Shown here: positions 1 to 64,000 of the stretch, piece by piece
How the letters are laid out: every line of letters starts with the position of its first letter
Numbering within the stretch: the first letter of the stretch is position 1
Source of the DNA: Iamia majanohamensis
GTDB taxonomy: Bacteria > Actinomycetota > Acidimicrobiia > Acidimicrobiales > Iamiaceae
DNA length: 64,000 bases
Direction of reading: 5' to 3'
NCBI RefSeq assembly: GCF_028532485.1
Contig: NZ_CP116942.1
Span: forward strand, 2,542,001-2,606,000
Notes under the pieces: model-generated
What the model saw: the letters and a program-made list of their open reading frames with translations, nothing else
The model's database searches: none
What the model was told of the DNA's origin: nothing
Made by a program: the position numbers and the translations under genes

Positions 1-1330
1 AGTCGTCGCCCCGCTCGGCGTAGCCCCGGTACTGGTCGAAGGAGGCACAGGCCGGGGACAGGAGCACCACGTCACCGGGTCGGGCGGTGTCGGCGGCGGC
101 GGCGGCGGCCTCGTCCATGGTGGCCGCCGCCACCACCGGGCGGACCCCGGCGAACGCGGCGGCGACCTCGTCGGCCGCCTCGCCGAGGGCGACGACGGCG
201 CGGATGTGGTCGGCCCCGGCCACCAGGGCGCCGAGGTCGAGGCCCTTGTTGCGGCCCCCGGCGATGAGCACCGCCGACGGGAACCCCGAGAGGGCGGCCA
301 GGGTGGCGTGGGGCGCGGTGGCCTTGGAGTCGTCGTACCAGCGCACGCCGTGGGCCTCGCCGAGCAGCTGCACGCGGTGGGGCAGGTGCCGGAAGCCCCG
401 CAGGCCGGCGGCGGTGCCTGCGGGCGTGGCCCCCGCGGCGCGGGCCAGGGCGGCCGCGGCCTGGGCGTTGGCCAGGTCGTGGGGCAGGTCGCGGGCGAGC
501 TCGGCCACGGCCACCACCGCGTCGCCCTCGGGGCTCTGCAGGGCCCCGTCGACGACGGACCAGTGGGCGCCCCCGTCGGCCGGGGCCGGTCCGAGGCCGA
601 AGGTCTCGACGCGGGGCAGGCCGGCGGCGTGGCCCGCCACCACGGGGTCGTCGCGGTTGGCCACCGCCACCTGGTCGGGGCCGAAGCCCCGCCACACGTT
701 GGCCTTGGCCGCCTCGTAGCGGGCCAGGTCGCGGTGCACGTCCTGGTGGTCGGGCCCGAAGTTCAGCCACGCCGCGGCCACCGGCGCGAAGGCCCGCAGC
801 GGCGCCAGCCGGAACGACGAGGCCTCGACCACGAAGACCTCGGGGGCGGGGTCGTCGATGGCCTCGACCAGCGGGACCTCGGTGTTGCCGGCGTCGACGG
901 CGGCCACGCCGGAGGCCACCAGCACGTCGCGCACCAGGGTGGTCACGGTGGTCTTGCCGTCGGTGCCGGTGACGGCCACGCAGGGGCGGGCGTCCCACGC
1001 CGCGGCCAGGTCGAGCTCGCCGACCACGGGCACGCCCCGCTCGGCCGCCAGGGCCAGGGCGGGGTGGGCCTCGGGGAGCCCGGGGGCCGGCACCAGGGCC
1101 CCGGCCCCGTCGAGGATGGCGCCCAGGGCGGTCACGTCGGGCGCCTCGTGGAGGGCGACGTCGAGGTCGGCGGCGAGGGCCCGGTCGGCGGTTGCGGGGC
1201 GGTCGTCGACCAGGGCGAGGGGCAGGCCCCGCCGGGCGAGGGCCCGGGCCACGGCGCGGCCGGTGACGCCCAGCCCCACCAGGACGGTGGGGCGGTCGTC
1301 CCGCACGGGGGGCGCGCCGGCGGGCGTCAC
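1..1330 (-). CDS. murD: UDP-N-acetylmuramoylalanine--D-glutamate ligase (MurD), 3' end cut by the window
   Basis: MurD adds D-glutamate to UDP-MurNAc-L-Ala in the cytoplasm during peptidoglycan precursor synthesis. The visible 443 codons start with a GTG whose bases overlap the mraY stop (GTGA overlap). They show an N-terminal nucleotide-binding fold (VLVGLGVTG, residues 16-24), the Mur ligase ATP loop GTDGKTT at about residue 122, and the ASSFRL and LNFGPDHQD segments typical of MurD. The frame is still open at base 1, ending in a YRGYAERGDD stretch, so only the last few residues are missing. As the last visible gene of the dcw operon it is probably made from the mraZ promoter. Confidence 0.95.
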   Translation of the reverse strand, partial: MTPAGAPPVRDDRPTVLVGLGVTGRAVARALARRGLPLALVDDRPATADRALAADLDVALHEAPDVTALGAILDGAGALVPAPGLPEAHPALALAAERGVPVVGELDLAAAWDARPCVAVTGTDGKTTVTTLVRDVLVASGVAAVDAGNTEVPLVEAIDDPAPEVFVVEASSFRLAPLRAFAPVAAAWLNFGPDHQDVHRDLARYEAAKANVWRGFGPDQVAVANRDDPVVAGHAAGLPRVETFGLGPAPADGGAHWSVVDGALQSPEGDAVVAVAELARDLPHDLANAQAAAALARAAGATPAGTAAGLRGFRHLPHRVQLLGEAHGVRWYDDSKATAPHATLAALSGFPSAVLIAGGRNKGLDLGALVAGADHIRAVVALGEAADEVAAAFAGVRPVVAAATMDEAAAAAADTARPGDVVLLSPACASFDQYRGYAERGDD

Positions 1331-2379
1331 TGGCCGGTGAGGTGGATGTAGTCGGCCAGGTAGAGGCCGAGGGCGATGGCGGTGGACAGGCCGGCCAGGA
1401 TCCAGAAGCGCACGATGATCGTCGTCTGGGGCCAGCCCGCGAACTCGTAGTGGTGGTGGATCGGGGCCATGCGGAAGGGCCGCTTGCCGAAGGCCCGGAA
1501 GGCGGCCACCTGGACGATCACCGACATGGTCTCGAACACGAACAGCCCGCCGATGATGGGCAGCAGCAGCTGGGTGTTGAGCAGGAGGGCGAGCCCCGCC
1601 AGCCCGCCGCCGATGGCCAGCGAGCCGGTGTCGCCCATGAAGATGCGCGCCGGGGTGGCGTTCCACCACAGGAACCCGGTGGTCGACCCCACGAGGGCGG
1701 CCGCCACCACAGCCAGGTCGAGGGCGTCGGGGATCTGGTAGTTGGCCAGCGCCCCGGCCTGGCCGGCGTTGCGGAAGGCCCAGAAGGCGATGACGGTGAA
1801 GGCGGCGAAGCCGAAGATGGCCGACCCCCCGGCCAGCCCGTCGAGGCCGTCGGTGAGGTTGACCGCGTTGGTGCAGCCGACGATGAGCAGCACCGCCCAG
1901 ACGCACCACAGCACCGGACCCAGGTCGAGGTCCTCGAAGTTGTCGAAGCGGGTGAAGGAGAGGTTGGTGTGGACGTCGGTGACGGTGACGGCGAGGACCG
2001 AGAAGCCGACGGCGACCGTCAGCAGCCCGATGCTCTTGGCCGCCTTGGACAGCCCCAGGTTCCGCTCCTGGGAGATCTTGATCCAGTCGTCGGCCATGCC
2101 CACCGCCCCGGCCCCGATGATGAGGCCCACGAGGAGCAGGCCCGAGGCCGTGAAGGGCAGGCCCTGGCGGGTGTGGGCCACGAGGTAGCCGACGACGGCG
2201 CCGACGACGATGGCGATGCCGCCCATGGTGGGGGTGCCGGCCTTGCCCTTGTGGGCGTCGGGGACGTCCTCGTGGATGGGCTGGCCGATGCCCCGCTGGC
2301 GCAGCCAGACGATGAGGAAGCGGGTGCCCACGAGGGAGCACGCCAGGGCCACCCCGGCGGCCATCAGGAGGGCGATCAC
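1327..2379 (-). CDS. mraY: Phospho-N-acetylmuramoyl-pentapeptide-transferase (MraY)
   Basis: MraY moves phospho-MurNAc-pentapeptide from UDP onto undecaprenyl phosphate, making lipid I at the inner face of the membrane. The 350-residue protein has the family length and about ten hydrophobic segments. Diagnostic motifs are KAGTPTMGG near residue 45, the ADDW acidic pair, NAVNLTDGLDGLA, the GDTGSLA loop and RMAPIHHHYE. The start codon overlaps the end of murE (ATGA) and the stop overlaps the murD start, so translation is probably coupled. In many bacteria murF sits between murE and mraY; it is absent here. Confidence 0.97.
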   Translation of the reverse strand: MIALLMAAGVALACSLVGTRFLIVWLRQRGIGQPIHEDVPDAHKGKAGTPTMGGIAIVVGAVVGYLVAHTRQGLPFTASGLLLVGLIIGAGAVGMADDWIKISQERNLGLSKAAKSIGLLTVAVGFSVLAVTVTDVHTNLSFTRFDNFEDLDLGPVLWCVWAVLLIVGCTNAVNLTDGLDGLAGGSAIFGFAAFTVIAFWAFRNAGQAGALANYQIPDALDLAVVAAALVGSTTGFLWWNATPARIFMGDTGSLAIGGGLAGLALLLNTQLLLPIIGGLFVFETMSVIVQVAAFRAFGKRPFRMAPIHHHYEFAGWPQTTIIVRFWILAGLSTAIALGLYLADYIHLTGQ

Positions 2380-3803
2380 CGGGCGCCGCCCAGCAGCTCG
2401 GCCGCCACCAGCCGGTCGTCGAAGGCCAGCACCTGGTCGCCGATGACCTGGGTGGTCTCGTGGCCCTTGCCGGCCACCAGCACCACGTCGCCGGGGGCGG
2501 CGTCGGCGAAGGCGACCGCCAGGGCGGCGCGGCGGTCGGGCTCGACCACGAGGTCGGTGTCGGGGGGGATGCCGGCGAGCACGGCCTCGATGATCGCACC
2601 TGGGTCCTCGGACCTCGGGTTATCCGTCGTGAGCACGACCTTGTCGGCCGCCGCGGCGGCCGCGCCCATGAGCGGCCGCTTGGCCGCGTCGCGGTCGCCC
2701 CCGCAGCCGAACACGACGACGAGGCGCCCCTCCCCCACCTCGCGCAGGGCGGCCAGGACCTGGGCCAAGCCATCGGGGGTGTGGGCGTAGTCGACGAGGA
2801 CGGCGAAGGGCTGGCCCGCGTCGACCGGCTCGAGCCGCCCGGCGACCGGCGGGGTCCGGCCCAGGCCCCGGGCGACGACGTCGGGCGCCAGCCCGGCGGC
2901 CACCGCCACCTCGGCGGCCAGCAGGGCGTTGCGGACGTTGAAGCGCCCGGCGAGGGGGAGGCTGACGGGCTGGCCCCGCCAGGTGAAGCGGCTGCCCGCG
3001 GCGGAGAGCACGAGGCCCTCGGCCGCGTCGAGGCCGATGCCCGTGGTGGGCACGAGGGCGGCGTCGACGAGCAGCCGGCCGTGGGGGTCGTCGGTGACGA
3101 CCACGGCGTGGTCGGCCAGCTCGGGGGTGAACAGGCGGGCCTTGGCCGCGAAGTAGCGCTCCATGGTGCCGTGGTGGTCGAGGTGGTCGGGGCTGAGGTT
3201 GGTGAACCCGGCCACCGCGAACCGGGTGCCGTCGACGCGGTGCTGGTCGAGGGCGTGGGACGACACCTCCATGGCCACGACCTCGACGCCGTCGGCCACG
3301 GCCCGGGCCATCTGGGTCTGCAGCTCCGGGGCCTCGGGCGTGGTCCGGGCCCCGGTGAGGGTCCCGACGGTCACGATGCGCCGGCCCGCCTCGCCGAAGA
3401 TCGCGCCCAGGAGGTGCACCACGGTGGTCTTGCCGTTGGTGCCGGTGATGCCGAGCACCACGGCCCGGCGGGACGGGTGGCCGGCCACCAGCGAGGCGAC
3501 GGGGCCGAGGGCGCGCCGCACCGACGCGACGCGGACCTCGGGCACGCCCAGGCCGAGGGGGCGCTCGCAGAGGAGGGCGGCGGCGCCGGCCGCCACCGCG
3601 GCGGCGGCGTGGTCGTGGCCGTCGGCCACCGCCCCGGGGATGCAGCAGAAGAGGTCGCCCGGGGCCACGGCCCGGGAGTCGTGGCTGGTGCGGAGGACCT
3701 CGGTGGCCCCGTCGCCGTCGAGCGACGCGGGGCCGACCCCGCCCGCGACCGCGACGACCCCGTCGAGGGTCGCGGGTCCGGTGGCGTCGGGCGCGGCGCT
3801 CAC
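2376..3803 (-). CDS. murE: UDP-N-acetylmuramoyl-tripeptide synthetase (MurE), meso-diaminopimelate type
   Basis: MurE adds the third amino acid of the peptidoglycan stem. The 475-residue protein has the MurE N-terminal domain with a DSRAVAPGDLF segment, the ATP loop GITGTNGKTT, the lysine-bearing central domain and the C-terminal domain. The motif DNPRSEDP is the DNPR signature that, by established knowledge, marks meso-diaminopimelate-adding enzymes, so the wall is probably A1-gamma type. The GTG start overlaps the ftsI stop and the stop overlaps the mraY start, which fits translational coupling in the dcw operon. Confidence 0.95.
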   Translation of the reverse strand: MSAAPDATGPATLDGVVAVAGGVGPASLDGDGATEVLRTSHDSRAVAPGDLFCCIPGAVADGHDHAAAAVAAGAAALLCERPLGLGVPEVRVASVRRALGPVASLVAGHPSRRAVVLGITGTNGKTTVVHLLGAIFGEAGRRIVTVGTLTGARTTPEAPELQTQMARAVADGVEVVAMEVSSHALDQHRVDGTRFAVAGFTNLSPDHLDHHGTMERYFAAKARLFTPELADHAVVVTDDPHGRLLVDAALVPTTGIGLDAAEGLVLSAAGSRFTWRGQPVSLPLAGRFNVRNALLAAEVAVAAGLAPDVVARGLGRTPPVAGRLEPVDAGQPFAVLVDYAHTPDGLAQVLAALREVGEGRLVVVFGCGGDRDAAKRPLMGAAAAAADKVVLTTDNPRSEDPGAIIEAVLAGIPPDTDLVVEPDRRAALAVAFADAAPGDVVLVAGKGHETTQVIGDQVLAFDDRLVAAELLGGAR

Positions 3804-5980
3804 CCGCCGTCGCCGGCGGCGTCGGCCGCCCCGTCGCCGTCCGCGTCGACCGCGTCGACCGCGTCGTCCGCGTCGTCACCGGTCGCGCCCGGGTCGGACG
3901 CACCGTCGCCGGCGGTGCCGGTGGCGTCCTCCTCCCGCGCACCCGACGGCGGGATCACCGCGTCGGTGACGTCGCGGGCCGAGTCGGACAGGTCCGGGAC
4001 CTCGCTGACCGAGCCGCCGGCGGCCGGGGGGATGTCGAGGTCGCGGACGGCCCAGCGGGCCAGCTCGGAGAAGGCGGGGGCGGCGACGTCGCCGGCGTAG
4101 ATCGACCGGCTCGGGTCGGGCTCGTCCACCGCCACCAGGATCGACAGGTCCGGGTTCTCGGCCGGCAGCAGGCCCACGAAGGTGGCGACGTAGTGCATGC
4201 GACCGTCCTCGTCCTCGTAGCCGCCGTCGGGCTGGGGCTTGCGGGCCGTGCCCGTCTTGCCCGCCACCGAGTAGCCGGGGACGGCGGCGGCCTGGCCCGT
4301 GCCCCGGGACACGACCTGCTCCATCATGGCCCGCACCGACGCCGCCGTCGTCGCCGACACCACTCGGTGCGGCTCCTCGGAGGGCACCGGCTCCACCGTG
4401 CCGTCGGCCCGGGTCACCTCCCGGACCAGGCGGGCGGGGACGTAGGTGCCGTCGTTGGCCAGCACGTTGAAGGCCTGGAGCATCTGCAGCGCCGTCACCG
4501 ACACACCCTGGCCGATGGGGACCGACCCGAGGGCCGTGCTCTGGTCGCGGTAGTCCTCGGCGTCGAGGAGGAGGCCGTGGGACTCGGCGGGGAAGTCGAC
4601 CCCGGTGCCCGAGCCGAACCCGAAGCGCCGGAGGTACTCGTCGAGGCGGTCGCCGCCCAGGCCCTGGCCGAGCATGATCGTGCCCACGTTGGACGAGGTC
4701 GCCACGATGTCGGTGATCGACCAGTCCGTGGTGGGGTGCGGGTGCGAGTCGGTGAAGACGTGGTCGCCGACCTCGAGCTCGTCGGGCACCGACCACACCG
4801 TGTCCGGGGTGACGAGGCCCTCCTCGAGGGCGCCGGCCACGGTGATCACCTTGTTCACCGAGCCCGGCTCGTAGACGGTGGTGAGCCCGAGGTTGTTGGC
4901 GGAGGGGTCGAAGGCCCCGGTCTCCTCGTCCCGGCTCAGGTTGGCCAGCGCCAGCACCTCGCCGGTGGAGGGGCGGGAGATGATGGCGGTGCCGCCCTCG
5001 GCCCCGGCCCGCTCGAGGTGCTCGGCCAGGATGCGCTCGGTCTCGTACTGGAGGGCCTGGTCGAGGGTCAGCGACACCTGGGCGCCGGGCTGGGCCTCCT
5101 GGATGCGGCGGCGGGTGCCGGCGATGGCGCCGCCCCCGGGGGCCTTCGACCGCTCGTAGGTCACCTCGCCGGGGGTGCCGGTGAGCAGGTCGTCGAGCTG
5201 GAGCTCGAGGCCGGAGATGCCGGCCGACCCGTCGCCGCTCACGGTGCCGACGACCGAGCGGGCCAGGTCGTCGCTCGGCCGCTCGCGCTTGTACTCGAGG
5301 AACGTGCCGATGCCCCGGATGTCGAGGGCCTCGACGGTGTCGGCCACGTCGTCGTCGAGCACCCGGGCCAGCACGGAGAAGCGGCCCTCGCCGGTCATGC
5401 GGTCCTGGAGCTCGAGGCGGTCGACGTGGAGCAGCGGGGCCAGCTGGGCGGCCACCGCGCCCGGGTCGTCGATGATGCTGGGGTCGGCGTACACGGTGCG
5501 GCGGGGCACCGAGAGGGCCAGGGCCTGGCCGTCGCGGTCGACCAGGGCGCCGCGGCCGGCGGGGAGGGTGACCGACGCGATGCGCTGGTCCTCGCCCTCG
5601 GCCAGGTAGCGGTCGGGGTGGCGCACCTGCACGTCGACCAGGCGCACGCCGACCACGCCGAGCAGGACGAGGCTGAGCACCGGCAGGGTGAGGAGGCGAC
5701 GGCGCAGCACGTGGACCGGCGGCGGCCGGCCGGCCCGCCCCGCCCGCCGCTCCCCCCGGCCCGGCACCGGGCGACGGGCCGAGGCCGGCGTCGTCAGGCG
5801 GGGCGCGGGGGGACGGCGGGGGGCGGGGCGGTCGCCGGCGGGGCGGCGGCGGGGGGACGGCGCTGTCCCTCCCGCCGCCGACCGGCTGGTGGAGCGGGCC
5901 CGCCCGGCGGGCCGGGGCGGGGTGCTGCGACCCGCTCGGTAGGCGTCGAAGGCCCCGGTGACCGGGCGCCGGGGCGTCAT
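3800..5980 (-). CDS. ftsI: Septal peptidoglycan transpeptidase FtsI / class B penicillin-binding protein
   Basis: This is a D,D-transpeptidase that cross-links septal peptidoglycan. The 726-residue protein has a basic Pro/Arg-rich cytoplasmic tail (residues 1-90), one membrane segment at about 93-114, a class B dimerisation domain beginning GRGALVDRDG (143-152), and the penicillin-binding domain. The catalytic motifs are SVNK (Ser374, Lys377), SSN (429-431) and KTG (575-577). A roughly 75-residue Asp/Ala-rich acidic tail follows the transpeptidase domain; I do not recognise it and there is no clear PASTA domain. The ATG overlaps the ftsL stop (ATGA). Confidence 0.95.
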   Translation of the reverse strand: MTPRRPVTGAFDAYRAGRSTPPRPAGRARSTSRSAAGGTAPSPRRRPAGDRPAPRRPPAPRLTTPASARRPVPGRGERRAGRAGRPPPVHVLRRRLLTLPVLSLVLLGVVGVRLVDVQVRHPDRYLAEGEDQRIASVTLPAGRGALVDRDGQALALSVPRRTVYADPSIIDDPGAVAAQLAPLLHVDRLELQDRMTGEGRFSVLARVLDDDVADTVEALDIRGIGTFLEYKRERPSDDLARSVVGTVSGDGSAGISGLELQLDDLLTGTPGEVTYERSKAPGGGAIAGTRRRIQEAQPGAQVSLTLDQALQYETERILAEHLERAGAEGGTAIISRPSTGEVLALANLSRDEETGAFDPSANNLGLTTVYEPGSVNKVITVAGALEEGLVTPDTVWSVPDELEVGDHVFTDSHPHPTTDWSITDIVATSSNVGTIMLGQGLGGDRLDEYLRRFGFGSGTGVDFPAESHGLLLDAEDYRDQSTALGSVPIGQGVSVTALQMLQAFNVLANDGTYVPARLVREVTRADGTVEPVPSEEPHRVVSATTAASVRAMMEQVVSRGTGQAAAVPGYSVAGKTGTARKPQPDGGYEDEDGRMHYVATFVGLLPAENPDLSILVAVDEPDPSRSIYAGDVAAPAFSELARWAVRDLDIPPAAGGSVSEVPDLSDSARDVTDAVIPPSGAREEDATGTAGDGASDPGATGDDADDAVDAVDADGDGAADAAGDGG

Positions 5981-6453
5981 CCCTGGGAGCCTCCGGCTCC
6001 TCCGTCGGCGGCGCCGTCCGCGGCCCGCTCGTCGGTCGGGGCGCCCTCGGAGCCGGCCTCGCCGGCCGGGGCGGGCGGGGCCGGGGCCTCGCCGGGCGAC
6101 AGCCAGGTGACGTCCTCGGGGACGACCATGCCGTCGCGGGTCGCGGCCTCGACGATGCGCTCCGGCGACTGGAGCTCGGCCACCTGGAGCTGCAGCCCCT
6201 GGTTCTGGCGGGTGGCCTCGGTGATCCGGGAGTCGACCCGGTCCAGCTCCCGCTGGCCCGAGACGATGGTGGTGTGCACCGCGGCGGCGAGGAGCAGCAC
6301 GGCGAAGACGAGCACGGTGGACAGGGTGAGGACCAGCCGCACCCGGCCCCGCGGGACCTGGGGGGGCACGATCCGCAGCGGGGGCCGGGAGGGCCGCTCC
6401 TCGGCCGGACGGGCCCGGCGGGGCGCGGCGGCGGCGGGGCGCGGCGCGGTCAC
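5977..6453 (-). CDS. ftsL: FtsL-like septum formation initiator protein
   Basis: This is a small bitopic division protein. Position, between rsmH and ftsI, and topology identify it more than sequence does. From the GTG at 6453, which overlaps the rsmH stop (GTGA), it is 158 residues: a Pro/Arg/Ala-rich cytoplasmic part, one strong membrane helix at about residues 40-60, a short heptad-rich stretch (ELDRVDSRITEATRQN) typical of the FtsL/DivIC coiled coil, then an Ala/Gly/Glu-rich tail. A longer reading upstream in the same frame runs into rsmH and has no start signal, so I prefer 6453. FtsL would recruit FtsI/FtsW with FtsB/FtsQ partners encoded elsewhere. Confidence 0.8.
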   Translation of the reverse strand: MTAPRPAAAAPRRARPAEERPSRPPLRIVPPQVPRGRVRLVLTLSTVLVFAVLLLAAAVHTTIVSGQRELDRVDSRITEATRQNQGLQLQVAELQSPERIVEAATRDGMVVPEDVTWLSPGEAPAPPAPAGEAGSEGAPTDERAADGAADGGAGGSQG

Positions 6454-7439
6454 GGGGTCTCCCCGGGGGCCAGGGCCTCCACGGCCCGGAGCCGGGCGCT
6501 GGAGGCGCGGGGGTTGGCGGCCCGCTCGGCGTCGTCGGCCACCCAGGGCTTGCGGCGCAGCAGGCGGTGGGTGGGCTCGGCCCCGCACACGCAGGGCAGG
6601 CCCTCGGGGCAGGTGCAGCCGCCGTCGGCCGCGGCCCGGAAGCGGGTCTTCACCATCCGGTCCTCGACCGAGTGGAAGGAGATGACCGCCAGGCGGCCCC
6701 CGGGCACGAGGGCGTCGAGGGCGAGGTCGAGGGTGCGGTCGAGGGTGCCGATCTCGTCGTTCACCAGGATGCGGACGGCCTGGAAGACGCGCTTGGCCGG
6801 GTCCCCCCGACGCCGGCGGGCTGCGGGCAGCGCGCCGCGGACGGCCTCGGCCAGTTCCGAGGTGGTGCGGGGCTCGGCCTCGACCAGGGCCCGGGCCACG
6901 CGCCGGGCGTGGGGCTCGTCGGCCAGGTCCCGCAGGGCCCGGACCAGCGCGTCCTCGTCGACCTCGGCGAGGAGGTCGGCCGCGGTGCGGCCCCGGGTCT
7001 GGTCCATGCGCATGTCGAGGGGGCCGTCGCGGTCGGAGCGGTAGCTGAAGCCCCGCTCGGGTCGGTCGACCTGGGGGGAGGAGACGCCGAGGTCGGCGAG
7101 GACGGCGGTGACGTCGTCGGCCCCTGCTGCGTCCAGCACCGCAGGGAGGCCGTCGGAGCGGGCGTGGTGGAGCGAGACCCGCGACCCGAACCGGGCCAGC
7201 CGCTCGGCCGCGATCGCCAGGGCGTCGCGGTCCCGGTCGATGCCGACGAGGCGCAGCCCCGGGTGGGCGTCGAGCAGGAGGGCGGCGTGGCCGCCGAGGC
7301 CGACGGTGAGGTCGACGTAGGTGCCGCCGTCGGTGGCGGCGAAGACCGACGCCACCTCGGCCGCCAGGACGGGGACGTGGTCGTGGCCGCCGCCACGACG
7401 GGTGTCGGGGGTCTCGTGGTCGGCCATGGCCAGCACCAT
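6450..7439 (-). CDS. rsmH: 16S rRNA (cytosine(1402)-N(4))-methyltransferase RsmH (MraW)
   Basis: This SAM-dependent enzyme methylates N4 of C1402 in 16S rRNA and is a constant member of the dcw cluster. The 329-residue protein begins with the HVPVLAAEV motif and the SAM-binding segment YVDLTVGLGGHA. It continues with LADLGVSSPQVD, the GPLDMRMD loop, FQAVRILVNDE and the VISFHSVEDR motif, all typical of the family. The ATG at 7439 follows a GGAGAG ribosome binding site six bases upstream, 10 bases after the mraZ stop. A second ATG at residue 5 is possible. Confidence 0.96.
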   Translation of the reverse strand: MVLAMADHETPDTRRGGGHDHVPVLAAEVASVFAATDGGTYVDLTVGLGGHAALLLDAHPGLRLVGIDRDRDALAIAAERLARFGSRVSLHHARSDGLPAVLDAAGADDVTAVLADLGVSSPQVDRPERGFSYRSDRDGPLDMRMDQTRGRTAADLLAEVDEDALVRALRDLADEPHARRVARALVEAEPRTTSELAEAVRGALPAARRRRGDPAKRVFQAVRILVNDEIGTLDRTLDLALDALVPGGRLAVISFHSVEDRMVKTRFRAAADGGCTCPEGLPCVCGAEPTHRLLRRKPWVADDAERAANPRASSARLRAVEALAPGETP

Positions 7440-7449
7440 CTCTCTCTCC

Positions 7450-7971
7450 TCAGCTCTCGAGCTCGGGGATGTACGCGCTCTGCACGACGCCGAGGGTCAC
7501 CAGGTGGTCGGCCCGCTCGTCGAGCTCCTCGGCGGTGATGGCCCCGGGCCACAGCTCCACCCGGCGCCCCCGACCCTGGAAGCGGACCTCGTCGGTGATG
7601 CCGACCTGGGACCGGACCTCCTCGGGCAGCACAAGGCGGCCCTGCAGGTCGAGGCCGAAGGTGACCGTGGAGCTCCAGAGGGTGCTCAGGTGGCGGTCGA
7701 CGTCCTCACCTGCGTCGGCCAGCGAGGCCGCGGCCCGGGCGACGTAGAGGTCGAACTCCCCGGGGGCCATGGCCGCCAGGCAGGTGCCCCGCCAGGGGGT
7801 GATCAGGCCGCCGTCGGCCGCGAACGGGGCCCGGAAGGCAGCCGGCATGACCACGCGCGACTTGGCGTCGATGCCGTTGGTGAAGCGCCCGCACAGACGG
7901 GAGGGCGGCGCGGGGGCCGGTCCGTCGTCGCGGCGCGCCTCGCCCTCTGTCTCCACGCTCGCGTGCCCCAT
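7450..7971 (-). CDS. mraZ: Transcriptional regulator / cell division protein MraZ
   Basis: MraZ is an AbrB-fold DNA-binding protein that in other bacteria represses its own dcw operon. Two copies of the fold are visible: the first begins FTNGIDAKSRVVMPAAFR (about residues 30-47) and the second has GLDLQGRLVLPEEVR. At 173 residues it is about 25 longer than usual because of an N-terminal polar extension. That start is supported by a promoter whose -10 ends seven bases before the ATG, which would make the message leaderless. It is the first gene of a seven-gene run reaching at least murD. Confidence 0.93.
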   Translation of the reverse strand: MGHASVETEGEARRDDGPAPAPPSRLCGRFTNGIDAKSRVVMPAAFRAPFAADGGLITPWRGTCLAAMAPGEFDLYVARAAASLADAGEDVDRHLSTLWSSTVTFGLDLQGRLVLPEEVRSQVGITDEVRFQGRGRRVELWPGAITAEELDERADHLVTLGVVQSAYIPELES

Positions 7972-7978
7972 GCGGCAG

Positions 7979-8007
7979 AACCTACGCCCCCCTCAGTGGT
8001 CGGTCAA
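7979..8007 (-). promoter_or_regulatory. Promoter of the mraZ/dcw operon (TTGACC-17-TAGGTT)
   Basis: Read on the minus strand, a -35 hexamer TTGACC (8007-8002) and a -10 hexamer TAGGTT (7984-7979) are 17 bases apart. The -10 ends seven bases before the mraZ ATG, so transcription should start at or within a base or two of the start codon. This is the best-formed housekeeping-type promoter in the window besides those at 13490-13518 and 56510-56538. Confidence 0.75.
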
Positions 8008-8043
8008 CCCACTTCTGTGCACCATCGTGGGATCATCCCCCAC
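8008..8043 (-). promoter_or_regulatory. Possible MraZ operator repeats upstream of the mraZ promoter
   Basis: On the minus strand GTGGGG (8043-8038), GTGC (8022-8019) and GTGGG (8012-8008) lie just upstream of the -35 box. Successive GTG elements are about 21 and 10 bases apart, i.e. on one face of the helix. MraZ proteins are known to bind short direct repeats containing GTG/TGGG upstream of their own gene. The middle repeat is poor, so the assignment is tentative. Confidence 0.4.
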
Positions 8044-8095
8044 CGACAGGGCTCACTGCGACGCGCCGCGGCCCCGTCCGCCGCCGGACCGCCGC

Positions 8096-8773
8096 TCAAG
8101 AGGGCAGGGAGGAGAGGAACGCCTCGACGAGGGCGTCGGCGCCCACGTCGAGCGGGGCGGCCCGCCCGGCCAGGTCGGCCGCGCCCCGGGCCCGGGCCTC
8201 GGGCGCCAGGTCGAGCAGGGCCAGGAGCTCCCCGGGCGCCCACCGCAGCAGCGCCGCGCCCTGGAACCAGGCCGCGGCCCGGGTCCGGCGCTGGGCCAGC
8301 CCCACCACCTTGGCCCCGCCCACCGTGACCTCGCCCGGGCCCAGCCCGCCGAAGCACACCAGCGTCGACCACGGGGTCGAGACCAACCCGCCCCGGTGGA
8401 CCCCGGCCCCCGGCACCCCCGCGGCGGCGAGGGCCGCCGCCCACGTCTCCCCCACCCAGGTGAAGGCCCGCCCCACGTCGTGGTCCCACAGCGGGTCGTC
8501 GGCCGGGACCACCACATCGACCCACACCACCCCACCCGGCTCCACCAGCACCGCCCCCCCGCCGCTGCGCCGGCGCACCACCTCCACCCCGGCCCGGGCC
8601 GCGGCCGCCCGGTCCACGACGTCGTCGGGCTGGGTGCTCCCGAGCACCAGGGCCGGGGCGAGGACCCGGTGCACCCACACCTGGCGGGTGGCGGGCTCGG
8701 GCAGGCTGCGCCCGTGGAACTCGGCCGCGGTGCCCTCGGGGTGGGCCACCGCCCACGAGCGGGGCGCGGTCAC
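8096..8773 (-). CDS. Lipoate--protein ligase-like protein (BPL/LplA/LipB superfamily)
   Basis: This 225-residue protein belongs to the biotin/lipoate transferase fold. It shows the RRRSGGGAVLVEPG segment that contacts the acyl-adenylate and the VTVGGAKVVGLAQRR motif that carries the family lysine. A CFGG motif lies before it, as in actinobacterial lipoate-ligase-like proteins. Ligation of lipoate or octanoate to a carrier domain is the likely reaction, but the substrate cannot be told from sequence. Its GTG start overlaps the menC stop. It ends the three-gene run HNH-menC-lplA and no lipoyl-domain enzyme is nearby. Confidence 0.8.
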   Translation of the reverse strand: MTAPRSWAVAHPEGTAAEFHGRSLPEPATRQVWVHRVLAPALVLGSTQPDDVVDRAAAARAGVEVVRRRSGGGAVLVEPGGVVWVDVVVPADDPLWDHDVGRAFTWVGETWAAALAAAGVPGAGVHRGGLVSTPWSTLVCFGGLGPGEVTVGGAKVVGLAQRRTRAAAWFQGAALLRWAPGELLALLDLAPEARARGAADLAGRAAPLDVGADALVEAFLSSLPS

Positions 8774-9879
8774 CGGGGGGTCCGGGGACCGGCGTCCCGG
8801 GTCCACGAGGCCACCGTCAGGGCCCGCAGGCGGTCGGGGTCGGGCGGGGGCGCCAGCCCGGGCCCGGCCGGGACGGGGACGGTGCCGTCGGCCCCGGCGG
8901 GCACCGGGTCGACCACGTCGTCGGCGAACAGCAGGGCGGTGGGGCCGGCCAGGGCCGGGCCGGCGACCTCGGGCCGCCCGGCCAGGGCGCGGGCCGCGGC
9001 CCGGCCCACCCCGGACTCGAGCATGCCGCCGGCGTGGACCGCCCACCCGGCCGCGGCGGCCCGCGCCGAGGCGGCGGCGGCGGCCTCCACCCCGCCCAGG
9101 CGGGACGGCTTGACCGTGAGCATCGACCCGGTGCCGAGGGCCACGGCGGCGTCGAGGTCGGCCGGGGCGGCGACGGCCTCGTCGAGGGCCACCGGGACGT
9201 CGAGGCGGGCGACCGCCCGCCGGGCGCCGTCGTGGTCGCCGGGCGCCATCGGCTGCTCGACGAAGGCCAGGCCCTCCTCGGCGGCGCGCTGCAGCTCGCC
9301 CAGCGTGGTGGCGTCGAAGCTGCCGTTGCCGTCGACGGCCACGAGGAGGTCCGGCAGGGCCCGCCGGACGGCGGCGACCGGGGCCGCGCACCAGCCGGGC
9401 CGGACCTTCAGCACCACCAGGGCGGCCCCCGCGGCGACCGCGTCGGCCGCGGCCCGGGCCGTGGCCTCGACGTCGGCCGTGAACCCCACGGCCACGCCGA
9501 ACGCGACCCGGTCGGCCAGGGGCCCGAGGAGCGCGGCCGGTCCCTCCCCGGCGCGCCGGAGGCGGAGGTCGAGCAGGGCGTCGCGGACGGCGCCCGACGC
9601 CATCGGGTGGCCGACGACGCCCACGCCGCGGCCCTCCAGCAGGGCGGGCACCAGCATGCGCCGCAGCACCCACCAGGCCCCGTCGGTCCACTCGGGGGCG
9701 TAGCCGGGACGGGCGAGGGTGGGGCACTCGCCCCACCCCGCCACCCCCTCGGCGTCGGTGACCTCCACCAGGACCACCTCGCGACGGTCCTCCCGGCCGT
9801 GGGCCGCGAGGTGGGGGCGGAGCAGGGGCAGCGCGACGCGGTGGAGGGTGACCCGGGCCACCGGCGCCGGGCCGGTCAT
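8770..9879 (-). CDS. menC: o-Succinylbenzoate synthase (MenC-like, enolase superfamily)
   Basis: MenC dehydrates SHCHC to o-succinylbenzoate in menaquinone synthesis. The 369-residue protein has the enolase-superfamily layout. An N-terminal capping domain (GWGECPTLARPGY) is followed by a barrel with the lysine of LKVRPG, metal ligands in AVDGNGSF, FVEQP and ALDEAV, and the second catalytic lysine in LTVKPSRLGG. The ATG overlaps the stop of the HNH gene (ATGA). No other men gene is present, so a related OSBS/N-acyl-amino-acid racemase activity cannot be excluded. The capping domain and motifs fit actinobacterial MenC best. Confidence 0.85.
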   Translation of the reverse strand: MTGPAPVARVTLHRVALPLLRPHLAAHGREDRREVVLVEVTDAEGVAGWGECPTLARPGYAPEWTDGAWWVLRRMLVPALLEGRGVGVVGHPMASGAVRDALLDLRLRRAGEGPAALLGPLADRVAFGVAVGFTADVEATARAAADAVAAGAALVVLKVRPGWCAAPVAAVRRALPDLLVAVDGNGSFDATTLGELQRAAEEGLAFVEQPMAPGDHDGARRAVARLDVPVALDEAVAAPADLDAAVALGTGSMLTVKPSRLGGVEAAAAASARAAAAGWAVHAGGMLESGVGRAAARALAGRPEVAGPALAGPTALLFADDVVDPVPAGADGTVPVPAGPGLAPPPDPDRLRALTVASWTRDAGPRTPR

Positions 9880-10370
9880 GCGGCCTGGAGGTACTGCTGC
9901 CAGTCGTCGGGCACCGCGCCCACGGCCGTGGTGACCCACAGGGAGCGGCGGGGCGGGGCCGGGGGGCAGAGGAGCCGCAGGCCGGAGTCGGCGAGCAGCC
10001 GGTCGCCCTTGCGGAGGTTGCACGGCCGGCAGGCCGCGACCACGTTGTCCCACGTGTGGAGCCCGCCCCGGCTGCGGGGCCGGACGTGGTCGATGGTCTC
10101 GGCCCGCGAGCCGCAGTACTGGCAGGCGTGGCCGTCGCGGGCGAGGACGCCGCGCCGGCTGACCGACAGGTGGCGCTGGTAGGGCACCCGCACGAGCGAG
10201 CGGAGCCGCACGACCGAGGGCACCGCCAGGGTGAGGTGCTCGGAGTGGAGGACCTCCGGGCCCGCGTGCACGACCTCGGCCCGCTCGCTCAGGACGAGCA
10301 CGGCGGCGCGACGGCCGGCCACCACGCTCAGCGGCTCGTAGGTGATGTTGAGCACCAGGGCCCGGGCCAT
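9876..10370 (-). CDS. HNH endonuclease family protein
   Basis: This is a 164-residue protein of the widespread actinobacterial type that begins with LVLNITYEPLSVV and carries a C-terminal HNH zinc-finger nuclease domain. The domain shows CQYCGSRAETIDHVRPRS, a WDNVVAAC segment and a CRPCNLRK pair, giving four metal-binding cysteines plus the DH catalytic pair. The ATG at 10370 is chosen because a TAGCGT -10 hexamer ends seven bases upstream; the open frame continues further 5' without a start signal. The cellular target of this family is not established. It leads the overlapping run with menC and the lipoate-ligase-like gene. Confidence 0.85.
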   Translation of the reverse strand: MARALVLNITYEPLSVVAGRRAAVLVLSERAEVVHAGPEVLHSEHLTLAVPSVVRLRSLVRVPYQRHLSVSRRGVLARDGHACQYCGSRAETIDHVRPRSRGGLHTWDNVVAACRPCNLRKGDRLLADSGLRLLCPPAPPRRSLWVTTAVGAVPDDWQQYLQAA

Positions 10371-10377
10371 CGCCGGG

Positions 10378-10383
10378 ACGCTA
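10378..10383 (-). promoter_or_regulatory. -10 element (TAGCGT) of a leaderless promoter for the HNH gene
   Basis: TAGCGT on the minus strand ends seven bases before the ATG at 10370. No convincing -35 box is seen. Confidence 0.5.
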
Positions 10384-10425
10384 CTGCGCCCCCCGGGCCC
10401 ACGGGAGGCCGGTTCCGGCGCGGCC

Positions 10426-11478
10426 TCAGGCCTCGTCGGGCGCAGCCGCCCGGCGGCGGCGGGCCCGGACGGCGACGACCGACAGGAGCCCGACCAGGCC
10501 GGCGGTGCCGGCCACCGGGACCAGGGCCCCGCCGCCCCCGTCGTCACCCTCGGTCACGGCCATGGTGCCCTCGGGCGCGCCCTGGGCCCGCTCGTCGCCG
10601 TCGCCCGGGGCCGCTCCGTCGGCCTCGTCGGCCGCGGCCCGGTCGCCCTCGGGGTCGGCCACCGCGTCGCCGGCCTCGGTGGTGGTCGTCGCCGGCGCGG
10701 TCGTGGTGGTCGAGGAGGACGAGGACGACGACCCCGGCGGACGGGTCGTGGTCGCGCCCCCGGGCCCGGCGTCACCGGGGGGTGGCGCCGTCGTGGGGGT
10801 GCCGGCCGCGCCGCCGCCCTCCGGCGGCGCCGGGGTCGGCCCGGGTGCGTCGCCGCCCGGACGGGGGGTCGCGGTGCCCGCACCGCCCCCGGCGGGGGGG
10901 CCGGTCGCCGGCGGGGCGGTGGTGGGCGGCGCCGTGCTGGGGGGCGGGGTCGGGGCGCACATGTCGTACACGCGGGACGCGGACCACGAGGTGCCGGTCC
11001 CCCACTGCCACGCCTCGACGCCGCCCGCCGCCGGGCGGGTGGACCCGGCCCCGACCTGCGAGTACCGGTAGCCCTGGTAGTAGCTCCAGGACCGGGGCTC
11101 CTGGCAGACCAGGCACGAGGGGCCGGCCGCGCACCCCACCTGCTCGCCGCTGCGGGGGTCGGTGAGGGCGCACACCGCGCCCCCGCCGACCGAGCCGTAG
11201 CCCTGGACGACCGGGGCCAGCCCGGCCCGCCGGAGCACGTCGATCCCGGTGCCGCCGGGGTCGACGCAGGCGGTGAAGAGGGAGCGGCCCGGGAACGAGA
11301 CGGCCACGCCCACCCCGCCCGCGGCGCGCGCCGCGGCGTCGCAGGCGACGGGGGTGGCCGCCGGGGCCGCGGCGGCCGGGGTCGGGGCGAGGGCCAGGGC
11401 CCCCGCCAGGACGAGCGCCCCGGCGAGGGCCACGAGCCCGGCGACGAGGCCGAGGGGCGAGCGGCGGACGGCAGCCAT
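10426..11478 (-). CDS. Secreted, membrane-anchored DUF4430 / transcobalamin beta-domain-like protein
   Basis: The 350-residue protein has an N-terminal signal peptide (about residues 8-38, ending in APAAAA). A roughly 125-residue extracellular domain follows with TGIDVLRRAGL, a Gly-rich GYGSVGGGAVCALTD segment, a CLVC pair and YYQGYRYSQVG. A long Pro/Thr/Gly-rich stalk (about 190-310), one membrane helix near the C-terminus and an arginine-rich tail complete it. The globular domain resembles DUF4430, the fold of the C-terminal beta domain that closes over cobalamin in animal transcobalamin. It lies two bases after the alpha/alpha-barrel gene, behind a B12 riboswitch and divergent from an ECF transporter. 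I infer a surface cobalamin-binding component. No binding residues can be assigned from sequence alone. Confidence 0.75.
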   Translation of the reverse strand: MAAVRRSPLGLVAGLVALAGALVLAGALALAPTPAAAAPAATPVACDAAARAAGGVGVAVSFPGRSLFTACVDPGGTGIDVLRRAGLAPVVQGYGSVGGGAVCALTDPRSGEQVGCAAGPSCLVCQEPRSWSYYQGYRYSQVGAGSTRPAAGGVEAWQWGTGTSWSASRVYDMCAPTPPPSTAPPTTAPPATGPPAGGGAGTATPRPGGDAPGPTPAPPEGGGAAGTPTTAPPPGDAGPGGATTTRPPGSSSSSSSTTTTAPATTTTEAGDAVADPEGDRAAADEADGAAPGDGDERAQGAPEGTMAVTEGDDGGGGALVPVAGTAGLVGLLSVVAVRARRRRAAAPDEA

Positions 11479-11480
11479 CG

Positions 11481-13247
11481 TCAGGCGGCCGGGCCCGTCT
11501 TGCGGACGTACTCCGAGGACCCGGCGATGAGCAGGACCAGGCGCTCGGGGCTCTGGCCCCGGCGGATCTCGCCCACCCAGAAGTCCCGGCCGGCGACGTC
11601 GGTGTCGCGGCGGAGCAGCTGGTGGTAGGTGTCGGTCACCAGGACCCGGAGGGCCTCGGTCGAGCCGAGCAGGGTGCGGGCCACCTGCTGGCGGCTGCGC
11701 CCCGACGCCAGCTGGCCCAGGGCCCACTGCCGCCCGGCGGCGTCGGCCGGTCGGCCCACGACGACCGGGTACACGGCGTCGACCCACGACTCGGCGGTCG
11801 GCGGCCCGGCGGGGAAGGCCGGCGCGGTGGAGTCGTAGTACTCCTGGGTGCCGAGGAGGTAGGCGGCGGCGTCGTACCGCCGACCGTCCCGCACGGCGGC
11901 GGCCAGGATCGCGCGCTCGTCGCCGTCCAGCACGGGCTGCTCGAGCCCGTCGAGGCCGTACTGCGCGACCAGGCGGTCCACGACCCGGCGGTTGTACTCG
12001 CCGGTGCCGGTGAGGCGCCGGGCGTACTGGGCCGGGGTCAGGGCACCCGAGTCGAGCTGGCCCGCCCAGAAGGCCGACCCGGACGCATCGGTGAGCCGCC
12101 CCAGGAGGTCGGCGTAGATGGCGTTCACCAGGCGACGGTTCGCACCCACCGTGGGCGCCGTGCAGCCTGCCCCGGCGTAGGGCCAGGAGCCGTCCGCGGC
12201 CACCAGGGCCTGGACGGCCTGGGTGGTGGCGAAGGTGTTGAGGCCGAACCCGTCGTTGGGGCCGGCGATGTGGCCGTCGGGCTGCTGGCGGGCCTCGAGG
12301 GTCGCCGTCGGCGACGGGTACGGCAGCCCGGCGATGCGGGGGTCGACGGCGTCGCGCCAGCACGGCGCGTCGGGGTCGCCCCCGAGGGTGGCGGCGGCGA
12401 GGACCACCATCGACGTGGAGTTGGGGTTGCCGTCGTCGAAGGCGGTGGCCCACTCCCCCGTCCACTCCTGGGTGAGGCCGAGGCTGAGGACCGCCCGGGC
12501 CACGGCCGGGGCCGTGTCGGGACCCGAGGCGTCGTCGGCGAGGGTGAGGGCGATGACGACCGAGGCGGTCAGGTCGGGGTCGGTGCCCGTGCCCCCCGGG
12601 TCGCCCGAGAAGTCGAAGGACCCGTTGGCCTGCTGCGAGGCCACGATGGACGAGAGCAGCGCCGGGGGGGCCAGCTGCCCGCGGGCGCCGTAGGCCCAGG
12701 CCGCGAAGACCCGCCCGCCGAAGGGCAGCCCGGCGAAGTCGCCGGCACCCCCGGCGCCCGCCTCGAGGGCGGCGACCAGGTCGACCGGCTCGGCCGTGTC
12801 GTCGGAGGGGTCGAAGTCGGTCGGGTCGAGGCCGAGCGGTGCGGCGACCAGGGCGATGACCTTGCCGGCCTGGGCCGACGCCGTGGCGGCGTCGCCGCCC
12901 TGGACCGAGTCGACCCAGTCGTCGACGGCGTCGAGGGCGTCGTTGCCGTCGGTGGTGACGGCCTCCACGGCGGCGAGGGCGGCGGCCTCGTCCCAGCCGG
13001 GGCCGGGCTGGCCGGCGGCGGCCAGGGCGAGGACGGCGTCGGGGGTCTCGAAGCCGGGGAAGTCGGCCAGCTCGAAGCCGCCGTCGGCCTCCTGCTGGGA
13101 CGCCAGCCAGGCCGTCGCCGCGTCGACCTCGGCGGAGGCGCGGGGTGTGGCCGGGGCCGTCGGGGCGGCGCCGGCCGGTGCGGCGAGCAGCGGGACGGCG
13201 GCGAGGGTCGCGGCCGCGAGGCCGGCGAGACGGGTGCGCGTGCGCAA
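11481..13247 (-). CDS. Secreted alpha/alpha-barrel (prenyltransferase/squalene-cyclase repeat) protein with DUF4214 repeats
   Basis: This 588-residue protein has a signal peptide (residues 1-28, ending PAGAAP). A region of about 300 residues with repeats such as AWLASQQEADGGF, SIVASQQANGSFDF and EARQQPDGHI follows, the pattern of alpha6/alpha6 barrels. The C-terminal third holds three copies of a DUF4214-type motif (VNAIYADLLGR..FW, VDAVYPVVVGR, VTDTYHQLLRR..FW). The catalytic DxDD of terpene cyclases is not seen, so a binding role is more likely. The start is a TTG at 13247 behind a strong AGGAGGAG site. The same barrel forms the alpha domain of transcobalamin and intrinsic factor. With the B12 riboswitch upstream and the DUF4430-like gene next, I infer a cobalamin-capture protein. 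Confidence 0.8.
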   Translation of the reverse strand: MRTRTRLAGLAAATLAAVPLLAAPAGAAPTAPATPRASAEVDAATAWLASQQEADGGFELADFPGFETPDAVLALAAAGQPGPGWDEAAALAAVEAVTTDGNDALDAVDDWVDSVQGGDAATASAQAGKVIALVAAPLGLDPTDFDPSDDTAEPVDLVAALEAGAGGAGDFAGLPFGGRVFAAWAYGARGQLAPPALLSSIVASQQANGSFDFSGDPGGTGTDPDLTASVVIALTLADDASGPDTAPAVARAVLSLGLTQEWTGEWATAFDDGNPNSTSMVVLAAATLGGDPDAPCWRDAVDPRIAGLPYPSPTATLEARQQPDGHIAGPNDGFGLNTFATTQAVQALVAADGSWPYAGAGCTAPTVGANRRLVNAIYADLLGRLTDASGSAFWAGQLDSGALTPAQYARRLTGTGEYNRRVVDRLVAQYGLDGLEQPVLDGDERAILAAAVRDGRRYDAAAYLLGTQEYYDSTAPAFPAGPPTAESWVDAVYPVVVGRPADAAGRQWALGQLASGRSRQQVARTLLGSTEALRVLVTDTYHQLLRRDTDVAGRDFWVGEIRRGQSPERLVLLIAGSSEYVRKTGPAA

Positions 13248-13290
13248 GGGGTTCTCCTCCTGTGCCCCCAGATCCTTCGAGGGGCGGTGG

Positions 13291-13305
13291 GGCCGCGGAG
13301 CGGCC
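13291..13305 (-). other. GC hairpin between the cobalamin aptamer and the ribosome binding site
   Basis: GGCCGC and GCGGCC form a six-base-pair stem around a three-base loop. It sits between the aptamer and the AGGAGG site of the downstream gene. It could belong to the riboswitch expression platform. There is no U-run, so simple intrinsic termination is not supported. Confidence 0.35.
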
Positions 13306-13335
13306 GTGGGCAGGGCCGGTCGGGCCGGCGGCAGG

Positions 13336-13482
13336 GCGGGTCACCTGGCTTGCGGCCTCCGGGGAGGTCGCTCACAGCTGCGGGTCAGCGCCGGACTTGC
13401 ACCGGCTTCCCCCGTCGTCCCGGGTTGTCTCTCCCGGGGGGTCGACCGACCGCAACATCCGGGTTGCGGCCGACCTCTGCTG
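13336..13482 (-). ncRNA. Cobalamin (adenosylcobalamin-type) riboswitch
   Basis: Read on the minus strand, the leader contains the conserved cobalamin aptamer elements in order. These are GGGGGAAGCCGGTGCAAGTCC (core 13403-13393), CTGACCCGCAGCTGTGAGC (13388-13370), a local hairpin, and the B12 box AGCCAGGTGACC (13350-13339). A CCGCAAC/GTTGCGG hairpin lies 5' of the core and may be part of P1/P2. The transcript should begin near 13483 from the promoter at 13490-13518 and continue into the alpha/alpha-barrel gene. Established riboswitch behaviour is lowered expression when cobalamin is plentiful. The divergent ECF operon has no such element in its short leader. Confidence 0.93.
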
Positions 13483-13485
13483 GCT

Positions 13486-13498
13486 GCGTACCGTACGC
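13486..13498. promoter_or_regulatory. Perfect 13-base palindrome at the divergent promoter centre
   Basis: GCGTAC-C-GTACGC reads as TACCGT on the plus strand and TACGGT on the minus strand. It can supply a -10 hexamer to both divergent operons, and its symmetry could also make it a protein-binding site. The plus-strand -35 is poor (TTGCGG, 19-base spacing). Confidence 0.5.
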
Positions 13499-13518
13499 AC
13501 CGGGTCCGAGACCGTCAA
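13490..13518 (-). promoter_or_regulatory. Promoter of the riboswitch-controlled B12 capture genes (TTGACG-17-TACGGT)
   Basis: On the minus strand, TTGACG (13518-13513) and TACGGT (13495-13490) are exactly 17 bases apart. They place transcription start at about 13483, immediately before the cobalamin aptamer. Confidence 0.75.
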
Positions 13519-13539
13519 AGACCGCAGGAGGTGGCACCG

Positions 13540-14631
13540 GTGACCAGCCCCCTGCACGCGGTGACGTGGATGGTGTGGGCCGTCGCCGTCACCGTGTCGC
13601 TGCAGCTGGCCCGCAACCCGCTGCTCGTCGCCGTGGTGCTGGCCGCGGTGTGGGTGGTGGTGGAGACCCACCGCCGGCCCGGGGCCCTGGCCCGCGCCTT
13701 CCCGGTGCTGCTGGCCGTGGCCACCGCCTTCGGGCTCCTGCGGGTCGTGCTCATCGGGCTGACCACACCGGCTGCGGAGGGGGCCTCGGGCGTGCTCGTG
13801 ACCCTCCCCCAGGCCACCCTTCCCCGCCTGCTCGGCGGCATCTCCGTCGGCGGTGCCGTCTCCCAGTCGGTCGTGCTGACCACCGCCATCGACAGCCTGG
13901 TGCTCATCGGGATCATGGCCGCCTTCGGGGCCTTCAACTCGGTGGCCTCGCACCACGAGCTGCTGGCCGCCGCGCCCCGTGCCTTCCACGAGCCCGGCCT
14001 GGTCCTCACCGTGGGCCTGGCCTTCGTGCCCGCCACCCTCGACGCCGCCACCGCGGCCCGCGAGGCCGACCGGGCCCGCACCGGGGGCGTGCGCGTGCGC
14101 CGGGGGCGGGCCCTCCGCCAGGCCCTCCCCGTGCTGGAGACGGGGCTGGAGCGGGCCGTGCGCCTGGCCGAGTCCATGGACGCACGCGGCTACGGCCGCA
14201 GCCGGGCCCGCACCGGCGACCGGGTGGCCGCCGTCCTCGGCACCGGCGCCCTGCTCGCCCTGGCCGGGGCGGTCGTGGCCCTCGTGGGCGAGGCCGGCGG
14301 GGTGGCTGCGGCGCTGGCCGCGGTCGGGGTGGTGACACTCGTGGGGGCGGTGGTCGTGAGCGGGCGGTCGGCCCCCAGCCGCTACCGGCGCCGCCGCCTC
14401 ACCCGGCGCGACGCGGCGGTGATGGCCGGTGTGCTGGCCGTGCCCGCCGCCCTCGGCCTGTGCGTGGGCCTGGGCGTGGACGGCCTGGTGTGGGACCCGG
14501 CGGTGCTGCCGTTCCGCCCGCCGCCGCTGCCGGTGGTGCCCGCGGTGCTGCTGGTCGGCCTGGCCCTGCCCGCCGTGGTGCGCCCGGTGCGCGGCGTCCT
14601 CCCGACCCCGGCCCCGGCGGCCGCGGCGTGA
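13540..14631 (+). CDS. ecfT: ECF transporter transmembrane component EcfT (CbiQ family)
   Basis: EcfT couples the ATPases to the substrate-binding S component in energy-coupling-factor vitamin importers. The 363-residue protein has several hydrophobic segments in two groups, separated by the cytoplasmic coupling region. That region carries two family motifs: AATAAREADRARTGGVRV and the AESMDARGYGRSRA box that contacts the ATPases. The GTG at 13540 follows an AGGAGG site (13526-13531) with eight bases between them. A second GTG three codons upstream overlaps that site and is less likely. It is the first gene of the operon ecfT-ecfA-S component, divergent from the riboswitch-controlled secreted genes, which points to cobalamin as substrate. 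Confidence 0.93.
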   Translation: MTSPLHAVTWMVWAVAVTVSLQLARNPLLVAVVLAAVWVVVETHRRPGALARAFPVLLAVATAFGLLRVVLIGLTTPAAEGASGVLVTLPQATLPRLLGGISVGGAVSQSVVLTTAIDSLVLIGIMAAFGAFNSVASHHELLAAAPRAFHEPGLVLTVGLAFVPATLDAATAAREADRARTGGVRVRRGRALRQALPVLETGLERAVRLAESMDARGYGRSRARTGDRVAAVLGTGALLALAGAVVALVGEAGGVAAALAAVGVVTLVGAVVVSGRSAPSRYRRRRLTRRDAAVMAGVLAVPAALGLCVGLGVDGLVWDPAVLPFRPPPLPVVPAVLLVGLALPAVVRPVRGVLPTPAPAAAA

Positions 14632-16217
14632 CCGCGCCCCACCCCGGCGAGGTGCGGTGGCACGACGTCGGCTTCGCCTACCCCGAGGGGCCGCCCGTCC
14701 TCGACGGGGTCGACCTGGTGGTGGCCGACGGCGAGGTCGTGCTGGTCGTGGGGGGCTCGGGCTCGGGCAAGAGCACGCTGCTGCGCACGGTGAACGGGCT
14801 CGTGCCCCACACCACCGGCGGCCGCTTCCGGGGGGCGGTCGGGGTCGGGCCCCTCGACGTCACCGGCCTCCGACCCCGGGACCTGGCCGGCGCCGTCGGG
14901 TTCGTCCACCAGGACCCCGAGGCCCAGGTGGTGGTGGACGAGGTCGAGCACGACGTGGCCTTCGTGCTGGAGAACCTGGGCCTGCCCGAGGCCGACATGC
15001 GCCGCCGCGTCGAGGAGGTCCTCGATGCGGTGGGCATCGCCGCCCTCCGCCACCGGTCGCCGTCGACGCTGTCGGGAGGCGAGCGCCAGCGCTGCGCGGT
15101 GGCGGGGGCCCTGGCCGCGGCGCCGGCCGTGCTCGTCCTCGACGAGCCCACCTCGATGCTCGACCCGCAGGGCGCGGACGACGTCCTCGCCGCGGTGGCC
15201 CGCCTGGCCGACGACCTGGGGACCACCGTGGTCATGGCCGAGCACCGCCTCGAGCGGGCCGCCCCCCTCGCCGACCGCGCCGTGGTCCTCGCCGACGGGC
15301 GGGTCGCCGCCGACGGCGCACCCGGACCGGTCCTGGCCGGCGACCCCGGGGCTCCCCCCGTGGCCCACCTGGGGCGGCTCCTCGGCTGGGACCCGCCGCC
15401 GCTCACCGTGCGCGAGGCCCGCCGCCGGGCCCGCACGACCCCCGTCGCCCTCTCCCCGTCGCCCGTCCCCGACCCCCCGGCACCGGGTGAGCCGCTCGTC
15501 GTCGCCCGGGGCCTGGCCGCGGGCCACGGGGGCCGCACCCCCGTCCTCCGCGGCGTCGACCTCACCCTCCACCGGGGTGAGGTCGTCGCCCTGGTCGGCC
15601 GCAACGGCTCGGGCAAGTCCACCCTGCTGCGGACCCTGGCCGACCTGGCCGCGCCGGAGGCCGGCACCGTCGACCGCCGGGGCCGGGTGGCCCTGGTGCC
15701 CCAGGACCCGAGCAGCCTGCTCTTCTCCCCCACCGTGCGCGACGAGGTGGCCGAGACCTGCCGCCTGGTCGGCCGGGACGCGGACGAGGTCGAGCCCTGG
15801 CTGGCGCGCCTGGCCCTGACCGACCTGGCCGACCGCCACCCCCGCAGCCTCTCGACCGGGGAGCGCCAGCGGGTCGCCGTCGCCGCGGTGGCCGTCGGCG
15901 GGGCCCCGGTGCTGCTGCTCGACGAGCCGACCCGCGGCATCGACGCCACCTCCCGGGCCGCGCTGGAGGCCGCCGCCACCGCCCACGCGGCCGGCGGGGG
16001 TGCGGTGGTGATCGCCACCCACGACGTGGAGCTGGCGGCCCGGACCGCCACCCGCGTGGTGAGCCTCGGCGGCGGCGAGGTGGTGGCCGACGGGCCCGCC
16101 CGCCAGGTGCTGTCGGGGTCGCTGTTCGCACCTCAGGTGCTGCGCGTCCTTCCCCCGCACCTGACCGTGGCCGAGGTGGCCGCGGCCCTGCCCACCCGCA
16201 CCGGGGGCCCGCGATGA
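14628..16217 (+). CDS. ecfA: ECF transporter ATPase, two ATP-binding domains fused (EcfA-EcfA')
   Basis: The 529-residue protein is two ABC ATPase domains joined by a Pro-rich linker at about residues 265-290. Domain 1 has Walker A GGSGSGKST, Q-loop HQDPEAQ, signature LSGGERQR and Walker B VLVLDEPTSMLD. Domain 2 has Walker A GRNGSGKST, QDPSSLLF, signature LSTGERQR (glycine to threonine) and LLLDEPTRGID. FAPQVLRV near the end is common in CbiO-type ATPases. The GTG overlaps the ecfT stop (GTGA) and the stop overlaps the S-component ATG. Fusion of the two subunits in one chain is common in actinobacteria. Confidence 0.95.
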   Translation: MTAPHPGEVRWHDVGFAYPEGPPVLDGVDLVVADGEVVLVVGGSGSGKSTLLRTVNGLVPHTTGGRFRGAVGVGPLDVTGLRPRDLAGAVGFVHQDPEAQVVVDEVEHDVAFVLENLGLPEADMRRRVEEVLDAVGIAALRHRSPSTLSGGERQRCAVAGALAAAPAVLVLDEPTSMLDPQGADDVLAAVARLADDLGTTVVMAEHRLERAAPLADRAVVLADGRVAADGAPGPVLAGDPGAPPVAHLGRLLGWDPPPLTVREARRRARTTPVALSPSPVPDPPAPGEPLVVARGLAAGHGGRTPVLRGVDLTLHRGEVVALVGRNGSGKSTLLRTLADLAAPEAGTVDRRGRVALVPQDPSSLLFSPTVRDEVAETCRLVGRDADEVEPWLARLALTDLADRHPRSLSTGERQRVAVAAVAVGGAPVLLLDEPTRGIDATSRAALEAAATAHAAGGGAVVIATHDVELAARTATRVVSLGGGEVVADGPARQVLSGSLFAPQVLRVLPPHLTVAEVAAALPTRTGGPR

Positions 16218-17065
16218 GCACCGGCACCCGCATCCGGCTCGTCTACGTGCTCGCCAGCGTGGTCGGCCTGGGAGCCTTCCTCTACCCGTTCTGGCTGCCG
16301 GCCGAGGCCGGGGTGGCGACGGCCCACTCGGCCGACGCCCCCCTCCTGGCCGGCGCGGTGGGGGCCCTGGCCGTCACTGCGGTGATGGTGGAGATCCGGG
16401 CCGGCACCATGAGCGGCACCGACGTCGCCCTGCTGGGGATGCTCTCGGCCATGGCCGGCCTGCTCCGGCTGCTCGACCTGCCCGGTGGGGGCAGCGGCCT
16501 CTTCTTCCTCGTGATCCTGGGAGCGGCTGCGTTCGGTCCCCGCTTCGGGTTCCTGCTCGGCCTGTTCTCCATGGCCCTGAGCGCGGTGGTGACCGGGGGG
16601 ATCGGCCCCTGGCTGCCGTTCCAGATGCTGGTCCTGGCGTGGATGGGCGCAGCGGTGGGCGGCCTGGGCCGCCTCACCCGGCGCCTCGACCCGCGCCTGG
16701 AGGTCGCGGTGCTGGCCGCGGCCTCGTGGCTGGCCGCCTTCGGCTACGGCGCGGTGATCAACCTGTGGTCGTGGCCCCTGCTGCCGGGCGACGGCCCCCT
16801 GCAGTGGCGGCCGGGGCTGGGCCTGGCCGGCACCCTGGAGCACTACTGGGCCTTCTACGTGGCCACCTCGCTGGCGTGGGACGCGGCCGGGGCCACCGCC
16901 AACCTGGTGGCCATCGCCCTGCTGGGGCGGCCGGTGCTGCGGTCCCTCCGCCGCTTCGCCCACCGGCTCGACCCCGTGGTCGAGCTGGAGCCGTCGTCCC
17001 GCCCCGCGTCGGCGCCGCTCAGCCCCGGGCCCGCGGCCACGCCCGGGCCCACCGCAGCCAGGTGA
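16214..17065 (+). CDS. ECF transporter S (substrate-binding) component, probably for cobalamin
   Basis: This is an integral membrane protein of 283 residues with about six hydrophobic segments and a Pro/Ala/Ser-rich C-terminal tail after residue 255. The segment GGIGPWLPFQMLVLAWMGA matches the motif shared by ECF S components, which contacts EcfT. Longer S components of this shape have been linked to B12 in actinobacteria by comparative genomics. Here the link rests on position: last gene of the ecfT-ecfA operon, opposite a cobalamin riboswitch. Its 3' end overlaps the convergent 86-residue gene by 47 bases. Substrate identity is inference. Confidence 0.85.
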   Translation: MSTGTRIRLVYVLASVVGLGAFLYPFWLPAEAGVATAHSADAPLLAGAVGALAVTAVMVEIRAGTMSGTDVALLGMLSAMAGLLRLLDLPGGGSGLFFLVILGAAAFGPRFGFLLGLFSMALSAVVTGGIGPWLPFQMLVLAWMGAAVGGLGRLTRRLDPRLEVAVLAAASWLAAFGYGAVINLWSWPLLPGDGPLQWRPGLGLAGTLEHYWAFYVATSLAWDAAGATANLVAIALLGRPVLRSLRRFAHRLDPVVELEPSSRPASAPLSPGPAATPGPTAAR

Positions 17066-17279
17066 CGAGGTCGGCCCCGGTGGGCGTGGACCGCTCGGCG
17101 CCGTAGGCCGTCTCCAGCCGGAACCGCAGCCAGGGCACGGCCGTCCGCAGCGTCGACGGCCCCCGCCACCACCCCTCGGGCAGGTGGCGCACGGCGGCGG
17201 CCGCCCCGGTGGGCCACAGCGAGGGGTGCCGGGCCACCGCCGCCGCGACACGGCGCAGGTCGGGGTCGGCGGGGGCCAC
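17019..17279 (-). CDS. Conserved hypothetical protein, 86 residues
   Basis: This small soluble protein is rich in Trp, Arg and Pro, with a pattern RHPSLWPTGAAAAVRHL...GWWRG...WLRFRLETAYG...DLVTWLRWAR. I recall this as a recurrent small actinobacterial protein of unknown function. The GTG start is supported by a TAGGGT hexamer ending six bases upstream, giving a leaderless message. Its 3' end overlaps the convergent ECF S-component gene by 47 bases. No function can be assigned. Confidence 0.75.
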   Translation of the reverse strand: MAPADPDLRRVAAAVARHPSLWPTGAAAAVRHLPEGWWRGPSTLRTAVPWLRFRLETAYGAERSTPTGADLVTWLRWARAWPRARG

Positions 17280-17285
17280 GACCCG

Positions 17286-17291
17286 ACCCTA
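17286..17291 (-). promoter_or_regulatory. -10 element (TAGGGT) of a leaderless promoter for the 86-residue gene
   Basis: It ends six bases before the GTG at 17279 on the minus strand. No -35 box is evident. Confidence 0.5.
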
Positions 17292-17315
17292 GGTGGCACG
17301 GCGGGGGGAGGGCCG

Positions 17316-17321
17316 TACGCT
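17316..17321 (+). promoter_or_regulatory. -10 element (TACGCT) for the CsbD-like gene
   Basis: TACGCT lies 53 bases before the ATG at 17375. The leader would include the GGAGG site just before that ATG. Confidence 0.4.
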
Positions 17322-17374
17322 CGGGGTCGGCCGGCACCGCGCCGGCTCCCCGGACCCCAGGAGGACGCTCCCCC

Positions 17375-17647
17375 ATGGCCAAGGACGACAAGGCCGACGA
17401 CCTGGTCGGCAAGGTCGAGGAGAAGGTCGGCTGGCTCACCGGCGACCGCGAGGCCGAGGCCAAGGGCAAGCTCCGCCGCCTCGACCCCGACCACGGCCAC
17501 CACGAGGACGAGTCCGAGGAGGCCGAGGCCGAGGCGGCCGACGCGGCCCAGCGCGCCGTGCGGGCCGAGGAGTACGGCGAGTACGACCCCGACGTCGACG
17601 GGGCCACGCCGGCCGCCGACGTGCGCCCGGCCGACACCGAGCCCTGA
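17375..17647 (+). CDS. CsbD-like small stress-type protein
   Basis: The 90-residue hydrophilic protein starts MAKDDKADDLVGKVEEKVGW and continues LTGDREAEAKGKL. That is the Lys/Glu-rich amphipathic pattern of the CsbD family, which is general-stress induced in other bacteria and of unknown biochemical role. The C-terminal half is an acidic Glu/Ala/Asp tail with a DPDVDG stretch, not part of the family core. A GGAGG site lies upstream of the ATG. It stands alone between the convergent 86-residue gene and the convergent ROK kinase. Confidence 0.8.
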   Translation: MAKDDKADDLVGKVEEKVGWLTGDREAEAKGKLRRLDPDHGHHEDESEEAEAEAADAAQRAVRAEEYGEYDPDVDGATPAADVRPADTEP

Positions 17648-17668
17648 GCCCCGGGGGGCGGGGGCCCG

Positions 17669-18541
17669 TCAGCCGTCGAGCAGGCGCCAGCCCACCGCCC
17701 CCGCCCCCACCAGGGGGCCGGACGGGCCCAGCCCGCCGAGGCGGACCTCGGTGCCCCGGCTGAAGTCGAGCCGGGCCGACGCCGCCACCTCGGCCCGGGC
17801 CGCGGCCAGCAGGTCCTCCCCGAAGCCGAGGGCCACCGATCCCGAGAGGCAGGCCAGCCGCAGGTCGAGCAGGTTGGCCACCGACGCCACCGCCCGCCCC
17901 ACCAGCCGACCGGTCCGGGCCCGCACCTCGGGGGGTGCCTCGGCCGCGGGCGCCCCGGTCACCGCGGCGATGGCCGTGCCCGACGCCTCCGCCTCCAGGC
18001 ACCCCCGGGCGCCGCACGGGCAGTCCCGCCCCTGGGGCTCCACGACGACGTGGCCGATGTGGCCGGCGTTGCCGGCGGCCCCGTCGAGGAGGCGGCCGTC
18101 GAGGACGATCCCGCCGCCGACGCCGGTCGAGACGACCATGGCGAGGAAGTCCCGCACCCCGGCCGCCGCCCCCACCCAGCCCTCCCCGAGGGCCAGGGCC
18201 TTGGCGTCGTTGTCGACGGCCGCGGGCCGACCCACGTGCTCGGCCAGCCGCCGCTCGAGCGGGAAGCGGCGCCAGGCGGGGATGTTGAGCGGCGACACGG
18301 TCGGCTCGCCGTCGGTCCGCTCCATGGGACCGCCGCACCCCACCCCCACCGCGGCGGGCACCGGGCCCTCGGCCCGCACCGCGTCGACCAGGCCGGCCAC
18401 GGTCGCGAACAGGGCCTCGGGGTCGGTCCCGGCCGGGGTGGGGACCTGGCGGCGGCCGGTCAGCACCCCGGCGCGATCGACCCAGCCGGCGGCCACCTTG
18501 GTGCCCCCCACGTCGACGGCGAGGACCAGCGGGGGCGGCAC
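17669..18541 (-). CDS. ROK family sugar kinase (glucokinase-like)
   Basis: ROK kinases phosphorylate hexoses such as glucose in the cytoplasm. The 290-residue protein has the ATP-binding motif LAVDVGGTKVAAG at the N-terminus and the catalytic aspartate in AVDNDAKALALGEG. It also has STGVGGGI and the ROK zinc motif GHIGHVVVEPQGRDCPCGARGCLEA (three clustered cysteines plus His). I start at the GTG 18541 because a TACCGT hexamer ends six bases before it. A longer reading to 18592 would place that hexamer inside the coding region. The substrate is not decided by sequence. A second ROK kinase lies at 44776-45771. Confidence 0.9.
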   Translation of the reverse strand: MPPPLVLAVDVGGTKVAAGWVDRAGVLTGRRQVPTPAGTDPEALFATVAGLVDAVRAEGPVPAAVGVGCGGPMERTDGEPTVSPLNIPAWRRFPLERRLAEHVGRPAAVDNDAKALALGEGWVGAAAGVRDFLAMVVSTGVGGGIVLDGRLLDGAAGNAGHIGHVVVEPQGRDCPCGARGCLEAEASGTAIAAVTGAPAAEAPPEVRARTGRLVGRAVASVANLLDLRLACLSGSVALGFGEDLLAAARAEVAASARLDFSRGTEVRLGGLGPSGPLVGAGAVGWRLLDG

Positions 18542-18547
18542 CCGGCC

Positions 18548-18553
18548 ACGGTA
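18548..18553 (-). promoter_or_regulatory. -10 element (TACCGT) of a leaderless promoter for the ROK kinase
   Basis: It ends six bases before the GTG at 18541 and decides the start codon choice. Confidence 0.5.
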
Positions 18554-18595
18554 GGCGCCGTCGTCCGCCGCGCCCGGGACCGCCACCGGCACCTC

Positions 18596-18601
18596 TACCC
18601 T
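18596..18601 (+). promoter_or_regulatory. -10 element (TACCCT) for the moxR operon
   Basis: TACCCT lies 23 bases before the GTG at 18625, leaving a short leader that contains the GGAGGAGG ribosome binding site. Confidence 0.45.
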
Positions 18602-18624
18602 GACCGGAGACCGGAGGAGGTCCC

Positions 18625-19632
18625 GTGGCCGAGACGAGCCCGCTCGAACCGGCGCGCCGGACGCGCCCCGATCCCACGCCGGACGAGGTCACGAGCCGCT
18701 ACCACGCGGTCGTCGACAACGTGAACCGGGTGATCCAGGGCAAGTCCGAGGTCGTCGAGCTGGTGCTGCTCGGCGTGCTGGCCGGGGGCCACGTCCTCGT
18801 CGAGGACGTGCCGGGCGTGGGCAAGACCAGCCTGGCCAAGGCCCTGGCCGCGTCCATCCAGGGGTCCTTCGGGCGCATCCAGTTCACCCCCGACCTGCTG
18901 CCCTCCGACGTGGTCGGCGTCAGCGTCTACGACCGGCGCTCCTCGACCTTCGACTTCCGTCCGGGACCGGTGTTCGCCAACGTCGTCCTGGCCGACGAGA
19001 TCAACCGGGCCTCCCCCAAGACCCAGTCGGCCCTGCTCGAGGCCATGGCCGAGGGCCAGGTCACCGTGGGCGGCACCACCTACCCCCTGGAGGACCCCTT
19101 CCTGGTCCTGGCGACCCAGAACCCGGCCGAGCACGAGGGCGCCTACCCCCTGCCCGACAGCCAGCTCGACCGCTTCCTCCTGCGGGTGTCGATGGGCTAC
19201 CCGGCCGCGGAGGCCGAGGTGGCCGTCCTCGAGAGCGACGGCGCGGTCGAGGTGCTGCCCCGGCTCCGGCCGGTGGTGGATGCGGCCGACGTGGCCGCCA
19301 TGGCCGCCGCGGCCCGCCGCACCCACGTCGCGCCCGGCATCCGCCACTACCTGGTCGACCTGGCCGCGGCCAGCCGCACCGACCCCCGGCTCGCCCTGGG
19401 GATGTCGCCCCGGGCCACCCTCAGCCTCCAGCGGGCCACCCAGGCCCGGGCCGCCACCCGGGGGCGCGACTTCGTGGTCCCCGACGACGTCAAGGCCCTG
19501 GCCGTGCCGGCCGTGGCCCACCGGCTGCTGCTCGCCCCCGAGGCCGCCCTGGCCGGCGCCACCCGGTCCCGGGTGGTGGAGGACCTCCTCGCCTCCGTGC
19601 CGGTGCCCACCTCGGCCGGCGCCCGACGGTGA
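18625..19632 (+). CDS. moxR: MoxR family AAA ATPase
   Basis: MoxR AAA+ ATPases act as chaperone-like partners of metal-binding or VWA/DUF58 proteins. The 335-residue protein has Walker A EDVPGVGKTSLAKALA (about residues 59-74), Walker B VLADEINRASPKTQSALLEAM, sensor 1 ATQNPAEHEGAYPLP with the DRF arginine finger segment after it, and the sensor 2 GMSPRAT region. The GTG follows a GGAGGAGG site. The stop overlaps the start of the DUF58 gene. Together with that gene and the transglutaminase-domain gene it forms the common three-gene MoxR-DUF58-TgpA operon, whose role is probably envelope related. Confidence 0.95.
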   Translation: MAETSPLEPARRTRPDPTPDEVTSRYHAVVDNVNRVIQGKSEVVELVLLGVLAGGHVLVEDVPGVGKTSLAKALAASIQGSFGRIQFTPDLLPSDVVGVSVYDRRSSTFDFRPGPVFANVVLADEINRASPKTQSALLEAMAEGQVTVGGTTYPLEDPFLVLATQNPAEHEGAYPLPDSQLDRFLLRVSMGYPAAEAEVAVLESDGAVEVLPRLRPVVDAADVAAMAAAARRTHVAPGIRHYLVDLAAASRTDPRLALGMSPRATLSLQRATQARAATRGRDFVVPDDVKALAVPAVAHRLLLAPEAALAGATRSRVVEDLLASVPVPTSAGARR

Positions 19633-20846
19633 GCCGGGGCCCCCGACCCACGCGGGCCGGGCGGCTCCTCCTCGCCGCGTCCGCGGGCGCGGCGCTGGCC
19701 GCCCGCCTCCTCGGGCTGGTCGAGCTCGACGTGCTGGCCGCGGCCGGGGTCCTCGTCGTCGGCCTGGCCCTGCTGCGGGTCCAGCTCCTGCGCCCCCGCC
19801 TGGAGGTGCGCCGCTCGGTGCGGCCGTCCCGGGTGCACGTGGGCTCCCGGGCCGCGGTGGAGGTCGAGGTCACCTCGGCCGGGCGCCGGGCCACCCCCGT
19901 GCTCACCCTGCGCGACCCCGTCGGCGGGCGCGCCGGCGCCCGTCTCTCGGTCGCCCCCCTGGCCCCCGGGCACTCGGTCCGGGCCACCTACCGCCTCCCC
20001 ACCCACCAGCGGGGCGAGGTCCCGGTGGGCCCCCTGCTGGCCGAGGTCAGCGACCCCTTCGGCCTGGCCCGACGGGGCCGGCCCGTCGCCGGTCGCGTCC
20101 GCCTGCTGGTGCTCCCCCGCGTCGACCGGATCCCGCCGCTGGGCCGGACCCCGGGGTCCGAGCCGCTCGCCGGCCAGGACGGACGCCCCAGCGCGGGCGG
20201 CGCCGGCGACGAGTTCCACGCCCTGCGCCCCTACGTGGTCGGCGACGACCTGCGCCGGGTGCACTGGCCCATGAGCGCCCGGGCCGACGACCTGGTGGTC
20301 CGCCACGACGAGGAGCCCCGGCAGGGGCGGCTCACCCTCGTCCTCGACGTCGAGGAGCGCCGGTCCCGCCCCGACGGCTTCGAGCGCATGGTCTCGGCCG
20401 CCGCCAGCATCGCCACCGCCCACTGGCGTCGGGGCGACATCGTGCGCCTGCTCGACACCGGCGGCGGCGACAGCGGGTGGGTCACCGGCGAGGTCGCCTT
20501 CGAGCAGCTGCTCGAGGCCCTGGCCCTGGTCGAGCGGACCGACGACGCCGACCTGCGGGCCACCCTCGGGCGGATCCCCTCGGCCGCCGACGCGGTGGTG
20601 GCGGTGGCCGGCAACGTGACCGACCCCGAGGTGGGCCTGCTGCCCGGGCGACGCCTCGCCCGCGCCGGCGCCCCCCTGCACCTCACGCTGGTCCGCTTCC
20701 CCGCCACCCGCTCCCTGACCTCGCAGGCCGGGGCGGTCGTGGCCGGCGTCCGGGTGGTCAACGTGGCCCCCCGCGGCGACTTCGCCGCGTCCTGGGCCGA
20801 GGCCGGGCCGGCCCGCCGGGGCGCGCCGGTCGGGAGCCGGGCGTGA
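19629..20846 (+). CDS. DUF58 domain protein
   Basis: The 405-residue protein starts with two hydrophobic segments (about residues 12-50) followed by a beta-rich domain. The DUF58 signature GDEFHALRPYVVGDDLRRVHW and the following ARADDLVVRHDEEP (about residues 195-230) come next. A VWA-like fold with LVLDVEERR and SIATAHWRRGD completes it. DUF58 proteins are constant partners of MoxR ATPases. The start and stop both overlap neighbours by four bases, so the three-gene operon is probably translationally coupled. Confidence 0.92.
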   Translation: MSRGPRPTRAGRLLLAASAGAALAARLLGLVELDVLAAAGVLVVGLALLRVQLLRPRLEVRRSVRPSRVHVGSRAAVEVEVTSAGRRATPVLTLRDPVGGRAGARLSVAPLAPGHSVRATYRLPTHQRGEVPVGPLLAEVSDPFGLARRGRPVAGRVRLLVLPRVDRIPPLGRTPGSEPLAGQDGRPSAGGAGDEFHALRPYVVGDDLRRVHWPMSARADDLVVRHDEEPRQGRLTLVLDVEERRSRPDGFERMVSAAASIATAHWRRGDIVRLLDTGGGDSGWVTGEVAFEQLLEALALVERTDDADLRATLGRIPSAADAVVAVAGNVTDPEVGLLPGRRLARAGAPLHLTLVRFPATRSLTSQAGAVVAGVRVVNVAPRGDFAASWAEAGPARRGAPVGSRA

Positions 20847-23200
20847 CCGCGACCCTCGAGGGCCCCCCTCCACCCCCACCGGCACCGGAGCCGGCCCCCG
20901 GGCGGGCCGACGACCCGGCCCCGGACGCGCCGGCGAGCCCGGGGACCGGGCTGGTGGCCGAGGCCGCCCTCCTGCTCGTGACCCTCGTGGCCACCGCCTC
21001 CTTCGCCCGCCTCTTCGTCGACGGGGCCGCGGTGGTGCCCCTCCTCGTCGCCGCCACCACCGCCCACGTGGTGGCCGCAGCCACCCGGCGCCGGGGGTTC
21101 GGCCCGGCCGCCACCGTCGCCACGCTGGTGGCCGGGTTCGCCCTGCAGGCGTCGGTCACCCTCTACCCCCACGTGTCGGTGCTGGGGCTCCCGACGGGCA
21201 CCACCCTCGGCGACGCGTCCCGCGACCTCGAGCGGGCCTGGCAGCTCTACGGCGAGGTCACCGCACCGGCCCCCTCGTCCCGCGGCTTCCTGCTGGCCAG
21301 CACCTTCGCCCTGTGGGCCACGGCCGGCCTGGCCGACTGGGCCGCGTTCCGGGTCCGGGCCACGGCCGAGGCGGTGGTCCCGGCCCTCGCCCTGCTCACC
21401 TTCACGTCGATCCTGGCCGAGAGCACCGAGGGGGTGGTCCTGGCCGCGGCCATGGTGGCCGCGGTGCTGGCCTTCGCGGTGGCCCAGCGGGTCACCCGCG
21501 GGGCGGGGGCGTGGGTCGGCCGGCAGGGCGGCGGGGGCAGCCCCGCCCTGGTCCGGGTCGGCCTGGCGACGGCGGTCCTCTGCGCCGTGCTCGCCGCCGT
21601 GGTCGGTCCCCGCCTCCCGGGCTCGGGCGGCGAGGCCCTCGTCGACCTCACCGCCGGCGAGGGGCCCACCAGCCGCATGACGGTGAGCCCGCTCGTCGAC
21701 ATCCGCTCCCGGCTGGTGCAGCAGTCCGACGAGGTGGCCTTCACCGTCGAGTCCGAGCGCCCCGCCTACTGGCGGCTCACCTCCCTCGACCGCTTCGACG
21801 GTGAGGTCTGGTCGTCGAGCGGGCGGTTCTCCGAGGCCGACGGTCGCCTGCCCAGCGAGCCGCCGGCGGCGACGACGGTCCCGGTGGAGCAGACCTACGC
21901 CATCGAGGCGCTCGACACCATCTGGGCCCCGGCCGCCCTCACCCCGGTGGAGCTGGAGCAGGCCGACGCGGAGCTGCGCTGGAACGGTGACCTGGCCACC
22001 CTCATCGTCCCGGCGTCGAGGGAGTCCATCGACGGCGTGTCCTACACGGTGACCTCCGAGGTGCCCGAGCTGGCCCCCGGCGACCTGCAGGCGCCGCGCC
22101 CGGCCGAGCTCGACGACGCCCTGGTCGACGCCACCCGGCTGCCCGACGACGTGCCCGCCGTGGTCGCGGCCCAGGCCCGCCAGGTGGTCAGCCTGGTCGA
22201 CCCCCGCCCCTACGACCAGGCCCTGGCCCTCCAGGACTGGTTCCGCAGCACGTTCACCTACGACCTCCAGGGCACCGAGGCCGGCCACGACGAGTCGGCC
22301 GTGGAGGCGTTCCTGCGCGCCCGTCGGGGCTACTGCGAGCAGTTCGCCGGCACCTTCGCGGCCATGGCCCGCAGCCTGGGGATCCCGGCCCGCGTGGCCG
22401 TCGGGTTCACCCCCGGCGAGGTCGGCGCCGACGGCGCCACCTACACGGTCCGGGGGCGCAACGCCCACGCCTGGCCCGAGGTGCACATCCCCGGCGCCGG
22501 GTGGGTGCCCTTCGAGCCCACGCCGGGCCGGGGCCAGCCCGGCGCCGAGGCCTACACCGGCGTGGCCCCGGCCCAGGACTCGGCCGACCCCACCGTCACG
22601 CCCACCACCACGACGGCGCCGCCGGCCACCACCGAGCCGGCGCCCACCACCCCCCGCCAGGACGCCCAGGACCTGCAGGTGGGATCCTCGCCCGAGCCGA
22701 CCCCCCCGACCGACGGCGGCGGCCCCCCGTCGCCCCTGGTGGTGGCGGGCGCGGTGGCGCTGGTCGCGCTGCTGCTGGTCGCGCTGGACGTGGCGGCCGT
22801 CGCCGTGGTGCGGTCGCGCCGGCGCCGCCGGGGACGGGAGGCGACGACGGTGCCGGGGCGGGTGCGCGCCGCGTGGGCCGAGGCGGTCGACGCCCTGGCC
22901 CGGGCCGGGATGGGGCCCCGCCCGGCCGAGACGGCGCGGGAGTACGCGGCCCGGGCCGCCACCGGCCTGGGCGACGACGGCGCCGCCCTGACCGGGCTGG
23001 CCGGGCTGGCCACCACCGCGACCTGGGCGCCCGAGGGCAGCCACCGGGACCCACGGCTGGCGGCCGAGGCCTCCGCCCTCGCGGCGCGGGTCGAGGCCCG
23101 GGCCCGGGCGGGCATGGACCGGGCCCAGAGGGTGCGGGCGCTGGTCGACCCCCGCCCCCTGCTGTCGCCGCGCCGTGGGCGCGCCCCGGGGTCGTCCTAG
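20843..23200 (+). CDS. Membrane transglutaminase-like protein (TgpA family, with C-terminal DUF4129-type region)
   Basis: The 785-residue protein has a Pro-rich N-terminus and about six membrane segments (residues 35-260). A large extracytoplasmic part carries a transglutaminase-like catalytic domain: the Cys of RRGYCEQFAG (about residue 497), the His of NAHAWPEV (about 541) and the following FEPTPGRG. A Thr/Pro-rich stretch and one more membrane helix (about 635-655) precede a cytoplasmic tail with a DUF4129-like AREYAARAA segment. The GTG overlaps the DUF58 stop. The cross-linking or protease-like substrate is unknown. The family is linked to cell-envelope integrity. Confidence 0.9.
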   Translation: MTATLEGPPPPPPAPEPAPGRADDPAPDAPASPGTGLVAEAALLLVTLVATASFARLFVDGAAVVPLLVAATTAHVVAAATRRRGFGPAATVATLVAGFALQASVTLYPHVSVLGLPTGTTLGDASRDLERAWQLYGEVTAPAPSSRGFLLASTFALWATAGLADWAAFRVRATAEAVVPALALLTFTSILAESTEGVVLAAAMVAAVLAFAVAQRVTRGAGAWVGRQGGGGSPALVRVGLATAVLCAVLAAVVGPRLPGSGGEALVDLTAGEGPTSRMTVSPLVDIRSRLVQQSDEVAFTVESERPAYWRLTSLDRFDGEVWSSSGRFSEADGRLPSEPPAATTVPVEQTYAIEALDTIWAPAALTPVELEQADAELRWNGDLATLIVPASRESIDGVSYTVTSEVPELAPGDLQAPRPAELDDALVDATRLPDDVPAVVAAQARQVVSLVDPRPYDQALALQDWFRSTFTYDLQGTEAGHDESAVEAFLRARRGYCEQFAGTFAAMARSLGIPARVAVGFTPGEVGADGATYTVRGRNAHAWPEVHIPGAGWVPFEPTPGRGQPGAEAYTGVAPAQDSADPTVTPTTTTAPPATTEPAPTTPRQDAQDLQVGSSPEPTPPTDGGGPPSPLVVAGAVALVALLLVALDVAAVAVVRSRRRRRGREATTVPGRVRAAWAEAVDALARAGMGPRPAETAREYAARAATGLGDDGAALTGLAGLATTATWAPEGSHRDPRLAAEASALAARVEARARAGMDRAQRVRALVDPRPLLSPRRGRAPGSS

Positions 23201-23595
23201 GCCTCGTCCTCGGGCTCGCCGTCGCGCTTCAGCCGCTCGCGGGCCCGGTCGGTGGCGCCCCGGAGGGAGTCGCCGAAGCCGCGGTCGCGGAGGGACTTGG
23301 TGAGCTGCTGCACCCCGGCGCGCCCCAGCTTGCGCAGGCTGCGCTCGAACCAGAGGGCGGCGACGAGCATCAGGACGAAGCCGCCGAAGGCGAACAGGAA
23401 GCTGTGCTCGAAGGCCAGGGCGGCCACCAGGACGACGGTGCCGAGGCCGAAGGCGACCCCGGCGAACTTCATCAGCCGGAGGTGGTGCGCGTAGACGCTG
23501 TGGCGCCCGATCTCGCCCGCGAGGTCGGGGTCCTGCTCCTCGAACTGCTGCTCGATCTGCTGGAGGATCCGCTGTTCGTCTTCCGAGAGCGGCAT
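23197..23595 (-). CDS. DUF3040 membrane protein
   Basis: The 132-residue protein starts MPLSEDEQRILQQIEQQF, the hallmark of DUF3040. Two hydrophobic segments (about residues 47-85) and a basic C-terminal tail follow. A GAAGGGA site lies upstream of the ATG at 23595; the open frame continues further but without the family start. The function of DUF3040 is unknown. Its stop codon overlaps the tgpA stop on the other strand (shared CTAG), so the two convergent genes leave no room for a terminator between them. Confidence 0.9.
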   Translation of the reverse strand: MPLSEDEQRILQQIEQQFEEQDPDLAGEIGRHSVYAHHLRLMKFAGVAFGLGTVVLVAALAFEHSFLFAFGGFVLMLVAALWFERSLRKLGRAGVQQLTKSLRDRGFGDSLRGATDRARERLKRDGEPEDEA

Positions 23596-23721
23596 GTCTG
23601 TCCCTTCACCGGGTCCCGGGCGGCCGGAGGCGAGGCTCCCTGACGTCGCGTCGAGTCTCGCACAGCCTCCGTCCGCCGACAACGCGCACCGGGGCCCCCG
23701 AGGGGTGACGGGGCCCGGCGC

Positions 23722-25035
23722 TCAGGTCCCCTCGTCGGCCCCGGGGGCGTCGGGCCCCCACTGCTGGGCCCCCCGGCGGGCGACCCGGATCCCCCGGGGG
23801 TCCGCGAGCGTGGCGGGGACCACCGCGTCGGCCCCGTAGCGGGCCCGGACCCGGTCGATGGCGTCGGTGGCCCGGCCCCACGCCACGTCGTCGGCGCGCT
23901 CGGGCCCCTCGCCCTCGGCCGCCTCGTCGTCGAGGCCGAGCAGGCTCAGCTGCTCGCCCGAGCCTGACCCGGGCGCCACTAGCCCGGCGACGCCCACGCC
24001 CAGCAGCCGGACCCCCTCGCCCACGTCGACCCGGGCCAGCAGCTCCTTGGCCAGCCGGGCCACGGCCGCGCCGGTGGCGACGGGCTCGCCCGGCGTGGTG
24101 CTGCGGGTGATGGTGCGGAAGTCGCCGAAGCGGACCTTGAGGGTGACGGTGCGCCCGGCCACGCCGTGGCGCCGGAGCCGGGCGGCCACCGCGTCGGCCA
24201 TGCGGACCGCCTCCCGGCGGAGGTCGTCGGGGTCGCGGCGGTCGGTGGCGTAGGTCTCCTCGTGGCTGATCGACTTGGGGGCCTGGTCGGGCTCGACCGG
24301 GCGGGGGTCGATGCCGTGGGCCAGGTCGTGGAGGTGGCGCCCGTGGGCCTGGCCCACCGCCGAGGTGAGGCTGGCCCGCGGCACCTCGGCCAGGTCGCCG
24401 ACGGTCCGCACGCCGTAGCGCTGGAGCCGGGCGAGGGTCGCGGGCCCGACGCCCCACAGGGCCTCGACGGGCAGCGGGTGCAGGAAGGCCAGCTCCCCGC
24501 CGGGGGCCACCACCGCCACCCCCGGACCGGGCACCGGGCCCCGCCGGGAGGGACGGGGCTTGGCCGTCCCGGTGGCCAGCTTGGCCAGGAACTTCACCGA
24601 GGCCACCCCCACCGAGCAGGTCAGGCCCTCCTGGTCGCGGACCTGGCGGCGCAGGCGCCGGGCGATGGCCTCGCCGTCGCCGTGCAGGCGACGGGCCCCG
24701 GTGACGTCGAGGAACGCCTCGTCGAGCGACAGGGGCTCGACCAGCGGGGTCACGGCCCGGAACAGGTCCATGACCCGGCTGCTCACCTCGCGGTAGTGGT
24801 CGTGGTCACCGGCGAGGAACACGGCGTCGGGGCACAGGCGGCGCGCCCGGCTCGACGGCATGGCCGAGAAGACCCCGTAGGAGCGGGCCTCGTAGGACGC
24901 GGCGGCCACCACGCCCCGGTCGCCGGTGCCCCCGACGACCACCGGCCGGCCCCGCAGCTCGGGGTGGCGCAGGAGCTCGACGGACGCGAAGAACGCGTCC
25001 ATGTCGACGTGCAGGATCGTGCGGGGATCGGTCAC
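23722..25035 (-). CDS. dinB: DNA polymerase IV (DinB, Y-family)
   Basis: DinB carries out error-prone translesion synthesis. The 437-residue protein has the palm motifs DMDAFFASVE (about residues 10-19) and SLDEAFLDVT with the catalytic Asp/Glu. It also has the YEARSYGV finger segment, SVGVASVKFLAKLAT, and the helix-hairpin-helix WGVGPATLARLQRYGV. A QLSLLGLD segment near the C-terminus looks like a beta-clamp binding motif. It starts at a GTG and stands alone; no LexA-type box is visible in the short upstream region. Confidence 0.95.
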   Translation of the reverse strand: MTDPRTILHVDMDAFFASVELLRHPELRGRPVVVGGTGDRGVVAAASYEARSYGVFSAMPSSRARRLCPDAVFLAGDHDHYREVSSRVMDLFRAVTPLVEPLSLDEAFLDVTGARRLHGDGEAIARRLRRQVRDQEGLTCSVGVASVKFLAKLATGTAKPRPSRRGPVPGPGVAVVAPGGELAFLHPLPVEALWGVGPATLARLQRYGVRTVGDLAEVPRASLTSAVGQAHGRHLHDLAHGIDPRPVEPDQAPKSISHEETYATDRRDPDDLRREAVRMADAVAARLRRHGVAGRTVTLKVRFGDFRTITRSTTPGEPVATGAAVARLAKELLARVDVGEGVRLLGVGVAGLVAPGSGSGEQLSLLGLDDEAAEGEGPERADDVAWGRATDAIDRVRARYGADAVVPATLADPRGIRVARRGAQQWGPDAPGADEGT

Positions 25036-25056
25036 GGGCCCGCCGCGGCCCCGGGG

Positions 25057-25638
25057 CTAGCCCACGTAGCCGTCACCGTTGCGGTCCTGGCACTCGGCGG
25101 GGTCCGGGGCGTTGGCCATGCAGTCGTCGCCCCCGATCAGGTAGGTGCCCTGGCCGTCGCCGTCGGGGTCGATGCAGTCGCGGGCGCCGATGCCGAGCTC
25201 GCAGGCGTCGCCGGGTGCGATCGGGGGGCCGCCGAGGTCGCCGTCGGGCGCGGTGCCGCTGGTGCCCCCGCCCGGCGTGGTCGGACCGGACCCGCCCCCC
25301 GAGCCGCCCTCGGTGGTGGTGGTCCCGGCCCCGCCGCCCGAGCCCCCCGGGTCCCCCGAGGCGCCGCCGGAGCCGCCCGACCCGCCGCCGGGGTCCTCGG
25401 TGGTGGTGGGGCCCTCGGTGGTCCCCTCCGTGGTGGTCGTGGGGGACGAGGTCGTCGTGGTGGTCGAGGCCTCGGTGGTGGTCGTGGCCTCGGTGGTGGT
25501 GGTCGTGGGGCGGGCCTCGTCGTCGTCGTCACCGCCGCAGCCGAGGAGGGCCAGGACGGTGACCAGGGCGACGGCGACCCGCACCCGGCTCCCCCGCCGA
25601 CGGGGGCGGCGGGAGGGGTGGAGGGGGGCAGCGTCCAT
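25057..25638 (-). CDS. Putative lipoprotein with Thr-rich linker and Asp-rich C-terminal motifs
   Basis: The 193-residue protein has an arginine-rich N-terminus and a hydrophobic segment ending in a lipobox-like LALLGC (about residue 35). An acidic stretch, a long Thr/Glu-rich and Gly/Ser-rich linker (about 40-130), and a small C-terminal domain with four cysteines follow. The C-terminal part holds two calcium-loop-like motifs, DPDGDGQG and DRNGDGYVG. It is probably anchored to the outer membrane face by lipid. The start is supported by TAGCGT eight bases upstream. I do not recognise a family. Confidence 0.65.
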   Translation of the reverse strand: MDAAPLHPSRRPRRRGSRVRVAVALVTVLALLGCGGDDDDEARPTTTTTEATTTTEASTTTTTSSPTTTTEGTTEGPTTTEDPGGGSGGSGGASGDPGGSGGGAGTTTTEGGSGGGSGPTTPGGGTSGTAPDGDLGGPPIAPGDACELGIGARDCIDPDGDGQGTYLIGGDDCMANAPDPAECQDRNGDGYVG

Positions 25639-25646
25639 GGCGGCTC

Positions 25647-25652
25647 ACGCTA
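25647..25652 (-). promoter_or_regulatory. -10 element (TAGCGT) of a leaderless promoter for the lipoprotein gene
   Basis: It ends eight bases before the ATG at 25638. No -35 box is evident. Confidence 0.45.
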
Positions 25653-25701
25653 CCCCCGGGGCCGCCCCCGGCCCGAGGCGGCGGGGCGGGCGCCGGCGGG
25701 G

Positions 25702-26217
25702 TCAGAGGCGGGTGACGCGCAGGTCCGCCCCGGCCAGCGTGCCGTCGACCCGGTAGGCGTAGGTGCGCGGCGCCGCGGCCCGGTCGGACAGCCAGTCGAG
25801 GAGGGGCTCGGCGACCCAGCGGGGGGCGGCGTCGAGCAGCGTCGGGCACTCGTCGACGGCCAGGTAGCGGGCGTCGACGACGATGCCGTCGGGGTCCTCG
25901 GCGCCCAGGGCGCCCGACACCTCCACCGCCACGTGGGCCTCGACGGTGAGCTCCCAGCCCATGTCCGGGGCCACGGCGCGGATCTCGTAGGCCGGGCCCT
26001 CCCACGCCGAGACCACCAGGCCCGTCTCCTCGGCCACCTCCCGGGTCAGGCCCCCGAGGAGGGTCTCGCCCGGGTCGATCACGCCCCCCGGCGGCGACCA
26101 GTCCAGGCGCCCGTCCCGTCGGCGGTTCTGGACCAGGAGCACCCCGGCCTCGGAGGTCACGATCCCGCCGCCCACCAGCCACCGGCGGGGGGTCCGGGCG
26201 TCGGGGGGCGGGGCCAC
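25702..26217 (-). CDS. Nudix hydrolase
   Basis: The 171-residue protein carries a complete Nudix box, GGVIDPGETLLGGLTREVAEETGL (G..x5-E-x7-REVxEExG), at about residues 44-66. It hydrolyses a nucleoside diphosphate linked to some moiety; the substrate cannot be told. It lies nine bases downstream-to-upstream of the carboxylesterase on the same strand but precedes it neither in sequence nor in function: the esterase gene is 5' of it, so the two are probably co-transcribed from the esterase promoter. The GTG start at 26217 is the furthest 5' that leaves the esterase stop intact. Confidence 0.85.
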   Translation of the reverse strand: MAPPPDARTPRRWLVGGGIVTSEAGVLLVQNRRRDGRLDWSPPGGVIDPGETLLGGLTREVAEETGLVVSAWEGPAYEIRAVAPDMGWELTVEAHVAVEVSGALGAEDPDGIVVDARYLAVDECPTLLDAAPRWVAEPLLDWLSDRAAAPRTYAYRVDGTLAGADLRVTRL

Positions 26218-26226
26218 GGCGTGGGG

Positions 26227-27783
26227 TCAGCCGCCGAGCGGCAGGTCGTCGGTGAGGCCGGCGTCGAGGCCGTCCCACCAGCTCCGCTCGTCGCCGAACG
26301 GGTCGTCGACGACCTCGAGGCCGTCGGCCGAGAGCCACAGGGTGGCCCGGCGCCCGGGCTCGTAGCGGGGCCAGGCCGGCCCGTCGTGGGGTGCGGGGTC
26401 GTCGACGCCCCGGGCGAAGGCGGTCCAGGCGTCGCCCATCTGGCGGGCCAGGCGGCGGCGGCCCTCGGTGATCTCCCCGAAGAGCACCTGGGTGCCGGGG
26501 GCGTCGAGGTTGTCCCAGGCGAAGGGCAGGTCCATGGCGTGGCACGACCCCAGCACCCCGCCGAAGGCGTCGCTGCCCTCGGCGAAGAGGTACATGCGCA
26601 CGTCGGCGCCGTGGGCCGCCTGGGCCTCGGCCAGGCGGATGGCGGGGATGCGGAACACCAGGTCGGTGAGCAGGGCGAGGAAGCGCTCCGAGGGGGGCAG
26701 GGTCCCGGTGCGCTCGGCGTAGGCGGCCAGCAGGCTGCCGTGGTCCCGGCCCACCTGGGCCTCGTAGGCCGCCACCCGGGCGACGAGGGCGGGGTCGTCC
26801 ACGTCGTAGAGCGACGGGGTGATGAGCGGGAAGAGCTTCATCTCCTCCAGCGTCGTGCCCACGAGGAGGGCCACGTCGGCCGCGGCGCCGTCGCGCACGG
26901 CGTCGAGCGGCGGCCGGGGCACCTCCTCGGAGCCGACGACGGGCTGCCAGGGCAGGCCGTAGCTGGAGTCCCCCTCCCGGCCCACCGCGGCCTGGGCGGC
27001 CAGGACCTGGTCGAGGTCGAGGGCCCGCAGGGCCTCGAGGTCGCCCGGCGCCACGCCCGCGGCGTCGGCGAGCTGCGCCGCCACCCGGGCGGCGGTGGCC
27101 GGGGTGTGGACGTTGTGGGTGGACCCGCTCTGGAGCACGGCCCGGTGGAACAGGCCCCGGGCACCGGGGGCGCCGAGCAGGGCGCCGATGCTCATGGCCC
27201 CGGCGGACTCGCCGAAGACGGTGACGCGGTCGGGGTCGCCCCCGAAGGCGGGCGCGTTGGCGGCCACCCACCGGAGGGCGGCGACCTGGTCGAGGAGGCC
27301 GAAGCAGCCGCTCCCCGGGACGTCGCCCACGTCGAGGTAGCCGAGCGCGCCGAGGCGGTAGCCCACGGCCACGACCACCACGCCCCGGGCGGCCAGGCGG
27401 GAGCCGTCGTACCACGACATCGACGGCGTGCCCGTCTCGAAGCCGCCGCCGTGGAACCACACCATCACCGGCGCCGACCCGGCCAGGTCGGGGCTGAACA
27501 CGTTCACCCGCAGGCAGTCCTCGTCGAAGACGAGGCCGGGCGAGCCCAGGGCCGTCTCCAGCAGGGACGGGTTCTGGGGGGCCGCCACCGCGGTGGCGGT
27601 GCAGTCGAGCACGTCGTCCCAGGGGGCCGGCGGGCGGGGCGGCGCCCACCTCCCCTCGCCCCCCGTCGGGGCGCCGTAGGGGACCCCCCGGAAGACGGCC
27701 ACGCCTGCGGGCGCGGTGCCGGCGACGGGCCCGTGGGCGGTGGTCGTGGTGACGGTCCCGACAGCCGGGTCGGTGGTGGTCAT
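26227..27783 (-). CDS. Type B carboxylesterase / lipase family protein
   Basis: The 518-residue alpha/beta hydrolase matches the type B carboxylesterase family in length. Motifs include VAVFRGVPYGAP near the N-terminus, EDCLRVNVF, the oxyanion hole HGGGFETG, and the nucleophile elbow FGESAGAMS. The acid is probably the Glu of GTTLEEMK and the base the His of CHAMDLPF. No signal peptide is seen, so it is likely cytoplasmic. A TACGCT hexamer at 27820-27825 and a GGGGAGGA site precede the ATG. The Nudix gene follows after nine bases. The natural ester substrate is unknown. Confidence 0.9.
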   Translation of the reverse strand: MTTTDPAVGTVTTTTAHGPVAGTAPAGVAVFRGVPYGAPTGGEGRWAPPRPPAPWDDVLDCTATAVAAPQNPSLLETALGSPGLVFDEDCLRVNVFSPDLAGSAPVMVWFHGGGFETGTPSMSWYDGSRLAARGVVVVAVGYRLGALGYLDVGDVPGSGCFGLLDQVAALRWVAANAPAFGGDPDRVTVFGESAGAMSIGALLGAPGARGLFHRAVLQSGSTHNVHTPATAARVAAQLADAAGVAPGDLEALRALDLDQVLAAQAAVGREGDSSYGLPWQPVVGSEEVPRPPLDAVRDGAAADVALLVGTTLEEMKLFPLITPSLYDVDDPALVARVAAYEAQVGRDHGSLLAAYAERTGTLPPSERFLALLTDLVFRIPAIRLAEAQAAHGADVRMYLFAEGSDAFGGVLGSCHAMDLPFAWDNLDAPGTQVLFGEITEGRRRLARQMGDAWTAFARGVDDPAPHDGPAWPRYEPGRRATLWLSADGLEVVDDPFGDERSWWDGLDAGLTDDLPLGG

Positions 27784-27819
27784 GGGCGCCGGTCCTCCCC
27801 TGGCGACGTGGTGGGCGAC

Positions 27820-27825
27820 AGCGTA
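27820..27825 (-). promoter_or_regulatory. -10 element (TACGCT) for the carboxylesterase
   Basis: It lies 36 bases before the ATG at 27783, leaving a leader that contains the ribosome binding site. Confidence 0.4.
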
Positions 27826-27855
27826 GGAGGCCGACGCCGGCGCGCTCGCCCCCGG

Positions 27856-28608
27856 CTACTCCCCGGCGGCCCGGGAGGCCGAGGCCTCGCGCCCGCGCCG
27901 GAGGACCCGGTCGCGGAACCCCCACCAGGTGACGAGGCGCAGGGCCTCGCCGACGATGGCGAGGGACATCTTCGAGGTGCCCCGGATGCGGTCGCGGAAG
28001 GTGATGGGCACCTCGACCACCCGGTGCCCGGAGCGGACGAGCGAGTACGCCATCTCGACCTGGAACCCGTAGCCGTAGGTGGTGATCTGGTCCAGGTCGA
28101 GGCTGCGCAGGGCGTCGGCGGTGTAGGCGCGGTAGCCGCCGGTGGCGTCGCGCAGGTCGATGCCGAGGGCGAGGGAGGCGTAGGAGTTGCCGACCCGGGA
28201 GATGGCCAGGCGGTGGCGGGGCCAGCCCGGCACCTGGCCCCCCGGGACGTAACGGCTGCCGATGGCCAGGTCGGCGCCGCCCTCGACCGCGGCCAGCAGG
28301 TCGGGCAGGGCCGCCGGGTCGTGGGACAGGTCGGCGTCCATCTCGACGAGCACGTCGAAGCCCCGGGCCAGGCCCCACGCGAACCCGGCCCGGTAGGCGG
28401 GGCCCAGGCCCCCCTTCTCGGGGCGGCGGAGGACGTCGACCTGGCCCAGCTCGGCGCCGACCGCCTCGGCCAGGTCCGCGGTGCCGTCCGGGCTGTTGTC
28501 GTCGACCACCAGGACGTGGGCCTCGGGGACCGACGCCCGGACGCGGCCCACCACGTCGGCGACGTTCTCGGCTTCGTCGTAGGTCGGGATGACCACCAGG
28601 ACCGACAC
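27856..28608 (-). CDS. Polyprenol-phosphate mannosyltransferase-like GT2 enzyme (Dpm1/Ppm1 type)
   Basis: This GT2 glycosyltransferase moves a sugar, probably mannose from GDP-mannose, onto a polyprenyl phosphate. From the GTG at 28608 it is 250 residues. It has VVIPTYDEAENV at the N-terminus, VVDDNSPDGT, the metal-binding EMDADLSHDP, and GSRYVPGG. It also has RDATGGYRAY and ITFRDRIRGTSKMS, all characteristic of the Dpm1 subgroup. No membrane segment follows, in line with the short soluble class. Other in-frame starts at 28620 and 28647 exist; none has a good ribosome binding site. Confidence 0.9.
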   Translation of the reverse strand: MSVLVVIPTYDEAENVADVVGRVRASVPEAHVLVVDDNSPDGTADLAEAVGAELGQVDVLRRPEKGGLGPAYRAGFAWGLARGFDVLVEMDADLSHDPAALPDLLAAVEGGADLAIGSRYVPGGQVPGWPRHRLAISRVGNSYASLALGIDLRDATGGYRAYTADALRSLDLDQITTYGYGFQVEMAYSLVRSGHRVVEVPITFRDRIRGTSKMSLAIVGEALRLVTWWGFRDRVLRRGREASASRAAGE

Positions 28609-28688
28609 GGCCAGAGACACTAGGAGCAGGGTGCGCAGGGGCGGCACATGCCCCCCGCCCCGGGTGGGGGGCCGGGCGGCGCCACCGC

Positions 28689-28694
28689 TACCGT
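28689..28694 (+). promoter_or_regulatory. -10 element (TACCGT) of a leaderless promoter for the gene at 28702
   Basis: It ends seven bases before the GTG at 28702 and decides that start over the ATG at 28648. Confidence 0.5.
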
Positions 28695-28701
28695 CCCGGG
28701 G

Positions 28702-29085
28702 GTGAGCTCCGACCGCCCCCGCCCCCCGAGCGGCTCCCCGGCCGGCCGGCCCGACGGCGGTGCGCTGCCGTCGGCGGCGCCGTCGACCGCGGCCCGCGTC
28801 CTCGCCGTGGGGGCCATCGTCGTGGCCGGCGTGTGCGGGGGGCTGATCGGCTTCGGGATCGTCGACCTCAGCGTGTCGGGCCAGGAGGGTGCCCCGACCA
28901 CCGGGGGCGGCGGCGTCGGCCCCGCCCTGGGGGCCCTCGTCGGGGCGGTGCTGGCCGCCGGCGGCGTGGCCGTGGTGGCCGTGCTCGTCCTGCGGGCCAT
29001 GACCGAGTGGCGCCGGGTCGAGGACGAGGCCCGGGCCGCGGGCCGGGAGCCGCCCCGGCGCGACCCCCGGGCCCGCCGGAGCTGA
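28702..29085 (+). CDS. Small membrane protein, two transmembrane segments
   Basis: The 127-residue protein has a Pro/Ser-rich N-terminal part and a hydrophobic helix at about residues 33-55. A Gly-rich loop, a second helix at about 75-97 and a basic cytoplasmic tail (RRVEDEARAAGREPP) follow. I recognise no family. The gene ends five bases before the IMPase-like gene, so it probably shares a message with it. It is divergent from the mannosyltransferase-like gene. Confidence 0.6.
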   Translation: MSSDRPRPPSGSPAGRPDGGALPSAAPSTAARVLAVGAIVVAGVCGGLIGFGIVDLSVSGQEGAPTTGGGGVGPALGALVGAVLAAGGVAVVAVLVLRAMTEWRRVEDEARAAGREPPRRDPRARRS

Positions 29086-29090
29086 GCGGG

Positions 29091-29903
<813 letters not shown>

Positions 29904-29967
29904 CCGCCGCACCGGTGCCCGGGCGGGGTGCGCGACGCCGCCGCGCGCCATGAGGCACGATGCAGGG

Positions 29968-30648
<681 letters not shown>

Positions 30649-30652
30649 GGCC

Positions 30653-32158
30653 GTGCACTTCACCTCCGGGTCGGGCGGCCCGACCGCGGCCACCGTCGAC
30701 GAGGACGGCGTGGCCCCGCCGCGGCCGACCCGCCTGGGTCGGCGCCGGCTGCTCACGCCCACCCGGCTCGGGCTGCGGGCCCGCATCACCTTCGCCTTCG
30801 CCGCCACCGCGGCGATCCTCTCGGCCCTGATGGCCGGGACCACCTGGGGCCTGGCCCGGGAGAACCTGATCAACCAGCGGGAGGCGGCCGCCATCAGCCA
30901 GGCCACCTCGAACTCGGCGCGCATGGCGCTGCGGGTCGACGCCGGTGCCGGCCAGGAGGAGCTGAACCAGGCCCTCCAGTCCTTCCCCACCTCGGCCCCC
31001 AGCTCCCGCCCCTCGGTCGAGCTGGCCGACGGCACCACCGCCGCCCTCCAGACCACCTTCGGGCCGTCGGTGGTGCCCACGGACGTGAAGGCGGCCACCA
31101 GCGCCGGCGAGTCGGTCCGGATGCTCACCACCGCCATCAACGGCGAGCCCGAGCTGGTGGTGGCCATCCCCATCAGCGACGGCCGGGCCACCTACTTCGA
31201 GATCGTCTCCTTCGCCGAGCTGCAGGACACCCTCGAGTCCCTCGGCATCTCCCTGTTCGGCGCGTCGGTGGTCACCACCCTGGTGGGTGGCACCCTCGGC
31301 TACTGGCTGAGCCGCCGCACCCTGCGCCCCCTCGCCAACGTGGGCCTGGCCGCCGAGGCCATCGCCGGCGGCCGGCTCGACACCCGTCTGGAGGGCACCG
31401 AGGACCCCGACCTCAACGTGTTGGTCAGCTCGTTCAACCACATGGCCCAGGCCCTGGAGGACCGCATCGACCGCGACGGCCGCTTCGCCTCCGACGTCAG
31501 CCACGAGCTCCGCAGCCCCCTCATGACCCTCGCCGCCTCGGTGTCGGTGCTGGCGTCGCGGCGCGAGGAGATGCCCGACGACGCCTCCCGCTCCGCGCTC
31601 GACCTGATGACGGCCGACGTGTCCCGCTTCCAGCAGCTGGTCGACGACCTGCTGGAGATCTCCCGCTTCGACGCCGGGGTGGCCCGCCTGTCGCTCGAGG
31701 AGGTGTCGCTGCCGGAGCTGGTCCGCCAGGTGGTCGCCCAGCGCCGGGGCACCCGTGCCGACCTCGTCATCGACCTCGACCCGGGCATGGACGAGCTCGT
31801 GGTCCGGGCCGACAAGCGGCGCCTGGTGCGGACCCTCGACAACCTCCTCGGCAACGCCGAGGCCTACGGCGGCGGGGCCTGCCGGGTGGCGGTCGAGGCC
31901 GAGGACGACGTGGTCCGCCTGGTGGTGGAGGACGACGGGCCCGGCGTGCCGGTCGAGGACCGGGGCCGCATCTTCGAGCGCTTCTCGCGGGGCGGCGGGG
32001 CGGGCCGGCGCAGCACCTCGGGCGAGGGTGTCGGCCTCGGGCTCTCGCTGGTCGCCGAGCACGCCCGCCTCCACGGCGGCCGGGCGTGGGTCGAGGACCG
32101 CGCCGGCGACGCCCCCGGCGCCCGCTTCGTCGTCCAGCTCCCGGTGGCCCGCGCATGA
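30653..32158 (+). CDS. Sensor histidine kinase (MtrB-like)
   Basis: This is a 501-residue membrane kinase. A first membrane segment lies at about residues 44-67 and an extracytoplasmic sensor domain at about 68-198. A second membrane segment (199-219), a HAMP linker (220-272), the phosphorylatable His284 in DVSHELRSPL, and an ATPase domain with NLLGNAEAYGG, DDGPGVP and GVGLGLSL follow. The GTG starts four bases after the response-regulator stop and the stop overlaps the lipoprotein ATG. The stimulus is unknown. Confidence 0.94.
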   Translation: MHFTSGSGGPTAATVDEDGVAPPRPTRLGRRRLLTPTRLGLRARITFAFAATAAILSALMAGTTWGLARENLINQREAAAISQATSNSARMALRVDAGAGQEELNQALQSFPTSAPSSRPSVELADGTTAALQTTFGPSVVPTDVKAATSAGESVRMLTTAINGEPELVVAIPISDGRATYFEIVSFAELQDTLESLGISLFGASVVTTLVGGTLGYWLSRRTLRPLANVGLAAEAIAGGRLDTRLEGTEDPDLNVLVSSFNHMAQALEDRIDRDGRFASDVSHELRSPLMTLAASVSVLASRREEMPDDASRSALDLMTADVSRFQQLVDDLLEISRFDAGVARLSLEEVSLPELVRQVVAQRRGTRADLVIDLDPGMDELVVRADKRRLVRTLDNLLGNAEAYGGGACRVAVEAEDDVVRLVVEDDGPGVPVEDRGRIFERFSRGGGAGRRSTSGEGVGLGLSLVAEHARLHGGRAWVEDRAGDAPGARFVVQLPVARA

Positions 32159-32760
32159 TCTCCCCCCTCCCCCTCCGCCGTGGTGCCGTCGCGGCGCTGC
32201 TCGCCCTGCTCGTGGCCCTCCTCGCCGGCGGGTGCGGGGTGCCCACCGACGACGAGCCCCGGGCCATCACCGCCGAGAGCACCACCACCCAGCCTCCCCC
32301 GGACTCGTCCCGGCCCACGGGCAACACCACCACCATCTACCTGAGCACCCCGTCGGACTCCCCCACCGAGGAGGTCACCCCCCTCGTGGCCGTGACCCGC
32401 AACCTCGACGCCCCGCCCACGCCCAGCGAGACGCTCGCCACCCTCTTCGACGGGCCCACCGAGGAGGAGCAGCAGCGGGGCCTGGTCAGCCTCATCCCCC
32501 CCGACACCGGCCTCGAGGAGATCGAGCTCGACAGCGGCGGCCGCCTGACCCTCGACCTCACCATGGAGTGGAGCCTGCTCCAGGGCCCCGACGAGCTGGT
32601 CGCCTACGCCCAGGTGGTGCTCACCGCCACGGACCTGCCCGAGGTCAACAGCGTCCGCTTCCAGGTGGAGGGCGAGCCCATCGCCGAGGTCCCGACCGAC
32701 GACGAGCCCAAGACCCAGGTCACCGGGGACGACTACCGCGAGCTCGACCCCAGCGTCTGA
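32155..32760 (+). CDS. GerMN-domain lipoprotein (LpqB-like N-terminal part)
   Basis: The 201-residue protein has a signal peptide ending in LLAGGC (Cys at about residue 22), a Thr/Ser-rich linker and a GerMN-like domain of about 130 residues. That domain shows a TIYLS strand, the DGPTEEEQQRGL helix and LTLDLTMEW. LpqB proteins of the mtrAB operon are much larger, with a C-terminal beta-propeller; this one has only the GerMN part. The overlap with the kinase gene (ATGA) argues for a shared function, perhaps modulating the kinase at the outer membrane face. Confidence 0.85.
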   Translation: MISPLPLRRGAVAALLALLVALLAGGCGVPTDDEPRAITAESTTTQPPPDSSRPTGNTTTIYLSTPSDSPTEEVTPLVAVTRNLDAPPTPSETLATLFDGPTEEEQQRGLVSLIPPDTGLEEIELDSGGRLTLDLTMEWSLLQGPDELVAYAQVVLTATDLPEVNSVRFQVEGEPIAEVPTDDEPKTQVTGDDYRELDPSV

Positions 32761-32775
32761 CCGGCGGCCCGGGCC

Positions 32776-34125
32776 TCAGGCCAGGCCCAGCACCCCGGGC
32801 AGGTCGAGCCGACGCAGCTTGCCGGTGGGCGTGAGGGGCAGGGCGTCGACCCGGTGGGCCTCCTTGGGCCGCTTGTGGGGCGCCAGGTGGGCGGCGGCGT
32901 GGGCCAGCACCTCGTCGGGGGCGGCGGTGCCGGTGTAGGCCAGGCACACCCGCTGGCCCCAGCGCTCGTCGTCGACGCCGAACACGGCCACCTCCTCGAT
33001 GCCGGGACGGCCCTCCAGGGCCTGCTCCACCTCCAGCGGGTAGACGTTGACCCCGCCGGTGATCACCAGGTCGTCGCGCCGCCCGTCGAGCCAGAGGTAC
33101 CCGTCGGCGTCGAGGCGGCCCAGGTCCCCCACCGTGAAGCGGTCGGCCCGCCAGGCCCGGGCCGTGCGCCCGGGGTCGCGCCAGTAGGAGAAGCGGGCGT
33201 GGGGCGGCACCGCGCACCAGATGGTCCCGTCGTCGTCGACCCGGAGCCGGCGGCCGGGCCGGGCCCGGCCCACGCTGCCGGGGTGGGCGGCGGCCTCGTC
33301 GGGGCCGCAGGCGGTGATCTGGCCCTCGGTGGAGCCGTAGAACTCCCACACCGACCCGGCCGGGAGGGCGGCCAGGGTGCGCTCCTTCAGCGGGAGGGGG
33401 CAGGGGGCGCCGGCGTGGGCCAGCAGCCGGAGGCGGGGCGCCCGCACGGCGCCGCCGAGCGCGAACAGGCGCTGGAGGTGGGCGGGCACGCAGAAGGTGC
33501 TGGTGGCCGGGCCGGTCTCGGTCGTCCCGTCGGCCAGGACCCCGGCCACGGTGGCCGCGTCGAAGCGCTCGGGCAGGACCACGGTGCCCCCGACCAGCAG
33601 GGTGCCGGCCGCGAAGCGGATGGGCGCCGAGTGGTACAGGGGCGAGCACACCAGGTGCACGTCGTCGGCTGCGAAGGCCCACAGGTCGGCCTCCTCGGCC
33701 CGCAGGGCTGCGGCGGCGGGGGCGGCGAGGACCCCGGACCACACCCCCTTGGCCCTCCCGGTCGTGCCCGAGGTGTAGTGGAGGGGGCGGGCCAGGGGGT
33801 CCGGGGCCAGGTCGACCGGCGGCCCGTCCTGGGCCAGGGCTGCGAGCGCGGCGGCCGAGAGGTCGAGGTGGGGGTCGGCGTCGGCCACCAGCGGGGCCCG
33901 CTCCTCGTCCAGCAGGCCCCCGTGGAGGACCACCGGCACGACCCCGACGCGGAGGGCGCCCACCACCGCCGACAGCACCGTGCCCGACGCCAGGCCCGCC
34001 TGCGGGTCCGGCGGGGGCACGACCACCCGGTCGCCCACCCGCGCCCCGCGGGCGAGGAGCCCGCCCGCGACGCGCCGCTGGATGCCCTCGCTGCGCACCG
34101 CGGTGAGGACCTCCACCCCCACCAT
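32776..34125 (-). CDS. AMP-binding acyl-CoA ligase
   Basis: The 449-residue protein belongs to the adenylate-forming superfamily and has an intact P-loop-like motif YTSGTTGRAKG. It also has FYGSTEG in the adenine pocket, the LGRLDADGYLWLDGRRDD hinge with the aspartate before the C-terminal domain, and the PTGKLRRL catalytic lysine near the end. It is shorter than most fatty-acyl ligases, mainly at the N-terminus. The ATG overlaps the last base of the phosphofructokinase stop. The acyl substrate is unknown and neighbours give no hint. Confidence 0.88.
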   Translation of the reverse strand: MVGVEVLTAVRSEGIQRRVAGGLLARGARVGDRVVVPPPDPQAGLASGTVLSAVVGALRVGVVPVVLHGGLLDEERAPLVADADPHLDLSAAALAALAQDGPPVDLAPDPLARPLHYTSGTTGRAKGVWSGVLAAPAAAALRAEEADLWAFAADDVHLVCSPLYHSAPIRFAAGTLLVGGTVVLPERFDAATVAGVLADGTTETGPATSTFCVPAHLQRLFALGGAVRAPRLRLLAHAGAPCPLPLKERTLAALPAGSVWEFYGSTEGQITACGPDEAAAHPGSVGRARPGRRLRVDDDGTIWCAVPPHARFSYWRDPGRTARAWRADRFTVGDLGRLDADGYLWLDGRRDDLVITGGVNVYPLEVEQALEGRPGIEEVAVFGVDDERWGQRVCLAYTGTAAPDEVLAHAAAHLAPHKRPKEAHRVDALPLTPTGKLRRLDLPGVLGLA

Positions 34126-35159
34126 CAGGCGAAGAAGACCTTGCCCACGTCGTGGATGTCGCGGGCGACCTGCTTGGGCTCGGCCACCGCCTCGTGCAGC
34201 GGCACCCGGATGATCCGCCCGGCCCGGATGGCGACCATGGTCCCCCACTCGCCGTCGGCCGCCGTCTCCGCCGCAGCCACGCCGAAGCGGCTGGCCAGCA
34301 CCCGGTCGGTGGCCGTCGGCGACCCACCCCGCTGGAGGTAGCCGAGCACCACGACCTTGGTCTCGAAGCCGGTGCGGTCCTCGATCTCGGGGGCGAGGAG
34401 GTGGGCGATGCCCCCGAGGCGCTGGTGGCCGAACTGGTCGACGCCCGGGTCGGGCAGGGAGAGGTCGCCGCCCTCGACGGGGACGGCCCCCTCGGCCACG
34501 ACCACGATGGAGGCGTAGCGGCCCTGCTGGTGGCGGCGCCGCAGGGTGTCGCACACCTCGACGATGTCGAAGGGCTCCTCGGGGACGAGGATCATGGTGG
34601 CCCCGCCGGCGATGCCCGACCAGGTGGCGATGTGGCCCACGTGGCGGCCCATGACCTCGACCAGCATCACCCGGTCGTGGCTCTCGGCGGTGGTGTGGAG
34701 GCGGTCGATGGCGTCGGTGGCGGTGGCCACCGCGGTGTCGAAGCCGAAGGTGACCTCGGTGGCGCCCAGGTCGTTGTCGATGGTCTTGGGCACGCCGACC
34801 ACCGGGATGCCGTCCTCGCCCAGGTCGCGGGCCGCGCCCAGGCTGCCGTTGCCGCCGATGACCACCAGGCCGTCGAGGCCCCGGCGGCTCATCGTCGCCC
34901 GCACCCGCTCGACACCGTCGGGGGTGCCGTAGGGCTGGTGGCGGCTGGTGCCGAGGATGGTGCCGCCCTTGGGGAGGATGCCCCGGCACCGGTCGATGGT
35001 GAGGACGTCGTAGCGGTCCTCCATCAGCCCCTGGTAGCCGTCGTGGAAGCCGATCACCGTGCCGTCGAGGTGGCGCTCCACCTTGCGGACCACGGCGCGG
35101 ATCACGGCGTTGAGGCCGGGGCAGTCGCCTCCGCTGGTCAGCACGCCCAGTCGCACCAC
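34125..35159 (-). CDS. pfkA: 6-phosphofructokinase (mixed-substrate / actinobacterial group)
   Basis: PFK phosphorylates fructose 6-phosphate in glycolysis. The 344-residue protein has LTSGGDCPGLNAVIR at the N-terminus, PKTIDNDL, VMGRHVG and LGYLQRGGSPTATDR. The residue pattern GGNGS gives glycine at the position that separates ATP from pyrophosphate users, so ATP use is likely, with the lysine of PKTIDND typical of the mixed group. The usual acidic residue of GGDGS/GGEGT is asparagine here. The start may be the GTG at 35159 or 35156; a GAGGAGG site at 35169-35163 fits the second slightly better. Confidence 0.93.
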   Translation of the reverse strand: MVRLGVLTSGGDCPGLNAVIRAVVRKVERHLDGTVIGFHDGYQGLMEDRYDVLTIDRCRGILPKGGTILGTSRHQPYGTPDGVERVRATMSRRGLDGLVVIGGNGSLGAARDLGEDGIPVVGVPKTIDNDLGATEVTFGFDTAVATATDAIDRLHTTAESHDRVMLVEVMGRHVGHIATWSGIAGGATMILVPEEPFDIVEVCDTLRRRHQQGRYASIVVVAEGAVPVEGGDLSLPDPGVDQFGHQRLGGIAHLLAPEIEDRTGFETKVVVLGYLQRGGSPTATDRVLASRFGVAAAETAADGEWGTMVAIRAGRIIRVPLHEAVAEPKQVARDIHDVGKVFFA

Positions 35160-35202
35160 GGTCCTCCTCGTCGGCCCGGGGCGCCCGGCCCCGGAGCGGT
35201 CG

Positions 35203-35208
35203 ACACTA
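35203..35208 (-). promoter_or_regulatory. -10 element (TAGTGT) for the phosphofructokinase gene
   Basis: It lies about 43 bases before the GTG; the leader includes GAGGAGG. It is divergent from the glpK -10. Confidence 0.4.
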
Positions 35209-35226
35209 CCGGCCGCCGCCGGCCCC

Positions 35227-35232
35227 TATCGT
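35227..35232 (+). promoter_or_regulatory. -10 element (TATCGT) of a leaderless promoter for glpK
   Basis: It ends eight bases before the ATG at 35241. No ribosome binding site is visible, in agreement with a leaderless message. Confidence 0.5.
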
Positions 35233-35240
35233 CGGCGGCC

Positions 35241-36734
35241 ATGGCAGTCGTCATCGCCCTCGACGCGGGCACCACCGGTGTGCGGGCCTTCGCCGTCGAC
35301 GAGGCCGGGCGGCCCGTCGGCTACCGCTACCAGGAGTTCACCCAGCACTTCCCCCGGCCCGGGTGGGTCGAGCACGACGCGGCCGAGATCTGGACCGCCG
35401 TGGTGGCCGTCACGACCCAGCTGATCTCGTCGCTCGAGGAGCCGGTCGCGGCCCTCGGCATCACCGACCAGCGCGAGACGGTGGTCGCCTGGGACCGCCG
35501 CACCGGCACCCCCCGGCACCGGGCCATCGTCTGGCAGGACCGGCGCACGGCGGCACGCTGCGACGCGCTCCGGGAGCAGGGCGCGCTCGCCACCATCCAG
35601 CCCGCCACCGGCCTGGTGCTCGACCCCTACTTCTCGGCCAGCAAGGTGGAGTGGCTCCTCACCGAGGGCGGGGTCGAGGCCGACGACGACCTGTGCGTGG
35701 GCACCGTGGACAGCTGGCTGCTGTGGAACCTGACCGGGGGCGAGGTGTTCGCCACCGAGGCGTCCAACGCCAGCCGCACCATGCTGTTCGACATCCGCAG
35801 CCTGTCGTGGTCCGACGAGCTGTGCGACCTCTTCGGCGTGCCCCGCTCGGCCCTGGCCGAGGTCCGGCCCACCTCGGGGCGCTTCGGCGAGACCCACGCC
35901 GACAGCGGCCTGCCCCCGGGGATCCCCATCAGCGGCATCGCCGGCGACCAGCAGGCGGCCCTCTTCGGCCAGGCCTGCTTCTCGCCCGGCATGACCAAGA
36001 ACACCTACGGCACCGGCTCGTTCGTCCTCATGAACGTGGGCGACACCTGCCCCGAGCCCGTCGACGGCCTGCTCACCACCGTGGCCTGGACGCTGCCGAC
36101 CGCCGGCGGGGGCAGCCGCACCGACTACGCCTACGAGGGCGCCATCTTCTCCACCGGCTCGGCCGTGCAGTGGCTCCGCGACGGCCTCGGCCTCATCGGC
36201 GCGGCCGAGGAGGTCGGCCCCCTGGCCGAGACCGTCGAGAGCACCGAGGGCGTGTTCCTCGTGCCGGCGTTCACCGGCCTCGGCAGCCCGTGGTGGGACC
36301 CCTACGCGCGCGGCCTGCTGATCGGCTTCACCCGGGGCACCACCGGCGCCCACCTGGCCCGGGCCGTGCTCGAGGCCATGGCCCTGCAGACCCGCGACGT
36401 GGTCGACGCCATGGTCGCGGCCAGCGGGCACGCCGTCACCGAGCTGCGCGCCGACGGCGGCGCCTCGGCCGCGCCCCTCGTGCTGCGGCTCCAGGCCGAC
36501 CAGCTGGGGGTGCCGGTCACCCGCGCCGCGGTGCCCGAGACCACCGCCCTGGGGGCGGCCTACCTGGCCGGGCTGGCCGAGGGCGTGTGGGGCTCGACCG
36601 ACGAGCTGGCCGAGCTGTGGGCCGGCGAGGACCCGGTGCCGCCGGCCACCGACCGGCGGGGGGCCGATGCCCTCCACCGGTCGTGGCTCGAGGCCGTGCG
36701 CCGGTCGCGCAGCTGGGCCGCCGAGGACGCCTGA
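35241..36734 (+). CDS. glpK: Glycerol kinase (GlpK)
   Basis: GlpK makes glycerol 3-phosphate from glycerol and ATP. The 497-residue protein has the full family length. Motifs are ALDAGTTGVRAF at the N-terminus, ITDQRETVVAWDR, IVWQDRRTA, the phosphate-binding YGTGSFVLMN, and the C-terminal TELRADGGASAAPL and PETTALGAAYLAG. No glycerol facilitator or glpD is adjacent. Its only neighbour on this strand direction is none; phosphofructokinase is divergent. Confidence 0.96.
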   Translation: MAVVIALDAGTTGVRAFAVDEAGRPVGYRYQEFTQHFPRPGWVEHDAAEIWTAVVAVTTQLISSLEEPVAALGITDQRETVVAWDRRTGTPRHRAIVWQDRRTAARCDALREQGALATIQPATGLVLDPYFSASKVEWLLTEGGVEADDDLCVGTVDSWLLWNLTGGEVFATEASNASRTMLFDIRSLSWSDELCDLFGVPRSALAEVRPTSGRFGETHADSGLPPGIPISGIAGDQQAALFGQACFSPGMTKNTYGTGSFVLMNVGDTCPEPVDGLLTTVAWTLPTAGGGSRTDYAYEGAIFSTGSAVQWLRDGLGLIGAAEEVGPLAETVESTEGVFLVPAFTGLGSPWWDPYARGLLIGFTRGTTGAHLARAVLEAMALQTRDVVDAMVAASGHAVTELRADGGASAAPLVLRLQADQLGVPVTRAAVPETTALGAAYLAGLAEGVWGSTDELAELWAGEDPVPPATDRRGADALHRSWLEAVRRSRSWAAEDA

Positions 36735-36739
36735 GGGCG

Positions 36740-36868
36740 CTACTGCGACGGAGGCGGCGGGGGCGACCAGCGGCCGCGCCGCTCCATGGTGGGCCCCTTG
36801 GGGCGGCGACGGGGCGGCGGCGCCAGGCCGGCCTTGATGATGGTCGGGGACGGGACGGGCTCGGGCAC
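36740..36868 (-). CDS. Proline/arginine-rich small protein, 42 residues
   Basis: A GTG at 36868 preceded by GAGGAG with five bases between opens a 42-residue frame (VPEPVPSPTIIKAGLAPPP...). It is followed by RRRPKGPTMERRGRW and five prolines. The sequence is basic and has no membrane segment. The strong ribosome binding site is the main support. The gene is 20 bases after the ACT protein and probably co-transcribed with it. I do not recognise it. Confidence 0.5.
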   Translation of the reverse strand: MPEPVPSPTIIKAGLAPPPRRRPKGPTMERRGRWSPPPPPSQ

Positions 36869-36888
36869 GGTGGCTCCTCGGGTCGGGG

Positions 36889-37572
36889 TCAGGGGGTGGG
36901 ACCGGTGGCACTGGGGTGGGCCCGCTGGGAACGGGCGCGGCCGACCTCGCGGGCCCGGGTGCCGGCCACGCGCGCAAGGGCGGCGACCTGCCGTCGCTCC
37001 TTGGCGCGAAAGGGTGTGTCCTGCCGTCCGGCCACCAGGGCCAGGTCGACGCCGGGCAGCGGGGCCCAGGCCACGTCCTCGGCCCCCGTCGGCTGCTCGT
37101 CGCCGCCGGCCCGGGCCCCGGCCACGAAGGCGGCCAGCCAGGCCTCGGTGGGCGCCGGGCCGTGGCTGACCCGCACGGTGCCGGGGCCGAGGTCGACGAC
37201 CGCCGTCCACTCGGCCCCGAGGGTGCGGCTGCCGTGGACCACCAGGGCCTGGAGCAGGTCGTCCATGGTGTCGGCCCCGCAGAGGATCGCCGCCGTCTCC
37301 AGGGCGTCGAGGCGGGGGTCGCGGCCCGCCTCGCCCACCGCCCGCACGTCCTCGACGGTCACCCCGTCGACCTCCTGGACCTCGTCGACCAGCAGGTCGA
37401 CCAGCGAACCCTGGGGCAGGCGGACCACCAGCTCGTCGACGGCCACGCCCTCGCCGGTCTCGAGGATGTCGATGCCGACGACGTCACCCCGCACGGCGCC
37501 GATGCGACTGGCCACCGCGCCGAGGGCACCGGGGCGGTCGGGCAGCCAGACTCGGACGACGTAGGTCTCCAT
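36889..37572 (-). CDS. ACT domain-containing protein
   Basis: The 227-residue protein begins with an ACT domain (METYVVRVWLPDRPGALGAVASRIG), the fold that binds small ligands such as amino acids, in the order strand-helix with the conserved RPGAL turn. About 150 residues follow with no recognised catalytic motif (perhaps GAF-like from the alternating pattern EWTAVVDLGPG...LALVAGR). The start is set by the ATG at 37572 with TAGGTT ending eight bases before it. Ligand and partner are unknown. Confidence 0.82.
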   Translation of the reverse strand: METYVVRVWLPDRPGALGAVASRIGAVRGDVVGIDILETGEGVAVDELVVRLPQGSLVDLLVDEVQEVDGVTVEDVRAVGEAGRDPRLDALETAAILCGADTMDDLLQALVVHGSRTLGAEWTAVVDLGPGTVRVSHGPAPTEAWLAAFVAGARAGGDEQPTGAEDVAWAPLPGVDLALVAGRQDTPFRAKERRQVAALARVAGTRAREVGRARSQRAHPSATGPTP

Positions 37573-37580
37573 GGCGTCGC

Positions 37581-37586
37581 AACCTA
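37581..37586 (-). promoter_or_regulatory. -10 element (TAGGTT) of a leaderless promoter for the ACT gene
   Basis: It ends eight bases before the ATG at 37572. Confidence 0.5.
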
Positions 37587-37648
37587 CGGAGGGCGTGTGA
37601 ACGAGGTGTTTCGCCCCGGGGACACCTCCGTTGCCGTGGCCGGTTCCG

Positions 37649-37666
37649 CTTGACCAGGTGGTCAAG
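37649..37666. promoter_or_regulatory. Perfect palindromic operator for the TetR regulator
   Basis: CTTGACCA-GG-TGGTCAAG is a perfect 8-2-8 inverted repeat. It contains the -35 hexamer of the promoter that reads into the TetR gene, so the protein bound here would block its own transcription. The location and symmetry are typical of TetR autoregulation. Confidence 0.8.
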
Positions 37667-37677
37667 CGAGGTACCGT
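37650..37677 (+). promoter_or_regulatory. Promoter of the TetR gene (TTGACC-16-TACCGT)
   Basis: A -35 TTGACC (37650-37655) and a -10 TACCGT (37672-37677) are separated by 16 bases. The -10 ends six bases before the GTG at 37684, so the message is probably leaderless. Confidence 0.7.
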
Positions 37678-37683
37678 GGGTCC

Positions 37684-38301
37684 GTGGGGACCGAAGAGCG
37701 CCAGCTGACGGCCCGGGGCGAGGAGCGCCGGCGCCAGATCATCGAGGTCGCGACCCGCCTGTTCGCCGAGCGGGGCTACCACCCGACCTCGGTGGCCGAC
37801 GTGGTCGACGCCGTGGGGGTGGGCAAGGGCGTCTTCTACTGGTACTTCCCGTCCAAGGAGGCCCTGCTCGCCGAGATCCTCCGCGAGGGCCAGAAGGGGC
37901 GCCGTCGCCACCAGCGCGACGCCATCGCCGACGTCGACGACCCCGTCGAGCAGATGGAGCGGGGCATCCGCTCGGGCATGGAGTGGATGGCCGCCCACCG
38001 GGAGGTCATGACCCTCATCCGCTTCGCCGCCACCGAGGAGCGCTTCGCCCCCGGCATCCGCAAGGGCGAGGCCGTCGCCGCCCGCGACGCAGCGGAGCCG
38101 CTGGCCCGAGCGATCGCCGAGGGCCGCGTGCCCGAGGCCGATCCCGACCTCCTCGCCCGGGCCGTGGTCGGGGTCACCCAGCACCTGAGCGCCACGCTCA
38201 TCCACGCCGACCCGAGCGCGGATCCCACCCCGGTCATCGACGCCGCGGTGCGCTTCTGCATCGGCGGCATCCTCGCCGCCCCCGCCACCGCGACCGACTA
38301 G
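37684..38301 (+). CDS. TetR family transcriptional regulator
   Basis: The 205-residue protein has the TetR helix-turn-helix at the N-terminus: RRQIIEVATRLFAERGYHPTSVADVVDAVGVGKGVFYWYFPSKEALL (about residues 17-63). A helical ligand-binding domain with no family signature I can name follows. Its promoter overlaps a perfect 18-base palindrome, so autorepression is likely. The membrane protein gene 60 bases downstream on the same strand is a possible target or co-transcribed partner. The divergent ACT gene is about 100 bases away. Confidence 0.93.
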   Translation: MGTEERQLTARGEERRRQIIEVATRLFAERGYHPTSVADVVDAVGVGKGVFYWYFPSKEALLAEILREGQKGRRRHQRDAIADVDDPVEQMERGIRSGMEWMAAHREVMTLIRFAATEERFAPGIRKGEAVAARDAAEPLARAIAEGRVPEADPDLLARAVVGVTQHLSATLIHADPSADPTPVIDAAVRFCIGGILAAPATATD

Positions 38302-38361
38302 GCGCCACCCGCGCCGACCCACGGCGAGGTCCTCGTCAGCGCGTGCCAGACTGCGACCGCG

Positions 38362-38955
38362 ATGACCGACGACGAGCCCACCTCGGAGCCGGAGACCGAC
38401 CGCGACCAGTCCCGCCAGGAGGCCCTCGGCCTGGCCTGCGTGGTGGGGGCGGCCGCGTTCGTGCTGTCCGGGTGGGCCACGACGGCCGGCGCGACCCGGG
38501 CCGCCCGGTTGGCCGACGCCGGACCGGAGGGGTGGGAGGTGATCGAGACGGCGGCCACCGGTGGGGTGGCATCGTCGTTCGCCACGACGGCGGCGGCCCC
38601 GGCGCTCCTCGTGGTCGGCTACCTGGTCGTGATGCTGGGACCGGGCCGTTGGATCGGGCCTCTCGGCACCATGGCCCTCCGGGCCGTCCGCGTGGTCGGG
38701 GCGGTGGTCCTCGCCGCCAGCGTCATCGCCGTCGTCGCCGTGGCGCGCCGGGGCTCCATGCTCGACGTCTTCCTCCCAGTGCAGCCCGACGGCACCCAGG
38801 ACCGGGACGGCATCGTCACCTTCCTCGACCGCACGGGCACGGCGCTGCCCTTCGTGGCGGCGGGCCTCGTCGCCAGCGGCGCCACCTGGCTGGCCCATCG
38901 AGCCCTCACCGAGCTCCCCTTCGTCGGCCCCGAGGACGAGGCCGAGCCGCACTGA
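38362..38955 (+). CDS. Membrane protein with four predicted transmembrane segments
   Basis: The 197-residue protein has an acidic N-terminus and hydrophobic segments at about residues 25-45, 72-95, 110-130 and 160-180. It ends in an acidic tail. I recognise no family. A CAGACT hexamer nine bases upstream is a weak -10. It follows the TetR gene and could be read from the same message. A 14-base direct repeat (38314-38327 and 39021-39034) brackets it, possibly by chance. Confidence 0.65.
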   Translation: MTDDEPTSEPETDRDQSRQEALGLACVVGAAAFVLSGWATTAGATRAARLADAGPEGWEVIETAATGGVASSFATTAAAPALLVVGYLVVMLGPGRWIGPLGTMALRAVRVVGAVVLAASVIAVVAVARRGSMLDVFLPVQPDGTQDRDGIVTFLDRTGTALPFVAAGLVASGATWLAHRALTELPFVGPEDEAEPH

Positions 38956-39218
38956 CCGTGCGCGCTGCGTCGGTGGCCACCGCCCTCCCCACCGCAGCCG
39001 CGACCGCCTCATCGCCTCACCCGACCCACGGCGACGAGGCCCAGGTGACCTCCGGGCGCTCCCCTCCTCGATCCGGCTCCTGCCCGCCGACGGCTCGCCT
39101 CGTGGCGGCCCGACCGACGACGCCGCAGACCCGCGACGCCTCCGACCTGGCCTCGGCGCCCTCCCATGCGTCGTCAGCGGCGCGTCGTGCAGGCGGGTCC
39201 CGCACATCGGGCCGAGCG
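38956..39218. other. Intergenic region, no gene supported
   Basis: This is 263 bases between the membrane protein and the convergent DUF222/HNH gene. Open frames here are short and have no start signal. No strong hairpin or promoter was found. It contains the second copy of the 14-base repeat CCGACCCACGGCGA. Confidence 0.5.
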
Positions 39219-40688
39219 TCAGGCTGCGGGTGGTCCTCGGGTCGTGGTGGGGCCGTCACCGGTGGTGCGGCCCGGGGTGCGACACCGGGCGCGTCGTCGG
39301 CGTGCCGGTGGTGACCCGTCGTCGCTGTCGACGTCTCCATCCACTGCGGTCTGGGGGGTCGGGACCCGGGTCGGGGTGAAGAAGACAGCCTCGCGGTCGA
39401 GGCGTTCGCCGGTGGGGCCCTGGTAGGGGGCGACGGTGGGCATGTCGGCGGGCCTGGGTGGTCGGGCGCGGGTGGCGCCGGCCATGGGCCGGCCGGTCTC
39501 GTCGGTGAAGACCACCCCGTTCGGGTCATCGGCGTTGCCGGTGATGCCGAGGTGGCCCTGGTGGTGGAGGCGGTGGTGCCGGGAGCAGAGGCAGATGAGG
39601 TTGTGGGTGTCTGTGACCCCGTCGTCTTCCCAGTGGACGATGTGGTGGACCTGCAGCCACCAGGTCTGGTCGCAGCCGGGGACGCGGCAGCCGCGGTCGC
39701 GGTGCTCGATGAGCCGCCGGATCCGGCGGGGGACGATGTGCTTGGTGCGCCCCAGGTTCACCGGGGCCCCATCCTTCTCCCAGACGACCTCGGCATCGGC
39801 GTCGCAGGTCAGGTAGCGGCGCAGCTCGTCGGGGAGGACGCCGGCCATGTGCGCGGAGGCCATCCACCCGTCCCCCGACCGGGTGCCCTCGAGGTGGACC
39901 AGCACCCGGGCCCTCGACGCCACCCCCGCCCCGGCCGCGCCACCGGAGAGCACCGAGTGGGCCATCCCGACCACCGCGTCGGCCCACGACGGCACCGGCA
40001 CCTCCAGTCCCTTGGTCGAGCGGCCCTCGGCCACCGCGGCGACCTTCGCCGCCGTCCGGGCCTGGTCGTGGAGCCGGTCCCGCACCGCCTTCAGCGCGCC
40101 CTCGACCGCCAGTCCCTCGTCGGCCGGGAGGCGGAGGCGGGCCCACCACTGGCCGGACTCCTCGGTCCCGAAGGACATGTCCCGATCCGCCTCCGGGTCC
40201 TTGGGGACCTCGGGCTCGGCGGCGGTCGGCTCGGGGACATCCGAGGGTCTCGCCTGGGCGTCGAACCCGTAGTCCCTGGTGGCGGTGGCGATCTGGGCCA
40301 CCGTCGCATCCTCGGCCAACAAGGCGACCGACGCCTCGAACTCGGCCGGGGTGTAGCGGGCCACGCACGCGGCTTGGTCGAACGACAGGCGGCCCTCGGC
40401 GAACATGCCCATCGTCACCGGCAGCACCGGCGCCCGCCGGGCCAACGCCACCACCCGCTGCGCCGTCGGCCGCGCGACACCCGCCCGCCACATCAGCCAC
40501 TGCACCGGCGTGTGCACCCGGTGCCCCTGCCACGACCCCTCCGCCAACGCCCGCACCACCAGGTCCACCAGCCGGGCCTCCGCCGCGTTCCGCACCCCCG
40601 CCACCACCGCCAGCTCGGCCTCGAACACGTCCCGCGCCGCACCCGCAGCCGCCACCCTCTGCGCCTCGGGAGTCGCCGTCATCGCCAT
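39219..40688 (-). CDS. DUF222 and HNH endonuclease domain protein (13E12-repeat type)
   Basis: From the ATG at 40688 the protein is 489 residues. An N-terminal DUF222-type helical region (ARLVDLVVRALAEGSWQGH...GVARPTAQRVVALARRAP) makes up most of it. A C-terminal HNH domain (RDRGCRVPGCDQTWWLQVHHIVHWEDDG...NLICLCSRHHRLHH) with four metal-binding residues follows, then a Pro/Arg/Thr-rich disordered tail. The family is very common in actinobacteria, often in many copies per genome, and its role is unknown; mobility has been suggested for the mycobacterial 13E12 repeats. TACTGT ends six bases before the ATG. Confidence 0.9.
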   Translation of the reverse strand: MAMTATPEAQRVAAAGAARDVFEAELAVVAGVRNAAEARLVDLVVRALAEGSWQGHRVHTPVQWLMWRAGVARPTAQRVVALARRAPVLPVTMGMFAEGRLSFDQAACVARYTPAEFEASVALLAEDATVAQIATATRDYGFDAQARPSDVPEPTAAEPEVPKDPEADRDMSFGTEESGQWWARLRLPADEGLAVEGALKAVRDRLHDQARTAAKVAAVAEGRSTKGLEVPVPSWADAVVGMAHSVLSGGAAGAGVASRARVLVHLEGTRSGDGWMASAHMAGVLPDELRRYLTCDADAEVVWEKDGAPVNLGRTKHIVPRRIRRLIEHRDRGCRVPGCDQTWWLQVHHIVHWEDDGVTDTHNLICLCSRHHRLHHQGHLGITGNADDPNGVVFTDETGRPMAGATRARPPRPADMPTVAPYQGPTGERLDREAVFFTPTRVPTPQTAVDGDVDSDDGSPPARRRRARCRTPGRTTGDGPTTTRGPPAA

Positions 40689-40694
40689 GCCCCC

Positions 40695-40700
40695 ACAGTA
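40695..40700 (-). promoter_or_regulatory. -10 element (TACTGT) of a leaderless promoter for the DUF222/HNH gene
   Basis: It ends six bases before the ATG at 40688, which argues against the longer reading from 40733. Confidence 0.5.
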
Positions 40701-40770
40701 CGAAGGGGGTGTGACAGCGAACCGGGCTCGCACGCGCGACCGGTTCGGCTCGGTCTCCGGGGGGCGCCGC

Positions 40771-41949
40771 TCAGCCGAGCTTGGTGAGGGCGCGCTTCAT
40801 GTTGCGGATGCCCTGGCCGATGCGCTGCTCGTTCTCGATGAGGGCGAAGCGGACGTGGCCCTCGCCGCCGGGGCCGAAGCCGACGCCGGGCGAGGTCGCG
40901 ACCTGGGCCTCGCGCACGAGGAACGAGCAGAACTCGACCGAGCCCATCTCCCGGTAGGGCTCGGGGATGGGCGCCCAGGCGAACATCGTGCCCTGGGGCG
41001 GGGTCATCTCCCAGCCGATGCGGGCGAGCCCGTCGCACAGTGCGTCGCGGCGGCGCTGGTACACCTGCTGCACCTCGGTGGGGTGGTCCTTGGCCTCGTT
41101 GAGGGTGACCGTCGCCGCGATCTGCACGGGCTGGAAGGTGCCGTAGTCGAGGTAGGACTTGAGCTTCTGGAGGGCGGCCACGATCTCGGCGTTGCCGACC
41201 AGGTAGGCCACCCGCCAGCCGGCCATGGAGAACGACTTGGTCATGGAGTAGAGCTCCACGGCCACGTCCTTGGCCCCCTCGGCCTGGAGGATCGAGGGCG
41301 GCTGGTAGCCGTCGTAGCCCAGGTCGGCGTAGGCGTTGTCGTGGACGATGACGATCTCCTTCTCCTTGGCCAGGTCCACCAGCCGCTGGAAGAAGTCGAG
41401 GTCGACGCACGTCGTCGTCGGGTTGTGGGGGAAGGAGACGACCAGCACCCGGGGGCGGGGCCAGGCGCTGTCGATGGCCTCGGTGATCTCGCCGATGAGG
41501 TCGCGGTCGGCGCCGCCCATGGGGATGTACTGCACCCCGGCGCCGGCGAACAGCGGGCCCCAGATGTGGATGGGGTACGACGGCGAGGGGACGAGGGCCG
41601 AGTCGCCCGGGCCGAGCAGCACCCACATGAGGTGGCTGAAGCCCTCCTTGGCCCCGATGGTGGTGAGCACCTCGCGCTCGGGGTCGAGGGCCACGCCGAA
41701 GCGGCGGATGTAGAGGTCGGCCACGGCCTCGCGGAGCTTCGGGAGGCCCCGGCTGGAGGAGTACCGGTGGTTGCGGGCGTTGCGGGCCGCCTCCGACAGC
41801 TTCTCCACCGCGATCTCGGGCGACGGCAGGTCCGGGTTGCCGAACCCCAGGTCGATGACGTCCTGGCCGTCGCGACGGGCCTGCACCTTCAACGAGTCGA
41901 TGATCGTGAAGACGTAGGGCGGCAGCGACGAGATCCGACGGAACTCCAT
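40771..41949 (-). CDS. PLP-dependent class I/II aminotransferase (AlaA / DapL-like)
   Basis: The 392-residue protein is a fold-type I aminotransferase. The PLP lysine is Lys238 in YSMTKSFSMAGWR, and the aspartate that binds the PLP nitrogen is in VHDNAYADLGY. SFPHNPTT holds the substrate-binding Asn, and the C-terminal arginine is in HVRFALIEN. Its closest resemblance is to AlaA-type alanine aminotransferases and to LL-diaminopimelate aminotransferase. Which one cannot be told without comparison; MurE needs meso-diaminopimelate in this organism. The ATG is set by TAGGGT ending seven bases upstream. Confidence 0.9.
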   Translation of the reverse strand: MEFRRISSLPPYVFTIIDSLKVQARRDGQDVIDLGFGNPDLPSPEIAVEKLSEAARNARNHRYSSSRGLPKLREAVADLYIRRFGVALDPEREVLTTIGAKEGFSHLMWVLLGPGDSALVPSPSYPIHIWGPLFAGAGVQYIPMGGADRDLIGEITEAIDSAWPRPRVLVVSFPHNPTTTCVDLDFFQRLVDLAKEKEIVIVHDNAYADLGYDGYQPPSILQAEGAKDVAVELYSMTKSFSMAGWRVAYLVGNAEIVAALQKLKSYLDYGTFQPVQIAATVTLNEAKDHPTEVQQVYQRRRDALCDGLARIGWEMTPPQGTMFAWAPIPEPYREMGSVEFCSFLVREAQVATSPGVGFGPGGEGHVRFALIENEQRIGQGIRNMKRALTKLG

Positions 41950-41956
41950 CCGGCGC

Positions 41957-41962
41957 ACCCTA
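41957..41962 (-). promoter_or_regulatory. -10 element (TAGGGT) of a leaderless promoter for the aminotransferase
   Basis: It ends seven bases before the ATG at 41949, favouring this start over one three codons upstream. Confidence 0.5.
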
Positions 41963-42059
41963 CAACCGCCCCTCCCCCGCCCCCAGCGGGATCGCCCCGG
42001 CCCCGCGCCGCCGGCCGTGGTGCCCGGCGTCGGTGGGCGGCGGGTGCCAGGATCGGGCG

Positions 42060-42560
42060 ATGGACGTGATCGACGTGATCGTGGAGATCCCCCGCGGCAG
42101 CCGCAACAAGTACGAGCTCGACCACGCCAGCGGGCGCATCCGCCTCGACCGGCGCCTGTTCTCGGCCACCGTGTACCCGGCCGAGTACGGCTTCGTCGAC
42201 GACACCCTGGGCGAGGACGGCGACCCCCTCGACGCCCTCGTCGTCATGGACGAGCCCACCTTCCCGGGCTGCGTCATCGGCGCCCGCCCGGTCGGGGTGT
42301 TCTGGATGGAGGACGACGCCGGGCCCGACGCCAAGGTGATCTGCGTGGTGGCGGGCGACCCCCGCTGGGAGCAGGTGCAGGACATCGACGACCTGCCCGG
42401 CTTCCTCACCCGGGAGATCGAGCACTTCTTCGAGATCTACAAGGCGCTGGAGCCGGGCAAGTGGGCCGACGTGCGGGGCTTCGAGGGCGTCGACGCCGCC
42501 CTGGCCGAGATCGAGCGCAGCCGCGAGCGGTTCCGCGACGGCGGCGGCCACGGGTCCTGA
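42060..42560 (+). CDS. ppa: Inorganic pyrophosphatase, type I
   Basis: Ppa hydrolyses pyrophosphate to drive biosynthesis. The 166-residue protein is the usual bacterial length. It has IEIPRGSRNKYEL-type motif (VEIPRGSRNKYE) near residue 8, YPAEYGFVDDT, and the signature DGDPLDALVV with the metal-binding aspartates. IDDLP and the KALEPGKWADV segment follow. The ATG at 42060 has CAGGAT ending six bases before it, a poorer -10, so it may also be leaderless. The convergent protease gene lies 45 bases away with a hairpin between. Confidence 0.96.
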   Translation: MDVIDVIVEIPRGSRNKYELDHASGRIRLDRRLFSATVYPAEYGFVDDTLGEDGDPLDALVVMDEPTFPGCVIGARPVGVFWMEDDAGPDAKVICVVAGDPRWEQVQDIDDLPGFLTREIEHFFEIYKALEPGKWADVRGFEGVDAALAEIERSRERFRDGGGHGS

Positions 42561-42578
42561 GCGGGCGCGGCGCGGCCC

Positions 42579-42597
42579 GGGCGGGTCGACCCCGCCC
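42579..42597. terminator. Hairpin between convergent ppa and protease genes
   Basis: GGGCGGG and CCCGCCC pair around a five-base loop (TCGAC). It lies between two converging stop codons and could serve both strands. There is no T-run. Confidence 0.5.
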
Positions 42598-42605
42598 CGG
42601 CGCCC

Positions 42606-44720
42606 TCAGCGGCAGGCGAGGATGATCTCGGTGATCCGGGCCTGCACGGCGGGGTCGGCGGCCCCGTCGGGCGACGTCAGCACGTCGAGCGGGAGGGCCG
42701 AGAGCAGGCCCCCGGCGGCGCAGTCGGCCTGGGTCGCGGTCGCACCGTCCTGGCGCAGGCCGGTCTCCAGCTCGACCCGCACCAGCGGGTAGCCGAGCAG
42801 GTCCTCGCCGGCGTCACCGGTGCCGGTGGCGGCGGCCCCGGGGTCGCAGGAGGTGAGCCGGACCTGGCCGTCGCCGTCCTCCACCGTGGCCCCGCCGCCG
42901 GGCATGGCTCCGGCCCAGCGCCGCGCCGCGGCTCCGAGGGCCTCGGTGTCGGCCGGGGAGTCGCCCACCGCGGCCACCACGGCGCAGACCCTGTCGTCCT
43001 GGCGGTAGGTGACCATGTGGTCCCCGCCCCAGCCCCGGACGACCTCCAGGGCCTGGGCCGGATCGCCCTGCGAGCCGAGCAGGAGGTACCACCCCAGGGG
43101 GCCGAAGGTGTCCTCGTCGATCACCTCGGCCCCGTCGGGCGCGGAGACCGAGACGGAGGCCACGTCGGCCGCCGTCGTGTCGCGGGTGGACGGGAAGAGG
43201 AGCTCGCCCTCGGTGGGCGGGTCGGCCAGCACGCCGTCGATCGCCTCCACCAGCTCGGTCGTGAGCAGCTGGTCCACGAACGCCTCGCCCAGCACGTAGG
43301 GGGCGGCCGAGAGGGTGCGCAGCACCGGGGGGACGGTCTCCTCCAACACCGCCCCGGCCTCGTCGGCCCCGGCGGACGACTCCTCCTCGTAGGCCCGCTG
43401 CTCCTCGGGGGTGAGCCGGGCCTCGACGTAGGCGTCCTCGATGCGCTCGGCGTCGCCCTCGGCCAGGGCCCGCAGCACCTCGGCCTCGTCGAAGGAGGGG
43501 TCGGCCACCCGGGACAGGTCGAAGTGCTGGTCCTGGAGGGTGTGGGTCAGCTCGTGGGCCAGGGTGACCTGCACGGCGGGGGTCAGCTCGGTGCCCCGCA
43601 CGACGACCTCCTGGGCCTCGGGGTCGTAGTAGGCGAGGGTGCCGTCGCCCGCCAGGTCGGCGCCCGCGGCCTCGAGGTCGACCTCACCGCTCACCAGGCC
43701 GAGGGCCCGCAGCAGGCCCACCACCTCCTCGGCCTCCTCCACGTCGGCCTCCTCCTCGAGGGCGGCGGACTCGTCGGCCTGGGCCAGCCAGTCCTCCTCG
43801 GAGAGCATCCGCACCTCGACGGGGTGGTCGAAGGCCAGGTCGCGCTCGTCCTCGACCCACTCGGCGATGGGGGCGACCTCGGGGTCCCAGGTGGCCGGGA
43901 AGGTGGTCGTGGGGGCGGCAGCCGGGGCGCCGGGGTCGTCGCCCCCGAGCACCACCACGCCGGCCGCCACCGCGAGGAGCGCGACGGCGCCCGCGCCCAC
44001 GAGGGCCCACGGGCCCCGCCGGCGCGACGGGGCGGGCGGTGGGGCCTGGGGAGCGGGTGCGGGGCCCCACCAGGCCGCGGGCGGGCCGGTCGGCGGGCCG
44101 CCCGGCGCCGGGAGGCCGGTCGGGGGCGGACCCGAGGGCGGACCCGAGCCCGGGGGTGCCCCCGCGGCGGCGGGCGCCGGTCCCGGCGGGGCCCACGTCG
44201 GGCCCCAGGCCGGGCCGGCGGGGGCCGAGGGCCCGGCGTCGGCCGGCGGGGGCGGCCCGGCCGGGGGCGGCGGGGGCGGCAGCGAGGTCGGACCCGGGGC
44301 GAAGAGGGCCGGGGGCGGGGGCTGCGGGCCCCCGGCCGGGGCCGACCCGGTGAGGGGCGCCCCGGCCGGCGAGGGGGCCGGGGGCACGGCCTGGTGCCCG
44401 GTGGCGGGAGGCTCGGGGGCCGGCGCGGCGCCGGGCGCCGGCCCGTCGGGGGCGGTCACCGGTCCCCGGGCCCACCCGGGCGACCACGCCGGCCCGGCCC
44501 CCTCGGGCGGCCCCCCGGCGGGGGTGGCCGACGCGACGTCGGCCGGGGCGGGGGGCGGCGGGGCCGGGGCCCGGCGGTCCACCGGCGGCTCCACCGGGGC
44601 GAAGGGGTTGCGGACCTCGTCCTCGAGGGGACGGGAGAGCCGCGGCGGGGCACCGTCGGTCCGTCCCTGCCGGGGTCCGTCCGCCGTCCCGCCGGACCCG
44701 GTCGGGTCAGTGGGTGTCAC
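42606..44720 (-). CDS. Membrane-anchored HEXXH metallopeptidase-like protein with long Pro-rich N-terminus
   Basis: The 704-residue protein has a roughly 235-residue Pro/Gly/Ala-rich, probably disordered, cytoplasmic N-terminus. One membrane helix (about 238-262) and a 440-residue extracytoplasmic part follow. The zinc motif HELTH in VTLAHELTHTLQDQHFDL (about residues 385-401) is the HEXXH signature. A downstream EGDAERIEDAYVEARL segment may hold the third ligand (Glu). A late region has several cysteines. Substrate and family are not clear to me. The GTG at 44720 has a GAGGTGG site immediately upstream at short spacing. Confidence 0.8.
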   Translation of the reverse strand: MTPTDPTGSGGTADGPRQGRTDGAPPRLSRPLEDEVRNPFAPVEPPVDRRAPAPPPPAPADVASATPAGGPPEGAGPAWSPGWARGPVTAPDGPAPGAAPAPEPPATGHQAVPPAPSPAGAPLTGSAPAGGPQPPPPALFAPGPTSLPPPPPPAGPPPPADAGPSAPAGPAWGPTWAPPGPAPAAAGAPPGSGPPSGPPPTGLPAPGGPPTGPPAAWWGPAPAPQAPPPAPSRRRGPWALVGAGAVALLAVAAGVVVLGGDDPGAPAAAPTTTFPATWDPEVAPIAEWVEDERDLAFDHPVEVRMLSEEDWLAQADESAALEEEADVEEAEEVVGLLRALGLVSGEVDLEAAGADLAGDGTLAYYDPEAQEVVVRGTELTPAVQVTLAHELTHTLQDQHFDLSRVADPSFDEAEVLRALAEGDAERIEDAYVEARLTPEEQRAYEEESSAGADEAGAVLEETVPPVLRTLSAAPYVLGEAFVDQLLTTELVEAIDGVLADPPTEGELLFPSTRDTTAADVASVSVSAPDGAEVIDEDTFGPLGWYLLLGSQGDPAQALEVVRGWGGDHMVTYRQDDRVCAVVAAVGDSPADTEALGAAARRWAGAMPGGGATVEDGDGQVRLTSCDPGAAATGTGDAGEDLLGYPLVRVELETGLRQDGATATQADCAAGGLLSALPLDVLTSPDGAADPAVQARITEIILACR

Positions 44721-44775
44721 CCACCTCGCATCGGTCGCAGGGGCCCGACGTTGAGCGCCCCTCCCCCGGTCGGGG

Positions 44776-45771
44776 TCAGGTCCGCAGGGCGGCCAGGAGG
44801 GCGGCCCCCACGGCCCCGGCCCGGGCGCCGAGACGGGCCGGGACGATCGGCACCCGGGGCCGACGCTCGGCCCCCAGCACCTGGTCCCGCACCCGGGCGC
44901 GGGCCCGGTCGAGGAAGAGGTCGGCGTCGGCCGACACGCCCCCGCCGATGACCACGACCTCGGAGTCGAGGAGGTTCACCAGGTTGGCCAGGCCCAGGCC
45001 GAGCCAGTCGCCGTACTCGTCGAGCACGGCGAGGGCGGGGGCGTCGCCGTCGCGCGCCGCCGCGACCACGTGCTCGCCGGCCACGTCCTCGACGCGGCCA
45101 CCCGCCCGGCCGACGAAGCCGGCATCGGTGGGCGCGTCGCCGCGGGCCACGGCGTCGCGGGCCAGGCGACCGAGCCCCGTCCCCGAGGCGAAGACCTCCC
45201 AGCAGCCGGTGCGGCCGCAGGGGCACGCCGGCCCGCCGGGGTCGACCACCATGTGGCCGGGCTCACCGGCGAAGCCGTAGGCGCCGCGCAGGATCTCGCC
45301 CTTCACCGTCATGCCGGCGCCGATGCCGGTGCCGAGGGTGAGGCACAGCGTGTGGTTGCGGCCCCGGGCCGCCCCCCGCTCGTGCTCGCCCCACGCCGCG
45401 CAGGTGGCGTCGTTGTCGACGACGACGGGGAGCCCGAGGCGCTCCCCCAGCTCCGCGCCCAGGGCGACGCCCTCCACCCCGGGCAGGTTGGGCCCGTACC
45501 GGAACGTGCCGGCCCGGTCGACGAGGCCGGGGGCGCCCAGGCCCACGGCCCGGACGTCGCGCCCGGTGTCGTCGCGGACCTGGGTGCGCAGCCGGTCGGC
45601 CAGGCCGGCCAGCGCGTCGAGGACGGCCCCGGTGCCGTCGGGGGTCGGCACCCGCTCCTCGGCGAGGGGCTCGGAGCCGGAGTGGTCGGGGTCGAGGGCC
45701 AGGCCCAGCACCTTGGTGCCGCCGAGGTCGAGGCCGACGACGACGGGCGCGCCGGGGACGGAGCCGGTCAA
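44776..45771 (-). CDS. ROK family sugar kinase (glucokinase-like), second copy
   Basis: The 331-residue protein has VVGLDLGGTKVLGLAL at the N-terminus, VVDNDATCAAWGEHERGA with the catalytic Asp, and LTLGTGIGAGM. The zinc motif GHMVVDPGGPACPCGRTGCWEVFASG follows, very like polyphosphate/ATP glucokinases of actinobacteria. The start is a TTG whose bases overlap the stop of the upstream baeRF gene (TTGA); no ATG or GTG in frame fits. Sugar phosphorylation, probably glucose, is the likely reaction. Confidence 0.9.
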   Translation of the reverse strand: MTGSVPGAPVVVGLDLGGTKVLGLALDPDHSGSEPLAEERVPTPDGTGAVLDALAGLADRLRTQVRDDTGRDVRAVGLGAPGLVDRAGTFRYGPNLPGVEGVALGAELGERLGLPVVVDNDATCAAWGEHERGAARGRNHTLCLTLGTGIGAGMTVKGEILRGAYGFAGEPGHMVVDPGGPACPCGRTGCWEVFASGTGLGRLARDAVARGDAPTDAGFVGRAGGRVEDVAGEHVVAAARDGDAPALAVLDEYGDWLGLGLANLVNLLDSEVVVIGGGVSADADLFLDRARARVRDQVLGAERRPRVPIVPARLGARAGAVGAALLAALRT

Positions 45772-46880
45772 TACCGGAGCAGGGCGCCGATGCGCCCGTG
45801 CACGTCGAGGTCGGCGTTGGCCACGCAGATCTCCACCTCGGCCCCCTGGGCCAGGGCGTCGTCGATGGCGTCCTCGACCACGTCCTCGACGTGGTGCAGG
45901 GAGGCCGCGTCGTCCCGCTGGGGCCGCACGGCGTGGAGGGCGCCGGTGCGCCGGCAGCGCCACCCCTCCTGCTCGAACTCGTGGGACACGATGAGGTGCT
46001 CGACCCGACGCTCGGCCAGGGCCTCCAGCACCGGGGTGAGCCCGGTGACGGCCCGACCCCCCGAGGCCACGGTGTCGAGGAGGCGGCGGACCAGGTCGGC
46101 CTCCCGCGCCCGCTCGGTGGTCTCCTCGGCGTCGGCCGCCGCCCGCCGGATGGCGTCGAGGGACGCCTGGGGCGTGACCGGCACGCGCCCCCGCAGCCGC
46201 TCCCGCAGGTAGGGGTGGAGGGCGGACTCGAGCTCTCCGGCGAGGTCGTCGGGGCAGCCGATGCACAGGTGCTCGAAGCCGTGCTCCTGGAGCGAGGCGA
46301 AGGCCAGCGCGGCCGCCCCCCGCACGTGCTGGGACGCGACCGCGTCGACGTGGCCCTGCACGCCGCCCCGCTCCCGCTCGCCGCGCGTGTCGTAGTCGCG
46401 GAGGGTCTCGCTGTCGGACTCGGTGGTCTCCACCAGCTCGTCGAGCTCGAAGATGAACATGCGGGTCCGCTTCCGGTCGACCAGGAGGACCCCGAAGCGG
46501 CACTTCTCCTCGGCGATGGCCTCCAGCTGGCCCACCGCGGGCATGTCGTTGACCACGACCCGGCTCCGGACCCGCGCCGGGAGGGCCACCACCTCGAAGA
46601 GGTCGCGCTCCGAGCACGAGAAGAGGGCCAGGGCGCGGACGCGGGACCGGTCGAAGCCGTTGCGGACGTAGCCCTCGATGCGGTCGAGGTCGGCGTGCAC
46701 CGACGGGGTGCCGTTGGCCCGGGACCGGGCCGACCGGAGGACGGTGTCGAGCTCCTGCTCGACGTCGCGCTGGGTGAGCAATCGCCGGCCGTCCACGTCC
46801 AGGTAGCAGGTGGTGACCGGGACCCCCTCGGTCCGGAAGCCGGCCAGCGTGCGCAACGTGTCCTCGGTGATCGCGGTCAC
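45768..46880 (-). CDS. eRF1/release-factor-like protein (baeRF family)
   Basis: The 370-residue protein matches the bacterial archaeo-eukaryotic release factor-like group. An N-terminal region with TCYLDVDGRRLLTQRDVEQELD is followed by a beta-rich VVNDMPAVGQLEAI domain, FGVLLVDRKRTRMFIFELDEL, and a C-terminal eRF1 domain 3-like part ending VANADLDVHGRIGALL. The GGQ tripeptide of active eRF1 is absent, so peptide release is not expected. A role in ribosome hibernation or rescue has been proposed for relatives. GGAGG lies four bases before the GTG, and a -10 TACCAT lies further upstream. Confidence 0.82.
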   Translation of the reverse strand: MTAITEDTLRTLAGFRTEGVPVTTCYLDVDGRRLLTQRDVEQELDTVLRSARSRANGTPSVHADLDRIEGYVRNGFDRSRVRALALFSCSERDLFEVVALPARVRSRVVVNDMPAVGQLEAIAEEKCRFGVLLVDRKRTRMFIFELDELVETTESDSETLRDYDTRGERERGGVQGHVDAVASQHVRGAAALAFASLQEHGFEHLCIGCPDDLAGELESALHPYLRERLRGRVPVTPQASLDAIRRAAADAEETTERAREADLVRRLLDTVASGGRAVTGLTPVLEALAERRVEHLIVSHEFEQEGWRCRRTGALHAVRPQRDDAASLHHVEDVVEDAIDDALAQGAEVEICVANADLDVHGRIGALLRY

Positions 46881-46909
46881 AGAACCTCCGTGGGGTCGTC
46901 GGTCGCGCG

Positions 46910-46915
46910 ATGGTA
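46910..46915 (-). promoter_or_regulatory. -10 element (TACCAT) for the baeRF gene
   Basis: It lies 29 bases before the GTG at 46880; the leader carries GGAGG. Confidence 0.4.
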
Positions 46916-46950
46916 CGCACGCCGCGCCGGCCCGCGCTCGGGCACCCGTC

Positions 46951-46977
46951 CCCCGGGTGGGGTGGGACGACCCGGGG
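46951..46977 (-). terminator. Hairpin directly after the SMC-like gene
   Basis: CCCCGGGT and ACCCGGGG form an eight-base-pair stem with an 11-base loop. It begins one base after the stop codon of the gene at 46978-49461. There is no T-run. Confidence 0.5.
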
Positions 46978-49461
46978 TCAGGTCGGGGCGCCGGCGTCGA
47001 GCAGGTGGGCGTCGACCGGCGCGGCGGCGTCGGCGTCGACCCCGTCCAGCCAGCGCGCCACCTCCGGGCGCTCGGTGACCAGGACGACCTGGACGGCGGC
47101 GGAGGGACCGACCAGCGCCTCGCAGACCCGGACGACGCCGTCGCCGTCGAGGGGCCCGAAGGGTTCGTCGAGCACCAGCGGCGTGGGGCCGGGGCCACCG
47201 GGGGCGGCGGCGTCGCGCTGGGAGGCGAGGCGGGCCAGCACCTGCCAGACGAGGACGTCGACGTCGACCTCCTCGTCGTCACCCGTGCCCGCCGCGGCCC
47301 GCTGGGACCGGACGTCCTCCAGGCCGGCCAGGTCGGCCCGGGCCAGGGCGACGCGGGCCTCGGCCCGACCGAGCACGGCATCGACGTCGCCCTCGGCCCG
47401 GTCGGGCAGGAGGTGGGACACGGCCACGTCGAGGGCCGTCTGGGCGTCCCGGGCCTCGGCCTCCAGGTCGGTCAGGTCCACGTCGACCGCGGGTGGGGTC
47501 CCGGGCCGGGCGGTGGCGTCGGTGGTCGCTGCGACCACGGCGGCCCACGCCTGCTCGGCGGCGTCGCGCTCGGCGGCGGCCCGCGCCACCTCGTCGCGGT
47601 CGTGGGCCACGCGCTCCTCGGCCGCGGCGACGGCGCCGGCCACCGCGCTGGCCTGCTCGACCTCGGCCCGCAGGGCGTCGCGCCGGCGCACCAGGGCGGC
47701 GCGGGCGGCCCGGGCCCCGTCGGCCGCGTCGAGCCGGGCCAGGTGGTCCTCGACCTCGACCCGCTCGGCCGCCAGGGCAGCGCGCCGGGACGCGGCCCCC
47801 TCCTGCTGGGCCAGCCAGGCCCGGGCCCGCGCCAGCACCTCGTCGCGGGAGAGGACCTCGCCCAGGGGCAGGCCCGCCTCGTCGAGCGCCAGCCGCAGGT
47901 CCGAGATGGGGTCGGTGGCGATCCGGTCCCGGAGGTGGGCGGCGACGTCCTCCCGGGGCTCCTCGCCCAGCAGCTCGGCGGCCCGGGCCCGCAGGGCGTC
48001 GAGGGTGGCGGCCATGCGACCCCGGGCCGCGTCGGCGTCCCAGGACGGCGCCGCCACCGCCGTCGACGCCACCTCGGCCTCGGCCTCCGCCGCGGCCAGC
48101 TGGGCCTCGGCCTCGGCCAGGCCCCGCCGGGCGTTGTCGACGTCGAGGGTGGAGGGCAGGCCCGCGGCCCGCCCCGACATCATGAACTCGGTGTAGCTGG
48201 CGAAGCCGAGGCGACCGAGGATCTCGCGCTCGGCCAGCTGGGCGTCCTCCAGGCGGCGGCGGGCCTTGCCCACGCCGATGCGGCGCTCGCTCCCCTCCCA
48301 CGCGGCCAGCACCTCGGCGTGGGCGGCCTCGAGGGCCTCCACGTCGGTGGGGTCGAGGCCGGTGGACGAGCTGGCCTGGGCCAGGTCCCGCCGGGCCACC
48401 TCGACGCGGTCGCGCGCCCGCCGGACGCGGTCGGCCGCCTCGGCCGGGCCCGTGGCCGCGCCGTCGGCCGGCGACCGGGAGAACATGCTCGCTGCGGGCG
48501 GGCGGGGGGCCGCCTCCTCGTCGGCGACGAGGTCACGCACCCGCTCCCACTCCACCGCCACCTGGGCCGCCTCCACCGCGGCGATGCCCGAGCTCACCTC
48601 GGCGTCGGACAGCGCGCCGGCGACCCGGTCCGTGGGGGCCAGGGAGATCTGCTCGATGTCGTGGGTGATGCGGGCCCGGCGCTCGGTCGCGGCCCGACGC
48701 TCCTCGGGCGTGGCCGCCGTCGGGTCGGGTGCGTGCGCCAGCTCGGACTCGACCGTCGCCAGCTCGTCGCGCAGGCCGGCGGCGGGCTCCGTCGCGGGGC
48801 CGGCGGCGCGGGCCGCCTCCAGGCGCTCCTCGGCCTCGTCCCGGGCGGCGACGGCGGCGTCGTGGGCGGCGCGGGCCGCCTCGAGGCGCTCCTCGGCGGC
48901 CGCCCGGAGGGCGGAGGTGTCGACGGCCCGGGGCCCGGCGTCGGGCGCGGGGGCGCTGGCCGCGTCGGCGGCCCGACGGCGGGCGCCCCGCAGGGCGGAG
49001 GCGGCCTCGGCCCGGGCCCGCCAGCCCTCGGCCACGCGGGTGGTGCGGGCGGTGTGGGCCGCGGCCCAGGCCTCCCGCGCCCGAGCCAGGTCGGCCTCGG
49101 CCTCGGCCAGGGCGGCGGCCGCGGCGTCGGCCTCGGCCTCCAGGGCGCGGGCCCGGGCCGCGCCCAGGGCGCGGGTGGGGCCGATCAGGTCGGCGTGGGT
49201 GCGGGGCGTGGACGGGACCAGGCCCGGTGCCCGCTCGGCGATGTCCTCCAGCGGGAGGGTGGTGCCGTCGACGAGGACCTCGCCCCCGAGCCCGGCGGCG
49301 GCCAGCTCGGGACCGCTGATGCGGGCCCGGACGAGGGCGTCGATGGCGGCCCGCAGCGGCGCCGCCACCTCCGGCGGGACGCCGTGGACCACGGTGAGGC
49401 GCGGGTGGAGCACGGCCGCCCAGGGGCGGGGGCTGGAGCCGGAGAGGCGGAGGATCTGCAC
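46978..49461 (-). CDS. SMC/RecN-like coiled-coil protein lacking a Walker A motif
   Basis: The 827-residue protein starts MQILRLSGSSPRPWAAVLHPRLTVVHG, the usual first strand of SMC/RecN-type ATPases. Where the P-loop should be it reads HGVPPEVAAPL, without GKS/T. The middle 600 residues are Ala/Glu/Arg-rich heptads, a long coiled coil with a probable hinge, with no CxxC zinc hook. Near the C-terminus is an intact Walker B and D-loop, TPLVLDEPFGPLDGDG, but no LSGGE signature before it. It could be a non-hydrolysing structural relative. It is followed by a hairpin and preceded by a 107-residue acidic gene and an ArsA-type ATPase gene. Confidence 0.8.
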   Translation of the reverse strand: MQILRLSGSSPRPWAAVLHPRLTVVHGVPPEVAAPLRAAIDALVRARISGPELAAAGLGGEVLVDGTTLPLEDIAERAPGLVPSTPRTHADLIGPTRALGAARARALEAEADAAAAALAEAEADLARAREAWAAAHTARTTRVAEGWRARAEAASALRGARRRAADAASAPAPDAGPRAVDTSALRAAAEERLEAARAAHDAAVAARDEAEERLEAARAAGPATEPAAGLRDELATVESELAHAPDPTAATPEERRAATERRARITHDIEQISLAPTDRVAGALSDAEVSSGIAAVEAAQVAVEWERVRDLVADEEAAPRPPAASMFSRSPADGAATGPAEAADRVRRARDRVEVARRDLAQASSSTGLDPTDVEALEAAHAEVLAAWEGSERRIGVGKARRRLEDAQLAEREILGRLGFASYTEFMMSGRAAGLPSTLDVDNARRGLAEAEAQLAAAEAEAEVASTAVAAPSWDADAARGRMAATLDALRARAAELLGEEPREDVAAHLRDRIATDPISDLRLALDEAGLPLGEVLSRDEVLARARAWLAQQEGAASRRAALAAERVEVEDHLARLDAADGARAARAALVRRRDALRAEVEQASAVAGAVAAAEERVAHDRDEVARAAAERDAAEQAWAAVVAATTDATARPGTPPAVDVDLTDLEAEARDAQTALDVAVSHLLPDRAEGDVDAVLGRAEARVALARADLAGLEDVRSQRAAAGTGDDEEVDVDVLVWQVLARLASQRDAAAPGGPGPTPLVLDEPFGPLDGDGVVRVCEALVGPSAAVQVVLVTERPEVARWLDGVDADAAAPVDAHLLDAGAPT

Positions 49462-49470
49462 GGGGTCCCC

Positions 49471-49794
49471 TCAGGCGACCGGGATGCGCTGCACCCCGTC
49501 GCCGTCGTCGTCATCGTCGTCGGGTCGGTGGTCGCGGCCCCCGGTCGGCTCGGCGGCGCGGGCGGCCCGCGTGGCGGCACCGGCGGCGGCGCGCACGACC
49601 GACCCCATGCGCTCGGCCATCTCGGGATCGTCCACCAGTGCCTCCGCGGCGTCGAGGAGGGCTCGGGTGGCCTGGATGGCCTCCCGAGCCGCGGCTTGCA
49701 GGGCACCCACCCCGGGGGGCAGGTGCGCCTCGTCCTCCCCTGATCGGCCCCGTCGGGTGCCTTCTTGAGCCTCGTCGTCGGGTTCGTGGTCCAC
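49471..49794 (-). CDS. Small acidic hypothetical protein, 107 residues
   Basis: The protein has acidic ends and a central helical, Ala-rich region (LQAAAREAIQATRALLDAAEALVDDPEMAERM). It has a run of six aspartates near the C-terminus and no membrane segment. The GTG starts nine bases after the ArsA-type gene and the stop is nine bases before the SMC-like gene, so it is probably part of that operon. Not recognised. Confidence 0.65.
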   Translation of the reverse strand: MDHEPDDEAQEGTRRGRSGEDEAHLPPGVGALQAAAREAIQATRALLDAAEALVDDPEMAERMGSVVRAAAGAATRAARAAEPTGGRDHRPDDDDDDGDGVQRIPVA

Positions 49795-49803
49795 GGTGCC
49801 CCC

Positions 49804-51009
49804 TCAGCCCCGACCGGCGGCGACGGGCTCGGGCCCGAACCGCACGCGCAGCCGGCCCCCGTCGAGGCGGGCCCCGGCGACGGGCCGCCGCTGCAGCGAC
49901 GCGGGCAGCACGAGCGCCCGGCGGTAGGGCCCCACCGCCACGAGCAGCTCGTCGCCGTGGCGCCCCAGCTCGAGGTCGTCGTGCTCGGCGAACGGCAGGT
50001 CGAGCACCAGGGCCGGGCCGTCGCCGTCGTCCTCCAGGCGGAGGGGCTCGCCCTCGTGGAGGCGGTCGGCCGGGTCGCGGTCGCCGTAGACGACGCCGGC
50101 CAGGTCGCGCAGCCGGTCGAGGCCGACGACCTCCTCCTCGGCGAGGGTGGCGCGCAGCACCGGGAGCGGGGCGAACCCCTCCTCGATGGCCACCAGGTGC
50201 TCGGCGTGGAGCTTCTTCCAGCGGTCGAACCAGGGGTCGGACACGTCGTCGGGCAGCAGCCGGTTGGCCACGACGGCATCGACCCCGTAGCCGAAGAGCG
50301 AGAGGTAGGTCGCGGTGCGGCGGGCCTCGGCGATGACCATGCGCTCGGGGTTCACCACCAGGCGCACGCTGGTGCGGGCCGTGTCGGCCAGCACCTCCTT
50401 CACCCCGTCGAGCTGGGCGTAGAAGCGCTCGGCCGAGCCGAACACGCGGTCGCCGGCGACCGGCAGCGAGGTGACCCGGGACAGCACCGGGGCCACGGCC
50501 CGGTGGAGCCGGCGGCTGGTGGGGAAGACCCGCTCCATGTACCAGCGCAGCACGTCGGGCAGGGACAGGAGGCGGATGGTCTCGGCCGTGGGGGCGCAGT
50601 CGACGACGATGACGTCCCAGTCACCGGACTCGGCGTAGGCCTTGATGTCGACCAGGCCGAAGACCTCCTCCAGCCCGGGCAGGAGGGCGAGCTCCTCGGC
50701 CTCCACGCCGTCGACGCCGGACCACTCGAACACGTCGACCAGCCAGCCCCGCAGGTCGCCCCAGGCGTCCTCCATGCGCTCCCGCGCGTCGAGCTGCTGG
50801 CCCCAGAGCCCGTCGACGACCGGCGTGGGCCGGGTGCCGAGGTCGCCCTCGAGCGAGTCGGCGAGGGAGTGGGCCGGGTCGGTGGAGATCACGACCGTGC
50901 GGGCCCCGGCCTCCGCGCAGCGGAGGGCGGTGGCGGCGGCGACGGTGGTCTTGCCCACCCCGCCCTTGCCGGTGAAGAGCAGGGTGCGGCCCGGTCGGGC
51001 CGCCGTCAC
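49804..51009 (-). CDS. ArsA/GET3-family ATPase with C-terminal HSP20-like domain
   Basis: The 401-residue protein has the deviant P-loop FTGKGGVGKTTVAAA, switch I ISTDPAHSLADS, switch II VVDCAPTAETIRLL and LVVNPERMVIAEA. After about residue 310 a beta-rich domain (LDLPFAEHDDLELGR...LVLPASLQRR) matches the HSP20-like domain fused to many actinobacterial ArsA proteins. No arsenic genes are near, so arsenite export is unlikely. Targeting or chaperone roles are possible. The GTG begins 22 bases after the SRPBCC gene. Confidence 0.9.
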   Translation of the reverse strand: MTAARPGRTLLFTGKGGVGKTTVAAATALRCAEAGARTVVISTDPAHSLADSLEGDLGTRPTPVVDGLWGQQLDARERMEDAWGDLRGWLVDVFEWSGVDGVEAEELALLPGLEEVFGLVDIKAYAESGDWDVIVVDCAPTAETIRLLSLPDVLRWYMERVFPTSRRLHRAVAPVLSRVTSLPVAGDRVFGSAERFYAQLDGVKEVLADTARTSVRLVVNPERMVIAEARRTATYLSLFGYGVDAVVANRLLPDDVSDPWFDRWKKLHAEHLVAIEEGFAPLPVLRATLAEEEVVGLDRLRDLAGVVYGDRDPADRLHEGEPLRLEDDGDGPALVLDLPFAEHDDLELGRHGDELLVAVGPYRRALVLPASLQRRPVAGARLDGGRLRVRFGPEPVAAGRG

Positions 51010-51031
51010 CGGGTCGGCTCCGGGGCCGGGG

Positions 51032-51478
51032 TCACGGCGCCGCGTCGCCCTCGACGCGCGCCTTGAGCTCGGCCAGGGCGGTGTGGGTGATCTTGTGGGC
51101 CGTGCGCCGCTTCACGAACCCCGGCAGCGGGAGCACCAGCTCGGCCTCGAGCTCGTAGACGACGTCGGTGGTGCCGTCGCCCCGGTCGGTGAGGTCGTAG
51201 TGGCCGTCGAGCTTGCGGGTGACGTCGCCCTCGGTGAGGACCCAGGCCAGCCGACCGGGGGTGCCGTGGTCGTAGGAGAGGGTGTACTCGGTGCTGTAGC
51301 CGAAGCCGGCGGCACGGAAGCGGGCCTCGGTGGCCCGGCCCTCGTCGTCGCGGGCGAGGACGGTGGCGGCCTTCAGGTCGCGAGCCCACTCCGGGTAGCG
51401 CTCGATGGCGAGGAGCACCTCCACCACGTCCGCCACCGGCGCAGCGATCGTCATCTGCTCTCGGACCGAGTCACCCAT
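51032..51478 (-). CDS. SRPBCC (polyketide cyclase/START-like) protein
   Basis: The 148-residue protein has the SRPBCC pattern: IAAPVADVVEVLLAIERYPEWA at the N-terminus, a curved beta sheet, and a C-terminal helix (RRTAHKITHTALAELKARV). Such proteins bind hydrophobic ligands in a central pocket. A GGAGG site lies about 10 bases before the ATG. It is the first gene of the run leading to the ArsA-type ATPase and the SMC-like protein. The pairing of an SRPBCC gene with an ArsA-type gene is common in actinobacteria. Confidence 0.88.
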   Translation of the reverse strand: MGDSVREQMTIAAPVADVVEVLLAIERYPEWARDLKAATVLARDDEGRATEARFRAAGFGYSTEYTLSYDHGTPGRLAWVLTEGDVTRKLDGHYDLTDRGDGTTDVVYELEAELVLPLPGFVKRRTAHKITHTALAELKARVEGDAAP

Positions 51479-51512
51479 CGGTGGGGGCCTCCGTTCTGGG
51501 TCGTCCCGGCGG

Positions 51513-52034
51513 TCAGTCTGGCGCGTCGTGCGAGCCCCGTGCGCCCGGCGGGTCGGCGCCGGCCCCCTCGGCGTCGGTGCGGGGCGGGAAGGTGCCGTGG
51601 CGGGCCCCCCACAGGCCGGCCAGCCCGAGGGCCCACATCGGTGCCAGCACCGCGAAGGCGGTGAAGGGCCGGATCATCGCCACCACCACGGGCACGGTGG
51701 CCTGCACGGCCAGGGCCCCGAGCATCGACCGCTGCACCGAGGCCGGGGCGCAGCCGGAGAGGAAGAAGAGGCCGCCGACGCCGATGGCCTCGGTGCGGCT
51801 GCGCTCGACGGCCACGGCGAAGGCCCACAGGAACGCGCCGCAGCCGAGCGTGAACAGGACCAGGTTGGGGGCGGCCGACAGGGCGTAGGCGTCGCGGTCG
51901 CCGGTCAGGGCGTTGGTGATCGAGGTGGCGCAGGTGACGAGGGCGCCGGCCCAGGCCAGGCGGACGAGCAGGGCGCCGTCGCCCCCGTCCCGGGACCTCT
52001 CCCCCGGTCGGGGGTCGGGGCCCGCGGCGGTCAC
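51513..52034 (-). CDS. Membrane protein with about four transmembrane segments
   Basis: From the GTG at 52034, which overlaps the stop of the acyl-ligase-like gene (GTGA), it is 173 residues. Hydrophobic segments lie at about residues 24-45, 58-78, 88-108 and 115-145, and the ends are polar. I recognise no family. Translational coupling suggests it works with, or merely follows, the upstream gene. Confidence 0.75.
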   Translation of the reverse strand: MTAAGPDPRPGERSRDGGDGALLVRLAWAGALVTCATSITNALTGDRDAYALSAAPNLVLFTLGCGAFLWAFAVAVERSRTEAIGVGGLFFLSGCAPASVQRSMLGALAVQATVPVVVAMIRPFTAFAVLAPMWALGLAGLWGARHGTFPPRTDAEGAGADPPGARGSHDAPD

Positions 52035-53224
52035 GGGCGGGCCCCGGCGGCGACGGCGGCGGGCCGGCGCCGGGGCAGGGCCACCCGGCCCCGGCCGTCG
52101 ACCCGGCCGGTGCGGGCCAGGACCAGGCCCTCGGCGGGGAGGTCGCCACCGCAGGCGGTGGTCGCGGGCCCGTCGAGCTCCAGCCGGCGACCGGGCAGAG
52201 GCCGCGCCCAGGTGCCGTCGGGCGCAGGGGCGCGCACCGGGCCGGCGGCGAGGGGGGCGGCCACACCGTCCTCGCACCAGGTCGGCGCGAAGCGGACCCC
52301 GGCGGCGGCCAGGTCGCGGGTGGTGCCGGGGTCGACCGGGGCCAGGGCCAGGCCCAGCCGCATCCCGGCCAGCCCGGCACCGGCCCGCACCCGCTCGCCC
52401 GCCCACCAGCGGGCCGCGTGCAGGGCGGCGCGGTCGCGACGCGACCGGGACTCCCCCGCCACCACCAGGCGCCCCCGGTGCAGCAGCAGGCCCCCGCCGA
52501 GCGACCCGGCCGCCCGCCGCCGGAGGAGCCGGGCCAGCTCGGCCCAGGCGTCGGGGGCGAGCAGCACCACGTCGGCACCGGCCTCGGCCACGGCCTCGGG
52601 GCCCGTCGGCGTGGGCGTCAGCCGGGCGCCGGTGGCGGCCGGCCACCACCGCCCGACGAGGGCGGCCGGCAGGGCCGGGCCGGCGGGACCGGCCCCGTCG
52701 AGGACCACCCCGGGGCCGGTGGGGCCGAGGGCCGGACCCAGCCACCGGTCCACGGCCCGCAGGGCCCACAGCGCCTGGCCTTGGGTGACGGGGCGGCGCC
52801 GGTCGACCACGGCGACGTCGTCGGGGGCGAGGGCGGCGAGGCGTCGCTCGGCCGCCGCGGGCTCCCGGGCGTCGGCCGCCGCGCCCCGGTCGAGGAGGTC
52901 GGCGATCGCCACCTCGGGACCCTCCCCGGGGTGCAGCACGCCGTCGCCCAGGGTGGCCTCGGCGTCCGCGCCCGGCAGGGCCAGCACCCCGCCCCCGGCC
53001 AGCACGGCGAGCTCGCGCTCGAGGTCGCGCACCGGGTCGCCCGAGGCCGTCACTGCGACGCGGCGCGCCCCCCACCCGGCCGCGGCCAGGCCCAGGCCCA
53101 GGCGTCGGGCCCGGTCGGCCACGGCCGACCAGGTGGGGGCGTCGGGCCCGATCCCTGCCGGGCGTCCGCCCTGGGCCCGCAGGTCGCGCACCAGGGCGGC
53201 GGCGAGGGTGGTGGGCGGGGGCAC
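52031..53224 (-). CDS. Degenerate AMP-binding (acyl-CoA ligase-like) protein, probably inactive
   Basis: The 397-residue protein follows the acyl-ligase layout. An N-terminal TWSAVADRARRLGLGLAAAGWGARRVAV segment is like that of FadD-type ligases, and a late GRVDGRGRVALPRRR segment corresponds to the hinge. Where the nucleotide loop SGTTGxPKG is expected it reads DRRRPVTQGQA, and the C-terminal catalytic lysine is not found. It is short and very rich in Ala, Arg and Gly. Loss of catalysis is likely. The GTG at 53224 has CAGGAT eight bases upstream as a weak -10. Confidence 0.65.
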   Translation of the reverse strand: MPPPTTLAAALVRDLRAQGGRPAGIGPDAPTWSAVADRARRLGLGLAAAGWGARRVAVTASGDPVRDLERELAVLAGGGVLALPGADAEATLGDGVLHPGEGPEVAIADLLDRGAAADAREPAAAERRLAALAPDDVAVVDRRRPVTQGQALWALRAVDRWLGPALGPTGPGVVLDGAGPAGPALPAALVGRWWPAATGARLTPTPTGPEAVAEAGADVVLLAPDAWAELARLLRRRAAGSLGGGLLLHRGRLVVAGESRSRRDRAALHAARWWAGERVRAGAGLAGMRLGLALAPVDPGTTRDLAAAGVRFAPTWCEDGVAAPLAAGPVRAPAPDGTWARPLPGRRLELDGPATTACGGDLPAEGLVLARTGRVDGRGRVALPRRRPAAVAAGARP

Positions 53225-53283
53225 GGGGCGCGATCCTGCCCGGCGCCGTCGGGCCCGTCGAGTCCGCGCCCGGTCCCGGCCCG

Positions 53284-53312
53284 GGGGGAGCGGCCCGGCG
53301 GGCCGCCCCCCT
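53284..53312 (-). terminator. Strong hairpin after the PKD-repeat gene
   Basis: GCGGCCC and GGGCCGC (53290-53306) pair around GGC. The stem can be prolonged by G-C pairs outward after one mismatch. It lies 11 bases after the stop of the gene at 53323-56427. There is no T-run, as usual at this base composition. Confidence 0.55.
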
Positions 53313-53322
53313 CGAGCGAGGG

Positions 53323-56300
53323 TCAGACCGGCCGCAGGACCACCGTGGTGGCGATGGACTGGGCCGAGGGCTGGTCGACGCCGGCGGTCAGCTGCGGGGT
53401 GGGCCCGTCGGCGGTGGCCACGTTGTCGGCGAGCATCTCCGAGACGTGCCCAGCGCCGGTGCCGGCGAAGGAGTGGCGCACCGTCACGCCGGGCGGCGGC
53501 GTCCAGGTGGTGGTGGTGGCCGTCTTGTCGGCCCAGAAGGACACGACGTAGGAGCCGGCCGTCGCCGGGCGGGACGGGGTGGTGTAGCCCTGGACGGCCG
53601 TCTGGCCGCCGAGGGTGAGGGCCACGCCCCGGTAGGCGGCGATCACCACGTCGGTGCGGGCGTAGACCGAGGTGGTGACCTCGACGGTGGACCCGGCGTC
53701 GGCCGCGGTGGCCGTCCGGGCGAACAGCGCCGAGCGGCTGTTGGAGGTGGTCCCGTCGAGGACCCGGGTCCAGCCCGCCGGGGCATCGAGGCCGTCGGTG
53801 CCCTTGGCGTTGGAGGCTGCGAACAGCAGGAGCTGGTCGCCCTCCCGGACATCGGTCGGGACGGTCACGGTGTCGCGCAGGGAGGTGGACTGGCTGGTGG
53901 CCGCGTCCTTGCCGATGAAGCCCCGCCCGGCGGGCACCGTGGCCGTCACGGTGCGGGTGGTGCTGTTCGTGACGCCCTGGTCGTCGGTCACCGTGAGCCG
54001 CACGGTGTAGGTGCCGTCGGCGGCGTAGGTGACGGCCGCGGTCCTCCCGGTGGCGGTCTGGCCGTCGCCGAAGTCCCAGGCGTAGGAGGCGATGGTGCCG
54101 TCGGGGTCGGCCGATGCGGAGGCGTCGACGGCGCACACGTTGTCGGCGCAGGAGGTGGTGAAGCTGGCCTGCGGGGCCAGGGCGGCGACGGTCACCGAGG
54201 AGGTGGCCAGGCCGGTGGCGCCGTCGTCGTCGGTGACGGTGGCCACCGCCGTGTAGGTGCCGGCGGCGCCGTAGCGGTGCGTCGCGGTGGGACCGGAGGC
54301 GGTCTGGCCGTCACCGAAGTCCCAGGTGACGTTGGTGATGTCCCCGTCGCCGTCGGTCGAGCCCGAGGCGTCGAAGGAGCAGTCGAGGCCGGTGCAGGAG
54401 AAGGTGAAGCGGGCCGTCGGGGCCTGGTTGGGCACCTCGCCCTGGCGGGCCCAGAGCACGGTGCTGGTCCAGCTCACGCCCCCGGCGCCGGCCGGGGCCA
54501 CGGTGGTGCGGCCGCCGCCGTCGATGCCACCGGCCGCCCGCCACGGGGCCCGGACGAGCGTGCCGGCCTGGCGGTCGACGTAGTACACGTCGTTCCCGGC
54601 CAGGACCATGCCGCCGACCTGGCTGTAGGTGACGCCCCCGCCGGAGGTGGCAGCGTCGAAGCGGACCGCGCCGACCACCCGGTTCTCGGTGCTGAAGTAG
54701 CGCATGTACAGCGTGTTGCTGCCGCTGACGGTGTAGTAGAGCTTGCCGCCGTCGTAGACCGAGCTGGTCATGTTGGCCAGGTCCGAGGCGAAGGCGGTCA
54801 TGCGCTGGAGGTCGACGGTGACCGGCGCCCCGAGGGTGCTGCCGTCGTAGGAGCGGGCCAGCAGGGTGCCGTTGGACATGGCCGTGTAGAGCACGCCGTT
54901 GGCGAAGAAGGCACTGCGGGTGCCGGCCAGGGCCGACGCGTCGCCCACCGTGGGCGCCACGGTGCCGAAGGTGCTGCCGTCGTAGTCGCGGGACACGACG
55001 CGGGCGGGCTGGCCGCCCCCGGCGGGGACGTACTGGTCGAGCGCGAGGGGCAGGGTCTGGCGGGCCGGCTGGGGCACCGGGCGGCCACCCTCGAGCGGGA
55101 AGAAGGCGATGCGGCCCCGGTAGCGGTAGTTGGCGATGCGGTCGGTGTCGCTGGCGACGTAGAGCCCGTCGGGCGTGGCGACCAGCTGCCAGACGGCCCG
55201 GCCGCGGTCGCGGCCCGGGTTCCACGAGAGGGGCAGCCCGTTGGCCGGGTCGAGCGAGGCGATGCCGGTGGTCTCCACCCCGCCGGGGCCGAGCGAGTCG
55301 GTGCCGTAGGGGTTGTTCGACCACCGGAAGTGGCCGCCCACGTAGACGGCGGCGCCGGTGATCTCGACCGAGTAGTTGCTGTCGCCCCCGGAGTAGTTGA
55401 TCCACTGGTACCCGGCGTTGGCCTGCGAGGACTCGGCCCAGCGGCTCACCGAGTCGCAGGTGCCGTTGAGGCCGGTGCCCTTGGCGCCGGTGGTGACGAC
55501 AACGAAGTAGCTGCCGTCGGGGCTGTAGGAGACGTCGCGGACGTAGTCCTGGAACGAGGCGCAGTAGCCGGCGAAGGCCGTGGTCGACCAGGGGTCGACG
55601 GTCATGGTGCCGCCGCCGTTCGTGTCGAGCTTCACGATCTGGTTGCGGGGCTGGCCGTCGACGGTGGCGAAGCTGCCCACGACGAGGAGGTGCTGGCCGT
55701 CGGGCGAGGGCTCGATGCGCCAGATCTTGCCGTCGCCGCCTGTGCGGTGGACGCCCTGGATGTCCACCGCCACCCGGTCGTCGATGTCGCCGGTGTCGAG
55801 GTCGAGGGCGGCGAGGCGGCGCTGGCGGCCCTGGATCTGCTGGAAGACGCCGCCCACGTAGAGGCGGTCGTTGGCGATGGCCAGCGAGGTCACCACGGCG
55901 TTGACCCCGGAGCGGAAGGGCAGGACGCGCCCGTCGGAGGTGGCCAGCTTGGCCACCTTCAGCTGGGTGACGCCGTCGACGGAGTTGAAGCGGCCGCCGA
56001 CGTAGATCGACTGGCCGTCGGGCGAGGCCACGACGCTGTAGACCTCGTTGTCGAGCTGCGGGGCCCAGCCCCGCAGGATGCGGCCGGTGGTGCGGTCGAA
56101 GGCGAGCAGGTGGCGCCGGTCGACGCGGGTGCCGTCGGGGTCGGTGGCCTGGGTGAAGTTCCCGCCCAGGACCACGGTGTTGCCGGCCACGGCGACCGAC
56201 CGGACGTCGCCGTCGAGCACGTGGGGGGTCGTGGTGGTCGGCAGGTCGCCGACCAGGGTGGCGTGGGCCGGCGCCGCGGCCGAGGCGACCTCGGCGGGCT

Positions 56301-56427
56301 GGGTGGCGGCGAGGGCGACGCCCCCGGTGAGCAGCACCACCGCGGCCACGAGGGCCCGGCGGAGGGTCAGGGTGCGGTGCCAGCGGTGGCGGCGCTCGGT
56401 CCTACCCGTCGTGGCCTCAGGCCCCAT
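53323..56427 (-). CDS. Large secreted repeat protein: delta-60-type beta-propeller, two PKD domains, C-terminal beta domain
   Basis: From the ATG at 56427 the protein is 1034 residues. A twin-basic, hydrophobic signal peptide (about residues 20-50) is followed by about 300 residues of repeats of the type YVGGxFxxVxG. A further blade-like region follows to about 660. Two PKD domains with WDFGDGQTASG and WDFGDGQTATG (about 690-850) come next. A final beta-sandwich-like domain (about 860-1034) contains VREGDQLLLFAASN. Cysteine pairs occur in each PKD domain. The first domains suggest a surface or extracellular binding or adhesion role. It has its own promoter upstream and stands alone. Confidence 0.85.
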   Translation of the reverse strand: MGPEATTGRTERRHRWHRTLTLRRALVAAVVLLTGGVALAATQPAEVASAAAPAHATLVGDLPTTTTPHVLDGDVRSVAVAGNTVVLGGNFTQATDPDGTRVDRRHLLAFDRTTGRILRGWAPQLDNEVYSVVASPDGQSIYVGGRFNSVDGVTQLKVAKLATSDGRVLPFRSGVNAVVTSLAIANDRLYVGGVFQQIQGRQRRLAALDLDTGDIDDRVAVDIQGVHRTGGDGKIWRIEPSPDGQHLLVVGSFATVDGQPRNQIVKLDTNGGGTMTVDPWSTTAFAGYCASFQDYVRDVSYSPDGSYFVVVTTGAKGTGLNGTCDSVSRWAESSQANAGYQWINYSGGDSNYSVEITGAAVYVGGHFRWSNNPYGTDSLGPGGVETTGIASLDPANGLPLSWNPGRDRGRAVWQLVATPDGLYVASDTDRIANYRYRGRIAFFPLEGGRPVPQPARQTLPLALDQYVPAGGGQPARVVSRDYDGSTFGTVAPTVGDASALAGTRSAFFANGVLYTAMSNGTLLARSYDGSTLGAPVTVDLQRMTAFASDLANMTSSVYDGGKLYYTVSGSNTLYMRYFSTENRVVGAVRFDAATSGGGVTYSQVGGMVLAGNDVYYVDRQAGTLVRAPWRAAGGIDGGGRTTVAPAGAGGVSWTSTVLWARQGEVPNQAPTARFTFSCTGLDCSFDASGSTDGDGDITNVTWDFGDGQTASGPTATHRYGAAGTYTAVATVTDDDGATGLATSSVTVAALAPQASFTTSCADNVCAVDASASADPDGTIASYAWDFGDGQTATGRTAAVTYAADGTYTVRLTVTDDQGVTNSTTRTVTATVPAGRGFIGKDAATSQSTSLRDTVTVPTDVREGDQLLLFAASNAKGTDGLDAPAGWTRVLDGTTSNSRSALFARTATAADAGSTVEVTTSVYARTDVVIAAYRGVALTLGGQTAVQGYTTPSRPATAGSYVVSFWADKTATTTTWTPPPGVTVRHSFAGTGAGHVSEMLADNVATADGPTPQLTAGVDQPSAQSIATTVVLRPV

Positions 56428-56509
56428 CTCCCCGTACCTCTTCTCCGTGCTCTGCACGGTCCGTGTCCTGAGCGCCGCGCGTGGTGACTGAGCGTGGCGG
56501 ACGAGGGAG

Positions 56510-56538
56510 AACGTACCACGCTGCGCGGTCGCTGCCAA
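56510..56538 (-). promoter_or_regulatory. Promoter of the secreted repeat protein (TTGGCA-17-TACGTT)
   Basis: On the minus strand TTGGCA (56538-56533) and TACGTT (56515-56510) are 17 bases apart. Transcription would start near 56503, leaving a leader of about 75 bases before the ATG at 56427. Confidence 0.65.
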
Positions 56539-56580
56539 GGGCGGGACACGGATCGTGGTCGCCCGGTCGACCCGGGCCCC

Positions 56581-57699
56581 TCAGCAGGAGGCCAGCGCCG
56601 CCTGCAGCTGGCGGGCCAGGCCGTCGTAGGAGAAGGCCTCCTCGGCCCGGCGCCGGGCGGCGCGCCCGGCCTCCGCCCGCCGCACCGGGTCGTCGAGCAG
56701 GGCGGCCAGCGCCGCGGCCACGGCTACGGCGTCGGTCGGGTCGGCCACCACGGTGCCGGTGACGCCGTCGGCCACGGCCTCGGCCGCGCCCCCGCTGTCG
56801 CCGGCCACCTGGGGCACCCCGCAGGCCGCGGCCTCGAGGAACACGATGCCGAAGCCCTCCTGCTCCAGGCCCGCCCACCGGTCCCGGCAGAGCATGGCGA
56901 ACACGTCGGCGGCGCCGTGCAGGTCGGCCTTCTCGGCCTCCTCGAAGCGGCCCAGCAGGCGGGCCGGCGCGCCCGTGCGGCGGATCCGGCGGGCCAGGCG
57001 GGCCTCGTCGCGCCCGCCCCCGCCGATGAGCACGCGCAGGGCGGGCCGCTCGGGGGCGAGGAGGGCGGCGGCGTCGACGAGCACGTCCATCCCCTTGCGC
57101 GGGACCAGCCGGCTGATCGACAGGACGAGGTCGTCGTCGGGGCCGATGCCGTGGCGGGCCCGGGTCGCGGCCCGGGCCTCGGGCGTGGGCGGGGCGAAGC
57201 GCTCGGTGTCGACCCCCGGGGGGACGACCACGACCGGCAGGCCCCGCCGGGCCGCCCGCTCGGCCTCGTCGGCCGGGTAGCCGCCGGCCGCCACCACGAG
57301 CCGGGCGCCGACGAGCACCCGGGCCAGCCGGCCCCGGGCCCCGGGCACCCGGCCCGGCACGGTGACCTCGGCGCCGTGGAGGACGACGCCGTAGGGACGG
57401 GCCAGGGCCGGCCCCAGGTGGCCGAGCGGCAGCGCCGGGTCGAGCAGCACGACCTCGGCCCCGACCTCGTCGGCGAGGGCATCGATGCGACGGGCGAGGG
57501 ACCGGGTGGGCAGAAGCACCCGCTCCGGGGCACGGACGATGCGGTGCCCCTGGGCCGCGTCCCACGCCGGGGCGTCGGGGTGCGCCGCGGTCAGCACGGT
57601 GACGTCCTCGGGGGGCAGGCGCCGCCACAGCTCCCAGAGGTACTGCTGGATGCCGCCGGCCTTGGGGGGGTAGTCGTTGGTGACGAGCAGGTGCCTCAC
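56581..57699 (-). CDS. GT4 glycosyltransferase (PimB-like mannosyltransferase)
   Basis: The 372-residue protein is a GT-B enzyme of family 4. An N-terminal LLVTNDYPPKAGGIQQYLWEL is typical of PimB-like phosphatidylinositol mannoside transferases. The central SISRLVPRKGMDVLVDA segment and the C-terminal EEGFGIVFLEAAACGVPQVA (QEGFGIVFLEA, the E-x7-E motif) complete the fold. The GTG overlaps the queG stop (GTGA). A mannosyl transfer to a phosphatidylinositol or similar lipid is the best guess, in keeping with the polyprenol-phosphate-mannose-type gene at 27856. Confidence 0.85.
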   Translation of the reverse strand: MRHLLVTNDYPPKAGGIQQYLWELWRRLPPEDVTVLTAAHPDAPAWDAAQGHRIVRAPERVLLPTRSLARRIDALADEVGAEVVLLDPALPLGHLGPALARPYGVVLHGAEVTVPGRVPGARGRLARVLVGARLVVAAGGYPADEAERAARRGLPVVVVPPGVDTERFAPPTPEARAATRARHGIGPDDDLVLSISRLVPRKGMDVLVDAAALLAPERPALRVLIGGGGRDEARLARRIRRTGAPARLLGRFEEAEKADLHGAADVFAMLCRDRWAGLEQEGFGIVFLEAAACGVPQVAGDSGGAAEAVADGVTGTVVADPTDAVAVAAALAALLDDPVRRAEAGRAARRRAEEAFSYDGLARQLQAALASC

Positions 57700-58868
57700 C
57701 GGGCGGGGTGCTCCTTGGCTGCGGGGGCCCGGGGGGTCGGGGCCGCCGCCGCCAGCTCGGCGCGCGCCTCGGGTCCCGGGTCGACGACGTGGGCCAGCAG
57801 ATCCTCGCGTCCGAGGCGGCGCGCGGCCCAGGCCGCGTGGGCCACGAGCAGGTCGTCGCCGCCGCCGAGGACCCGCACCAGGGCCGCGACCACCGCCGGG
57901 TCGTCCGGGTCGGCCACGTTGCCCAGGCCCACCAGCGCGTTGCGGCGCAGGTGGCGGGGGTCGCGGTCGGCCACGTACCAGCGCCCGTGGCGGTCGAGGA
58001 GGGTGGCGTCGTCGGCCGCGAGCAGCTCGAGGAGGTCGACCCAGGCGGCGGGGTCGTCGTCGACGAGGGGGGTGTCGTCGGCGGCCCGCTCCCGGCGGCG
58101 CAGGCGCACCCGGTTCGGCGGGCACACCTCCTGGCAGTCGTCGCAGCCGTAGATGCGGTCGCCCATGGCCTCGCGGAGGTCCCGGCGGAGCGGCCCCGGG
58201 GCCTGCACCAGCCAGGCCAGGCAGCGTCGGGCGTCGACCACCCCGGGGGCCACGATGGCGTCGGTGGGGCAGCCGGTGACGCACCGGGTGCAGGGCCCGC
58301 AGCCGTCGGCCACCGGCTCGGGGTCCTCCGCCACCAGCGGCGCGTCGGTGAGCACGGCCCCCAGCACCGACCAGCTGCCGACGCCGGGCATCAGGAGCAG
58401 GCTGTTGCGGCCGTACCAGCCGAGCCCGGCCCGGTGGGCGACGGCCCGGTCGACGAGGTGGTTCTGGTCCACCACGACGAGGGCCCGCCACCCCTCCGCC
58501 CGGAGCACGGCGCCGGCGGCGTCGAGGGCGTGGCGCAGGCGGTCGTAGTGGTCCTGGCGGGCGTAGCGGGCCACCCGGCCGTGCGGGCCGGGGCCGGCGG
58601 GCGCGGCGGGCTCGCCGCCGTGGAGCAGGGCCCCGGCGAGGAGGGCCCGGGCCGAGGGCAGCAGGGCGCGGGGGTCGGTGGAGCGGGCCGGGTTCCGGTA
58701 GGTGAAGGCCATGCCCCCGTGGAGCCCGGCCGCCCGCCGCTCCTCCAGGGCCTCCCGGGCCCCGGCGAACGGGGCGACGGTGGCCAGCCCGGCCGCGTCG
58801 AGCCCGGCGGCGCGCCCGGCGGCGAGGGCGCGCCGGGCCAGCTCGTCGTCGACGGGCGGGGTGGTCAC
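57696..58868 (-). CDS. queG: Epoxyqueuosine reductase (QueG)
   Basis: QueG carries out the last step of queuosine tRNA modification with cobalamin and two 4Fe-4S clusters. The 390-residue protein has an N-terminal cobalamin-binding part (MAFTYRNPARSTDPRALLPSA), VVDQNHLVDRAVAHRAGLGWYGRN, the cluster motifs CGPCTRCVTGCPTDA and CDDCQEVCP, and a C-terminal HEAT-like segment (LRRNALVGLGNV). The GTG at 58868 is preferred; an upstream reading adds 11 residues without a start signal. No other queuosine gene is in the window. Confidence 0.93.
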   Translation of the reverse strand: MTTPPVDDELARRALAAGRAAGLDAAGLATVAPFAGAREALEERRAAGLHGGMAFTYRNPARSTDPRALLPSARALLAGALLHGGEPAAPAGPGPHGRVARYARQDHYDRLRHALDAAGAVLRAEGWRALVVVDQNHLVDRAVAHRAGLGWYGRNSLLLMPGVGSWSVLGAVLTDAPLVAEDPEPVADGCGPCTRCVTGCPTDAIVAPGVVDARRCLAWLVQAPGPLRRDLREAMGDRIYGCDDCQEVCPPNRVRLRRRERAADDTPLVDDDPAAWVDLLELLAADDATLLDRHGRWYVADRDPRHLRRNALVGLGNVADPDDPAVVAALVRVLGGGDDLLVAHAAWAARRLGREDLLAHVVDPGPEARAELAAAAPTPRAPAAKEHPAR

Positions 58869-58953
58869 CGCCCCATGGTGGCCGGGCCGACCGGGTGTCA
58901 CACCCCCTCGTCAGGATGGTCGCTGCCCACCCGACGTGACCCGGAGGTCCGCC

Positions 58954-59169
58954 GTGCCCACCCCCCTGCCGCTCCGCCTCGACTGCGCCGAGTGCGCCAT
59001 GCAGCACACCGACGCGTGCGACGACTGCGTCGTCACCTTCCTGTGCGCCCGCGAGCCCGACGACGCGGTCGTGGTCGACGTGGCCGAGATGGCCGCCCTC
59101 CGGGCCCTCGGCGACGCCGGCCTGGTCCCCGGGCTCCGCCACTCCCCGGCCCGGGCCGCCGGGGAGTAG
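58954..59169 (+). CDS. Cys-rich small protein, 71 residues
   Basis: A GTG at 58954 with GGAGG six bases upstream opens a 71-residue frame. The N-terminal third contains CAEC, CDDC and one more Cys (LDCAECAMQHTDACDDCVVTFLC), so it may bind zinc or an iron-sulfur cluster. The rest is acidic and helical. It lies 43 bases before the purine nucleoside phosphorylase gene on the same strand. I recall similar small proteins in actinobacteria without a known function. Confidence 0.7.
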   Translation: MPTPLPLRLDCAECAMQHTDACDDCVVTFLCAREPDDAVVVDVAEMAALRALGDAGLVPGLRHSPARAAGE

Positions 59170-59177
59170 GCGGCCGC

Positions 59178-59183
59178 TACCGT
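59178..59183 (+). promoter_or_regulatory. -10 element (TACCGT) for the deoD gene
   Basis: It lies 29 bases before the GTG at 59213; the leader includes a GGAGG site. Confidence 0.4.
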
Positions 59184-59212
59184 CGGGCGGGCCCGCCGCT
59201 CCCGGAGGCCCC

Positions 59213-59923
59213 GTGCCCACCCCCCACATCTCCGCCGCCCCCGGCGACTTCGCCCCCGTGTGCCTCATGCCCGGCGACCCCCGCCGGGCCCGCCACGTCG
59301 CCGAGACCTTCCTCGACGACGCCCGCCTGGTCACCGACGTCCGCAGCATGGAGGGCTTCACCGGCACCTACGAGGGCCGGCCCGTGTCGGTGATGGCCCA
59401 CGGCATGGGCGTGCCGTCGGTGTCCATCTACGCCACCGAGCTGGTGCGCGACTACGGCGTGGGCACCCTCGTCCGCATCGGCTCCTGCGGCTCGGTGCAG
59501 CCCGACCTCGACCTCCGCAGCGTGGTGGTCGCCCTGGGGGCGTCGACCGACTCGGGCGTCAACCGCACCCGCTTCGGGGGCCACGACCTGGCCGCGGTGG
59601 CCGACTTCGCCCTGGCCCGGGCCGCGGTCGACGCCGCCGACGCCCTCGGCGTCGCCGTCCGGGTGGGCACCGTGTTCACCTCGGACCTCTTCTACGCCCC
59701 CGACCCCGCCATCAACGAGCTGGCCGCCCGGCTGGGCGCCCTGGCCGTGGAGATGGAGGCGGCCGGGCTCTACGGCGTGGCCGCCGAGCACGGCGCCCGG
59801 GCCCTCACCCTGCTCACCGTGTCGGACCACCTCCTCGACGACGCCCACCTCTCCTCCGACGACCGCCAGCGGTCCTTCGACGACATGGTCCGGGTCGCCC
59901 TCGCCACCGCCGTGGCCGCCTGA
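59213..59923 (+). CDS. deoD: Purine nucleoside phosphorylase (DeoD type)
   Basis: DeoD cleaves purine (deoxy)nucleosides with phosphate. The 236-residue protein has the hexameric PNP length. It shows CLMPGDPRRARHVAE (phosphate loop), MGVPSVSIYATEL, RIGSCGSVQ, VEMEAAGLYGVA and the catalytic Asp in VSDHLL. It is preceded by GGAGG and followed after four bases by the LLM oxidoreductase gene, so they are likely co-transcribed. Confidence 0.95.
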   Translation: MPTPHISAAPGDFAPVCLMPGDPRRARHVAETFLDDARLVTDVRSMEGFTGTYEGRPVSVMAHGMGVPSVSIYATELVRDYGVGTLVRIGSCGSVQPDLDLRSVVVALGASTDSGVNRTRFGGHDLAAVADFALARAAVDAADALGVAVRVGTVFTSDLFYAPDPAINELAARLGALAVEMEAAGLYGVAAEHGARALTLLTVSDHLLDDAHLSSDDRQRSFDDMVRVALATAVAA

Positions 59924-59927
59924 GCCC

Positions 59928-60839
59928 GTGCGCTTCTCGGTCTGGCCCGCATCCGTCCACGGCTTCGCGGACCTCGCCGCGGTGGTCGGCCACTGCGAGC
60001 GCACGGGCTGGGACGGCGCCTGGGTCATGGACCACTTCATGGGCGACCGGCCCGACGGCGCCCCCGACGACACCCCCGTGCTCGAGGCCCTCACCGTGCT
60101 GCCGGCCCTCGCGGCCCGGACCGAGCGCATCCGCCTCGGCCCCCTCGTGCTCGGGGGCACCTACCGGCACCCCGCCGTGGTGGCCAAGGCGGCCGCGACC
60201 CTCGACGAGCTGAGCGGCGGCCGGTTCGTCCTCGGCCTCGGCGCCGGATGGCAGGTGAACGAGCACGCCGCCTACGGCATCGACCTCCTGCCGGTGCGGG
60301 AGCGCCTGGACCGCTTCGAGGAGTCCTGCGCCGCCATCCGCTCCCTGCTCACCGAGGACCGCACCACCCTCGTCGGCGACCACGTCACCCTCAACGACGC
60401 CCCGTGCCGGCCCACCCCGCCGCCCGGTCGGGTCCCGATCCTCGTGGGGGCCAAGGGCGAGCGGCGGGGGCTGCGCATCGCCGCCCTCCACGCCGACGAG
60501 TGGAACTCCTGGGCCACCGTGGAGCAGCTCCGGCACCGCAGCGACGTGCTGGCCCGCCACTGCGCCGACGTCGGCCGCGACCCCGGCGCCATCCGCCGCT
60601 CCACCCAGGCCGTGGTGCACCTGGTCGACGACCCGGTCGAGGCCGACCGCCTCCGCGCCGAGCCCTCCTCCCGGCCCCGCCTGGTGGGCACGCCCGCGCA
60701 GCTGGTCGACCAGGTCGGCGCCTACGCCGAGGCCGGCCTGGACGAGCTCGTCGTGCCCGACTGGACCATGGGCACCGGGCCCGGGCGCCTCGAGGTGCTG
60801 GACCGGATCCAGGCCGAGGTCGCCCCCGCCTTCCGCTGA
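59928..60839 (+). CDS. LLM class, probably F420-dependent, oxidoreductase
   Basis: The 303-residue protein is a luciferase-like TIM barrel: FSVWPASVHGFADLAAVVGHCERTGWDGAW at the N-terminus, ALAARTERIRLGPLVLGG and GRFVLGLGAGW. A C-terminal TPAQLVDQVGAYAEAGLDEL follows. The last is typical of the actinobacterial F420-dependent subclass. Substrate unknown. The GTG starts four bases after the deoD stop. Confidence 0.9.
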   Translation: MRFSVWPASVHGFADLAAVVGHCERTGWDGAWVMDHFMGDRPDGAPDDTPVLEALTVLPALAARTERIRLGPLVLGGTYRHPAVVAKAAATLDELSGGRFVLGLGAGWQVNEHAAYGIDLLPVRERLDRFEESCAAIRSLLTEDRTTLVGDHVTLNDAPCRPTPPPGRVPILVGAKGERRGLRIAALHADEWNSWATVEQLRHRSDVLARHCADVGRDPGAIRRSTQAVVHLVDDPVEADRLRAEPSSRPRLVGTPAQLVDQVGAYAEAGLDELVVPDWTMGTGPGRLEVLDRIQAEVAPAFR

Positions 60840-60852
60840 GCGGCCGGGCCCG

Positions 60853-62121
60853 TCAGGCCGGGTCGGCCATGCGGCGGCGACGCTTGTCGGCGTACATCGC
60901 TGCGTCGGCCCGGCGCAGCACGTCCCGAGGCAGGTCGGTGGGACGGCGACCGGCGGTGCCGACGCTCGCCCCGGAGCCCGCCCCCCGCTCCCGGCTGGCC
61001 TCGGCGACGGCGCGCCGCAGGCTCGACTCCAGGGCGGCGGGGTCGGCCGCGGCCCGCCCGGTGGCCACGGCCACGAACTCGTCGCCGCCGACGCGCGCCA
61101 CCTCGACCTCCGGCCCGGCCGCCCCCTGCAGGGCGTCGGCCACCGCCACGAGGAGCGCATCGCCCGCCGCGTGGCCCTCGGCGTCGTTCACCGCCTTGAA
61201 GCCGTCGAGGTCGATGTAGGCGACCGTGAGCGCCGCCCCGGCACCCATCAGGTCGCGCAGCCGGTCGAGCAGCCAGGCCCGGTTCCCCAGCCCGGTGAGG
61301 GGGTCGCACTCGGCCCGGCGCCGCATCTCGTGCTCGGCGGCGCGCCGCTCGGTCACGTCCTCGAACGTGGCGACGACGGCGGTCACCGGCTCACCCTCCG
61401 ACGACAGGGTCAGCTCGACCTCCACGTCGCCTGCGTCGAGGTGGAGCAGGGACGTCAGCCGGCCGGCGGTGGCGCCCACGTGGGCCAACGAGGTCGCCAG
61501 CAGGTCGTGGTCGGCCGGCGCCACCGCGGCCGCCAGCCCCGCCCGCTTCAGCTCGACGGCGCTGAGGCCCAGGAGGACGCAGGCCGCGGCGTTGGCGAAC
61601 ACGGGGCGACCGGCGGGGTCGAGCAGCACCACGCCCACGGGCAGGACGTGGGCCAGGGTCTCGACCAGACCCGTGTGGTCGAGCCCGGTGGCGACGTCGC
61701 CGTCGTCGACCACCACCTCGCGGGTGCGGACGACCATCCCGTCGATGACGGGGTCGTCGAAGCGGTTGGTCGCGGTGATCTCGTACCGGCCGTAGGAGCC
61801 GTCCCCCCGCCGCATCCGCACCACCATGCTCCCCTCCCAGCCCGGGTCGGTGGTGAAGGCCTGGGCCCCGAGCTCGAGCACCTGCACGGTGTCGTCGGGG
61901 TGCATGTCCTCCAGGGTGTGGAGGCCGATGCCCAGGCCCCGGCCGATGAGCCCGCCCGGCGGGGCCAGGTTGGCCTTCACCGACCAGTCGGCGTCGAGGA
62001 CCATGATCGACTCCGCCAGGTGCGGCAGCAGCCGCTCCAGGAGGTCCGCGTCGACGCCCGTCCCGCCGATGCCGGGGCCGGCTGGCTCGGGACCGGTCCC
62101 ACTGCGGTCGGGTGACGCCAT
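60853..62121 (-). CDS. PAS-PAS-GGDEF diguanylate cyclase
   Basis: The 422-residue protein has two PAS-like sensor regions (about residues 20-140 and 145-250). A C-terminal GGDEF domain follows, with DPLTGLGNRAWLLDRLR, IDLDGFKAVND and the intact RVGGDEF catalytic motif. It has no membrane segment. It should make cyclic di-GMP in response to an unknown cytoplasmic signal. GGAGG lies four bases before the ATG. No EAL or PilZ gene is near. Confidence 0.93.
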   Translation of the reverse strand: MASPDRSGTGPEPAGPGIGGTGVDADLLERLLPHLAESIMVLDADWSVKANLAPPGGLIGRGLGIGLHTLEDMHPDDTVQVLELGAQAFTTDPGWEGSMVVRMRRGDGSYGRYEITATNRFDDPVIDGMVVRTREVVVDDGDVATGLDHTGLVETLAHVLPVGVVLLDPAGRPVFANAAACVLLGLSAVELKRAGLAAAVAPADHDLLATSLAHVGATAGRLTSLLHLDAGDVEVELTLSSEGEPVTAVVATFEDVTERRAAEHEMRRRAECDPLTGLGNRAWLLDRLRDLMGAGAALTVAYIDLDGFKAVNDAEGHAAGDALLVAVADALQGAAGPEVEVARVGGDEFVAVATGRAAADPAALESSLRRAVAEASRERGAGSGASVGTAGRRPTDLPRDVLRRADAAMYADKRRRRMADPA

Positions 62122-62176
62122 GGCCCTCCATCGGAGGCTCGGACGAGGACGTGAGGCCGGGAGCGGCCCTCGGTGC

Positions 62177-62253
62177 TGGTGGGGGCGGCCGGGATCGAAC
62201 CGACGACCTTCCGGGTGTAAGCCGGACGCTCTGGCCAACTGAGCTACGCCCCC
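62177..62253 (-). tRNA. tRNA-Val (anticodon TAC)
   Basis: Read on the minus strand a 77-base cloverleaf begins GGGGGCG, has the D-arm AGCTCAGTTGGCC, and an anticodon stem with the loop CTTACAC. The T-arm GGTTCGATCC follows, and the acceptor 3' strand is CGCCCCC. Discriminator A and an encoded CCA end it. Anticodon TAC reads GUA and related valine codons. Confidence 0.95.
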
Positions 62254-62296
62254 GCGGGAGGTGCGGGCCCCGACGGGCCGGGGCGACCCCCGGACG

Positions 62297-62839
62297 CTAC
62301 CGGTCGCCCGGCGGGCGGTCCCGGGGCCAGGCCCGACCGGCGGTGGCCCGGGCGTCGTCGGCCCCGCCCTGGATGCGGCCCAGGGCGACCAGGGCCCCGG
62401 CCGTCTCGTGCTGGAGCTCGGGCAGGTCGCGGGGCGGGAACCACCGCAGGCTGCGGATCTCGGGGCTGCGGGGCGCGGCCGCGTCGGGGTCGCACCCGGG
62501 CGCCACCCGGGCCCGGTACACCACGTCGACCCGCTGGGGCACGGGGTCGACCACCACCGCGGGCTCGCCCACGAGGACCACGTCGAGGCCCACCTCCTCG
62601 CGCACCTCGCGGAGGGCGGCGTCGGCCGGGTCCTCCCGCCGTTCGAGCAGCCCCCCGGGGACGCCCCACCGCCGCCGGTAGACGTGCTCGACGAGGAGGA
62701 GGGCGCCGTCGGCCCGCTCGATGAAGCACATCGACCCGACGGTGAACGACGGGGAGATGGTGCGCACCACCCGGCGCCGGGCGGGGGTCGGGAGCTGCTG
62801 GAAGAGCCGCAGCAACGTGCGGTGCAGCCCCGGGTGCAT
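62297..62839 (-). CDS. Nudix hydrolase
   Basis: The 180-residue protein has a Nudix box GGLLERREDPADAALREVREEVGL at about residues 62-85, complete in its Glu/Arg residues. The N-terminal part is basic and the C-terminal tail is Arg/Pro-rich. Substrate unknown. The ATG at 62839 has TAGGCT ending six bases upstream. It lies 10 bases after the IMPase-like gene on the same strand. Confidence 0.88.
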   Translation of the reverse strand: MHPGLHRTLLRLFQQLPTPARRRVVRTISPSFTVGSMCFIERADGALLLVEHVYRRRWGVPGGLLERREDPADAALREVREEVGLDVVLVGEPAVVVDPVPQRVDVVYRARVAPGCDPDAAAPRSPEIRSLRWFPPRDLPELQHETAGALVALGRIQGGADDARATAGRAWPRDRPPGDR

Positions 62840-62845
62840 CGGAGC

Positions 62846-62851
62846 AGCCTA
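62846..62851 (-). promoter_or_regulatory. -10 element (TAGGCT) of a leaderless promoter for the Nudix gene
   Basis: It ends six bases before the ATG at 62839 and overlaps the last codons of the IMPase-like gene. Confidence 0.45.
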
Positions 62852-63667
62852 CGGGTCGCCCGAGCCGGGCCCCGCGGCGGCACCGGGGCCGGGGTCCCGG
62901 AGCGGGAGGGGCCCGACGTCGGCGAAGGCCGTGGCCAGGGCCTCGGCCACCGCCGGGGTGGCGCCGGCGACGACCGGCCGCCGCACCGGGTCGCCGAGGT
63001 CGTGGAGGGCGCCGCCGTCCAGGCGGGCGACGGTGGCCCCCGCCTCCTGGCACGCCAGGGTGGCCCCCAGCACGTCCCACGGGGCGAGGCCCTCGGGGCT
63101 GCAGTCGAGGAAGCCGTCGAGGTGCCCGGCGGCCACCGCCACCAGGTCGAGGGCCGCGGCGCCGAGGGCCCGGCACTGGCCCCACCCGAGGTGGCGGGCG
63201 GGCAGCCCGTTGAGCCCGACGATGGCCTGGGTGAGGTCGGTGCACCCGCTGGCCGTGAGCCGGACGCCGTCGCGGAAGGCCCCGCCCCCCCGGACGGCGG
63301 TGGTGCGGGTGCCGTGCACCAGGTCGTCCACCAGGCCGACGCGGGGCCCGTCGGCGTCGACCACGCACAGGCTCGTGGCCCACCAGGAGATGCCCCGGGC
63401 CGCGTTGGTGCTGCCGTCCAGGGGGTCGACCACGACGGTGAGGTCGCGCCCCCGGCCGGTCCAGCCGCTCTCCTCGCTGTACACCGCGAGCCCGGCCCCG
63501 TTGAGCACCGCCACCGCGGCGGCGTCGGCGGCCAGGTCGCTCTTGTGCTGGCCCGGGACCGTGTCCGCCGACCCCCAGTCCGGGGTGGCGGCCAGGGCCC
63601 CGGCCACCGCCTCGGCGGCACGGCCCAGGGTGGCCAGGAGCTGCTCGTCGGACGGGCCGGGCGTCAT
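62849..63667 (-). CDS. Inositol monophosphatase family protein (second copy)
   Basis: The 272-residue protein has YSEESGW (metal-binding Glu), VVVDPLDGSTNAARG (the DPxDGT/S core) and the C-terminal APWDVLGATLACQEAGA. These make it an active-looking IMPase-superfamily phosphatase, possibly inositol-1-phosphatase or histidinol-phosphatase-like. The start is the ATG at 63667 with TACCGT ending seven bases before it. Confidence 0.9.
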   Translation of the reverse strand: MTPGPSDEQLLATLGRAAEAVAGALAATPDWGSADTVPGQHKSDLAADAAAVAVLNGAGLAVYSEESGWTGRGRDLTVVVDPLDGSTNAARGISWWATSLCVVDADGPRVGLVDDLVHGTRTTAVRGGGAFRDGVRLTASGCTDLTQAIVGLNGLPARHLGWGQCRALGAAALDLVAVAAGHLDGFLDCSPEGLAPWDVLGATLACQEAGATVARLDGGALHDLGDPVRRPVVAGATPAVAEALATAFADVGPLPLRDPGPGAAAGPGSGDP

Positions 63668-63674
63668 CGGGGCG

Positions 63675-63680
63675 ACGGTA
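63675..63680 (-). promoter_or_regulatory. -10 element (TACCGT) of a leaderless promoter for the IMPase-like gene
   Basis: It ends seven bases before the ATG at 63667. Confidence 0.5.
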
Positions 63681-63694
63681 GTGCCGCCCCGGGA

Positions 63695-63711
63695 GGCCCC
63701 GGACCGGGGCC
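63695..63711 (-). terminator. Hairpin after the MMPL gene
   Basis: GGCCCCGG and CCGGGGCC are perfect inverted copies around a single A. It lies eight bases after the stop of the MMPL gene. There is no T-run. Confidence 0.45.
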
Positions 63712-63719
63712 GCGGCCGG

Positions 63720-64000
63720 TCAGCCGGCGGCCACGACCTCCTCGCGCCGGGCCGTGGCGCCGGTGACGGGGTCGTCGTCGGGCGGGGTCGAGAGGCGCGC
63801 GCCGGGGCCGCCCCCGTCGCCGCGGGCGGACCCGCGGCGTCGGCCGGGCCACCACATGCGCCCCCCGCCGAGGTGGAGGATGGCCGGCAGCAGCAGCATG
63901 CGGGCCACCAGGGCGTCGAGGATGATGGCGATGCTCATGGCGAAGCCGAACTGCACCGTGGTCGTGCCCGGCTGGAGGATGTAGGAGGCGAACACGAAGG
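63720..64000 (-). CDS. MMPL family transporter, C-terminal end (5' part outside the window)
   Basis: The 93 visible codons encode the end of an RND/MMPL-type transporter. The last membrane helices contain FVFASYILQPGTTTVQFGFA and AIILDALVARMLLLPAILHLGG, a typical MMPL ending. An Arg/Gly/Asp-rich cytoplasmic tail of about 40 residues follows. Such proteins export lipids or other hydrophobic compounds. The frame is open at base 64000. Confidence 0.9.
   Translation of the reverse strand, partial: FVFASYILQPGTTTVQFGFAMSIAIILDALVARMLLLPAILHLGGGRMWWPGRRRGSARGDGGGPGARLSTPPDDDPVTGATARREEVVAAG

What the first reader, a model, noticed from the sequence alone, without database searches (positions are those of the whole stretch)
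10426..17065. A split, bacterial transcobalamin-like B12 capture system next to an ECF importer
Seen: a cobalamin riboswitch (13336-13482) precedes two secreted proteins. One has an alpha/alpha-barrel repeat region without a visible cyclase DxDD motif. The other has a DUF4430-like domain on a Pro/Thr stalk with a C-terminal membrane anchor. Directly opposite is a complete ECF importer (EcfT, fused ATPases, S component). Known: animal transcobalamin and intrinsic factor bind B12 between an alpha6/alpha6 barrel and a DUF4430-type beta domain. Inference: this bacterium uses the same two folds as separate surface proteins that clamp cobalamin together and hand it to the ECF S component. B12 regulation of ECF transporters is known from comparative genomics; I am not aware of an experimental description of the paired secreted domains in this role.
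Basis: partly seen in the sequence, partly recalled or inferred. Interest (0 to 1): 0.9.

Follow-up and report, generated by a model that had tools for sequence, protein, structure and literature searches.

The report
Split bacterial vitamin B12 capture system
Next to a vitamin B12-sensing RNA switch and a membrane importer, this actinobacterium encodes two secreted proteins that look like the two halves of the animal B12 carrier transcobalamin, which suggests that some bacteria clamp B12 with separate surface proteins before importing it.

Summary
A cobalamin riboswitch (RF00174, the only match found in the genome) precedes two secreted-protein genes: an alpha/alpha6 barrel with three DUF4214 repeats, and a DUF4430-like domain on a Pro/Thr stalk with a membrane anchor. 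A complete ECF importer is divergent. The DUF4430-like model (pLDDT 93) best matches transcobalamin, haptocorrin, intrinsic factor and 3u7z (Z 10.6-11.7; next row 7.3). The barrel is an alpha/alpha6 barrel closer to squalene-hopene cyclases than to transcobalamin, without the cyclase DxDD.

The B12 link is strong. In one order 22 of 26 DUF4430-like places lie just downstream of a cobalamin riboswitch. Of 80 loci found by the S component, 46 of 57 with a barrel or DUF4430-like domain have a riboswitch, against 1 of 23 without; in 29, riboswitch, capture gene and ECF share a strand. Some Chloroflexi fuse the two domains.

Burroughs et al. 2007 already predicted B12 scavenging by bacterial transcobalamin-like surface proteins encoded with CbiO/CbiQ. 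Added here: the split pair, the riboswitch link, the S component, and Actinobacteria/Chloroflexi. That both proteins hold one cobalamin together is inferred; some loci lack one of the two.

The parts
13319..13464 (-). Cobalamin riboswitch (Rfam core 13338-13412), leader of the two secreted-protein genes
   Evidence: RF00174 46.7 bits; custom model R1 89.6 bits; only match in the genome
11481..13247 (-). Secreted alpha/alpha6-barrel protein, 588 aa, TTG start
   Evidence: ORF; SQHop_cyclase_C weak on the window protein, at E<=0.1 in 14 of 14 family members; hydrophobic N-terminus 7-28
12183..13136 (-). Barrel domain that was modelled
   Evidence: AlphaFold2 pLDDT 91.8, pTM 0.92; nearest folds class II terpene cyclases, transcobalamin lower; DPDL in place of DxDD
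11484..12152 (-). C-terminal DUF4214 repeats (three stretches), possibly surface attachment (limits approximate)
   Evidence: PF13946 E 1.2e-22, 3 stretches
10426..11478 (-). Secreted, membrane-anchored DUF4430-like protein, 350 aa, ATG start
   Evidence: ORF; hydrophobic segments 6-38 and 316-339
10957..11322 (-). DUF4430-like (transcobalamin beta-domain-like) domain
   Evidence: AlphaFold2 pLDDT 93.0; Foldseek rows 1-19 and VIA rows 1-15 are transcobalamin, haptocorrin, intrinsic factor or 3u7z; PF14478 in 3 of 13 members
10536..10956 (-). Pro/Thr/Ser-rich stalk
   Evidence: direct reading of the translation
10462..10533 (-). C-terminal membrane segment followed by Arg-rich tail
   Evidence: hydropathy, residues 316-339
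13540..14631 (+). EcfT, GTG start
   Evidence: CbiQ 18.8 bits, below cut-off; conserved beside the S component in related loci
14628..16217 (+). Fused double ECF ATPase, GTG start
   Evidence: ABC_tran, two stretches, E 8.7e-55; ECF_ATPase_1 309.5 bits, just under its cut-off of 315
16214..17065 (+). ECF S component
   Evidence: ECF_trnsprt 38.3 bits; seven hydrophobic segments; homologues in 23 of 41 related genomes

Best explanation
A cobalamin (or closely related corrinoid) capture-and-import system of a bacterium that appears unable to make the corrin ring. When intracellular B12 is low the riboswitch lets the barrel and DUF4430-like genes be expressed (inferred from the known action of this riboswitch class). 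The barrel protein is exported and held at the surface by its DUF4214 repeats; the DUF4430-like protein is exported and held on a stalk by a C-terminal membrane segment. The two domains close over one cobalamin from opposite sides, as the alpha and beta domains of transcobalamin do, and the complex releases it to the S component of the ECF importer, which carries it in at the cost of ATP. Shown by computation: riboswitch, secretion and anchor features, both folds, complete importer, conserved linkage. Inferred: cobalamin as ligand, joint binding, hand-over.
For: DUF4430-like domain: Foldseek matches with E<=0.001 are 9, all transcobalamin; rows 1-19 are transcobalamin, haptocorrin, intrinsic factor or 3u7z; VIA Z 10.6-11.7 for rows 1-15, then 7.3. 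One of those rows, 5np4, is titled as an isolated transcobalamin beta domain bound to cyanocobalamin, so a separate beta domain can bind B12. Riboswitch linkage: 22 of 26 DUF4430-like places in 148 genomes of the order lie 162-2167 bases downstream of an RF00174 match on the same strand, 17 of them over the Rfam cut-off; leaving out the 8 places that are rows of the search profile, 14 of 18. S-anchored survey: 80 loci, riboswitch in 46 of 57 with a barrel or DUF4430-like domain and 1 of 23 without; among loci with 6 kb on both sides 25 of 26 and 1 of 6. First recognised gene after the riboswitch: barrel 35, DUF4430-like 11, EcfT 1, none 1, of 48. In 29 of 80 loci riboswitch, capture gene, EcfT and S share a strand in that order; L041 reads riboswitch, barrel, DUF4430-like, EcfT, ATPase, S. 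Fusions: profiles made from the split proteins find both domains in one ORF in L151, L153, L161, L167 (Chloroflexi by record title or class) and L039. The genome has no CbiC match but six B12-binding domains over the cut-off.
Against: No binding data. The barrel resembles squalene-hopene cyclases more than transcobalamin: transcobalamin appears only at row 27 by Foldseek (E 4.8e-3), is not among the 50 VIA rows shown, and is not among 30 PDB sequences found with the barrel profile at E<=1. Some loci have only one of the two proteins: 8 of 33 loci with a DUF4430-like domain lack a recognised barrel (window included), 12 of 52. In the window the riboswitch does not precede the importer. No complex was predicted. 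The S component has no recognisable solved relative by sequence. Absence of CbiC does not separate genomes with and without this S component significantly (2 of 23 against 6 of 18, p 0.11).
Confidence: 0.6

Rival explanations
1. Only the DUF4430-like protein binds cobalamin and hands it to the S component; the barrel does another job in the same regulon, such as holding the receptor in the cell wall or binding another ligand.
For: DUF4430-like domains occur with riboswitch and importer where no barrel was recognised: 8 of 33 loci, 12 of 52, for instance L194 and L196 (Ornithinimicrobium) and L183 among loci with long flanks. An isolated transcobalamin beta domain with cyanocobalamin is a solved structure (5np4, title). 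The barrel has no specific likeness to the transcobalamin barrel.
Against: The barrel is the first recognised gene behind the riboswitch in 35 of 48 cases, is fused to DUF4430-like domains in several Chloroflexi and in L039, and some loci have the barrel but no recognised DUF4430-like domain (5 of 45).
Confidence: 0.27
2. The system imports a related compound instead of, or besides, cobalamin: cobinamide, another cobamide, or cobalt.
For: Cobalamin riboswitches also control cobalt and precursor transport (PMC3766115, passages). EcfT and the ATPases are related to CbiQ and CbiO.
Against: The S component matches the general ECF_trnsprt family and no CbiM model was among its Pfam hits; the transcobalamin-like fold fits a corrinoid; the genome has no CbiC match, so cobalt for de novo corrin synthesis is not needed.
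Confidence: 0.1
3. The barrel is a secreted terpene cyclase-like enzyme, and its place beside the DUF4430-like gene is incidental.
For: Best profile and structure matches are squalene-hopene and related class II cyclases; the first and third Asp of DxDD are kept in 14 and 13 of 14 members.
Against: The fourth position is never Asp in 14 of 14 aligned barrel domains; the protein is secreted; riboswitch linkage and fusions to the DUF4430-like domain.
Confidence: 0.03

Closest known systems
Transcobalamin-like clade of the SLBB beta-grasp superfamily in bacteria (Burroughs et al. 2007, PMC1796856; passages and section 7 part 1 read)
   Same: Secreted, surface-anchored transcobalamin beta-like domains, alpha/alpha toroids, operons with CbiO- and CbiQ-like genes, predicted B12 scavenging by bacteria usually lacking key B12 biosynthesis enzymes; fusions with the toroid on either side.
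   Different: The paper stresses low-GC Gram-positives, planctomycetes and some archaea; in the passages read it mentions no riboswitch (its text has 0 occurrences) and no S component (0 occurrences of ECF). Here the two domains are separate, separately anchored proteins, in Actinobacteria and Chloroflexi.
Animal transcobalamin, intrinsic factor, haptocorrin
   Same: Same beta-domain fold; an alpha/alpha6 barrel as partner.
   Different: One chain, barrel first; here two genes. The barrel shows no specific likeness to the animal barrel.
ECF-CbrT vitamin B12 importer of Lactobacillus delbrueckii (PMC5997447, passages read)
   Same: ECF-type importer with an S component for cobalamin.
   Different: In the passages read the S component itself is the substrate-binding protein and no extracellular capture protein is described; the S family here does not find any solved S component by sequence.
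BtuG of Bacteroides (PMC6143338, passages read)
   Same: Riboswitch-linked surface protein that captures B12.
   Different: A lipoprotein of a Gram-negative outer membrane working with BtuB; I recall it as a beta-propeller, not tested here.

Membership tests
Transcobalamin-like SLBB clade (DUF4430, PF14478) | Beta-grasp domain of the transcobalamin beta-domain type | tested here: met
   pLDDT 93 model; Z 10.6-11.7 to transcobalamin-family rows, next 7.3; PF14478 in 3 of 13 members, not in the window protein itself
Transcobalamin-like SLBB clade (DUF4430, PF14478) | Secretion and surface anchoring | tested here: met
   N- and C-terminal hydrophobic segments by hydropathy only, no signal-peptide predictor
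Transcobalamin-like SLBB clade (DUF4430, PF14478) | Gene neighbourhood with CbiO/CbiQ-like genes | tested here: met
Transcobalamin-like SLBB clade (DUF4430, PF14478) | Cobalamin binding | not testable with these tools
   needs protein
Animal transcobalamin / intrinsic factor / haptocorrin | Barrel and beta domain in one chain, barrel first | tested here: not met
   two genes in the window; single-ORF versions in L151, L153, L161, L167 and L039 have the beta domain first; L137 has barrel first, but with an anchor-like stretch between, so it may be two joined proteins
Animal transcobalamin / intrinsic factor / haptocorrin | Barrel specifically of the transcobalamin type | tested here: inconclusive
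   Foldseek row 27, E 4.8e-3, TMq 0.51, below terpene cyclases
Class II terpene / squalene-hopene cyclase | DxDD catalytic motif at the aligned site | tested here: not met
   D at the fourth position in 0 of 14; DxD kept in 13 of 14 (site located by the alignment)
ECF transporter | EcfT, two ATPases, S component | tested here: met
   EcfT scores below its Pfam cut-off but is conserved in place
ECF transporter for cobalamin | Cobalamin as substrate of the S component | not testable with these tools
   only genomic context; no solved relative by sequence
Cobalamin riboswitch RF00174 | Score over the curated cut-off | tested here: met
   46.7 against 31.5 bits

The most novel reading that the evidence does not exclude
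B12 is held at the bacterial surface between two separately encoded and separately anchored proteins, a split transcobalamin, and passed in trans to an ECF S component: an ECF importer with a dedicated two-part extracellular receptor, conserved across Actinobacteria and Chloroflexi, from whose kind the animal carriers may descend.
Probability: 0.45. Interest if true: 0.8.

Novelty: new variant of a known kind. Interest (0 to 1): 0.62.

Why it matters
How bacteria with a cell wall and no outer membrane catch scarce B12 before import is little studied, and ECF importers are usually described as needing no separate capture protein. A riboswitch-controlled two-part receptor makes the 2007 prediction directly testable, gives a function to DUF4430 and to many proteins annotated as squalene cyclase-like, and bears on where animal transcobalamin came from.

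Tried and rejected
Rejected: the long GTG ORF 10426-13344 (out-of-frame reading over the barrel gene; the real gene starts at 11478). Rejected: terpene cyclase function (DxDD lost). Led nowhere: tblastn of the DUF4430-like protein in plasmids (no match) and viral contigs (66 pattern stretches, no relative); PDB sequence searches with the single proteins (chance-level, none) and with the full-length DUF4430-like alignment (none up to E 10); the S-component profile against PDB gave only two receptor chains at E 0.06-0.07. A free fold of the riboswitch leader gave z 0.21. L137 at first looked like a barrel-first fusion; its reading holds a stalk, an LPRTGG-like stretch and a membrane segment between the domains, so I do not count it as a clean fusion. 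No complex prediction: the tool folds single chains, and both jobs went to the single domains. Not listed by VIA for the barrel: transcobalamin among the 50 rows shown. First riboswitch alignment held four leaders in the wrong orientation and was replaced.

Literature: no experimental description of this pair was found in the ten searches made, which cover open-licence PMC only.
Full report
What is there. On the minus strand a cobalamin riboswitch (RF00174, 13412-13338, 46.7 bits, cut-off 31.5) is followed by a barrel gene (11481-13247) and, two bases after its stop, by a DUF4430-like gene (10426-11478). On the plus strand EcfT (13540-14631), a fused double ATPase (14628-16217) and an S component (16214-17065) overlap one another by a few bases. 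The riboswitch is the only RF00174 match found in the 4,576,919-base genome (150 of 295 candidates scored).

The two secreted proteins. By hydropathy the barrel protein has an N-terminal hydrophobic segment (7-28), and the DUF4430-like protein one at each end (6-38 and 316-339), with a Pro/Thr stalk between domain and C-terminal segment. The barrel protein ends in three DUF4214 stretches. Among 14 aligned barrel proteins DUF4214 occurs in 9 and SLH in 1; one, L032, ends after the barrel. The attachment part therefore changes while the barrel stays.

Folds. The DUF4430-like domain (122 residues, 16-row alignment) was modelled at pLDDT 93.0, pTM 0.86. All 9 Foldseek matches at E<=0.001 are transcobalamin; rows 1-19 are transcobalamin, haptocorrin, intrinsic factor and 3u7z, a bacterial protein that I recall as a DUF4430 structure. 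VIA gives Z 10.6-11.7 over 92-95 residues at 2.1-2.4 A for rows 1-15 and 7.3 for the next. Two Cys and a Trp are invariant in all 16 rows. By sequence PF14478 is reached by 3 of 13 full-length members, not by the window protein. The barrel domain (318 residues, 14 rows) was modelled at pLDDT 91.8, pTM 0.92. It is an alpha/alpha6 barrel whose nearest solved folds are class II terpene cyclases (Foldseek 8pak E 4.6e-6; VIA 1sqc Z 23.6); transcobalamin chains appear from row 27 (E 4.8e-3, TMq 0.51). The barrel profile finds squalene-hopene cyclase in PDB (E 4.9e-27) and no transcobalamin among 30 hits. At the site aligned with the cyclase DxDD, the fourth residue is T, L, S or A in 14 of 14.

Link to B12. 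(1) In 41 related genomes 23 have the S component. Of 20 stretches fetched around it, 15 carry RF00174 over the cut-off. (2) In 148 genomes of the order the DUF4430-like profile finds 26 places in 22 genomes. 22 of the 26 lie 162-2167 bases downstream of an RF00174 match on the same strand, 17 over the cut-off; the four without are both places of G093, one of two of G159 and one of two of G004. Eight of the 26 are rows of the profile; without them it is 14 of 18. 52 carry a DUF4430-like domain, 45 a barrel, 40 both, 57 either (profiles iterated on the loci). A riboswitch model built here from 23 leaders finds riboswitches in these loci. With one Rfam replacement (L161), 46 of 57 loci with a capture domain have one against 1 of 23 without (Fisher 1.3e-10); with 6 kb on both sides, 25 of 26 against 1 of 6 (1.7e-4). 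Loci are related, so these p-values are too small. At least three of the riboswitch loci were in the model's training set. Rfam's own model confirms 13 of the 20 loci I gave it (10 of 11, 3 of 9); the other six hits's set (L183, L187, L190, L193, L194, L196) rest on my model alone. (4) Of 48 riboswitch matches the first recognised gene is the barrel in 35, the DUF4430-like gene in 11, EcfT in 1, none in 1. In 29 of the 80 loci riboswitch, capture gene, EcfT and S share a strand, so there the importer is likely under the same switch. L041 shows the full order riboswitch, barrel, DUF4430-like, EcfT, ATPase, S; L036 has riboswitch, DUF4430-like, EcfT, ATPase, S, barrel.

Do the two domains work together? 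Profiles made from the split proteins, not iterated and containing no Chloroflexi rows, find both domains in single ORFs: L151, L153, L161, L167 and L039 (DUF4430-like E 2.6e-18 to 3e-30, barrel E 3.8e-17 to 1.2e-41; L039's DUF4430-like part is itself a profile row). In these the beta-type domain comes first. Against a strict pair: the DUF4430-like domain has no recognised barrel nearby in 8 of 33 loci, and in 12 of 52, with 5 of 45 barrel loci lacking a recognised DUF4430-like domain; some contigs are cut short. L177 has riboswitch and ECF with neither.

Need for B12. No CbiC (PF02570) match in the genome, six B12-binding domains over the cut-off. Across 41 genomes CbiC is rarer where the S component is present (2 of 23 against 6 of 18) but not significantly (p 0.11).

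How it most likely works. Low B12 opens the riboswitch; barrel and DUF4430-like proteins are exported and anchored; they close on cobalamin from both sides and pass it to the S component. The ligand, the joint binding and the hand-over are inferred from the fold of one domain, the fusions and the context. A beta domain alone can bind B12 (5np4, title only), so sequential binding by two separate proteins is physically reasonable; it also keeps the rival alive in which only the DUF4430-like protein binds.

Known and new. Burroughs et al. 2007 (PMC1796856; passages, section 7 part 1 and one reviewer report read) predicted that bacterial transcobalamin-like domains, often fused to toroids on either side and encoded with CbiO and CbiQ, scavenge B12. 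Sun et al. 2013 (PMC3766115; passages) report riboswitch-regulated B12 transporters in Chloroflexi. The CbrT paper (PMC5997447, passages) shows an ECF importer for B12 without such proteins in the passages read; BtuG (PMC6143338, passages) is a surface B12 capturer of another kind. New here, as far as ten searches of open-licence PMC show: the split, separately anchored pair; its tight link to cobalamin riboswitches; the companion S-component family; its spread in Actinobacteria (also Streptomyces, Kribbella, Ornithinimicrobium by record title) and Chloroflexi. I rate it a new variant of a known, never tested kind.

Noticed in passing
L025, L031, L032, L137, window 11484-12152: The attachment module behind the barrel is exchanged between relatives: DUF4214, SLH, an unidentified repeat, an LPRTGG-like stretch with a membrane segment, or nothing.
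   Followed up: partly
L153, L157, L160, L173, L174, L180: Chloroflexi and relatives carry two or three barrel domains in one open frame, and often two DUF4430-like genes in a row in the same operon.
   Followed up: no
L168, L170, L171, L189: Homologues of the S component without recognised capture genes or EcfT nearby (Chloroflexus, Thermomicrobiales, Anaerolineae by title); three of the four also lack any riboswitch match and L189 has only one at E 0.16. Perhaps another substrate or a shared ECF module.
   Followed up: no
L177: Cobalamin riboswitch directly before EcfT and S with no recognised barrel or DUF4430-like gene; a B12 importer without the capture pair, or diverged capture genes.
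   Followed up: no
L038:3728-4423: DUF4430-like protein with a lipobox-like stretch instead of stalk and C-terminal anchor.
   Followed up: no
window 6450-7971: MraW- and MraZ-like genes (start of a cell-division cluster) lie a few genes away from the B12 locus.
   Followed up: no
L032:10326-10422; L148:27-108; L196:14021-14065; L110:5923-6014: Other RNA elements near the loci: glycine, ZMP/ZTP and guanidine-II riboswitches and a selenocysteine tRNA.
   Followed up: no
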